The notes beneath the pieces were generated by a model. It worked only from the letters and a program-made list of their open reading frames with translations, made no database searches and was not told the origin of the DNA. The position numbers were made by a program, and so were the translations under genes. A DNA stretch of 64,000 bases from Thunnus maccoyii. Lineage: Eukaryota > Chordata > Actinopteri > Scombriformes > Scombridae. Below are positions 1 through 64,000 of this stretch, in pieces. The stretch covers positions 16,696,791 to 16,760,790 of the forward strand of contig NC_056536.1 in NCBI RefSeq assembly GCF_910596095.1, in the 5' to 3' direction. How positions within the stretch are numbered: position 1 is the stretch's first letter; each line of letters opens with the position of its first letter.

Positions 1-138
1 TCCATAATGATGGATTACCAATCTCAAGCAAATCTCAAGCTTCTACACGTTGGTATTTCGACATAATATTGATATTTATGGGAAGAATTGGCTGGCTGAA
101 AAGTAGGGAATCAGTCCAAAACATTTTCAGGTTGTAGG

Positions 139-290
139 TTTAAAAGATATGTTCACATTTTTCAAAGTCTATATTAAAGCAACACTCACAAGCCCATATG
201 TACACTGAAATACTGTGAAGCAATCCCTTCCAAACCAGATTCCATTGTAAGAGATGGGGGACAAAATCCAAAGTCTTCACAAAGTACTCC
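139..290. repeat. Partial copy of long-terminal-inverted-repeat (fold-back) element family
   Basis: This stretch resembles the left arms of the two fuller copies at about 15.83-16.44 kb and 29.35-29.92 kb. Shared landmarks in order are TTCACATTTTTCAAAGTCT, CCCATATGTACACTGAA and GATGGGGGACAAAATCCA. Only the left arm is recognisable; similarity fades after about 290. Such elements have no coding capacity and look like non-autonomous DNA transposons. Family name not assigned. Confidence 0.55.
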
Positions 291-1860
291 ACAGGCTGCA
301 GCAGTCACAGTTGGTCAAATGAAATTCAAGTAGCAGTTTTTAGCATAAACAAGATTATGGTGACTAAAAACTGTTTCATTGTATATGTGGGTATGAGAGT
401 TTTGTTTAAAAACAGACTGGAAAAAAATAGATAAAATATATTACAGACAAGCACACAAAACAACTTGTCCAATCCTTAAGAGATGCAAGGCTGCCAGTTC
501 AAATTCCCAGGACACATTGCAAAATTTATGGGCCAAAAATTAATGACAAAAACTCTCCTGCTCTGTGTTTACCGTCAACATACCCTTCAGCAAGGCACAC
601 CATTCCCAAATGCTTTGGTGTTGCTCAGCGGCAAACAGAACAAATGTGTATGTGTTTGTGTGCCAGTGGTGGTAGCTGTATAACTGAACTGGTAATGTGG
701 AGCAGAGAGTGTGTGCACAGTTGACCTTTGCTGGATAAATAAAGTTAAATAATGGTGCTGCTCTGCTACACAGTTGCCCTGTCTGAGTGATTATTTTATC
801 TGTACCTGTATTTACACACAGTTAGCCATTGCTCCCTGACAAAAAATACAGTGCTACTGATCATTATGTGTATCTATAATCTCCATTACCAGTTCTATAT
901 CATGACACCATGGATAAACCACAGACACACAAAGCTTTGTTGTCTTTAACATCCTCTTCCAAAGTAGCCCGTTTCTCTGTCACCTTGAGCCTGGTTCGTC
1001 ATGCTTGTGTGATCGCTCTAAAGGTCACAGCTTGTAGCTACTGTCATTAGCTGTCACTCTCCCACACTCCCTCCCGCTCCCTGCCTCTCTCCTCCTTCAA
1101 GTCGCTCTCTGTCACGCATTTCTTTCTTCGGCTCTGGAACACAGATCAAAGTGCCATCCTTAGTTGGACTTTGAAGGTTAAGAGCAGAGAGAGGAGATCC
1201 CAATGCAGAATGAGCCTGCTATGTGTCCGTGTGCATGTGTGTTATCAGATGTGCAGACAGAGCGAGTGGAGACAAGCTGATCAAGGTATAGCTCTGCTGG
1301 GAGCACAGTATCTTTAAGTGTTACAGCATATCAGACAGTTTGCCTGTTGCAATTACAGTCGTGTTTGAGATGGAGTCTGTGGCTATGTGAGGATCTGTTC
1401 TACTGCCTGAGGGGAGAGGAGGAGGAGAAGAAATTTGTTTTTCAGCACTTCAACAGCTGCTAATCAAGGTCGAATATTCAAAATTTCAGTTAGAGCATCG
1501 ATTAATTGTATTTTTCATCAGGGACAGTAGCACAATACTGTTTTCTGAATACAAACGCTTAGTTTAATGAACCGAATTCTGGTCCAGCTTGTTGCTGGAA
1601 ATCAAACTGACGATATACGACAGGAACAATGCTGACGTGTCTCACATTCCACCACACACAGCGCGATCACATGTGGTTAATTGAAACATGTTTGAGTGAG
1701 AGAATGGAGAGAAGGAGGAGAATAAGTAAAGAGACAGCAAACACAGGTGTGGCATTTTTATCTGTTGGGGAGGTGAGGGGTAATCACGGCAAACTTTAAT
1801 CAGTTCAGATCAATTATTCATGGTCAGGGGCCTAGCGAGCTGATTTCTAAAATGCCCCTT

Positions 1861-1880
1861 CTCTCTCTCTCTCTCTCTCT
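1861..1880. repeat. (CT)10 microsatellite
   Basis: Twenty bases of uninterrupted CT dinucleotide. Confidence 0.9.
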
Positions 1881-2424
1881 GACAGCCCTGTATGAATTAT
1901 TCAGACTGCATTTACACAAAGAACTCCATCTCTGATACCTGATCAGTCAGTTAGAAACATTATGCAACAGGGAATGTCAATTAGAAAATGGGAAATGGTT
2001 CTCCTGATATGTGCACAATAAAAAGGAAAACAAAGCCGCTCGAGGAGAGGCAAGAGGATAACATACACCATGTGAAGTCTAGAACAACCTCAAACTTCAT
2101 GTTCTTATTATTCATTGAGAGAGGAGTTCTCAGCTTTAATGGGCTCAACCCAAAGTCAAGATTGTCCCTGCACCGCGCATCCACTCATCCATCAGTTTAT
2201 CTATTCGCTAAGTGAACTCCACCTACAATGTGAGCTGCATCAGACTGGGGACTCAACCCAGCTCCATGTTCGAGCTTTAATCATTTCCTTTGCAACTCCC
2301 TCTTCCAACACCCTCCAAAATCCTTCTTCCAGGCCTCGCTGCTGTCACAGAAATTTCTGTAATAAAAACGGATTCACAAAGAGCAGTTGTCTTTTACAGT
2401 TTTATTCCACACACTTATACATAA

Positions 2425-2448
2425 GGGTTAGGGTTAGGGTTAGGGTTA
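2425..2448 (+). repeat. Interstitial telomere-like repeat (GGGTTA)4
   Basis: Four perfect tandem copies of the vertebrate telomere hexamer lie inside otherwise unique AT-rich sequence. There is no sign of a chromosome end. Short internal runs like this are known in vertebrate genomes and may mark telomerase-mediated break repair or a microsatellite that arose by chance. Confidence 0.9.
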
Positions 2449-5400
2449 ATTAGTTAGACAGGGAGACCCCGAACAAAGTCAAGCAGTCACATTTATACCT
2501 GCAACATCACATGTCTGAGTCTCAACTTGAAGGTGGAAATGAAGCCAGACAAAGCAACTGCCAATAAATGTCAAACTACACAATAACACAATTTTACCTC
2601 TGCATTCTTAAGCAGCGGTTTGAACAGGTCAACAGGTCAAGAGTTTCCATTACACACATCTAAGTTAAAATAAAGTATAAGAAGTAGAATTTTTCCATTA
2701 CACTGCTTATTCAGAATGATGCTGTCCGCCTCATTTTCATCCTCATCAAATCACCCCTGTCTCCTTCTTCTTGTGCAGACTGCCTCTGGCTGTTTGTAGA
2801 GAAATTAAAAACCTGGTGCTGTTGTAAAAACTCACACTCCCATAGCTCAAGGCCAAGGCTATATGCATCGGCCGCTGCCAGCCATTTAGCTCTCCTTTCC
2901 CTGGTCATCTTTCCACATGGTCACTGCTCCTCTTCCTGCTGGGTCCCCAAAGGTACAATGACCTTCCCTCTCTAGTCTGAAAAGCAGAGTCACACCCCAT
3001 CGTCCACCATTTGCTGAAAACTCATCTTTTCAAGCATCTCCATATCACCACAGAATAAAAAAATAACTGCTTCTGTTTTTTTCTGCAACAAATCTGTACA
3101 GGCTCTTGGCACGTCAAGGAGTTTAGCTCGGAATTAGATTGTCAGCCAAATGCCAAATTGTAAGTGAAAGGAAAAAAGCATAACAAAACCTGTGGTGTAT
3201 GCTACAGTTATCATACATGCTTCTTAATTATAGGACTTTTGAGGACATGCTTCCCCAGAGGTCACTCTGAGAACTCACTAGGACAATGACAGAGGGGGTA
3301 GAGGGATGAGTGTACGGTAGAGAAGGGGTGGTCAGGCAGAGAAAGGCAGATAAATAGACAGTGGAGAAACGAGAAAGTGTAATTCTTGCTTGGCACAATT
3401 TATCATGCCGGCCCTGACAGCCACCAACCATAAGTCACCAAATAATCACTCTCAATAATTTAGAGGGATCTCTCGTGTCCTCCCTTCCCTCTGCCTGCCC
3501 TTGTAACGCATTCCCGTGACATGAGGTCAAACCACATGCCCGGTGACGCTCTAAACTCTTCATAAATGCAGTTTGACCAGACCAGGTTTGACTTGCCTGA
3601 CTGTATCGCTGCGGTGCATGACAACAGGTTAGAGGGAGGTGTGGAGGGAAAAGCGAGACGTGTCGTTCATTCCTCCCGGTGTTTCTTAGCGATCCTGCAT
3701 CTCACCAGCTGGACTAATAGGCTATCACAATTGACATCTCTATGGGAACATCCCACTGCATCACTAATACACAATTCACTGCTGTTTCCTTACATTCCAA
3801 TAATATCCTCCTGTATTGTGGAGACACTCTGTGGAGTCATGCCTGTTTTTGTGTGTCTGTATCTTAAATTTCCACGTGTGTAGTTTTCTGAAGACCACAA
3901 ATCAATGCTCATTTAGTCAGTGGATATGAATTCTGCGGTTAGTTCAGGGGAAAAAGTTCTGGTGGTGACATGAGAAATACAAAATCTAGATTGCAGGATG
4001 TGTGGCCAAAAATACACATGGGGAAGAACTGAAGGATAATTGAACAGGTGATGTGGAAGACTTGATCATGATTGAAAGAAATTATGAGGCAGATAAATGT
4101 ATCATTCCTCCAACAACATGCTTCTTGGTTGGAATAGCCGACAGTCCATTCATCCTCGTCATGTTGCTGTCAGAGCCCTGCTGCAGACGAGTGATGACCA
4201 CCCTTGTCAGACCAAGCACTGTCTGTCTCCCTCTGAATGATAGAAATGTAGAGTGTGTCTGTAAGGAAGGACGGATCAATTTCTTTCACTCTGTCCTCTA
4301 TGTCTCCATGCTTTCCTTGTCATACCTCAAAAATCACTGTAATCTCTCCTCCTCCTGAAATGGAAGATTTGGATGTTTTTATTCCCATCACTATCTGAAT
4401 CTTAATCCATACTTTTCATACATCGGTAAGGTTTTGGCTCTGACATCTGTCCCTGATGTGTGGCTGTGTGTCACTTCTTGACCTTTTCTGTTTGTGTGTC
4501 CATCATCTCTTTTGTCTGTGACTGCTGGCTTGGGTGATCATGTGTGGAGTGTGTGTGTTTATTTCACAGCGTGGCACAGGAGGGGATCGCCACCAACTTG
4601 GGGATGCTCTGAAAATGTCATTGTTTGGTTGCGCTCTGCTTTTAGACACAGTTTATACAGCGCTGATGATTTTTCTTCCCCACGTGGCCTTCTGCTTTGT
4701 CTGCTTAGAATCAGGAACGGTAAATAAGTGGTAATGGGAGTGAATGGGAGGGGAAGTCAGCCAATGTCTTTCTGTCATCACTTTGGAAGGTTGCGACCCT
4801 AAAGCACGGTGGCACAGAGCTGCTAAATTATTCAGGCTGTGTCTCAAGCCCTGATCTCTGGAGAAGACGGGCCTGTGATTGCTGGGAGCGGACTGACTGA
4901 CATTTGCACATGAAAATCGCCTCTGTTTCCCCCAAACACCCATTCTGCTCAAAGAAAACAATTGAGGGACCCTGGTTCTGTGTGAGGGTGTTGTGGGTAG
5001 TGGTGACTACCACTGAGGAGTGTTTGGGTGGTGTAATTAGAAGAACACCGCCGCCACTTCCTCAACAAACAGCAGTGGAGGCATTGCTTTTATGACGTGC
5101 TGAACACTGAACAATCTGACTGCATCAACATGTTTGTACATGCTTGTAAGTTCTGGAGAAACAAACTTCTCCTGTGTGATGAAATTTGAAACCAGGATAA
5201 ATGAATATCCTAAAAGTGTCAATATAATGAGCATAAACGCAGCTTGAAAACTGGAGTGGCACAGCAGGGCCTAGGGGACTGGCTTACTCATAAATCATCT
5301 TTCTGAGTAGGGTCAAGGGCCATTTGACTGAGACATGGGCTGAAATGTAATTTTAGTTATGGGAATATTTTCTTACCAATAATGCGATAATACAGTGTGC

Positions 5401-5847
5401 ATATCCCAGCATAGATATTGATTAAATGACAACAATTTGTGTACACAGAAATTCCAGATAGCTGGGATTAATGCAAAAAAAAAGAATCAATGTGTTCCAA
5501 AGGACCACTGCATGTTATCTCAGTGAATGGCTGAACATATCTATAATGATACATCATGTTGTACAAGGTTTGCAGGGCCAGCAAAGAGCATCATAACTGT
5601 TCTGTGATTGCATATCGAGATTTGTTTTATTACAATTTATTATAATCTTCGGTAGATTGCCACCAGAACAGTCCACACAATACAGGTTGTTGACTGTTAT
5701 TTTGCCAATTAAAGCTGGAGAGCTTTTGATTAATCAGACTCCTTCCAGAGTGCTGTTAAAGTGAGCAAGCAGAAGAGTGTGAGGGAGGAGAGTGAGAACA
5801 TCCCTCTGTATGCTGGACCATGTCTCTGAGCTGAAGGCGAACGGAGC

Positions 5848-5914
5848 TGGGGTGAGGGGTGGGAGGAGGTGTGGGGGGGTGGGGGGGGGGCGGGTGGGGT
5901 GGGGGGTGCAGGGG
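5848..5914 (+). repeat. G-rich tract with quadruplex-forming pattern
   Basis: The + strand carries many consecutive runs of three to eleven G separated by one to six bases. This exceeds the usual four-run G-quadruplex requirement. The opposite strand gives a proline-rich open frame with no independent support. Confidence 0.8.
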
Positions 5915-8828
5915 ATAACAGGCCCTGCTGGAGGAGGAGGAGAACACAGCTAAAGAGAGGGAGGGCGAGAGAAAAGGGAGAAGGAGAGGGTGGAGCATTG
6001 GACAGATGACAAATTGTGATTAATAAATGTAGTTCAGGACGGCAGTGTGGAGGGTTGTTATTAATAGAGAGAATTAGAGTGGCTGTGCAACTCAATCTGT
6101 GCACTGTCACTCTGCATCAAGCCCCATAATCAGAGCCTAATGAAACAGCACAGCACCAGGATGTAGACACATCCACAACTGCACGTGCTGCTTACAAATA
6201 TACACTTACTGTACGGTAAGCACACATGCTCAGGTAAGTCAGGGAGAAAATAATGCATTTCATATTAGAGTGCATGAGCAATGTGACACATGGGCTAGTG
6301 GGCCTGAATAAACAAACTTCATATTGATCTATGAATTATCTCGCTAAAAATGTGACATATTTTCTATGTGGCCCGACCTCCATTTCTTTTGTTTTATACA
6401 CCACGATATATCTCACAGGAGCCTTATTGTCAAGGGTCAAAATGTACCAGATGTATCTACATTTACATGTTATGCCTCGTATGCAGACATGACTTTAAAT
6501 GCAGCAATGTGGTTGTCTTTCCTCAGCTGTACATTTCTTGTAGATTCGCTGGTTTTAGACTTGTCCCAAATCACCTCTTTATATCCCTAATGACCTCTAA
6601 ATTGATTTACAAGAGAGTAATCTACATAGCAAAGAAAGGGAGCTTGATAGCTGGATTCCTGTCAGTGTTAACCGTGGAAGACGTGAGCAGTGGCCCCCCT
6701 GGGAGTGGCGGCCCTCCGGCAGCTATATGTGCCTCTTGGGGACGATATGCCATCATCCCTCAGAGCTGATGCTCAGTATGTGTTGGTCACACTCCCTGCG
6801 CTTGTGTGGATTGTGCGACGGTGCCACTCTCTCAAAGCAAAACACAATATGTCACATACCTGTGTATGACGTATGAGACATATATCACTGACTGAGATGG
6901 TTCAGCGCATTATTACTCTGCTCGCAAGAAAGATCGGGTTTGTTTTGTGCCATGCATTTCATAAATTAGAAGAATTAAAAGTGTGGAGTTATTTAAATGT
7001 TGCTGTGGATGGCTGAACTGAAGAATTAGTATGTCTTTAGGGAAACATGCAGACAAACCAGCCATAGCAGAAGAGAAATATAACATGAGTAATTTGGCCA
7101 TAAATAAGTTCCTGCTCCTCTCTTGTTTACACAGAACAAAAGAGAGAAAAGCTAGATCTCAAATTATGCAGGTGTTTGCACAAAAGACAGAGATTTATGC
7201 TTGGTGTATCATAATATATGAAATTAATTATTAAACAAGCTAATAACTCAAACAGCCCAGTACTAATTCTCCTATATGACTCTTTTTGCTATTGGTGACA
7301 GTAGAGACTGTGTGTGTCACAGTGCAGTTAGAGCAACTGATATGATAACGCAGTTGCACTGAATTAAAGACACACATTTCATCAACATAATGCATAATGT
7401 TCAAATATTAGGTAGGTGTGAATACTAAGGGGAACAAATCAAGAAGAGAATAGGGAGAGAGGGGGAGACAGACAGCTGAAAGACATGCGCATATTTCAAT
7501 ATTAATCACCTCAGTAATATTTTAACAGGCTTTAAAAATCCAATCCTGAGCATATTGCCTCTGACTGTTGGCGATGATTATCTGCCCCATGCTGCTTAGG
7601 ACCTCTGAGCACTGTTCTAGTGGGCCAGACTGACTGACCCGCAAACTGGGACTGACACAGCATTTAACTTGTCCCTGCGCTGCTCAGCTCTACCAACATT
7701 TCCCGATGGAAATATCACAGGCCATCGCTTCCCAAACTTTCCACGCCCTCCACCTCAATTTCCCACTAAATCCAACTCATCCTTGGAAAACCACCTTAAA
7801 AGTCTGTGATTATCCGCCTCTCTATGTCTGGTGGGATCAGGTCAGATGATCCCTATATTGCCAGACAGTGGTCATCATATTTGAGGAGAGGGAGGTCAAA
7901 GAGGTGGTGGTTGATGAAAATGGGGTTATCAATACTGTATGTAGACCTATTCCCCTTGCTCCGGCCATTAAACTTTAAACTTGCAGATCTGCGATCGTGC
8001 CTGTCAAACAGGTGACACAGGTGATGTTATGAGCTAAAAATCTACCCAGGATGTTCCTGAAATTAAAGATGATCACCAGTGAATGTGAAATGGTGGTAAC
8101 TAAAATTATAGGAAACATATTTTAGCCCACATGGTACCACATTGTTTCTATATTGTCATTGCATCAGTGAGAAAATGTTGGTACAAGAATATAAAACATG
8201 GCCTTCCATCACTAATGGTGGAGAAACCCTTTGTATAGCTACATATATCTATATGTGTGCATGTGTGTTTGTGTGTATGTATATGTAAGCCATAGTGCAG
8301 GCATTACATGTGTTTGTGTGCAAGGTTTTAGGAAAAAGAACAGCACAATGTGTGGGGCAGGGTGTCTCACTAATGAGGCTTTATAGCTGTGGGATGCGAG
8401 TCACACACACAGACAATGGTCTGGGGAACATTTAGTGTCTCCTCTCCATTCCTCACACATCATGCCGAGGCAGCTTTTACTTAGTCACCCTCCTCTGTCC
8501 TCCCTTCCCCGGCACACGGAAGATGAAAACATCTGCCTACGTTTTGCAGCACTTTATCAAACATTTGGCTTGTAAAGAGTTTGCCTCTAACAACAGGTGA
8601 ATGTCAGGCTAACAAGACACAGATGGGAAGCAGCGGTGCAGTCCAGCCTACGTTTTAATCAGTTTACATGGAAATAAATGTACAGTTTGTTACTGGATCA
8701 CAAATAATAATAAAAATTAAAGGATAAAATTAAAAAATCAGGAGAGAAACACTGTAGGTTGGCAATAAATTCAATATTCATGAATTTGGCTGTGTGGACT
8801 ACAGTTTTTATTAGAGACGTGGAAGAGC

Positions 8829-8839
8829 AGAGAGAGAGA

Positions 8840-8896
<57 letters not shown>
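8829..8896. repeat. (AG)n microsatellite
   Basis: Sixty-eight bases of AG dinucleotide with one T interruption at 8,845. It sits just upstream of the candidate non-coding first exon of c1ql4. Confidence 0.95.
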
Positions 8897-8898
<2 letters not shown>

Positions 8899-9099
8899 AA
8901 CAGGTGTCGACGAGGACTGCCCATGGACCAAGCACTGCAATAGGCGATAGCCTACAGTGGACAGACACTGTAGATGGGAGCGTCAGATTGCCGCGCTTCC
9001 CTCATTTGGAATTGCGCCAAAAAAGTGTTCTAATAAGTATTTTCTGGGCTTTATTTTCTCAGACGTTAGCGGCATTTAAACTCAATTTTCTACCTAGAC

Positions 9100-9302
9100 A
9101 GAAAAGAGGGGATTAAGCGCTGATTAGGAAACTCTCATCACTTTCCTGGCATCTCCTGCGCGCCCGTCGGCTCTCCAACTCTCCATTTGGCACTTCAGCG
9201 GTCCAAAGTCTTCAGTCATTTTTGTGGGACGCGGAGAGGACTGATGCACAGAGAATTTTAGCCTATCTTCCCGAAATAGTTTTGGATTATAAAGAACAGA
9301 TG
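9100..9302 (+). other. Candidate non-coding first exon of c1ql4
   Basis: The stretch has more CpG than its surroundings (for example CTGCGCGCCCGTCGGC near 9,158). It ends in a strong donor, ACAGATG followed by GTGAGT at 9,303, 1.2 kb before the c1ql4 start codon. It has no long open frame. A 5'-UTR exon spliced to about 10,367-10,394 is one reading. The 5' boundary is a guess, and transcript data would be needed to confirm it. Confidence 0.3.
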
Positions 9303-10170
9303 GTGAGTTTTTAAGAATCTTCCTATTTCTTTTAGCAGTTTTAAATATAACCAGAAAAATGTTCACGGCGTTGTAGATAATATCCTATTTTTATGTGATT
9401 TATATCACATATAATAAAAATAAAATAAAGGAATAATTCTGCTTATTTCTAGAAAACATTATTGCCATTATATTTATTTTTTTAATTATCTTTATAGTTT
9501 AATTTAAAACATGATTTGAATTCATGCAATTGTATTACAGTTCAGTTATTTATATAACAGTGGTAAATACGAGCAAATCAATTATTGAGTGTCTTTGCTC
9601 TGTTTGCTATCCTTTTCAGATCCACATATAGCCAGAGGAGGAATCTATCAAAAGCACACCCAGGTTGAGAAAAGTGTTATTGGTTTCCTGAAAACGGCAG
9701 CTCTTTAACGTGGCCAGTGGAAACAAAATGACTGTGTCAGGAAAATATCTCTGATTACCTTTTGTCACTTACAGTCATGGCATTAAGTGAGACATCCACA
9801 TGAAGTGAAATCCTGTGCTTTGCAGGGGGGGCTTGAGAGAAGATTTTTCCTTAAAGAAACTGTAAATTATACTTCATCCAACAAAACAAACAATACCCCC
9901 AGGCCCTCCTCAATAAGCTGAATTTGGCACCAGCACTCATTTCAGAGCACTTTTAATAAGCTCCGCTTTCACAACAAACCTCTCACTGACAGTCATGGTT
10001 CCTCTTTGATGCTGACAATTGAACGGAACCAGAGGACGACAGAATAAGTTAAACAAAGAGACTTCATCAGATAATTATGTTTTTTGTGGTGTGTCACCAC
10101 AAATCTGAGATGCAGATTTTTGCGTTTATGTCCTTAAACACTGTGGTGTCTAAAGTTTTCATCTTTTTAA

Positions 10171-19013
<8,843 letters not shown>

Positions 19014-19176
19014 ATCTAATCCTGACTGACTGAGAATGGAGCGGTTAGAAAAACACACATCATACATGTATTCACACTAACACAGACAAGTAGGACAAAT
19101 TAATACACATACACGCACATGCACAATGCCTACATGTACACAAAAAAAACATATACACACCTGCATGCAAGCAAGC

Positions 19177-19199
19177 ACACACACACACACACACACACG
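19177..19199. repeat. (AC)n microsatellite
   Basis: Short AC run in the presumed 3' UTR of c1ql4. Confidence 0.85.
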
Positions 19200-19759
19200 C
19201 ACAGACATCCTGACAATACTAAAAGACTACAAAAGAGTGGAACAAGTGAAAATCAGAGATAAGTGGAATAATTTGTGTGATACTGAGCCCGTCATCATGA
19301 GCAAATGCATTTATTGGCGCCTTTTGTGTGCAAACATGAATTTCAGAATATGTACAGTATAGGTGCACATAGCAATTGCACATTGTGGCTCTGAAATATC
19401 TAAAATATTTTAATGTGTTCCATATTAACTGACATCGTGTGAACTAGAAAATAACAAACACCATCAGTCTGATTGTTTTTTTTTAATGCAATAATGGTGT
19501 TGAGGGTGCCATTAATCAAAATGACAGGCAAAGAGACACCTACTGTATTCCATTCTTTACCTTGACAGCATTTAGTTGAGCATTTCTGCTCTCCGTTCCA
19601 GTGACTTCTGATCGAATGGCCTCCCTAGATTTTGGAACTTGTCTTTGTAAAAATATTTCCCCCTATGCTTCAAAGTAAATTACCTCAGCTGGAATGAATT
19701 AAATCTCTGTTGTGATTCACCCTGCATTGGGACAGTACTGATTAAAATAAGGCCATCTG

Positions 19760-19765
19760 AATAAA
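19760..19765 (+). terminator. c1ql4: Possible c1ql4 polyadenylation signal
   Basis: AATAAA 747 bases after the stop codon. It lies inside the duplicated segment A, so a second copy sits near 20,678. Other sites are possible. Confidence 0.3.
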
Positions 19766-19923
19766 CACAGATGTTTAACCTTTATTTCTTGCTCCCACCA
19801 TGCAACAGGATATCATGCGGCAAGATAACACAGAACATACAAGGCAACACATCGCAACACATTTTATGGATGGCACTTGTGTGTGATGAAGTTTTAATTG
19901 CCAAGTGCATTATTGACAATATC

Positions 19924-19935
19924 GTGTGTGAGTGT

Positions 19936-19972
<37 letters not shown>
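19924..19972. repeat. (GT)n microsatellite
   Basis: Interrupted GT repeat in the 470-bp segment that is present only in the first copy of the 19.5-20.9 kb duplication. Confidence 0.9.
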
Positions 19973-19976
<4 letters not shown>

Positions 19977-20880
19977 TGTCAGTATGTATGAGCAGAATAT
20001 ATAGATACTGTAAGACACTGAGGCAGTGAAGAAGTGACAGCTACAGTGTTTTACTTCCATTAAATGTTGTATTATACATTACAGTCATGCTACTGTAATT
20101 ACACTGCCATACCTACTTAGTACTTTATTTTTGAGAAACCCTGTCAAAGAATCATGATATGTATAAACACAGTAATCTTGGGATGGGCTATCTGGTATGT
20201 TGAATACGTTGAGTAGACAATTGATATTAAAATATCTATACCTACCTTGTCTGTGTTCTCACTTGTTGTTTTGATGGGGTGAAGGTCAGGGCTGAATAAA
20301 GGCGTCTATATTTGTCATAAACACATGCAGATCCTTGTTCAGTTTTATTTGGAGTGACCACTTGGACTGACTGTGGAGAATTGGATATATGACATGCCTG
20401 CTTGGACTTACAGCTGAGATTGAAATGACATCAAAATGACAGGCAAAGAGACACCTACTGTATTCCATTCTTTACCTTGACAGCATTTAGTCGAGCATTT
20501 CTGCTCTCCGTTCCGGTGACTTCTGATCGAATGGCCTCCCTATATTTTGGAACTCATCTTTGTAAAAATATTTCCCCCTATGCTTCAAAGTAAATTACAC
20601 CAGCTAGAATGAATTAAATCCCTGTTGTGATTCACCCTGCATTGGAACCTTAATAATTAAAATAAGGCCATCTGAATAAACACAGATGTTTAACCTTTTT
20701 TTCCTGCTCCCACCATGCAACAGGATATCAGGGCTCAGAGGTCAGGGCTGAATAAAGGCATATATATTTGTCATAAACACATGCAGACCCTTGTTCAGTT
20801 TTATTTGGAGTGACCACTTGGACTGACTGTGGAGAATTGGATATATGACATGCCTGCGTGGACTTACAGCTGAGATCGAA

Positions 20881-22984
20881 ACAGGCAGGCAGGCAGTGGC
20901 TGAACACAGCTACAACATGGATTTCCAATATGTCTTAAGACACTGTCTAAGACACAAACATTAATACCGCTATATTGATCTCAGCTTATAATACACCCAG
21001 GATCCACAAAAATCCAGCCAATGTATACTTTTTAAATGCAACAATATCGTGATCAATTGTACAAACAAACCAAATTGGCTCAGTGTTCAGTGAATTGAAT
21101 GGACATTGCTTATCAGGGTTTTGAACCAGGACCATTTGTTGCACAGTCCACTAATAACAATAACTCCATCTAGGGAATTCCTGACATTTTCATTAAATAA
21201 AATCAATTCATTGATATCTTTAAATTCATTGATATTCCCACGTAGATTTCATGGAAGTCATGCTGAATACATACAGTTCAGTATGTTTACAGTGCCATAG
21301 TAAATAGCTTAAAATGCCCATCTTAATTACACCCTATTTTTGATTAATCAAACTAGAGGTGCAACTAATGATTATTTTCATTATTCATTAATCTGCTTAT
21401 TGTTTTCAAGAAACATCTGAGTAGCTGGAACCAGTGATTTTTTTTGGCTTTTTTGCTTGAAAATTAACTTAAAATGATTCATCAATTATTATAATTGTGG
21501 CATAAATTTTCTATTGCCTCAGCTTTAAATCAAAACTATTATTCTATTTCTTTGTGGAGATGTGCTGGTAATCAGAATCATCCAATATACTCTTTTTACC
21601 CCAACTTTTAAGAAATATAATTAGAATTCTAGATGGACTGTTTTTGCTATTTTTAAATAGATAGCTCTTTGTTTAAAGAAAATATTTGTGATACATTTTC
21701 AGCCTTAAGATTTATGATTAATCTAAACTGCACTTTATATTAAGAATGGCATGAAATGACAGAGATAAAGATATTTTGAAACTGGATGTAAATTCATATT
21801 ATAATTGTGCAGAAACAAAACAAAACAGAAAAGTACCTAAATATGCTTACAAATAACGTGTGATACAAAAGTTGTCTGCTGATGAATATTCTCACACTTT
21901 GAGTTGTTTTCTACACACATAATTTCAAGTTTATTCAGGGGGGCATAATATTCAATAAAGCCACTTTATCAGTCACTAAACCAGGAAAAAGAGGCATCAT
22001 CTCCATGTTAAAGAGAATAAATCCTGAATACCTCTTAGATTATTGGCAAAAAGAAAAGTATGTAATTAGACTAGAGAGCTGATGGCAGTCTGGACTTCAA
22101 GGATTTGGTGAATCTGTTGCTTCCGAGCGGAGAGGCATGTAGCCGCGCCATGCCTGGGCCCAGCCCCCGGCTCTCTCTCCTGGCAGATTCCAGTTGAAAG
22201 TTAATTGGACGGGGAGAGGTCTGAGACTGGCTGCGCTGAGGCCCATTAGTGATTCCCCTGTCGAATGCAGAGCCACGAGGATCACAGACTCACAAATAGG
22301 AGGATTAAAATAATCAATAGCCTTGACTTCCATCGACCACACACATTCACACACACACACACACCGAGTAATTAGTGGACAACCTATTCAGCAGTGGACT
22401 ATGACACCCTCCTGAACCTTACCCCACACACATAAGCTCCACACTCCAATAGCTGTGGTGCCTAATGAGGGGAAATAGTTGTAGCTGCTTGTGAGGAAAA
22501 TGAAGAAAAGGTCGGGAAGCCACCAAACAGGCTTCTCCTGCTCATATCCTGGTACCTGGTCACCAAATCTGTTCTCTGGAAATTTCAAGCATGGCCATAA
22601 AAACTGTAAGACATATGTAAAAAAATATTTTTAGCTGAAATTTATTATTATAATACCCGTAAACATTTGCAACAAACAGGAAAAGCCCTAAATTGTCTCA
22701 GACTACCAATAATAGTCTATTGACTAAAATCTAAACTCTTGCTTTGAGTTCTTCATTTGTCTTAAGAAAGCACAAAGAGCTGATTCTCATGTATTTTACA
22801 CCGTATATTCTGACAATGCCGTTCCTTGAAGCACAGCAGATTCATGCGACAACACTGCCCTCTTGTGTCAGTGGAAAAACTGTGCAACCACATCATTACA
22901 CAGTGCAAAAGCTATTAAGACAAGGTGGACACAAATCTTTCCTTAATTCTGTTGAACCAAACAAATTCACTCACAACAACCAAC
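20881..22984. other. Intergenic region between c1ql4 and myl6
   Basis: No coding exon seen. Mostly AT-rich. A GC-richer block at about 22,090-22,300 stands out and could be a conserved non-coding element, unproven. A weak CTCF-like core (inverted, about 22,855-22,868) lies just beyond the end of myl6. Confidence 0.55.
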
Positions 22985-23003
22985 ATAGGTTTTGAGGAAA
23001 GAC

Positions 23004-23009
23004 ATTTAT
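23004..23009 (-). terminator. myl6: myl6 polyadenylation signal
   Basis: AATAAA on the minus strand 535 bases after the terminal-exon stop codon. It gives a 3' UTR of roughly 23,543 down to about 22,985, a reasonable size for the final exon. Confidence 0.55.
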
Positions 23010-23543
23010 TTAAATGCAGCAACAAAAGTAGGGTGAATTAAAAACATGGGAACCCATTTGAAATGTTCCTTTCTACCTCATGATAGTATGGCTTTGAATA
23101 TACTGGTTTACCGTGATATCAGAGGAACATGTTCCTCAGCCAAAGCAAGTCTTAGCCAATGATACAGTAGGTCGCTAACAGTTACGATGCATATATATTA
23201 ATGTCCCATCCAATACTGACACACTAGTAGCAATAGTTACAATATATCATTATCCAAATTTAAGAAGTCTTAAGTGCTGCATTTTGGAATGTTATTGCAA
23301 ACAATGCACGCACAAAGACTCCTGAATGCATACAAGTTGGTCACGTGTGAATGTACTGGCTGCAATGGCCAGGGTCAAACGTTGTCTTTTGTGGGGAATG
23401 TAAAGGCACTTTTTAAATTAAATGAGGAAGATGAATCCATGGAAAAGGCTGGGGGGGTGAGGGTGGGGGGAATGTAGAATGCCAACTGCAAAAAGAGGGT
23501 ACATGTGACAGGGTAAAAAAAAAAAGTGGGATGCTCTTCGTCT

Positions 23544-23572
23544 TCACCCGTTCATGACCATCCTGACCAGTT
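23544..23572 (-). CDS. myl6: myl6 terminal exon, smooth-muscle-type C-terminus
   Basis: Reads ELVRMVMNG then TGA when joined to exon 25,080-25,157 (TATGAAG|AACTG). This matches the ELVRMVLNG end of the vertebrate isoform annotated as smooth-muscle. The acceptor is CTTTACAG. The exon continues into the 3' UTR. Used when the 24,640-24,668 cassette is skipped. Confidence 0.85.
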
Positions 23573-26500
23573 CTGTAAAGAGAGATGAGAAAGACAAATG
23601 TCAGACACATCGACTACATTATGGCAGAGACCTACTCCAACTACAGCATGTGGAGCTGAGGCCCCTCTCCTCATCCAGCTTTGGTGAGGCTGGGTGGGAG
23701 ATGCTGCATTTGGAGGCAGATCCCCCATATTCCGATCACCCAGAAGAAAAAAAAGGGCTGAAGAAGGTACTGAGAGAAAGAGGTGAGGTAATCATCTCTA
23801 TCTCCTATTCAGCCAAAAGCATTTTGGCCATGTCTATGATCCAAGAAGAGCTGGTTAGAGAAGCCATCCTCGCTGTATGCTTTCCTCTAGTTGAGAAGCA
23901 GAGAAAAGGGGAGAAGATCAGGGAGCTACAGTCCAGTCAGAGAGCGGCCAGCTACAAATTCAGCTTCCGTCAGTACAGAGGAGAACACAATCAGCACAAG
24001 AGCAACTTATTGCAATTCTCTGGTTAGTAGAAAAAAGGGACTGGTCCACTCTCCCAAAGCTGGTGGCAATACTTGAATCTAAAAACATGTCTACAAGGTA
24101 ATGAACTGGTTGTCAATTATCTGCGAGAAGAGTAGCACCTCTAACACCAACTGAGGATAACCCTGTTTTTATAGCACCAATGACATGCAAATGAGATTAG
24201 AAGAGCTGTCTTATGATCTCCACACCCAGCAGCTCAAATGACTCGACAGTGGCCACCAGTCTTTTCCCTGAATGAGACCAGTCACTTCCCTGTGTGTCCA
24301 CCATATCCCCTTATAAACTTGAGGGGATTCCCAGACACATGCAGAGGGGCATGCTGCAGCCAAGGGCCAAGACAGAGGGCTGCAGGAGGGATAGACAGAA
24401 CAGCAGGAGGCTACACATGGGTCAAAACATCAGGACTAAAGATGAGAGGGACCACCAGGCTTTCCCACAGGCATCTACGGGTCAAATCTACTTTGCAACA
24501 GCTCATTGTTGCTGTTTGGCAATATGAGGAGCACAACTACAATTTATTAGTGTTAGAAAAGCCTAATGGTAGTGGATTATTTAATGCAGGGAAGCCTGGA
24601 GGTGCCATCTCATGGTATACCCAATGCCCGTACCGGCCCTCAGCCTGACATGATGTGGCGGACAAATGCTGTGGAAGAAGAACATTGAACACACTGTCAG
24701 CAATTGACATTATACATGGCCTCTTAAAGCAGTCAATTAATGACTTGGAGGCGGACGATGCTAACATGAATAGACACCCACTTCTTCATAGGACTACATC
24801 AAAGCATTACTGTAGTCAGTTTGGTATAACATTTAGATAAACAGGATTTACATAAAACTTTACAGAAACTCAAACTATTATTTTTCCTCAAATTACACAA
24901 TATTTCACGTCAACATTCGGTGTCAGGCATGACCAGTGTTTCATTATCGCCTTGCCAAAACTGGGTAGAATGGTTACACGGAATAATTTTCAGATTCATA
25001 GCAATAGCATTTTCACACACCATCAGTCTAATTATGGTGAACCTACAATCTTGGTCCTGCTTATTTCCTAGACTCTCACCTTCATAATTGATGCAGCCAT
25101 TTGCATCTTCGTGTCCCGCCAAGAGCGTCTCCACTTCCTCCTCTGTCATTTTCTCACCTGAAAATGGAATATATAAAACGTTTACTTATATAATGTGAGT
25201 GACATTAACATGATTTTTTAGATGTGAAAGCAAAGGATAAGGAAAGATAAGTAAAATAATGCGAATAAATTTACACACTAGATGGCAAAAAATCCTTGAA
25301 GCAAAACAAATTTACAAACGTGCAATTCATTTATTTTTCATGCCGTGTACACTCTTATTACAGTTAATTCAACTTATAGCTTTCCATTCTGGGGATTACA
25401 CTTTTTCAGTTTTCCTCTAAGTAAAAAGTGCTAAGTGATATCTATGGGTATATGATATAATTGTAACTTGCCTAGCGTGGTGAGGACGTGACGTAGCTCT
25501 GCCCCCATTACTGTGCCGTTGCCCTCCTTGTCAAAGACACGCAGTCCCTCCACAAAATCCTCCATGGAGCCCTGATCTTTATTCTTAGCGATGGCCTGGA
25601 ACATGGGCAGGAACTGCTCAAAATCTAGCATCTTGGTATTCATCTCTGCAAAAACACAGGCAAAACAGAATTAATTAGGCAAGTCTGAGTCTCTCAGCAC
25701 ACTCAGTACAACATAGTGAAAGACGTGAATTTTGAGACAAAAATCAGCATAGTGACAATCAAACAATTTACATTAAAGACACAACTCCCAGTAAATATAA
25801 TTTTTCTCCCTCACCCTCAGCCTTGGGGTTGCCCAGGACCTTAAGCACCTCAGCGTTGACAGGGTTCTGTCCCAGGGCCCGCATGACGTCCCCACACTGA
25901 CTGAAGCTGATCTTCCCATCTCCTGTCCTGTCGAACAGCAGGAATGCCTCCTTAAACTCTGCAGGATACACACACACAATAAATTAGAGCAGGGATATGA
26001 ATCATTGTAACAATTTAGAGTTGAACAGGGATGTATGGAGGGATGATATGGAGACAGTAAGGCAACTGAAAAAAGTAAAGAACAGAAAAGCGTCCAGACA
26101 GATTGTGAAGAAGAAAACAAGCAGACTAGAGAAAGCACAGATTATGAAAAGTGATTGAGCTTGTAAATTATCTATTTTTCTACTGGCAGGCCTAATTTTA
26201 AAGTGAGCAGGCAGGACAAACAGCGACACTGACAAGCCTACATCAGTTTCATATGTCACTCTAGGAAAGATAATTCCAGCCAGTCTACCTGGTACAATCA
26301 ATAATACATTGATACATTGTGCACCTCTCTATGGGTCACTCCATGCTGATGTTGTGCAGACAAAATTTGTTCAAACACACAGGATTTACATTTTTATAAC
26401 TGAACTCTGCAATTATTTGAATTAATATCACATTATTTACACCCACGTGAGAGAGTGTGGTGCAACCACTAAAACCAGTGTACTCTCTGTACTCTGCTGG

Positions 26501-29500
26501 CTGACAATGAAAACACCCTCCAACTTCCCCAATTCAGCAAATAACATGTTTGTGTTAGTCATCTGGTCGGCCAATGATATTTTCACTACACACCATCAGG
26601 AACAAGGCAAAACTGTTGCACCAATTTGACACAAGATGCACTGTCATCTTGGCTGCAGTTTCAACATGCAAAACAATAACAGATAACATTTCCAAAGACA
26701 TCAGATGTGTCTGAATTACTGTATAAATATATAAATGAGCAAAGAGATATGTACATAGTATGTTAGAAAAAATAATTATGTGCAGGACTTTTATATATAA
26801 ATGAACATCCGTTACATTCAAGTTCTTGCCAAATAAGTTCACACAGTGCTGATTAAGCCCATCATCGCCAGGTAAATCTCTCCATATTTCGCAGTATACT
26901 GGAGTTTTTAAATCTGGTGTCTGTGACGACTTTCTGGTGCTGGTGCACCGGTAGTGATGCATTTTACGTCAACCAGCAATGATTGGTTTGCGAATGTCGA
27001 CTGAGGCGAACTATCCTCAGAGCAAACAAAAACAAAAGGCATTGATAGAAAATGTAAAAAAAAAAAAAAAAGCAGGTAATCTTAATTGAATAGTTGTAAC
27101 CAACACATGTTTTGCTATTTTACTTGATAAACAACACAAACGTATGAACTAGTTTACAAGAAATACAGCATAAAACTGTGCATAATTTAAAAAATTCAGT
27201 CAATCACCTCCAAAAATTATAGTACAAACAAACAAACTTGTGTGTCTTAATGTGAAAGTTGTAATGTTGCACTACGTATCCCTTTCAGCATGGATCAGTC
27301 ATCTCTAATAACTTGGCACTCATTTTATGGTAGCAAACAAAAGATTAATCAGTGTCAGTGGTTCAAAGTTTTAATTATCACATTTACTAGACACACCTCT
27401 ACTGCTTGCCGAATTCACTTTGACATAAATGTTTTACTGTGCTGTTGAACAGTCAATAAGGATGTGAGGTACCTGAGCCATCTATAGTATTAACATTAAT
27501 AAATTTATAAGTTTAAGCTTGATCAACTATCAGCAATGATGCAATCTTGTCACTGATCACAGGATTGATTGATTTTGCTTTGATCTAACAACAGGCATTC
27601 TAGTTTATCTCAAGAGCCAAACAAAGAGCTAAGCTAAGATCTAGCAATCAGCGAGACATAGGTTTGGATTACACAATATCCGGGCAGCAGGCTGTTGCTA
27701 ATGTTATGGAACAAGCTATTCTCCCAAAAAAGCTCAGGCACTGTTGTGGAGTTTTTCCTGTTCTGAGGAATGCGCCTCTTCCCTTCTGGCATGAGAGCAC
27801 TTTTCCCCAACACCATATTTGGTATTAGAGGAGTGGAGGAAAGTAGGAGGAGAGTGAAGAGTAGCCATAGCCTATTATGTCAACGGTGATTAAACAAACC
27901 AGCCCTAGGACAAAAACCATCCACCACTGGATCCAGCACCAAAAAAGGGCAATCTCGTGGAGATGAGCCGCTTGAAAGATAACAGGGAAAGTTTATGGCA
28001 ATCTCACATAACCAGGAATGACTACAGTCCAACAGAACAACAAGAACAGATATGAGCTTTGAATATGTTTAGCTTTATAAGTACTGCTAATGCATGATTG
28101 ACTACATACAAAAACACTGCAACACACAGTGAAAGCCAGTAAGTATTACAACGTTATATGCAAAATGTGACTGATTTTGACGTACCAAACAGTGCAAAGC
28201 GCCTCATTCACAGTTAAAAACAGATTTGGTTTATCCAAAACCAACATGCAGATCACACCCTGAACACTCCGAAATAGCCATCAGTTTAATGCTAAGGCGG
28301 ACCCTTTACACTGACTTACCATGAATCTGATCCAGGTTAAATTCAATCTGGAAAGGACAAGCAGTTGCAAGTGGAAAGTGATGAAACAGTACGGAAATAA
28401 AGAAGAAAAACCTAACGTTTGTCTAAAACCAGTACTACTATGACAGGAGGCGGGCATAGAGCAGAGTGATAGTGGAGACACAGGGCAAAGTGCCATTTGA
28501 ATCAAGCAGAAATGAAAGCATGCAAAACAAGCGGGGTCTGAAATATGTCACAACATAAAACTCAAAACTCACCGAGGATTTGATCTTCCGAGAAGTCAGA
28601 CTGTTCAAAGAGAAATTAGGCTAAATGAAGATGGTTCCTTTTACTACGGAGTGCAAAGCTAACTCCGGTTAACTTCAAAGGCTTTTAGAAAATTTTCAGT
28701 TAGTTAGATTTAACGTTACTAAAACCACATATTCCCCAAGTGTAGCACATTGCAAAATAATACATTTACGAGCGGGTAATTTGGTGACGTTATTTAGCTT
28801 ATTGTGTAATTGTTAACTTTAGCTACCGTGCAAGCTAACGTTAGCTAGCTTCTCAAAAGTTGCACTTCCGCTAGCGACCAAGGAGCCAATCCACATATTC
28901 AAACGCAACTTAACATCTTTGCAAAACTTAACAGATTTTCTTAATGCATTACACTGTTAGCTAACTACACAAGAACTGCGTGTAATGTTAAGTTAAGTCG
29001 AGTGGAACGAAAAACCCACCATGGCTGTGTCGGCTGAGGTGTGTCCGAGGCGTCGGCGAACCAAAGAATGTGTGACGGCTCTGAGAGGCAGGGTGAGAAA
29101 ACCCTAGCAGCAGTACGTAATAACGTCACCGTACGAGGGCCCTGAGCAACCATACACTCCTTATATAGGAACAAAGGTCTAGGGATGATGTGTGATTTGC
29201 GGTACGTGTGATATATGCCTTAAAGCTCCTTAAAAATTGCATTTTATGATTCAGTTGATATGTACATGGAATTATAACTTGTTACATAGCAGAAATAAAG
29301 AGCAAGAAGGCTAAATGTCATTTATGCTGATCAAACTGCTCGGATGGGTTCACTTTTTTTTCTGTCTGTTTATAGGACAATACACTCATGCCCATATGTA
29401 CATTGAAGGAATTATTGGTCGCTGTGTTTATTACTCCTGTCCTGCTTAGTGCAACTCCAGTGCAAGAGATGGGGAACAAAATCCACAGTCCTTTTTATGT

Positions 29501-31609
29501 GCAAAAACGTGTTCTAAAGTCTAGCTGAAGCTAATTATGAGGTTTTAGCAGTTTTAGTCAGACAAATCAAGTGATATCTTCAGTTGATGTTCTTTTTAGT
29601 ACAAAATTTACAATCGTGTTACTATCCCTGCAGCTCAGAAAGGAAATATTGTACCAGAGAGACAAAGAGGGAATGTCATAAAATGATTTTGGAATATATG
29701 CTCCTGATCTGTTTAACTCAGACTGCTTAAGCTATTATTATTATCTTCGGCTGAATTATGGAATGCATTTTGTAGGAAAGGTGGTCTGTGGATTTTGTTC
29801 TCTGCTTCTTACATAAGAGCTGCACTAAGAAGGATCTCTTCATAGCCAGTATGGACAAGAGTGACCAGTATCTCTTCCACTGCACATATGGGCATGTTAG
29901 TACGTATGAAACCTATATTTAGTGATGTGTGCCCAGATTAGGACACCATTTTAAGATGTTTTATTCGTCCCCTGGTGGTGTATATTTGACTTTGGTGATT
30001 TTGACCCCACTTGCATAATTGCACTGAGTGACTTTGCTTGGCTTTGCATTAAGGATGTGGCCATGCAGGAATGATGGATTACTCTAAGGCCAGTGAGATC
30101 ATGGACTGATGCCACATTTCTTAAAGTACTGTCTTTGCCCAGCAGAAGCTCTGGCCTCCTGTCATGTGTCTGGTCCCACTGTGAGCAGAAGAGGGGGTCT
30201 TAATATGGTACAGATATGCTCACAGGCTAAATGGGACAGTCACCCCATGAAACCATGCAGTGCACACAAAAAATTACACTCAGCATATGAGGATGGCAAT
30301 GAAGCTGAAGCACCAACAAAGCTAACGCACATTAGTGCAAAGTCTAATGTGGGCATCAGTATGAGATATTGAGTTTTTTCAACACATCTATTCCTACCTC
30401 TCCGGGGTAGTCAAAGCAGCTACATCTATTTACTGACATTTTGTATATACTGATACTTAATTTCCAGTCATTCAGAGGGTTGAAGAAATGGGACTCAAAT
30501 TTTAGACTGCCATAATAGTTAAGTAAATGCAAAATTTACTAGTATTCCAATAGTGATATTGATTGATATTTTAGTACTGTATGTATGTAACGAAGTAAAG
30601 AATTTGCCGGTGGACAAACTATGAAATAATGACGGTATTTACTTGATGCCTTATATGCTGTATTTTTTAAATACAGTGGTATATATAGTTGTTAGCTACT
30701 TTATAGTGGTTTAGCAGCTAACATTTGCTAATATATCTATGACATGCCAGTGATGATCAATAAATACTGTTTGTCCCTCTGATATATTAGTCCGGTTTTA
30801 TCTCTGATGTATCTCACAAGCTGTCATCAGATGTCTGATACAGACCTATCAGGAAGTATACTCTCTTTACTCTCTTTGCAGTTGATTCGTAGTTTTGTCA
30901 AATAACAAAGATTTGTAAAGTAAAAATTTACATTTTTAATTTACAGTAAACACTTGACTTAAATTTATATTTGATTTAGAGTTTTAAGTTATTTTACAAT
31001 TGCAGCTGTCTAGGTCACAAAGGTTAGGTTACTAATTTGATGGGATCACCTGCCTGATGAAAGAAATAGCACATGTACTCTGGCAGGGAACAGCCTCTTT
31101 CTCCCTAAGGAGGCCACTGACTGACTGACTGCCTCATCTTCAGTGCTCCATTTCTTTTTTTAGCTTAGATTCACTCTCATTGATGCTGAGAGCTTTGCCT
31201 GTCTAGTTACCTTCAGAGTCAAAGAAAGCTACAAATAACCAGCAATTGATGTTTTACATTAGTAATTGACATCTGACAACATATCACTATTTTGTATAGG
31301 TTTACTTTGTTGGCTAAGATGATCAAACACTATACTAAGGATGGAATAAAATCGATCAACAGAACATAAAGTATGTATGAATGCCCCGCATTAGCTTTGT
31401 AACAAAAAGTACACTGCAGTTTCTCCACTCACCTCCAAAGTACTGGGGTCAAATGGTGAATCCGAAGGACGCAGCATCCTAGGCTTCTGCTCTGGAGCTG
31501 GTTTTGGAGCTGCAGGAGCTGCAGGGAGGCAGGGGAAAGGGGGTCCCAGTCTGGGTTGGGACACTGGTGAAGGAGACTTCTTAACGGAGGGTTCTCTTTT
31601 AGGAGCCAT
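23544..31609 (-). CDS. myl6: Essential myosin light chain 6, combined MYL6/MYL6B-type locus
   Basis: Encodes the alkali (essential) light chain of non-muscle and smooth-muscle myosin II, which wraps the heavy-chain lever arm. Two 5' exon pairs join common exons 25,815-25,958, 25,472-25,645 and 25,080-25,157, followed by one of two C-terminal exons. Short form: 3+28+144+174+78+29 coding nt = 151 aa plus stop, the length of human MYL6. Long form: 177+28+144+174+78+29 = 209 aa plus stop, close to human MYL6B (208). EF-hand blocks are visible ([40 protein letters not shown]), with the usual degenerate Ca sites of this family. All junctions keep phase. Two N-termini and two C-termini predict up to four proteins. 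Known tetrapods split these forms into two adjacent genes. Transcript evidence is needed for exon pairing. Confidence 0.88.
23573..24633 (-). other. myl6: myl6 last intron
   Basis: Lies between the cassette and the terminal exon. Two + strand open frames of 157 and 136 codons cross it (the first also covers the terminal exon antisense). They have no family similarity and I consider them chance. Confidence 0.65.
24640..24668 (-). CDS. myl6: myl6 alternative cassette exon, non-muscle-type C-terminus
   Basis: Preceded by acceptor TCTTCCACAG. It reads AFVRHIMSG then TGA when joined in phase to exon 25,080-25,157, matching the AFVRHILSG end of non-muscle vertebrate MYL6. The exon carries its own stop, so inclusion replaces the ELVRMVMNG tail. 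Its downstream donor is either GTACGG (exon end 24,634, 35 nt) or GTATAC (exon end 24,621, 48 nt); I cannot choose between them. Confidence 0.85.
25080..25157 (-). CDS. myl6: myl6 common exon ([17 protein letters not shown])
   Basis: 78 nt, acceptor CATTTTCAG, donor GAAG|GTGAGA. Encodes the last EF-hand region through GCINYE. The last base of the exon starts the codon shared with either alternative C-terminal exon. Confidence 0.92.
25472..25645 (-). CDS. myl6: myl6 common exon ([10 protein letters not shown] to LTTLG)
   Basis: 174 nt, acceptor GTTTTTGCAG. Encodes the linker and the EF-hand [20 protein letters not shown]. The donor is non-canonical: the required phase puts the boundary at CTAG|GCAAGT, a GC donor with otherwise perfect consensus. 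Confidence 0.92.
25815..25958 (-). CDS. myl6: myl6 common exon ([16 protein letters not shown])
   Basis: 144 nt, acceptor ATCCTGCAG, donor GAGG|GTGAGG. Encodes the first EF-hand and [20 protein letters not shown]. It is the first exon shared by the short and long forms; its first two bases finish the Glu codon opened by either 28-nt exon. Confidence 0.93.
25959..28319 (-). other. myl6: myl6 intron between 28-nt exons and common exons
   Basis: 2.36 kb without recognised coding sequence. AT-rich, with a short poly-A near 27,057. Splicing control of the alternative 28-nt exons could lie here. Confidence 0.6.
28320..28347 (-). CDS. myl6: myl6 alternative exon, long (MYL6B/LC1-type) form
   Basis: 28 nt with acceptor CCTTTCCAG and strong donor CATG|GTAAGT. 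After the long first exon it reads IEFNLDQIH and then joins EFKEAF. This matches the VIEFNKDQLEEFKEAF segment of human MYL6B and IEF of fast-muscle MLC1. It has the same length and phase as exon 28,573-28,600. Using both together would shift the frame, so the two must be mutually exclusive. Confidence 0.85.
28573..28600 (-). CDS. myl6: myl6 alternative exon, short (MYL6) form
   Basis: 28 nt with acceptor TTTGAACAG and donor CTCG|GTGAGT. After the start exon it reads (M)SDFSEDQIL then EFKEAF, matching human MYL6 MCDFTEDQTAEFKEAF. Confidence 0.9.
29020..29022 (-). CDS. myl6: myl6 short-form first exon: start codon only
   Basis: The exon's only coding bases are the ATG in CACAGCCATG|GTGGGT, an adequate initiation context. 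The next residue comes from exon 28,573-28,600. The 5' UTR runs upstream to about 29,135, judging by the TATA box. A start exon coding only for Met is the known arrangement for MYL6. Confidence 0.8.
29159..29168 (-). promoter_or_regulatory. myl6: TATA-box promoter of myl6 short form
   Basis: Minus strand reads TCCTATATAAGGAG, a good TATA box about 140 bases before the short-form ATG. Between them lies GGTGACGTTATTACG (about 29,118-29,132), containing a TGACGT CRE half-site. A true CArG box is not present (seven A/T between CC and GG rather than six). Confidence 0.5.
29345..29925. mobile_element. Fold-back / MITE-like element, second copy
   Basis: Left part has CCCATATGTACATTGAA and GATGGGGAACAAAATCCAC; right part has the inverted counterparts GTGGATTTTGTTC and GCACATATGGGC. 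The interior (AGTCAGACAAATCAAG, TTTTTAGTACAAAATTTACA, CTGCAGCTCAGAAAGGAAATA) parallels the 15.83-16.44 kb element. It sits about 0.2 kb upstream of the short-form TATA box, inside the long-form intron. Confidence 0.7.
29926..31432 (-). other. myl6: Long-form intron, distal part
   Basis: No coding exon seen on either strand. AT-rich. It is intronic for the long form and upstream flank for the short form. Confidence 0.6.
31433..31609 (-). CDS. myl6: myl6 long-form first coding exon (LC1/MYL6B-type N-terminus)
   Basis: 59 codons starting [15 protein letters not shown], then Pro/Ala-rich sequence ending SPFDPSTLE, phase-0 donor GAG|GTGAGT. MLC1-type light chains carry just such an extension: basic N-terminus, Pro/Ala spacer, then IEF. 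The family's basic tip contacts actin. Initiator Met removal would expose A-P-K, the recognition motif of the N-terminal methyltransferase NTMT1. The start was chosen by family match; the frame is open 28 codons further upstream without family similarity. It lies 2.4 kb upstream of the short-form start, so it needs its own promoter. Confidence 0.82.
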
Positions 31610-32118
31610 TCCTATCCTGTTCTGGACAGCCAATAAACGTAGTCTCAGATCTCTGCACCAGCTGCTGGTATGGCTGCTGAGAGGAGATATCAAGCTATGA
31701 GTTAAAGTGTGTCAGTTGTGTGTATCCCGTGGAGGGGTGGGGCGAGGAGAAAAGCAGGTTGATGATGCCGATGATGCTCAGGGACTGGCAGGTGGATGAG
31801 GCAGAGGTGGATGTATGGAAGAGCATGTGTGTGAGTTAGTGAAGCGAAACGCAGGAGGTGTGGAGATGAAATCCTTAGTGTAGAATAGATATAGAGAGTA
31901 CCAGGCTCAGCTGTATGACTCCAAGCACATACTTGTATTTGGGTCAGAAATGCATGTGTGTGTGCTTGTGTGCTTGTGTGTGTGGGGGAGCGAAGTAGCA
32001 ACGAGAAGGGTTTCTGTGTTAAGCTTAATAAAATATACAGACCTTAACCTAACATCAGTCTCTTATTTTTGTGTAGAGGTGTTATAAGAGGTATGGTATA
32101 TAGTCTAATAATACCATA

Positions 32119-32169
32119 CAGTATTTGTTCATACTATTATATATTAAATAATAGTATGAACAAATACTG
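32119..32169. repeat. Perfect inverted repeat, 21-bp arms, 9-bp loop
   Basis: Left arm 32,119-32,139 (CAGTATTTGTTCATACTATT plus A) is the exact reverse complement of 32,149-32,169. The loop is TATATTAAA. AT-rich and upstream of the long myl6 first exon. Function unknown. Confidence 0.9.
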
Positions 32170-32528
32170 ATTCTCATTAATAAACCACCATGTAGCTAAT
32201 AATAGGTTGCTCTATTTTAGCTGATGTATCTGCTCTCCAGATACTCTCTTCCTCCTGTTTCCAGTAGAGAAACTGGCACTGATTCTACATGTCCCAAAAA
32301 GAGAGATAGGAGACTAAGATATGAAACATTTCACCATGATTTGAGCCAAATTTAAACTCTAAAATATGTTTTTTCTCAGTAAGGGTTGAAGATTGAATAA
32401 AAGATTTACACATAGTTCATTGCCCGGACTGTGCACAAGGAACTCTCAGTGGCCTGAGGTATTAATTATGTATAAATGGATACTGTGTGCAGCCATGTTT
32501 ACTCTTAACAGATTTTTTGCCACATTCC

Positions 32529-32551
32529 TTTTTTTTTTTTTTTTTTTTTTT
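32529..32551. repeat. Poly-T run (23 bases)
   Basis: Uninterrupted T homopolymer. Confidence 0.9.
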
Positions 32552-33352
32552 ACCATTATTGTTGAATATTTTGACCAAAATAAGTAGAGATTTAAGCAAA
32601 TATGCCAATTAGTGTGTAATGACACATAAAAATGATTTGAGAATTACAGCTGAGTTTCTGTTCATTTAATGCTACTTGATTTATCTCTACTTCACTACAT
32701 TTCAGAGGTAATTATTATATTTTTACTCCATCTATTTGTCATCTGTAGTTCCTTTGTGTAATTACTCTGCAGATTAAGATTCAAAACACAAAACCCATGA
32801 TAATCTTATAAAATATGGTGCTTTATTAAAGATTAAACAGAGTCCAAGTATATTTAAAGCCCTACCTCAACCAGCTACAACACTGAAATGCTGTTTACAC
32901 AGAAATGTGTCAAATATAATAATCAGTCAAAATTATTAACACACTAACAGGGGTCATTGTGAGTATACCTTTAATACTTTTTATTACAATTTTTAAATTA
33001 AATTTTACAACTTCCATAGTAGTTGTAGAGTACTTTTTCAGTATTGTGGTACTTCTTCCGCCACCACACAGACTCTTACTGTATGTGGTAAAGATACATT
33101 AAACCAAAGGGAGATTGTAGTTTAATATAGTACCACTAGATGTCATTAGTACACAACAGGAATAGTTTACACGACCCCATAAAGCCAGCGGCTGCAACTC
33201 AGTAAAAAAAAAATCTCTTGCCAGTTAATTGAATCTATCTCAAGTAGCAAGTTTTGATCCAACACATGCGACCCTGCAAGGCAACAACAATTTGATGATG
33301 GACGAGATATGAATAAATAAACAACAAAAACAATAAAAAAAACCCCAAAACA

Positions 33353-33410
<58 letters not shown>
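33353..33410. repeat. (CTAT)n tetranucleotide microsatellite
   Basis: About 14.5 perfect CTAT units, likely length-polymorphic. Confidence 0.95.
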
Positions 33411-33411
<1 letters not shown>

Positions 33412-33469
33412 AATGGGGGGTTTGAGAGAGGCATGTTTCGACGGACAGATTTACAACTTCTAGCGTCAC

Positions 33470-33690
33470 TCCACCAGCTCCTCCAATAATCAATGGTCTC
33501 CACTCGTCAGCGGATTTTGCGCACAATCCATCGCGCGCTCAATGGGCCTTGAAATCACCGTTTATGTGTCTCGAGCCTCAAAACAATAGCGGCATAAGAC
33601 CCTTGCTGCGAGACCAACGGCACTTCTGGCCCTTTAATAGCAGATCGAACATGCAAAATGAGGAATGAAAAAAGACCTCTCAACAAAGTC
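33470..33690. promoter_or_regulatory. CpG-containing non-coding block, possible regulatory element
   Basis: Stands out from CpG-poor surroundings with several CpG sites (GCGCACAATCCATCGCGCGC near 33,520; CTCGAGCCTC; TAGCGGCATAAG). No long open frame. Could be a conserved element for neurod4 or a long-form myl6 element; conservation across fish would decide. Confidence 0.3.
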
Positions 33691-37668
<3,978 letters not shown>

Positions 37669-37779
37669 AGCATAGGGCTCCGCTTCCTCTCTGTCCACAT
37701 GCCATTGTGGCCAGTACACTGACCAGGAGTGATTAGGGCCGTTAGCGAGGTGGATAAATGCTGTTTCAGCACGAGACAT

Positions 37780-38225
37780 CATCTTGGCCAAGCGAGTGAC
37801 GCGTGAGCATCCAAGCAACAGATGCCCCACCCCCAACGCTTCTTATATGCAGCCATCTGTTAGGGTCTGTTGTTCAATAAATCGTTGGATAAGTGCCCGT
37901 TTTTACGCGATGTTGCCGATTAGCCACGTGACCATGTCTTATTTTTCCAGACTTTGGAAGTATATCGCACACTTGTAAACACGGAGAGCCCACAGTGCTG
38001 TTGGCAGAGTTCAGTCTCACTCGTCTCGAGCACAGCTGTGCGCAATCGCTTGCTCAATGGGATCAATGCGGGGGCACGTGCGAGTCGCTAGACCCCGGCT
38101 GTCAATGGCCAGTGATGACAATAGACCCCCACTGCGCTGCGGCTCGCCACGCACGAGGACTGGCGGGCGTTTATTATGCCGAGGCATTTGTAGTCAAAAC
38201 TGGGGGAAATGCTCAATACTGATCT
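37780..38225. promoter_or_regulatory. CpG-rich block upstream of neurod4
   Basis: Contains more than a dozen CpGs, concentrated at about 38,025-38,185, in a CpG-poor neighbourhood, and two CACGTG E-boxes (37,925-37,930; 38,075-38,080). Short open frames run through it but none resembles a known protein. Likely a CpG island, enhancer or unmapped first exon; no transcript evidence. Confidence 0.35.
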
Positions 38226-39480
38226 ACAATCAGTGTAAAAACAATAAAGGTCAGATAATAATTTCTTCCACGGGCTCTATTGAGTTGAAAAGTCAAGTCT
38301 TGTAGTCCTCGTCCTGCTAATGACGTGACGAACCTTTATCATACAAAAACAATAAAAAACAAAGCAAACTAATAAAAACAAAGAAAGAAATGAACCGAAC
38401 ACAGGAAACCTAGTCTACATCACTCCAATCCTGAAATAATTTATAGGCTAGTAACGTTATTAATACGGTAGGCTATTATATTATGTTTGCAATTTTCATT
38501 GCCATGGTAGAGTTATAAGCCTACCTGTCTTTTCATCATTGCACCAATCCATTCAATAATAAGACAGTATTTGGAGGCAGAATATGACGCTAAAAATGGA
38601 AGAAAACAGTTCAACGACTGGGAAAATGACGCACACACCTGCTCTCTGCACACCAAGCTGTCAAAATCACTTACATAGGCACACATGGAAGAGCGTCCCT
38701 TTACTCAGCGAAGAACAGGCCTACACTGTGTTTAATTAAGTGGAAAATTCCTAATCCAACCGACTAATGAAGAGATAGACAATCGATTAATATAGTTAAC
38801 CCACACATGACAATAAATCAGAACGCTGGAATTTTTGTTTTTTTTCCCAACATTTCCAAGTGTGAAGATGTACACTTTTGTCTTTTAAGAGGAACAAATT
38901 AGGCTATATGCAGGACTTAATTTCTGCCTGATCTAGCCGCAACATGATCCCAGATTGGGACAGGCGACCAAACAGATTTTGAGTTTCCTGGCTCTCCTAT
39001 CTGCTGTCAGCAATTACAAATTGTGACCAAAACTGAAATTCCAAAACAGGTCACAGAATATCTTGTTACAGATTTGCAAAAGAGGAAATAAGGTGAGGTG
39101 TTTTTGACAAAAGAGGGAGAGGATGGTGAAGAATAAACTATGCAAGTGTCTAGCCAAATAATTTTGGCAGATTATTAGTGTAAAATCTACAGCTCCAAGC
39201 AAGTGGGTGTTTTGTGCGGTGTGGAGAGCATAACTGTGGCTGGTGAAAACCAAGTCATGTAAATGTGGGTACAGCTACTTTATATGTGTGTTTGCACCGT
39301 GCGCTCCGATGTAACATCAGATATGCTCCTTATACCTATATCAAGTGTCCTGAACATAATTTGTGATGGTCATATTTATATTTCTATATTTCCACTGTGT
39401 TTTAAAGCGTTCCAAGATATTTCTGCATTGACTCGTCCGACAATCACTCAGGACCTCCTAATTTACTAATAAATCACTCA
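38226..39480. other. neurod4 proximal upstream region
   Basis: AT-rich, no coding exon seen. Probably includes cis-regulatory sequence for neurod4, but I cannot delimit sites. Confidence 0.5.
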
Positions 39481-39483
39481 CTA

Positions 39484-39812
39484 CACGTGCACCAAGGCGC
39501 GCTCTCTCTCTTTCCCTCACACATTCGCTGGGTGAAACTTCTGGCCACGAGACAGCCACGCGCGTTTGAATGGGTTGGTCGTGGGTGGGGCGCAGGAGGG
39601 AGGGGCCTCACCCGGCTAAAGGCAAAAAAATCAGCCCGATCGTGCCATTTGGAGATGAAAGTTCCATGAGCACGCATGGCTATCTGAGGAGCGGAAGAGT
39701 TTTGGACACTGGCAGAAACGCAGCGACTCTGGATTAATTAGACAATTGCTGGGCTTTTTGAATTAGCCAGATTTTTGTTATTTTTCGCAGAGTGAGCAGT
39801 GAATCCAAACAG
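39484..39812 (+). promoter_or_regulatory. neurod4: neurod4 promoter and non-coding first exon
   Basis: CpG- and GC-richer sequence with a CACGTG E-box at 39,484-39,489 and GGGTGGGGCGCAGGAGGG near 39,585. It ends in the strong donor CCAAACAG|GTGAGT at 39,812/39,813. NEUROD-family genes typically have an untranslated first exon followed by an intronless coding exon, which fits. The transcription start is not determined (probably 39,620-39,700); no clear TATA box. Confidence 0.55.
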
Positions 39813-40858
39813 GTGAGTTTACTTTTTTTTTTTTTTTCATTTTTAGGTCCAAGTGTAATATAAAGAAAGAGATCAGAAATATAACTTTGGGTATTAGTGA
39901 ACCAAATTTGGGCTACTAATTTCAGCACGTGCACTTTTAGGCGCACTTGTGTTGCCTTCCAGGGGTCCGAATAAAATCCACTAAAGCTGATTAATAAAAT
40001 TCATTGTCGTTTTTTATAAGCTGCAATAAAAGTCATGTAATTGTTTCTGTAGCCTAATTATGCTCAGACACAATCGGGTGCCTAAAGTTCTGAATTCATA
40101 AATTATAGTAATCTGTCCCACTTTTACGCATTAGTGCACAATAATTATGTGGGACAATTTCCCCCCCCCCCCCAAAACAATAGCAAATTATCTACCTAGG
40201 GCTACGTTGTTTTTATTAAGATATAGCATTAATTCCGTTATAATGTTTAGGCTATAGCCTATGCCTTTATTCTGCAAGATGTAAAGATTTAATAAAAGTA
40301 AAGCAGAGAAATTCACTCGTCTGTAACGTTATAAACAGTCTGTGTGTGGCTTGTCTACGTGTTTGTTGATTTCTATGTTGCCTATTTAATCTTTGAGCTT
40401 TATATGCTGAGTAAATCCCGTCGTGTCCCAGATTGACAGCGTCTCTGTGACGACCACAGCATAACAGCAGGGGACCATTCAGCCACCTCATTCTAAAAAC
40501 AGTATTCTGTTCCTTAATATTAGAATATCACAATGTAATGTTTTTCAAATAATTATTGGGTGGCTTCTTCTAAATAGCCTTGGTATGTATCCAAACAGAG
40601 GTACTGTACCAGCTCTTCAAGAGTGAGCTGTCCACTCTGCAGTGCTGAAATGAGAGCACTCATTATGTATTTCATGGGACATGAATTGCCAGTCACCAGA
40701 TGCCAGGATGCTGTTCTAGTTCCTGTCCCTAATCAATCACAAAACAAAAAAAATCATATAAATATTAGGGAGCAGCTTTATGCAACTACATTTATAGATA
40801 TTAAGCACTGGAGGTTGCGTTGGTTGATTGACAAATATTTTGTGCTGTTCCTCATCAG
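39813..40858 (+). other. neurod4: neurod4 5'-UTR intron
   Basis: GT-AG intron, donor GTGAGT and acceptor TGCTGTTCCTCATCAG at 40,858, six bases before the start codon. Contains a T run (39,824) and a 13-base C run (40,161-40,173). No coding sequence seen. Confidence 0.65.
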
Positions 40859-40864
40859 ATCAAA

Positions 40865-41935
40865 ATGATGACCAAACCATTTGGAAAGAGCGGAGATGTC
40901 AGTGAGCTGGTGAGCTCCCTCGGCTGGCTGGAGGAGGACGGCAGCTCTCAGGATGGAGAGGAAAGCCCGGAGATGAGGGGACACCATGGCCTTAATGCAG
41001 GGGGCCGGATTCACTCCTGCACAGAACTGGGCAGTGAGGATATGGAGGAGGAAGAGGAAGAGGATGATGAAGAGAATGGACTAAATGGAGAAAATGCTCC
41101 CAAAAGGAGAGGCCCTAAGAAGAAGAAGATGACCAAAGCTAGACAGGAGAGGTTTCGTGCCCGGCGGATGAAGGCCAATGCCAGAGAACGCTCACGCATG
41201 CATGGACTGAATGATGCCCTGGAAAATCTGCGCAGAGTGATGCCCTGCTATTCCAAGACACAAAAGCTGTCAAAGATTGAGACTCTACGGCTGGCCCGCA
41301 ACTATATCTGGGCTCTGTCGGAGGTGCTTGAGAATGGCCAGTCCCCCGAGAGCCATGGTTTTGTGGAGATGCTGTGTAAAGGTCTGTCTCAGCCCACCAG
41401 TAACCTAGTTGCTGGCTGCCTGCAGCTGGGACCCACTTCGATGATGCTCAACAAGCTGGAGGACAAGTGTGGAGGCCCAGGGTTGGGTGGTGTGGGGGGT
41501 CAGGGTGGCCATCCCCTCAGCTACCCATCCCCAGGCCTTCCCAGCCCCCCCTATGGCTCCCTGGAGGCGTCCCATCTCCTCCATATGAAGGGATTCAAGG
41601 GGTCAGCCTATGATAACCCTTCCCCTAATGAGTGCAGCAGCGGCACCCCACCATACGATGGGCCCCTCACTCCCCCCCTCAGCATCAGTGGCAACTTTGC
41701 CCTGAAGCAGGAGCCCTCTCCCCACGAGTCAGAGAGGAACTACACAACCCACCCTGGCCACCATGCCCACTACCTCTCATCCCACCATTACCCCACTTCC
41801 ACGCCTGGCGGCCTACCAGGGGGGCCTCAGGGCCATCCACTCTTTCAGGCATCACGTTATGAGCTGCCCCTGGATGTGGCCTTTGACCCCTTCACTCCCT
41901 CTCACCTGGTCTCCTCTCAGATGGGCACCATCTGA
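40865..41935 (+). CDS. neurod4: Neurogenic differentiation factor 4 (proneural bHLH)
   Basis: Intronless 356-codon coding exon. NEUROD4 (ATH3/MATH3) is a nuclear bHLH activator that dimerises with E-proteins on CANNTG sites and drives neuronal, retinal and pituitary differentiation (family knowledge). In order: N-terminal [17 protein letters not shown], acidic stretch at about 57-70, basic nuclear signal [14 protein letters not shown] (80-93), bHLH at about 101-153 ([20 protein letters not shown] then [20 protein letters not shown]), NEUROD domain ([20 protein letters not shown]) and the [18 protein letters not shown] block. [28 protein letters not shown] and LPSPPYG favour NEUROD4 over NEUROD1/2/6. 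It is a little longer than human (331) because of a Gly-rich insert (about 205-215). Two adjacent ATGs exist (40,865 and 40,868). Confidence 0.95.
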
Positions 41936-42665
41936 AATCTGACTGGAACTGGAGAAGCACTGCTCCTGAATAAACTGCTGTAAAATCACAGTCATGGTAC
42001 TGACTGTACAGACACGATGGTTTGCATTTATGTTGTCTAATACTGTGAGAGAGCGCTGAATGCTCAGAGAGAGACTCATCACCTCAACTCGATCTACCTG
42101 ATACAAGCACACACCCATAATTTTTAATATTTTATTTATTTGTTTTTGTTATGATTATATGTTATTTGGATTATAATTATTTCTGAAAAAATTGCCCACT
42201 CAGTTGTTACAGAGTGGAGGTAAAGAATAGTTTACCAAATCAAATATCCACACTTAAGCATCACATGGATGTTCAAAGTGTAAAGATTGAACAAAAACAT
42301 GAGAACATGATTTGCAAGTCTGCATATCAACAATTGTTCAAAAAGTCATCCAACCCAAATGGTGAACTGAGGCCTACTGCCAATGCCCCTCTTGCCATAA
42401 GAAAAGCAATGCATCTATTTATATCTGTATTTAATATTTATTTTGATAATGTCTTGTCCTTTTTTTAAATATTTTTCTCAGCACAGTTTTTGTTTCACTG
42501 TCTTCTTGGTTTGTTGTCAGTCATGGCAGCTGTACTGTATTTAAATTATTTATTCGAGGTCTTTCAGGTACTTGTTCATTTGGTGTTACAATTTTTGTCA
42601 TACTGTACTGTTGTAAATATTTTGCTGTTTCGCACTTAATTGAATAAATATTCTTATATTATATA
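41936..42665 (+). other. neurod4: neurod4 3' UTR
   Basis: AT-rich sequence from the stop codon to the polyadenylation signal. It carries a perfect Pumilio-type element TGTAAATA at 42,612-42,619 close to the 3' end and several ATTTA-like stretches, suggesting unstable, post-transcriptionally controlled mRNA. This is inferred from motifs only. Confidence 0.55.
42643..42648 (+). terminator. neurod4: neurod4 polyadenylation signal
   Basis: AATAAA in TTAATTGAATAAATATTC, 708 bases after the stop codon; cleavage expected near 42,660-42,670. Confidence 0.65.
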
Positions 42666-43401
42666 CTATTTCCATAGTAACAATGCTTGCCATGAGTTTT
42701 CTTCTCTTATGCTGTCATTCTGTAGTTAAATGTCAAGTCGAGAGAGAGTTAATCTCTCCCTACAGTCAGCAATACAAATACCTGAGTATATGCAGTATAC
42801 CTACTATATACCAGTTGACTGGGACACCAGTTGAATTCTAACAATATAGTGAGGTTTAGACCTGTTTTTGCATTTTCACATTGTCATGTGTTTAGTATAC
42901 TAAGATGGAAGTTTTCCTGCTTTTGCTGGCAGTCCCCAGACCCCACTTAAAGTACCACAGGTCATATGAGTGATTTTGATTATTTTCTGTAATTTTGCTA
43001 CAAAATCCAAATCAAGTAAATTAAGTGATTATTTTTAACTAGTGAACCAATACAGTCAGTTTCATCTGTTTTACTGTATTCACAGTACATGACAGATTTC
43101 TAACAAGTCAAATAAGAACTTTTCTCAATACTTTAATGGCATGAGGGCACGTGGTTAAATGATAGAAACTCATTATTTGATAGTGCCTTCAATGCCATTA
43201 CACAAACTCAAAAATAAGAAACTGAAAAAGGAATCACAGACTTCGGAGAGTTTATGATTAGATCCTTGTGTCTCTGTGTTTCACAGTGGCTTACATGGAC
43301 ACACTGATTTCAGAACTAATGAAAATGTATAAGACTAACGTTGTGGAATAAAGGCGTACTTTGTGGCTGGGCAAAAGAGATCTGTTGCAGGATGTGTGAG
43401 T

Positions 43402-43450
<49 letters not shown>

Positions 43451-46400
43451 ATGTCATTCAGAGGCTTGCTCCAGGGTTTCTATCAGGTCAGGCGGGAGAC
43501 TGTTGTGGGCCATGGGAAAACAGCTCTGGGGAACAGGTGAATGTGTCACAGAGGCTTTTCGGAGTCTCTAACATTCGCTTTTTCTCCCACATGTCCCATT
43601 TTCCCATCCAGCTCATGCCAAAACACTGTGGGGCAAGAACTCATTTTCAAAGAATACATCCAGAGTAACTAAAAAAAGAGAAAAGCTCCAGACTTCTGTT
43701 CAAAGACAAAGCATATGAATATGGATGTTATATATTAATTGATATGTCTTTGTCAATGTTACTTTGGAAATAATGTAACCAACATACATACCATGAAGCC
43801 TTTTTTAAAATTTAAATTTCCACATAGAGGCTATAAAATATAGTATTCTGATGCTTATTTCCAGATCGTCTCAGTATATACTGGCTAGGTTCCTAACACA
43901 TTTATATCATTCAACTAACTCTAAAAGTCTCAGTTTTGACTTTAATGATGGTGTTGAAGGACATGATGATGGCTCTTGAAATTAACAAAGAACGGGGTGG
44001 TAGAGTGCAAAGATGGAGTGGTGAGAGCAAGAGCTGGTGTGTACGAGTGTTTATCATTGTGGTCCTTTAGACAATTGTAAAAGGCGAAGGTGCCTCGGAG
44101 GCTGTTGTCCAAGAGAACTCCCCTCCTCTTCAGCTACCTCTCCAAAGGTTTGTCTTTTCCAGTCTTGGCAACAGTGGAAAAAGACTGGAGAAGAAAAAGG
44201 GAATGATTGTTTTACTGGGCGCCACTGGTCCATTGTGAACGCAGCCTGTTCTTTCTCTTGACCTGTGACCTGTATTGTTGTGGGGTTTCTCGTTTGGGGA
44301 GGGCAGACAGCTGGGGGAACTGCGGGGGGCTGATGGACAGCTGGGCCAATTTGGGGAGAGAGAAAGAAGAGAGTGAGAGCATGCGAGAGGGATGAGAGAG
44401 GGAAAGGGGAATCAGTGTGTTGAGAGGTAAAAAGGAGAAGGGGAAAAAGAGGGAGAGGGCAGAAAAGGTGACTGAGGTCCTTGCTCCTCATTCAAGAGTT
44501 TGTCCTCTCTGCTCCTGCATGTCAGCCTTGGCATAGGAATGACACATAGCTTTGCACACAGGCAGACATTTGGCCTGTGAGAAAGTATTGGCAGAGTTAG
44601 CTGGCGCACACCCTCTTTGTGTCATTGCTGTTTTGTTACGGCAAAAATGGTGGGGGGCAGGGTATGTGGATTATCCTCCTGAGTCCAAATACATGAGTGG
44701 GTGGATATAGAAATAATCCACGTAAATTAACTTTGGATACAAGATTACAAAACACAGAGATGCAGGACAGTCTTGGGGGATTGGGGCATAGTGGTGGAGA
44801 TGTAGTTTGATGGTAACATGGGGCAATTTCAGAAGAAGACATGCATGCTATGAATTTAAAATAAATTTTAGGTTTAGTTTTTTGTATTCAATTAATATTT
44901 CATGATGCAAACGATAATGATAAATACCTCAAAATGTGCTACAAAAAAGTACTTTACAGGTGGCTTTACAGGTAACACAGATGGAGTGTATCAAGTGGCT
45001 CTTATCTATGATAAGGGCATGAGGGTATCTCAGTAGGCAATGCATGCTCTGTAATGCCATCTTGGCCGAGGCGGCAGGCAGCAGAGCGCAACCTGTGGCT
45101 CAGTCCCCTGGGAGAGTGAGGTCACGTCAGATATCAGCCCACAGAGAATCAGTGTAGCTGCACTCCAACTTTTGATTCCTAAACTTTTGCACTCTTTGTG
45201 GTTTTTATTTTTATACATACCAACAACATAAGTCCTAATAACAACATGAAATAATGCTAATTAAACTCATTGCCGTACGAAGCTGACATCACAGTAAAAA
45301 ACAGTAAAATATGAAATCTGACCTAACAGAGTTTCTGAAGTGCAGTATGAGGCTTGTGCTCTTTCCGTCTCATTCTCTTGTGCTTATATTTTAGTTTCTG
45401 TGTGCAGTGCACTTAATCCACTGGCCAAACAAGAGTGGCTCCCACTAAAATGAAAAGGTCCTGATCCATAGGAGCTAGATTGAGGGATAAAGCATTGTGA
45501 TTAAGATTGTATTAATGGGGCCATAGGAGGCTGGAAGGCTTTAATCAGTGTCTGTGTGCCGGTAATCCCTCTGCCTTTAAGCTGGGGCTAGCACACAGAG
45601 ACGACCCCCCCACCCTGCCTGCCTCCTCTTGGGCCACAGTGCGCATGTACACACATACACACACGTGCACACACATGCACGCCTCTGTGGGGAGCATAAG
45701 GATCTGAGTGCCCAGGTTGAGAGGTGGAGCACCCTGAAACAGAGACGCCCAAGACTTAGAGGAGCAGCTGGTAGAAGAAAGAATGAGGAGATGGATGGAG
45801 AAAGAGATTTGGGCAGAGACAGAGGAAAACAATGAAAGGTGGCAAGGCTGGCGTTATGAGAAGTTGTAAGGATTGGAGGAGGGGGAATTAAAATGATGAG
45901 GATCGGGTTGGTCATGGTGAACATGGTGAAAGCAATTAAATATAAAACTTTGTTAACTTTTCCAGACCCTGGTTCTATCTATTACCACATTATATCTGAC
46001 TTGACTACCATTCCTAAACTTATTTTAGTGAGACATGAATTCACTCAACTCTAATAAATATCCAAGGATGGTTCTCTACGTCAATGTAACTTTAAAAAAA
46101 GAGAGAACTCCACTACTTGCATTATCATATAAGAAATTTAAGGAAAGTTCAAAAAATGTTATTAATAAGGTCAGAAAAATAATGCTAAAGAAGATATAAA
46201 ATAACAGCTTGTCCACAATGGTGTGAGAAAAAAAGGAGATGTACATGGGAGGGGAGGAAAGAGGGTAGCTCACAGACTCATTACCTATGGCAGGGAGTAA
46301 GAGGTGACATTGTGTGCATGAGGATGAGGGGTGGGCCTTCTCCTCCCAGAGTTCTCAGAGTATTGGGGTGTAGGAGTTAAAGAGCTTCTAATGGGATCTG

Positions 46401-48724
46401 GATGCTGTCGTGTTTACCCTGGCCCCCCTCTGCACGCCCACTGCATTGTGGAAGTTGCTGGGCTTTGGGACACCACAATAGGCTGAGTGTAGGGACAGAT
46501 GGAGGTCCCTTTTCGAAGACGGCACAAAAAACAGCCAAGGTAGGAGGGCCATGGTGTCTGAGAGAGCGAGCAGCCAGCATGCCCTGCTGCCAGAGATGTG
46601 GGAGATCATTAGAGGTGGAGGAAGGGAGAGGAAAAACTGAAAAGGGATTTTAGTTTCTTCCTAATTATAATGCAAGGAAGAGTGTAACTCTGGGTGTCTC
46701 TTTGCTCTGGTAATCTGTCAGTAAATTTGGCATGATCTAGACACATTTACACAGCTCTGGTTCAGGATCACTTTGCAAACTGGGCTGGCCTGTACACATG
46801 CCAGCCTTTATAATCATTTACTGTATCTTGCTTTGTATATTTTCAAAAGTACTTTTCAGAGTGGACCAAGCTGGCAAAACTAAAAAGCACCATGGTGTGA
46901 AAGATGTTAAAACCCTTTTAAGCAGTGCTCAGATGTGATAATATGCCATTAATTTGGCCTTTATTTATATTTATTGAGGGTTAGACTAGGCCAGACGAGA
47001 GGTCAAATGCTGATGTCATTCATTAAGGCCAGTGCAGTGTAGGGAGCATTAGAGGGTTCTGTGATAGATGCTGATGAGGATATAGACGAGAAGCATTGGA
47101 GGAGGGTAGAGGGAGGTACCAGGCGCAGGAGCAACAGATGGGGCCTGATGGAAAGCTCAGGTTGTAAACTTTCTGTTAGCAACATCTGTCCATTTGTCCA
47201 TCTGCTACACTCGCTGTTTACAGTTTGTTTAGCAGAAAGTCATTAGAAAAAACCTTTTGTCACAGCATATTAATTAGATCAGAGAAGAACCAAATCTATG
47301 CAGATTCCTATTAGCTTAATGACTCAGTTTAAATACATTTGGATGGGTTTATACTTAAAAAATATAAAACTGGGGTGTGGGAAAACATATGATCCCCCAC
47401 CTCAGTTATGATCCATTCAAATCAACAGTTTTGCACCGTTCCCACAGATAAGCCCATCTATCACATCTGTGCCGCTTAAGGACAGAAGCCACACCATGGC
47501 ATCCTCTTTGTTCATTTTCTGGAGCACACATGAATAAGTGGATTGACACGGGATGCGGTTATAAGCCATGATTAGAGTTACATTAGCAATTACTATAAAC
47601 ATGCTCCTTATGATCTGTGTACTTATTCAAATACTGCACCACTTACCTAAACTAACAGTTAAAACCAACATCTCATTAGTATAACTGTTTGGAGTTTTTA
47701 TCTGGTACATTCAGTAGATGTTCCTCTCCACACCAGACAGCTACTTCTATCTAAAATTAATATGTTTTGCCTTCACAGCAAATTATGAACGATTGAGGGA
47801 ATATCACACCACAGCACAGATTTAAAAGCATCTAAAAAATGTGAGCATAATAGTTTCATTAGAAATGTTACATCACCTATGGGTGTTTTATTTCTTTTGG
47901 CTAAAAATATTCTCTCTTCAATTTGCTCTGCAGCAAGCGGATAAAAGAGAATTAAGCAGCTGATCTGGGCTCAGTGGCCACAGTGTTACATTAGACATTA
48001 ATCCAGAACAGTGGAAGGTTGGAGAAGAGATAGCATCTTTAATCCTGCACTCCATCCAGCCCACCCTCCCATCTGACACAGTGAGAGACTCATTCTGCAA
48101 ACTGAACCCAATATCCTCTGTTTCTTCCGCATAAAAGACACGAAAATCTCAAGACTTTACACCAAGTTTGGCAAATAATTTTGATGTTAAACCTTTGTTT
48201 GCTAAATGAGAGCGGTGAAGCTTTACAGTGTGACAGAACTTTTCTATGAGTGTTTACTGCATGAGCACCTTTTCCACAATTTCCACTGTAAACTGCAGCA
48301 TCCTCCAGTGTCTCCTAAATTTCCAGCCTGGTCTCAACAAATGAAATCTCAGTCCTCCTCACAGGGTTAGGCAAGTGTCCTGGTGAGCCCTCTCAGTGCA
48401 CACTGTCCCCCTATATGTAACAGATGTTACTGGGGCAACAGTTGGTATTGAAAGGGAGGGGCTTCAGGCCATCTGTCCAGGGTCAAGGTTTGAAAAGGGG
48501 TGGTAGAGATGGTGGCACGTTCAGGAAAATGGTAAGTATTTGGTTGAAAAGAGGGAATATAGCCCACATTGTAAATCTGCTCAATGTGCGCTTTCATTTC
48601 AGATTGCCTTTGTGAAGGTTTTGAGTGTGAGATTAGGAGTTGCATAAAGTTTGTCTGTGATATGGGAAAACTGTTGCTATAGTGCAAAAGCACCATCTTG
48701 TGGTTAAAGGCAATACTACAAACA
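42666..48724. other. Intergenic region between neurod4 and birc5
   Basis: No coding exon recognised on either strand. It holds a GT microsatellite at 43,404 and purine-rich stretches (44,340-44,470). Minus-strand frames at 44,054-44,491 and 45,545-45,924 are low-complexity shadows of these. Confidence 0.55.
43404..43448. repeat. (GT)n microsatellite
   Basis: Forty-five bases of GT repeat. Confidence 0.95.
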
Positions 48725-48742
48725 AAGTAATATTCCTCAAAA

Positions 48743-48748
48743 CTTTAT
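48743..48748 (-). terminator. birc5: birc5 polyadenylation signal
   Basis: AATAAA on the minus strand (AATAAAGT) 133 bases after the birc5 stop codon, giving a short 3' UTR. Confidence 0.65.
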
Positions 48749-48880
48749 TGATATTTTAAACTTACATTAGAGCACTGAGTCAAGACTATAGGCTCTAGCT
48801 ACACCCACAAGATTAGTGTAGCGATAAAAATCACAATATATACACAATAATTTAGATTTCCTTCCACAATTTGAGAGGAA

Positions 48881-48970
48881 TCATATAGAGTCCAACAGGG
48901 TTTTAAGGCTCTCATGTGTATGGTCTACATTATCTCGCAAATAGGCCATCTTCTTATGACAAATCTTTCT
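48881..48970 (-). CDS. birc5: birc5 exon 4
   Basis: 90 coding nt from acceptor TTTCTTTCAG. Reads [20 protein letters not shown] and ends KTLLDSI then TGA. This is the C-terminal helix that in survivin binds INCENP and Borealin; the tip differs from the mammalian sequence. Confidence 0.85.
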   Translation of the reverse strand, partial: RKICHKKMAYLRDNVDHTHESLKTLLDSI

Positions 48971-50560
48971 CTGAAAGAAAAAAAAAGCAGAATGTGAACA
49001 TCTCCTGCATAAGTACTTCAGACTCTACTTTGCACACAATCTACACAGATAGTAGGAACACTCACAACGTAGACCCTCAGCCTCTCTTTTTCCATGTGAT
49101 AGAATTCAGCCACCGTTAGCTCCGTGAAGTCTTTCTTTAAGGTTATGAATCCACAGTTAGGTGAGCGTTTTGTGTGTTCAGACCTGCGCAGAGAAAATGT
49201 TACAGAAGAAATTAGTCGAAGACAACATCTGAATGCGGCCTACAAAAAGGAATGCTTTGTTATCCTTAAATGAATCCAGTTCAATTAGGATATAACTATA
49301 AAAATCTTCTAATTTGGTATTATGCTGATCAAGAAAGCAGCTGCAATATTTGCATCCACTTACGTTTTAAAAACATAAATCAACTTTATTTGGCAGCCAT
49401 CATTTTCATTCTCAATGGTGATGTTCTGTATATTTAAATTTGTCCCTTAATGACTATGGATAACACTCAGGTCTGAGTAATACTGATGAAAAGAATTTCA
49501 GTTCTGAAGCTGCTGTGCCCCCTTACACTACTGGCATTATGTTTTCCAGTGAAGAGGAAATGAAAGGGCCTGAGGACATTGACACACTCTTCTTACCAGG
49601 GGTCATCATCTGGCTCCCAGCCCTCAAGCTCGATCAGACAGAAGAAACAGCAGGCAACATCAGGCTCATTCTCACTGGGGCAGTGGACAAACCCAGCCTT
49701 GGCCATCTACAAAGACAAAACAGTAACAGTTGCCACATAATGTCAAAAAACATTTTTCTCACAGAAAACTCAAAAATAAATATCAAAAAATTAAGGAATT
49801 TTATGGAGGTGATAACTCAATGACAAAGATGACAAGTGCAATGCAAGAACAAAAGGCCAGAACTGCAAGAGGATTAGTGCCAGTGAGAATGAAACCAGAG
49901 GATGATCTCTTTTTGGCTCCTGGAGGGTTAAGAGCTGGTAACGTGGCATATAGTGTTGCTCATCCAGTGAAGTGTCAGCAGCCCATCCATCATCACTAGA
50001 CTAGGGTGGGCAGAGGGTCTGTGCACTTGACACCAGATGCAATGAAACTAAATATGGCACCTGCTTGACTGTAAATCACATGCTGTCACAGCCTTGGATA
50101 AATGGTATAAAATCGCTGTGTAAACAAGGTTGGTATATAATAGCAATAATTATTTTCATCTCATATTTGTGTACTCTGTACGTTAATGTAGACTAGGCTG
50201 TATTTTTTTAGAGTGTCTGACATATCCGGACTGAAATTTGAGGAACCATCCCAGAAATGTGCCCAGTCTGACCTCCCACATACCCTATGTTACCTATAGT
50301 TAGTGTCTTCCTTGTGGACAAATTCCCCTCGTAACTTAATACCTATTGCGCCACTGCACTGTCAAAATTAACTTCCGATGATGAACATTAAGTAATAATA
50401 AATATTCTAAAGCACCAAGATGTCACAGGCTTACCTTTTCAGGTGTGCAATTACATTCCTCTCGAAATGGCCAGTCTGCAAAAGTTTGTTCTCGTAAATC
50501 TTGACTGTACATTTTGTCATATGAGTAAAACCTGGTTGCCAATACATCTATGCTGGCCAT
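48881..50560 (-). CDS. birc5: Survivin / baculoviral IAP repeat-containing 5
   Basis: Four coding exons predict 147 aa. Survivin is the BIR subunit of the chromosomal passenger complex (with Aurora B, INCENP, Borealin) at centromeres and midzone, and also restrains apoptosis (family knowledge). The BIR runs from about residue 24 ([17 protein letters not shown]) to NCGF. The zinc ligands Cys62, Cys65, His82 and Cys89 keep the human spacing (57/60/77/84). Thr39-Pro40 corresponds to the CDK1 site Thr34. A C-terminal helix follows ([18 protein letters not shown] to TLLDSI). Internal exons of 110 and 118 nt have the lengths I recall for human BIRC5. Start at 50,560 was chosen for the first in-frame Met close to the BIR; the frame is open to 50,746, but that part has no family match. 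Fish have two birc5 paralogs; I do not assign a or b. Confidence 0.9.
49066..49183 (-). CDS. birc5: birc5 exon 3
   Basis: 118 nt, acceptor TCTGCGCAG, donor ACGTT|GTGAGT. Reads (W)[19 protein letters not shown] and on to EKERLRVYV, completing the BIR zinc site (His82, Cys89) and starting the helix. Confidence 0.9.
49184..49596 (-). other. birc5: birc5 intron 2
   Basis: 413-bp GT-AG intron; nothing else recognised in it. Confidence 0.8.
49597..49706 (-). CDS. birc5: birc5 exon 2
   Basis: 110 nt, acceptor GTCTTTGTAG, donor CCCTG|GTAAGA. Reads [20 protein letters not shown] and on to [12 protein letters not shown], the core of the BIR domain with the zinc-binding CFFC. Confidence 0.93.
49707..50434 (-). 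other. birc5: birc5 intron 1
   Basis: 728-bp GT-AG intron between EK and MAKAGF. A + strand frame at 49,515-49,999 crosses it and exon 2; it is an antisense shadow. Confidence 0.8.
50435..50560 (-). CDS. birc5: birc5 exon 1
   Basis: 42 codons from ATG (GAAGATATGGCC) to TPEK, donor AAAAG|GTAAGC. Encodes the N-terminal tail and the first BIR strand ([16 protein letters not shown]). Confidence 0.88.
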
Positions 50561-50695
50561 ATCTTCAGCAAAAACCAAAAACCTAACATACATTAATTCA
50601 CAATGTGGGTGTTGATGTAGACATGGGCTGATGGCCTCCAGACTGCCTTGCACACTTCCACAGGTGTTTTCAGTTTTTGGCTGATTAAAATCAGG

Positions 50696-50711
50696 TTCAA
50701 GGTGGGCGGGG
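50696..50711 (-). promoter_or_regulatory. birc5: Possible CDE/CHR-like cell-cycle element of birc5
   Basis: Minus strand reads CCCCGCCCACCTTGAACC, about 140 bases before the start codon. A GC box is followed within three bases by CTTGAA, the CHR variant of cyclin A. Survivin promoters in mammals use CDE/CHR elements for G2/M expression. The match is short and the transcription start is unknown. Confidence 0.3.
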
Positions 50712-50759
50712 CTAGGATGAAACAATGTTAGGTCACTAGATTTCATCTACAAAAGGTCT

Positions 50760-52430
50760 ACTAAGGTAAAATACACAGTATAGTTTTGCTATTAAACAGC
50801 TTTTTTTATATTCTCTTGGTCTACATCATTTCTCAGTTACTTTGCACCTTAAATGTGCTTATTTTGCATTTTTGCCAAATAAGCAGTGGCAACTACAAGT
50901 TGCCACTTGTAGTTTGTCACAAGTCTTGGTGGTGCACTAAACTAGTATGTTTTTCATGTAGCAAAACACAAGTGGTAATATGTGTTCTACCTATTACAGG
51001 AACTACATGCTACAGTCGTTAGTGCAGGGTTTCGTGTTACAGCCCCAGCATCCTTTGCATTGGGCCTGTTTTGTGCATTTGTGTTTTTGTTGAAGGGCCA
51101 AAGGGGTGTTGTGAGGCCATCTCTGTAACAAGAAAAAAACCTGGCCAGTGTGAGCTATATAAGTCCACGTGTTTGGATGCTAGTGTGTTGTCTTCACAGT
51201 TGACACAAAAAGATAATGTTTATGGTATACTCAAGCTTCATTTAAAGGTGTGATTTTTGTTCCAACCCTTCTGTTCTGATGCAGAAGGAGAAAAAAATTT
51301 GAAAAAAAATTACACAAACTCACTACAGTAGATAAGAAATATTTATTGTATAATGTTTTTCTATGTAAGATGCATTTTATGTAATAAACACTAAGAGGTC
51401 CAAACATATTTTTTTTCTGGGCTTCAGGACATTCATTACTCAAATCTATAATACAAACTAACTAAATCCACATTTATTTATTAACCTAATGTGAATTAAT
51501 TCCACATCTATCTCTCTTGTTCCTGCATCTCATGTCAAAGGCTATATTTACATGTAAGTCATGGCTTTATATATTTGCTACAACATACATTTTGGACATT
51601 TCTGATACTAGTTCACCTAGATATTGCTACAGTTCAGAAGTCCAATATCAAAAATTCTAATGCACATTAAATGTACGACAGCTACTCTTAAACTTAATGT
51701 TACATTTAATTGGAATTTAATTTCCTCTGATCTCTGTATTTTCTTGACATTGTTGTGTTGTATTATATAGTTTGCCTTTCAACTGTGACATACTGTATGT
51801 ATGTAGATTTAACATCTGTATATAGTAGAAAAATTGCACAGACCGCCTTCACACTGGGACAATAGCATTTTAATACTTATATTACATATATTTATGATTA
51901 TATCCTTTATATTTATTTGTCTAATTCTTGTTTTTATTCTTCTTCAGCTAATTATTCTTTATTGCACACTAGCCTTTTTAGCACAACCTGCCCCACCCTG
52001 AATTTCACTGCACACATTATGAGCATGTGAGAAGTAAAACCTTTGATCTTGCCCTTGCCTGCTCCAGTGGCACAAGATTTCAATATACATATGGACATGT
52101 CAATTTTATTTTTAGACACACATGGAAAAAAAAAAAAAGTGTACCTGTCCTTTAAGATACTGTAATCCACAGCTGTGAAATGAAAATGGATCTATCACCT
52201 GACTTCATGATCCCCTGAAGCAATGAAGCTACATAAACTTTTAAAGATATATATCAAATAACATCTAAAATTTTATATGAACTGTAATGTATAGTACTCA
52301 TTTAGAAAGTGAAGGAACTTGACTCCCTCTGTTGGCAAATGAGAGAAATTTAAGGATGTTGTGTGTTGTAGCAATGAGTACTTCCCTCATCTCTCTTGAA
52401 TTGCTGTCTCCTTATGCAAAGAACTATCCA
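50760..52430. other. Intergenic region upstream of birc5
   Basis: AT-rich; no coding exon or recognisable repeat apart from a CTCF-like core at 52,323-52,335 (minus strand CCAACAGAGGGAG). Confidence 0.5.
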
Positions 52431-52439
52431 AAGGAAGGC

Positions 52440-54290
52440 TGAGCTTAAGTTTATGATACCCTCTTACTTTCTTTTACTCTGATCTCTCCTTATGTCTGCT
52501 CGTAAACCCTTCCCTATAGTGAGCTCTCCAATTACTGCAATTGATTTTCTTAATTTCTTTAATCACAAACTTGACTGTATTCTCTACCCACCGGGGGTGT
52601 TGACCCTTTCAAAATTGTGCATTTGGTGCATTGGAGACCACTGCCACGCTCTCACAATTTGAGGCTGTCTCCTTGGACACCTTCTGTAGGTTGCTGCTCT
52701 CCTCTAAATCCACAACCTGCGTATCTGACCATTTTCCTGTTAAATTGGTTATGGAACTTCTTATGATATTAGGCCCCTCCCTACTCAACATTATTAACAC
52801 CTCTCTTTTGTCTGGTGTTGTGCCCACCTCCTTTAAATCACTTAAACCTCAGCTCAAAAAACCTAACCTTGATCCTGATATTATCAATAACTTCAGACCT
52901 ATCTCCAATCTCCCCTTCCTCTCTAAAGTCTTGGAAAGAATTGTTTCCATCCATCTAACCGACTACCTCTCATCTAACAGTCTACTTGAACCCTTTCGAT
53001 CTGGCTTTAGATCGTTCCATAGCACTGAGACCACTCTCACAAAAGTGGTAAATGACCTACTCCTCGTCTCAGATTTTGACTCCTCTTCTATTCTTATCTT
53101 ACTTGATTTAAGTGCGGCATTTGATACTGTCGATCATAATATTCTTTTAAATCGCCTAGCGAGCTACATTGGTGTCCATGACTCTGTGCTTTCGTGGCTA
53201 AGCTTCTACCTATCTGAAAGAACTCATTGTGACTTAAAAATGTAACATCTGAATACTCTAAAGTTAACTTTGGCGTACCGCAGGGTTCTGTGCTGGGGCC
53301 TTTGCTTTTTTTGTCTACATGCTACCTCTTGGTGAAATTTTTCACAGCTACGGTATCAAATTTCACTGTCTGCGGATGATACCCAAATTTACATACCAAT
53401 TACACCTGATGATCATTCACAAATTGCAAATCTTGAATTATATCTAGTCATTGTTACAAATTAGATGTCACAAAACTTCTTGCGATTAAATGCCGATAAA
53501 ACTGAGATGCTAATTGTTGGCCCCAAAATCCAACTCCCTCTTCTTGCAGACCTTACTCTGAACTTTGGGGACAATTACCCAGAGCTCCACAGTTAAAAAC
53601 CTTGGCATTATTTTTGACACAGCTCTCTCATTTGATGCTCACATTAGAGAAATTTCTAAGATCTCCGATCGCATGATGCTGGATATCTTGGATATCTGTT
53701 CCTAGAATCAAGAAAAAATCAGTAAACAGTTGAGCGTTCTCCTACTGAGCTCCATATCTCTGGAACCAGCTACCTGTTACAATCAGGGGAGCAACTTTAT
53801 TTGAAATCTTCAAATCTAGACTCAAAACATACTTATTCTTGCAATCATATGACCTGCCCTGGCACCATTGGCATGGGTTCAATATAGTCTTTTCCCTCAC
53901 CTCAGTCTGCTGGTGCGCCGTCTGGTGGCTGAATATCGTGTATTGCACCCTTAATGTCTGTATGAAACTCACCTGGGTTTTGTACATCTTTTGTATTGCT
54001 CTATGTTTTGGGGTGTGTTTGTGAGGTTGCAGAATATTAGACTGTCTCACTAAAATCTGCATTTCTGCAATCATCAGCATGTCATAACGTGCGTGTGTCA
54101 CTCGATTCACTACTTCAGATGGTTTTCTGTGTATTGGATCCTCTTTAAATTTTCCATAATTTATTTATTTATTTATTTTATGTTGTCCCTCCTTGATTCT
54201 TCTAATATTGTTTTACTGCTGTAAAGTGTATTGAGACACCCTGGTGTGATTTTGCACTTTAAATAAATAAACTTTGACTTTTGACTTTAG
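52440..54290 (+). mobile_element. Decayed L2/CR1-type non-LTR retrotransposon, 5'-truncated
   Basis: A 204-codon frame (52,631-53,245) has reverse-transcriptase blocks NNFRPISNLPFLSKVLERIV, GFRSFHSTETTL and LILLDLSAAFDTVDHNILLN (motif A). After it come frameshifted remnants: GVPQGSVLGP near 53,276, the catalytic ADDTQIY region near 53,373 with a frame break just before it, NADKTEMLIVGP near 53,495 and the family's closing KSRLKTYLF-like block near 53,815. The 3' end is an AAATAAATAAACTTTGACTT-type tail near 54,260-54,290. Several frameshifts and an internal loss around 53,690-53,740 show it is inactive. The 5' boundary is approximate. Confidence 0.85.
52631..53245 (+). pseudogene. Reverse transcriptase fragment of the L2-type element
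   Basis: Longest intact part of ORF2. It covers fingers and palm up to motif A and shortly beyond, ends prematurely at 53,243-53,245, and lacks the catalytic ADD motif in frame and the endonuclease domain. Not a host gene. Confidence 0.85.
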
Positions 54291-56160
54291 ACATATTAAA
54301 ATTGTGCCACATCACATGTTTTTCATTCAGTCACGGATGTGTATAAATATATTAATACATAGCCATACATGTATTCAGGCATTCTTATTGAAACAGGCTT
54401 GAATTTCAATTTCCAACTGAGAGTTTTTGAGAAATGTAAATATAGACATAAAGGCCAGAAAGCCACTTGTCCAGTTTAATGGTTTATGGTGTGAACTTGC
54501 CTGTTTATTAATGTGAAAGACAGGGATAGACCTTGTCCGCAGTGTGTCCCTGTAACACTACCCCTCAGGCCCCTGGGTGCTGAAATGTGCTTACAACTGT
54601 AAACTGCTGTCCTTTTCCCCTTATAACCTTATCTTCCAGCAGAGTGCCTGTGGGAGTCCTGAGACACAGTGTGCCTGTTTATGAGGCTGAGATTGTGTGA
54701 TTTTTATATTGTATGTGTGTTGCACTCTAATAGTTGGCGCTGTGTATGGGCTTACTGAGCAGCGGGCCCGGAGTGAATTGGACATCAACTGTACATTTGA
54801 TGACATATTACATTAGCTCAAAGCAGCCTGTATGATGTGTGGCTGCTTACTGCAGGCACTGTTGAATAGCATCTACCTCTGAATTCCTGCATGTGTGTGT
54901 TACTGTTGTCACACAGCATTCTTCCATACATTCAAATTTTTCACTATTTTCCTTAACTTTTGCTGTTTCACTCAACGTTGCTGCACTGAAGTTTTAAGGT
55001 TTACCAGTTTACCCTCCTTCATTCTCGTTTTGTGTCTATGTTGCACCAGTGAAAATGTTTGTGTAGCTGACAGCTTCAGCAGTAAAGCTCCCTAATGGTT
55101 ATTTACAGTGGCTGGAGAATTTGCTTTGTTACTTTCACTCTGCTAATGGTCGTCCTATATGAGAGACAGTTTTGCAACTGTTTTGACTATCAGAGAATTC
55201 CTGCCATGTGCTGTGCCACAAATCATCTTTTCAGAGGTTGAAATTTATCTTCCCTCTGAACCTCACATTTACTCCTCATGCCTTCATTGACATTTGACTC
55301 TTCTTCCCTTCTTAGCCTCCCTGCTACAGCCTTTAACTCTCTGCTCTCTCTGTCTCCTGACACACTTATTAAGGCCTGCCACGATTAGCTGCTGGAATCT
55401 CTTGCTCTCACTTTGTTTTCACACAGGGCTGAGAGAGAGAGAGAGAGAAAATGAGGGAGGGAGGAGAAGGGATGTAGAGAGGTGAAGGGGAGGTGATAGC
55501 TGTGGTGTGTTTGTGTTCTCTATTTCCACGTCCTTTACATTGCCATTGTGGGCACAAGGATGTTATTTGCATGCGCGACTCTTGAAATCTTTTCGAATGA
55601 ATGAGAACCGTGGAGAATCTTTTCTGGTCATTTTTCTTCCACCTGAAGAACCCTGACTAGTTTCATCCTGGGAAGAATTTCACAGAGGAAATAGTTGTTT
55701 CTCAGTGTGTCTGTGTAGGACTCGAGATCTGACTCACCCTGTAAGAGCAGCAGGAGGACTGAGAGGTGCAATCAATGTGGAGCTCAGGTAAGAAAGGAGC
55801 CTATTACGATCTACTATATCACTGTATCTGTCTGCTTCCATTTAAAATGACGCATTACTGTCTCTGTGGACAGCACGAAATATATCCAGTTGCTCCCATG
55901 TAAAATGAAGGCGATAATTGAGTGAGATTTTTGCGCTATAAATATGCTTTGATGCAGCAGGAAAAATTTCTTTCAATGAATGATCAGGCAAATGTGTCTG
56001 TGTGGTTGTAAGTGATTGATCTTCATACTGAGTCTTCATTCTTGGTTCAAATATTCACATGGTGCCCATGGAGCTGACAAGTGTCCTGACAGCTCCACCT
56101 GTCTTCTGCTGCCCTCACACCCAGATTGAACACTACATATTTAGGTGAAACTGATCTTAT
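54291..56160. other. Intergenic region after the LINE
   Basis: No recognised gene. A purine-rich GA stretch lies at about 55,430-55,490. A weak candidate first exon ends at 55,787 (see findings). Confidence 0.5.
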
Positions 56161-56162
56161 CT

Positions 56163-56440
56163 TGTGTGTGTGTGTGTGTACTTCTATTACTCATGTTGTG
56201 GGGATATAAATCTGTTCACTAACATTGTGGGGACTCGTCTCTGTTCTGGGGACAAAAAGCAAAACCTTAAAATGTTTACATTATAAGGTTTTGCTTTTTT
56301 ATTACATTTTTGGGTGAAGACTTGGTACATGGTTAGGTATAGGAAAATAGTGGTTATGGTTAGGGTAAGTCTTCAGGAAATTAAGTAAGTCGATGTAATG
56401 TCTTCTGAAGTGATGGAAACATGTCCTCTGCAGGGCTAAG
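56163..56440. repeat. TTGTGGGGAC-type dispersed fish repeat, copy 1
   Basis: Begins with a GT run and ACTTCTATTACTCATGTTGTGG, then AAATCTGTTCAC, ACATTGTGGGGACTC, GGGGACAAAAAGC, GGTTATGGTTAGGGTAAGTC and GTCGATGTAATGTC. Landmarks and order are shared with the 58.98-59.28 kb copy. It contains a perfect 16-bp inverted repeat (56,254-56,269 with 56,284-56,299). Confidence 0.65.
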
Positions 56441-58974
56441 GGATAGTAAGGGACATGTTCATGTGACTATGCACCATTTTTGTTGGTTGTCAGAACAAAA
56501 TATGATAAATATGAGATGTGATATGTCTGACTTGAAGTTGTGAAGGAGACTGTTTTGAGATTTTTTTCTTCATGTGCCACATCATTCTCAGCTGAGGAAT
56601 GTCTGAGCTTTAGAAATAGACTATGATCTATGGAGATGATAATTACTTCAAATTGCTGTGTTCTAAAATATACGCAGCATTGCACAATAACGACTAGGAA
56701 TGTGTCAGACAAAAGTGTTTAGTCTAGTTGGCGCAACATAACAGAAATGATTGTAGTGAAGTTTAAAGAAGTATTTAAACTTTACACATTAATGGTACAA
56801 ATGTGTGACCTGAATGTGGTTGCAAAGAAAGACGCCCTGTCCTCCAGTGCTGGTGTAAAAATGTCAGGGACGTGTGAGAGTGTGACAGTCAACATCAACA
56901 TTCTCCTTCTCTGTAGGCAGGCGTGGATTCACAGGACAGACACACCCACCTGTGTACACACATGCTTACAGTCTCCATTTTTGTTGTATCTGTGATGCAT
57001 GGCATTTTGATCAAAAAACATGTTGCGTAAGTATAATAATAAACATAGTAAAGTAAAAAATTAATACATATAAAAGTAGTGATATATGTCATGAAATTAA
57101 ACAATTACTACGCTTAAATAAAGAGTAAGATTTTCTTTGTCTTTACATTTTATTGAAATAAAGAAGAAAGACAGTGTGTCCTACATGAAGGCATGTCTTT
57201 GTCTCTGTCTGATGAACAATTTCATGGAGAGTTTGAATAAGCTCTTCTCTTGAAAGGGAATGAAATAATTGATATTTTGGTGGAAATTTGGGGAAACTTC
57301 TGATCTTCTTCTGTTCTACACCTTCTCTGTTTCACATGGGGCACAACATTGTTTTTCTGTCTAATGACTGTTTTTAGTGTCAGTCAGTTTAAATTGGTGA
57401 TCACTACGTGTGTACAGGGTTTTTAACTTGGATTAAAAAATTAGGCAAGTTGAAAATGTCTTTGAAATAAATGATTACTTTCATAACATAACAACCCCCC
57501 CCCACACACACTGACAAAACCTAAAGGCACAGATTTCATCAATTTAGTGTAAAAGGCAACAAAAATCCTGCTCCATTTTTAACAATGCATGTGTATCCTG
57601 AGTCTTTCCTGGGTAAGAAAATCCACTGAATGCACAGGAAGCATACTGTACAGGTGGCCATGTTTCCTGCACATATCCACACCTGATCAATAGTCTAAAT
57701 TTAGTGAGATGATTATCCGTCACAGTTGCAAACCGATATGTTAAACTGTCAGACTTGCAGGCTCAGGCCAATTCAAGGGGAATGCAGAGGTCTTTTCGTT
57801 CATACTGAGCTGACTTACTTGTTATTTGCTATGTAAGCTCTTAATGAAGCTATTAGATAGAGCGTGTGCTATGATTTGGTACAGAGAGAGATGACTGCTT
57901 TCCTTAAACATTAACTAAGACCTCAGAGTCTAATAAGCTGTAATTTATTGTCTGAGAGTAGTAGTAAATGCTTTGCCACATTATGAGGGGTGGTGCAAGC
58001 ATACTGATGCCTGATGCTTGCCTGGCCCCCTCACCTTTGACCTTCATAGGCAGTCTCTAAATTCACCACCACAGTGCCAGGAGACACCCAAAGCATGATA
58101 TATGACCTAGGTGTGTACTCTGTATCAACAACAATTCCTTTCATTACACCACGCAAGCAGAATATAGAGAGGGAAAAAAGGGTGAACTGACGTTTTTTAG
58201 AAAGTCACAGAGCGCCTGCAGGGTCAGGCTCATGAAATATGACTAGAAATGATGATCAACAGAAGTTGCATTTTGACACTGCATTTGAACTGTTGTAAGG
58301 AAGTGAGTTACAGTCTGTCTTGCAGATTTCAGTGAGTGTAGATTTACTGTGTGCAGTGAGCTTCCCCTCCAGGAAAGAATGAGGAAGACAGATTGTAGCA
58401 TTGTATAAATGGAGGAGTTTGATGTACTGTCCCTCAGGTTTGATATATCTCTTGCAGGCTGTTGCTGCACATCAGCTGGCTAAATCCTTATAAATTCTCC
58501 ATACTCAGCAGTCATTCCTTTCCATTTGACGTGCTACACCCAGGCTTTGTGGACTTTGCCTATTTCACCATTCTTCAGATAAAAAACAGTTCCAGTAATG
58601 ATACTGGACTCAGCGGCTTTGTCAAGTTGGTTGTATAGATAGTTTTCTGCTTGAGCGAGGTATTTTTGATTCAGACCGACAGGCCATCAATATCATACCA
58701 GCTGTGTCTCATGTCTGTTTGGTTCCTTTATTTACCCCTGTATGTGTTGACATGTCTCTGAGAACATATAGGCCTCTCAGTTTACATGGGATCATTTTTC
58801 CAAACTGCTGTTCAGTACCGGGGTCGGTAAAGCTGAAATACTTTGACAGATTGAAAGTTTTATTTATGAAGAGTGAATCTTGTGTTTACAGGCTTACACC
58901 AGTAGAGGGCAGCATAGGTTAACCACCAATCACCATCCAACCTATCCAATATTGAGTTCTATCTGTCCTCTTTT
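56441..58974. other. Intergenic region
   Basis: No coding exon recognised. A perfect CTCF-like core lies at 58,899-58,911. Confidence 0.5.
58899..58911 (+). promoter_or_regulatory. CTCF-like motif
   Basis: CCAGTAGAGGGCA fits the core CTCF consensus CCASYAGRKGGCA at every position. Occupancy cannot be judged from sequence. Confidence 0.4.
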
Positions 58975-58979
58975 ACATG

Positions 58980-59280
58980 GTGTGTGTGTGTGTGTGCAGT
59001 TGTATTGATCACATTGTTAGGACACCAATCTGTTCACACAGACACATTGTGGGACCTCACCATCAATCTGAGGACAAAAGCTGGTCCTCAGGTTAACCAT
59101 TTATCTTCAGTGGTAGGGTTAGAGGTAGATTTGAGGGAAAATTAGTGTAAGGTTTGGAGGTTAGGCATTTGGTATTTGGTGAAGGTTGGAATAAGCCTCC
59201 ATGGAAAGAGTGTGAGCCTATACAATGTTCTCACAACTCACCAAAACAAGTGTGTGTGGGTGGAAAGGTGGCTAACAGAC
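58980..59280. repeat. TTGTGGGGAC-type dispersed fish repeat, copy 2
   Basis: GT run, then AATCTGTTCACACAGACACA, TTGTGGGACCTCACC, GAGGACAAAAGCTGGTCCTC, GGTAGGGTTAGAGGTAG and GGAGGTTAGGCATTTGGT. Diverged from copy 1 but in the same order. No coding capacity. Confidence 0.65.
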
Positions 59281-62200
59281 CATGTAATATTCATGCCACA
59301 GAGCATGAAAGTCATGTGGTGTTGGTTGAATCCATTGATATCCCTTGACTTCACCAGCTCCTCATACAGAAATGCAATTATTTAGCAAGAAATGCCTGTC
59401 GATCAACAGAAAAAAAATGTGCAGTATATGAGCCAGTGTTAGCCTATAGGGTATGTTTACTTTGTTGTTCATCATCAGAAAAAAAGCATCCTAAAAAAAG
59501 GTCCATAATGTCTGAATAACATTGTGATAATGTCCTCAGAAGTTTCCTGAAAATAATATGGTACTAATTATATGTAAAATAGAAACATTGTTCAATTGCT
59601 GCACTTCCAGGTAATGTATTCCAGTTAATTGCTGGTGTTTGTTGGTGCTGTAGTTTTTTAGTTAGAGCACAGCAGGTGAGCTTCAGCAAGTGAGCTGGAC
59701 ATGCAAAAACAGAAGATTTGTCTACAATCAAGAATACAGTACAACATATAATAAATAAATAAATATGAAATATTTACTTAGGGTTGAATTGGGTTTCAAG
59801 GGAATTCTAGTCTTTCCTATAATTAGTACCAAATTATGTAGTTTTCCTGTAAATTTCCTAGATAATAATTTAGAAATTACAGACTTGTAAAATAAAGTGT
59901 TACAATATATTATATTTCTCACATGGCTTTTAAAGATAAACATTGAGGAGGTATTTGTTGTCATCATATCTCCATGGAGACCAATTCCTGATGGTTAAAG
60001 TACCTGTAGCAACAGAGGTGGATGGCAAATGAAACAATGTCAGTTCATTATTCATTTAAAATATTACCCCAGTGGCCACTTGACATGTGTGCCATGATGT
60101 CCTCCCATCCAGAGATGATAGAGGTCAGCACATCATCTTCAGAATGATTGATCTGTCGCCAATGGCAAATGGAGGGACCTAATAGCCCAATTTCCACCCC
60201 ACTTTCCTTGCTCTTCTTCTTGTTTCTCTTCATCACCCCTCTTTTCTCATACCTGTCCAATAATGCCATCTGTCCTCTCCCCAGTGGCCTTCACCCTGCC
60301 TGTGTCTCCTCACTCCTCTCCTTTCCCCTGCCTTGCCTTACCTCCCTCCCTCCCTCATCATGCCTATGGATGATACAGGATCTGCATGCTCCGATTTCAC
60401 CCTCTCATCATGACATCCATTAAAGTGGCGCTGGGCCCTGGGCCCCCGTTGGCCCGACAGCACATTAGCACTCGGACCATTGAACGCCAACAAGGACCAT
60501 CTCTGAATTATTGATACCAACACAACTAATGAGGAAACCCTATCTTAGCTCTTTTGCTGACACACAAACACACACACAGATGGTCATGGATGGACTTGCA
60601 CGCATAGCTGTATTGATGAACTATTGTTGCTGCTAGTGTCCCATTTTCAAAAACTAATATTCTCAGTGTCTACTGCAGAAATGATGGATGGTTGTGTGTT
60701 TCATCTAAAGGCCCAAAGGCTCAAACTCCTTTTCTATCCTGTCTGTCTGTCCTTTTGCATTATAAGATATATACCCCACATCTGCCTCTAAGTAAGTTCA
60801 TTATTCAGTGTGTAAAATGCTTATATTTATTGCAGTGGCAGTTGTCAGATCTTGGTGGCAGTCTTAGAATTGGGAGGATTTTTGTGCACCTTAGCTAAGA
60901 GCTATCCTACGTTAACACCAGCAGCTTGTAGTCAGTGGATTTTACCCTGATTTACAGTCTGTTCAAATGTGTGTGGGTGTTTGTGGCCCCTAAGTCTGTT
61001 AGTGTTTACATACAATGGCTTAAATGTGTGCAGTGGAGCTGCTATGCAGAGAGGTATTGGAGGTGTCAGCCAGCCTTCTTAGTATTCACTCCAACACCCT
61101 GTGACTCACAGCCTCAGCCTGAGAGCATGAGAAGGGGGTGGGGGCTGGGGGGGGGGGATAGAGATAGAAAAGAAAAAGAGAAAGAGAGAGCAGGACAAGG
61201 GGAGGCACTATGAACATCAGGCAGCATTTTCTGTAGCCCCAGGCTCACGTGTTTGTATCTGTGTGTTTGCAAGCATGCCCGCCCAAGGGGATTAATTTTT
61301 TGACAGCTTTGTTAAGCCTTCTCTTAAGCGCTGAGCTTCTCAATATCATCGTGGCTGTGTGGTTTTCAAAAGGTCTCTCTCTAGCTATCCTGTGATTCCT
61401 CTTTGCAGGGGAAACCGAAGAGAGAGAAAGAGAGAGAGACACACACAGTAGTGCTCGGACATGACAGCAGACATTGTTTGAGAGGCTTCTTGGTGTGGAG
61501 GAAGTGGACCATATGAGGCTGGCTGTGAAGCTCCTCTTCAATTAGTGACTGCATTGCTATGGTCCACAGTTTAATTCTCTGCAGCCCTTCTCCTGCGTCC
61601 GGCTCTCTGTCTGTCTTTGTCTTTGTATTCCATCCTCCCGGTCGTCTCTTCTTGTCACTCCATGTCTCTTCATCCCTCTGTCAGTTTGTATTTTGTTTAA
61701 TCTCTGCCCCTCCTTCTACTGCTTCCTCCGCTCTGTCGCTTTCTATTTCATCTCTCCTTTTTGCTTGCCACCCCCTCCACTCCCCGCTCCACTCCCAGTC
61801 TAAATTCCATCCCTTTGACGAAAACAGAGGTTGGTAAAATGTGTAACCTTGCCTGGACAGGTTAAGAGTTGGAGGGAGAAACAAGGGGGGAGGAAAGAGC
61901 CTCACAGATAAAAGGTTAATCCTTTAACAAGTCCACACACACATGGAGTCAAAGGACAGAAGGGGGAGGGGTAATAAACTGCACACGCAATAAACCGATC
62001 TGACAATCAAACTGGGGTGAGAAGAATATGGGAAATGAGAGGGAGAAACAGTGGTTGGGGGAGACGGCATTTTCAGTCAAGCTCTGTCTCTCCTTCATGA
62101 CTTCCACTCTGCATGATGACAAGTGTCTGCTGCTGTTCCCATTGGTCGAGGCTGCCACCAATCAGAGCAGAGGCATGTAAGGTGCCTTTAGGTTATACCC

Positions 62201-62376
62201 AACCCCAAAAAACAAGAAGCCGAGAGAGGGAGAGAAAGACAGAGCGGGAAAGGGAGTGTGTGTGAGAGAGACCAAAGCAGGCACCGACTTTACAGTGCAG
62301 TGAAAACCTTCTCTCTGAAGCTCCCTGTGATATGAGAGAAGAAACTGCTTGTCAGCTGTTTGTTGGAGACCACTGC

Positions 62377-62490
62377 AATTCCTCCTAGCTGCTGTGGAGA
62401 AGAAGATCTAGGCTCTGTAGCCTCCCCCCTGTGATTTCCTCCTGGCTGCTGTGGAGAGGAAGATCTAGGCTCCGTAGCCTGCCCTTGTGA
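62377..62490. repeat. Tandem duplication, 57-bp period, two copies
   Basis: Copies start at 62,377 and 62,434. Both contain TTCCTCCT-GCTGCTGTGGAGA, GAAGATCTAGGCTC and GTAGCCT with about five differences. Confidence 0.85.
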
Positions 62491-62631
62491 TTGGTTGTCA
62501 CACTTTAGGCTCCCCCTCCTCTCTCTGACTCCCCTCTTTCTCTCTCTCTCTCCCCTTTGCAACTAACCCCCTCCATACTGTCCTCAGGCTTACCTGAGCC
62601 ACAACTGCAGGAACACTGGACCCCCTCCTCC

Positions 62632-62644
62632 ATACACACATACA

Positions 62645-62695
<51 letters not shown>

Positions 62696-62718
62696 ACACG
62701 CTCTCTCTCTCTCTCTCT
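62632..62718. repeat. Compound (AC)n(CT)n microsatellite
   Basis: AC repeat with TACACA interruptions, directly followed by a CT run from 62,701. Confidence 0.95.
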
Positions 62719-64000
62719 TACACACACTCAGCTTTTCACCTGGAGAGGGCAGGCGCACAGGACGGCATGTGCAGCAGCAGTCTCTCCTCACATCTAGCGC
62801 TGCCTCTCTGAGTTGCCTCTTTCTGGAGAGTGGAGAGGAACTCTGAAAAGAGATTTTGGAGCCATTGTCCCTTGGCGAAAGAAGGGGAGACGGGGGCAGT
62901 GAGGGAGCACTTGTCAACCCCAGGGACACCAAAGGCAACACACAGCATGATTTTGGGTGAGTTGTCACTTTTTGGTGCATGGGATTTTGGAGAGGTCAGT
63001 AATGTTGTTGGATCACTAATCCCTACTTAAAGTTGGCCACCAGCAGCTCTTTATTAATAGTGTGCTCCGCTTGGTTTCCATTCCACACAGACATCTGTCA
63101 ATACTGACCGCTGGGATGACCCTTTAAATCATGGTTAGTGCTTGTAATTACGATAATAGTGTGCCATTAATATGGCAGGTGTGAGTGATGACAGGGAAGG
63201 TCAAAGTGTTTGTAGCTGGACTGTATCATTATGGGCTGTTTGGTCACATGACCAGACTCCACCATTCTCACGTCCTGGAAGGAGAGGTGAAGTGACAAAG
63301 ATGGTGTCATACTGTAACAACCCACTGATAACTGATAATAAAATGTAAATTTATGCAAATAGCTAATACAACATACATGAAATGTATATGTATTTCTCTG
63401 GGGTTTTTTTTGCACTACTATACTTAACATTTCCTTATAACTCTGCTCATCAGTGATGAGGAAACAGGTCATCACACAAATGGCATTTTAAAAAGAAAAG
63501 TATAAAAAGATTCTGTCCCTTGCTTGCAGCACAGTATAGCTTTTAGTTATTATACAAGGTTGCTCTGTTCTGAGTCAGCCAGCGCTTTCTTCTTTAGTAT
63601 TCTGGTCTCATAGTGGCCATGTCTGAGAGAGAGGGATTCAGTGTGGTCTCTGAGCTCTACATACTCAGCTTGTACATTCATACAGAGGATGGGAGATTAC
63701 CACTGTAAGTCCAGAGATATGACCAATCCTGGATGTGCTGCTGTGTGGATAAGACAGAAAAAACATTTGTGTTTTTAATATGCAACACAGTGCGTGTGAG
63801 CTTGTGAAAGTCTTCTAGAGTCTTCTAATTTGTGCATGGTAGTGTCTGTGAGACTGTGTGTGTAAACTGTGTGTGCATTTTGTTTCTAAGTGTGTGTGTT
63901 GCTATGTGCTCTGTCGGAGAGGCCACTTTGTTTTAACGCATGCCTGGGCTGATTCAGGCGCAGCTTTGCTCCCCTCCTCTCCCGGCAGGCATGTTTTTCA

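Follow-up and report, generated by a model that had tools for sequence, protein, structure and literature searches.

A myl6-class gene of Thunnus maccoyii with alternative first and second exons in a MYL1-like order

Introduction

The closest described system for alternative myosin light chains from one gene is MYL1 (MLC1f/MLC3f), in which the LC1-specific exons flank the LC3-specific ones. The tails of other LC1 chains touch actin. In tetrapods, MYL6 and MYL6B are adjacent genes, and MYL6B has a length of 208 aa. According to the available part of PMC4502549, human MYL6B (MLC1sa) is a slow-muscle chain (not so in mouse), and MYL6 is the smooth and non-muscle chain; either of them can serve non-muscle myosin II, as stated in the available part of PMC7710916. 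It has also been reported, in the section of PMC10039937 at hand, that a single gene yields both A1 and A2 in mammals and probably in the studied shark (cDNA), but that they have different loci in teleosts. Moreover, MYL1, MYL4 and MYL6 are located on HOX-bearing chromosomes and form the tree ((MYL4, MYL1), MYL6) in the accessible part of PMC2235844, which disputes a simple two-round origin of those HOX-bearing regions.

The analysis below concerns a 64-kb stretch of the Thunnus maccoyii genome (hereafter the window), in which a first-pass annotation had proposed a single gene for both MYL6- and MYL6B-type chains. Among the literature titles and abstract openings listed, there is no description of a dual-start myl6 in fish.

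Results

The window holds one myl6-class gene, on the minus strand, with two alternative first exons and two alternative 28-nt second exons. The long, LC1-type first coding exon (L1, 31609-31433) comprises 59 Ala/Pro/Lys-rich codons, begins at the first in-frame ATG downstream of a stop and ends in GAG|GTGAGT. It is located 2.4 kb upstream of the short first coding exon (S1), which is the ATG at 29022-29020 (ATG|GTGGGT), a design that recurs in a second copy on C3. The short-form second exon (S2, 28600-28573) is preceded by AG, followed by GTGAGT and encodes SDFSEDQIL (SDFSEDQII in the C3 copy), and the long-form second exon (L2, 28347-28320) is preceded by AG, followed by GTAAGT and encodes IEFNLDQIH; the two match at 14 of 28 nucleotide positions. 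Then come the shared exons 3 (25958-25815), 4 (25645-25472) and 5 (25157-25080), and all splice sites are canonical except the GC donor of exon 4 (AG|GCAAGT). The gene has two alternative coding ends: AFVRHIMSG (24668-24640), which we take to be the non-muscle type, and ELVRMVMNG (23572-23544) of the smooth-muscle type, where 6xe9_B, named as a smooth muscle isoform, has ELVRMVLS. The exon coordinates named in the first-pass annotation all agree with the sequence, and its product lengths of 209 aa (long) and 151 aa (short) were reproduced from exon translation with either coding end. The nested, MYL1-like order that it described within one gene was found as well, namely L1, S1, S2, L2 and then a single set of shared exons on C4, where the window lies. 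Its text mentions neither the second coding end, which falls within its start coordinate, nor the C3 duplicate.

All four joins (L1-L2, L1-S2, S1-S2 and S1-L2) stay open through the shared exons. When S2 and L2 are both included, a stop is reached after 69 aa from the L1 start or 11 aa from the S1 start, and when both are skipped, after 108 or 50 aa. The second exons can therefore be swapped in frame but not combined, as in the MYL1-type dual-start organisation. As the crossed joins L1-S2 and S1-L2 read in frame too, L1 is matched with L2 by homology and not through any constraint of the frame.

Chance occurrence of such exons was examined with AG-28nt-G|GT/GC frames on both strands. The 715 frames came from the whole window, from the myl6 stretch, which is counted twice, and from eight regions of the genome, of which C18 supplied two. 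The light-chain pattern was present only in S2 and L2 of the window and in their counterparts on C3, C11, C12 and C18 (two copies). In addition, just three ATG frames of at least 40 codons in the window stay open and in frame up to a GTGAGT or GTAAGT donor standing after AG or TG; one is L1, and the other two end at the L2 donor. Rfam and tRNA matches were absent from the window.

Upstream of S1, a candidate short-form promoter (28501..29300, minus) is CpG-rich compared with most of the window and contains TATATAA at 29167. The CpG observed/expected ratio is 0.95 at 28801-29100, against a median of 0.26 over 637 windows, and equally CpG-rich stretches are present elsewhere in the window, e.g., at 33301-33800 (upstream of L1) and 37701-39800. 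The candidate long-form promoter (31610..31960, minus) is CpG-poor, with a ratio of 0.26 at 31501-31800 around the long start, and carries two CAGCTG E-boxes; this makes two sites in 370 bp, where the density in the window predicts 0.185, for a stretch picked after the sites were known. A TATA box was not found immediately upstream of L1. The contrast in CpG and E-boxes is compatible, and no more than compatible, with broad activity of the MYL6-form promoter and restricted activity of the long-form promoter. Between the short-start promoters of C4 and C3, the best local match spans 13 columns.

The 782-Mb genome (54 contigs) was searched with the long protein, and all 61 candidates were scored, which gave 32 matches. 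Only two myl6-class cores are present, the window gene on C4 and a gene on C3 (15855358-15856448, minus). A search for a separate myl6b, as the first-pass annotation had suggested, thus returned none, the other myl6-class core being a duplicate with the same neighbours. The matches beyond the light-chain cores (37 to 52% identity) resemble more distant EF-hand genes. Contigs of viruses, and genome contigs of bacteria and archaea, were also scanned for relatives that might be stray fish DNA, and none of the 21 and 67 pattern matches, respectively, encodes one.

The gene order on C4 is c1q-like(+) at 16707273, myl6(-) and neurod-like(+) at 16737655, and the same order is found on C3, with c1q-like(+) at 15816960, myl6(-) and neurod-like(+) at 15874874. 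The neighbours in the window carry Pfam C1q and Neuro_bHLH domains and have counterparts beside the C3 copy; on the human 12q13 map as we assume it, we take them to be C1QL4 and NEUROD4. The C3 copy is a segmental twin of the C4 gene, probably from a genome duplication. It retains S1 (ATG|GTACGT at 15858542) as well as S2, and its coding end reads ELVRVVMSG, the only one seen in the stretches of 3.0 and 4.4 kb examined past exon 5. On C3, protein search and patterns applied between S1 and the neurod gene and between S2 and exon 3, with all but one base covered, revealed no exon like L1 or L2. The best C3 match to L2 in 14.5 kb is 17/28, which falls short of the 19/28 that chance yields at best in the 64-kb window. 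One loose pattern match on C3 was discarded, as it lies beyond neurod and is unlike a light chain. Over 132 codons of the core, C3 and C4 differ by a dS of about 1.44 and a dN of 0.037.

The core tree was built from 14 cores trimmed after NYE, eight from this genome and six from the PDB (species labels of the latter as we presume them), with MYL6B represented by one sequence. Tetrapod MYL6 and MYL6B cluster at 88.8/88 (SH-aLRT/UFBoot), and the fish C4/C3 pair stands outside and adjacent to them. These five cores are split from the MYL1/MYL3 types with moderate support (81.1/78). C11 and C24 cluster with MYL1 (89.7/80), which the window gene does not, and C12, C18, C19 and C9 fall within a group containing MYL3 (97.1/82) whose inner order is unresolved. 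The two alternative placements of MYL6B fall 4.59 log units below the best tree and are not rejected (AU p 0.084).

As to the kind of long form, L2 (IEFNLDQIH) has IEFN-x-DQ in common with the MYL6B chain 1oe9_B (IEFNKDQLE). This motif is absent from the C9, C11, C12, C18, C19 and C24 genes and from the MYL1/MYL3 PDB chains compared; the second-exon peptides of the fish paralogues are VEFSADQIE (C11, C9), LEFTPEQIE (C12), IDFGPDQIE (C18), LEYSADQIE (C19) and AEFSADQIE (C24). For L1, shuffle z was 3.5 against MYL6B, 4.8 against MYL1 and 4.9 against MYL3, with the mammalian tails as we presume them, and 3.0 (C11), 5.4 (C12), 5.6 (C18), 4.3 (C19) and 1.4 (C9) against the fish tails. A specific likeness of L1 to MYL6B was not supported: five of the seven other LC1 tails give a higher z (4.3 to 5.6) than MYL6B does. 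When the PDB was searched with the whole long form, a MYL1 chain came first, MYL6 second, and MYL6B, as a chain without its tail, ninth behind MYL1, MYL6 and MYL3. The N-terminus had been called LC1/MYL6B-like in the first-pass annotation; the LC1 class stands and the second exon is like that of MYL6B, but L1 itself appears to be a general LC1-class tail that is no closer to MYL6B. The gene is tied to MYL6B by its locus, by the core tree and by the IEFN-x-DQ motif of the second exon.

Discussion

Judged from sequence, the window gene is probably a dual-start gene of MYL1-like organisation with two products, one of the MYL6 type and the other LC1-type and similar to MYL6B. Transcription from the CpG-rich promoter near 29.1 kb would yield the short MYL6-type chain of 151 aa from S1, S2 and the shared exons, and an upstream promoter, probably near 31.7 kb, would yield the long LC1-type chain of 209 aa from L1, L2 and the shared exons. 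The N-terminal tail of the long form would be expected to contact actin, like the tails of other LC1 chains. S2 and L2 are presumably used singly through exclusive splicing, and since double inclusion shifts the frame into a stop, RNA that contains both should be destroyed. As well, the two alternative last exons would give either form a non-muscle or a smooth-muscle end.

Other readings of the locus were considered. That L1 and L2 are part of a second, adjacent gene copy is hardly credible: L1 does lie 2.4 kb upstream of S1, but a single set of shared exons was found on C4, and L2 is located between S2 and exon 3. The long exons might instead be relics of a gene that formerly made the long form and now makes the short form only, which is improbable. 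Loss of such exons seems possible in view of the C3 copy, but on C4 the 59-codon frame of L1 is open, and its start codon and the three splice dinucleotides are intact. A neutral-decay simulation (200,000 runs, indels ignored), in which the start codon, the three splice dinucleotides and an open L1+L2 frame had to persist, left L1+L2 intact in 0.88%, 0.035% and 0.0055% of runs at 0.36, 0.72 and 1.0 substitutions per site, respectively. At the dS of about 1.4 between the copies, to which the second value applies (the first being half that rate), neutral survival would be rare if the exons predate the duplication. Under the same proviso, the loss on C3 illustrates the outcome when selection is lacking, and the persistence of L1 and L2 on C4 argues for their use.

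A further alternative concerns the history of the gene. MYL6 and MYL6B may already have been two genes when the fish and tetrapod lineages diverged. The fish locus would then result from a later merger, with the first two exons of MYL6B retained by myl6 and the MYL6B core lost. A placement of MYL6B outside MYL6 and the fish genes is not rejected at AU p 0.08, and orthologues of both MYL6 and MYL6B are listed for coral in an annotation-based table within the available part of PMC11203038. These coral entries may date the split far earlier or merely reflect labelling. On the other side, the best tree joins tetrapod MYL6 with MYL6B (88.8/88), and L2 lies inside myl6 between S2 and the shared exons, as in MYL1, a position not expected from a simple upstream fusion. 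We consider such a merger unlikely, though less so than the relic origin of the long exons.

The most economical history, on the sequences compared, appears to be that the dual-start gene is old, that the C3 duplicate lost the long exons, and that tetrapods divided the two starts between the adjacent MYL6B and MYL6. That tetrapod MYL6 and MYL6B cluster together, with the fish pair outside, favours a later split in tetrapods, that is, a MYL6/MYL6B duplication after the fish-tetrapod separation. The suggestion in the first-pass annotation that the tetrapod pair is a later split is thereby moderately supported by the best tree, but the two alternative placements retained by the AU test weigh against taking it as settled. 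The grouping of MYL6 with MYL6B might also be a product of gene conversion in tetrapods.

A wider history can be put forward tentatively, at slightly less than an even chance. A two-start gene might predate the vertebrate genome duplications and have been inherited by both MYL1 and MYL6. It would then have been split twice in opposite ways, with MYL6 divided into MYL6B and MYL6 in tetrapods and MYL1 divided into LC1 and LC3 in teleosts, each lineage keeping whole what the other split; the C3/C4 pair would be a third, partial division. Teleosts and tetrapods look like mirror images here, each with one dual-start gene kept and the other split. An LC3-type 28-nt exon was not found at C11 or C24. 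As LC1-type exons are present at both, the MYL1 half of the mirror stands on the available part of PMC10039937.

Several reports touch on this locus. In the portion of PMC6290348 at hand, a goldfish muscle transcriptome contains one myl6 and no myl6b, and a long form is not mentioned there. The available part of PMC3679108 names MYL6B in the vicinity of HOXC13, ERBB3 and a C1q-like gene, with the species unstated, and this MYL6B may be a fish locus like the window gene. Gene models in databases for fish may also already include both isoforms. If the proposed working is true, the origin of the MYL6/MYL6B pair would be explained, and a repeated case of alternative products being shared out between duplicates would be at hand. 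Moreover, fish studies treating myl6 as a non-muscle chain only may overlook a long muscle-type product, and counts over the shared exons would combine the long and short forms.

Compared with MYL1 (MLC1f/MLC3f), the window gene has the same succession of LC1 first, LC3 first, LC3 second, LC1 second and shared exons, with two starts, but its core is MYL6-class, its short form is of the MYL6 type and it has two alternative coding ends. Because the organisation is that of MYL1, the gene is new as a case and not as a design. With regard to tetrapod MYL6/MYL6B, the short form resembles MYL6, and the long form resembles MYL6B in its 209 aa and IEFN-x-DQ; the differences are that one gene in the window corresponds to two in tetrapods, and that its long N-terminus does not appear to be specifically MYL6B-like. 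Fast-muscle LC1 and LC3 come from one gene in mammals and from separate loci in teleosts, according to the available part of PMC10039937, which makes that system the mirror image of the window locus.

Differences between the two myl6 copies

The probable dual-start myl6 gene in the window has two alternative coding ends on the minus strand (24668-24640 and 23572-23544), both of which are present in this C4 copy, whereas an ELV-type end was the only one found in the duplicate on contig C3 when 3.0 and 4.4 kb past exon 5 were searched. The other coding end is apparently a second feature absent from the C3 copy. The intron with a GC donor also differs between the two copies, following exon 4 in C4 (window 25471, minus strand) and exon 3 in C3.

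Approximately 1.7 kb upstream of the myl6 long exon, window 33301-33800 is CpG-rich (observed/expected ratio up to 1.18), and could offer room for an upstream start or an untranslated exon. An inverted repeat around TATTTAATATATAATA, spotted by eye, also lies upstream of this exon, at about 32165-32117. Elsewhere in the window, a reverse transcriptase domain (Pfam RVT_1, E 1.7e-12) is encoded in an open frame at 52604-53242 on the plus strand, which probably belongs to a LINE.

Other light-chain genes in the genome

The genome search with the long form recovered two apparently intronless LC1-type light chain genes, at C19:17012899-17013522 (minus strand) and C9:278674-279204 (plus strand). Both are full-length with open frames, share 64% identity with the myl6 long form and were placed in the MYL3-like group in the core tree; they are probably old retrocopies.

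A repeated light-chain cluster is located at C18:29802868-29863950, where the 28-nt exons are identical in two copies, an additional exon match occurs about 60 kb off, and exon 4 seems to be split by an extra intron. As for the MYL1-class gene at C24:8179870-8179990, the Pro/Ala-rich tail and EFSADQIE both appear to be carried by a single exon, a departure from the usual 28-nt exon design.
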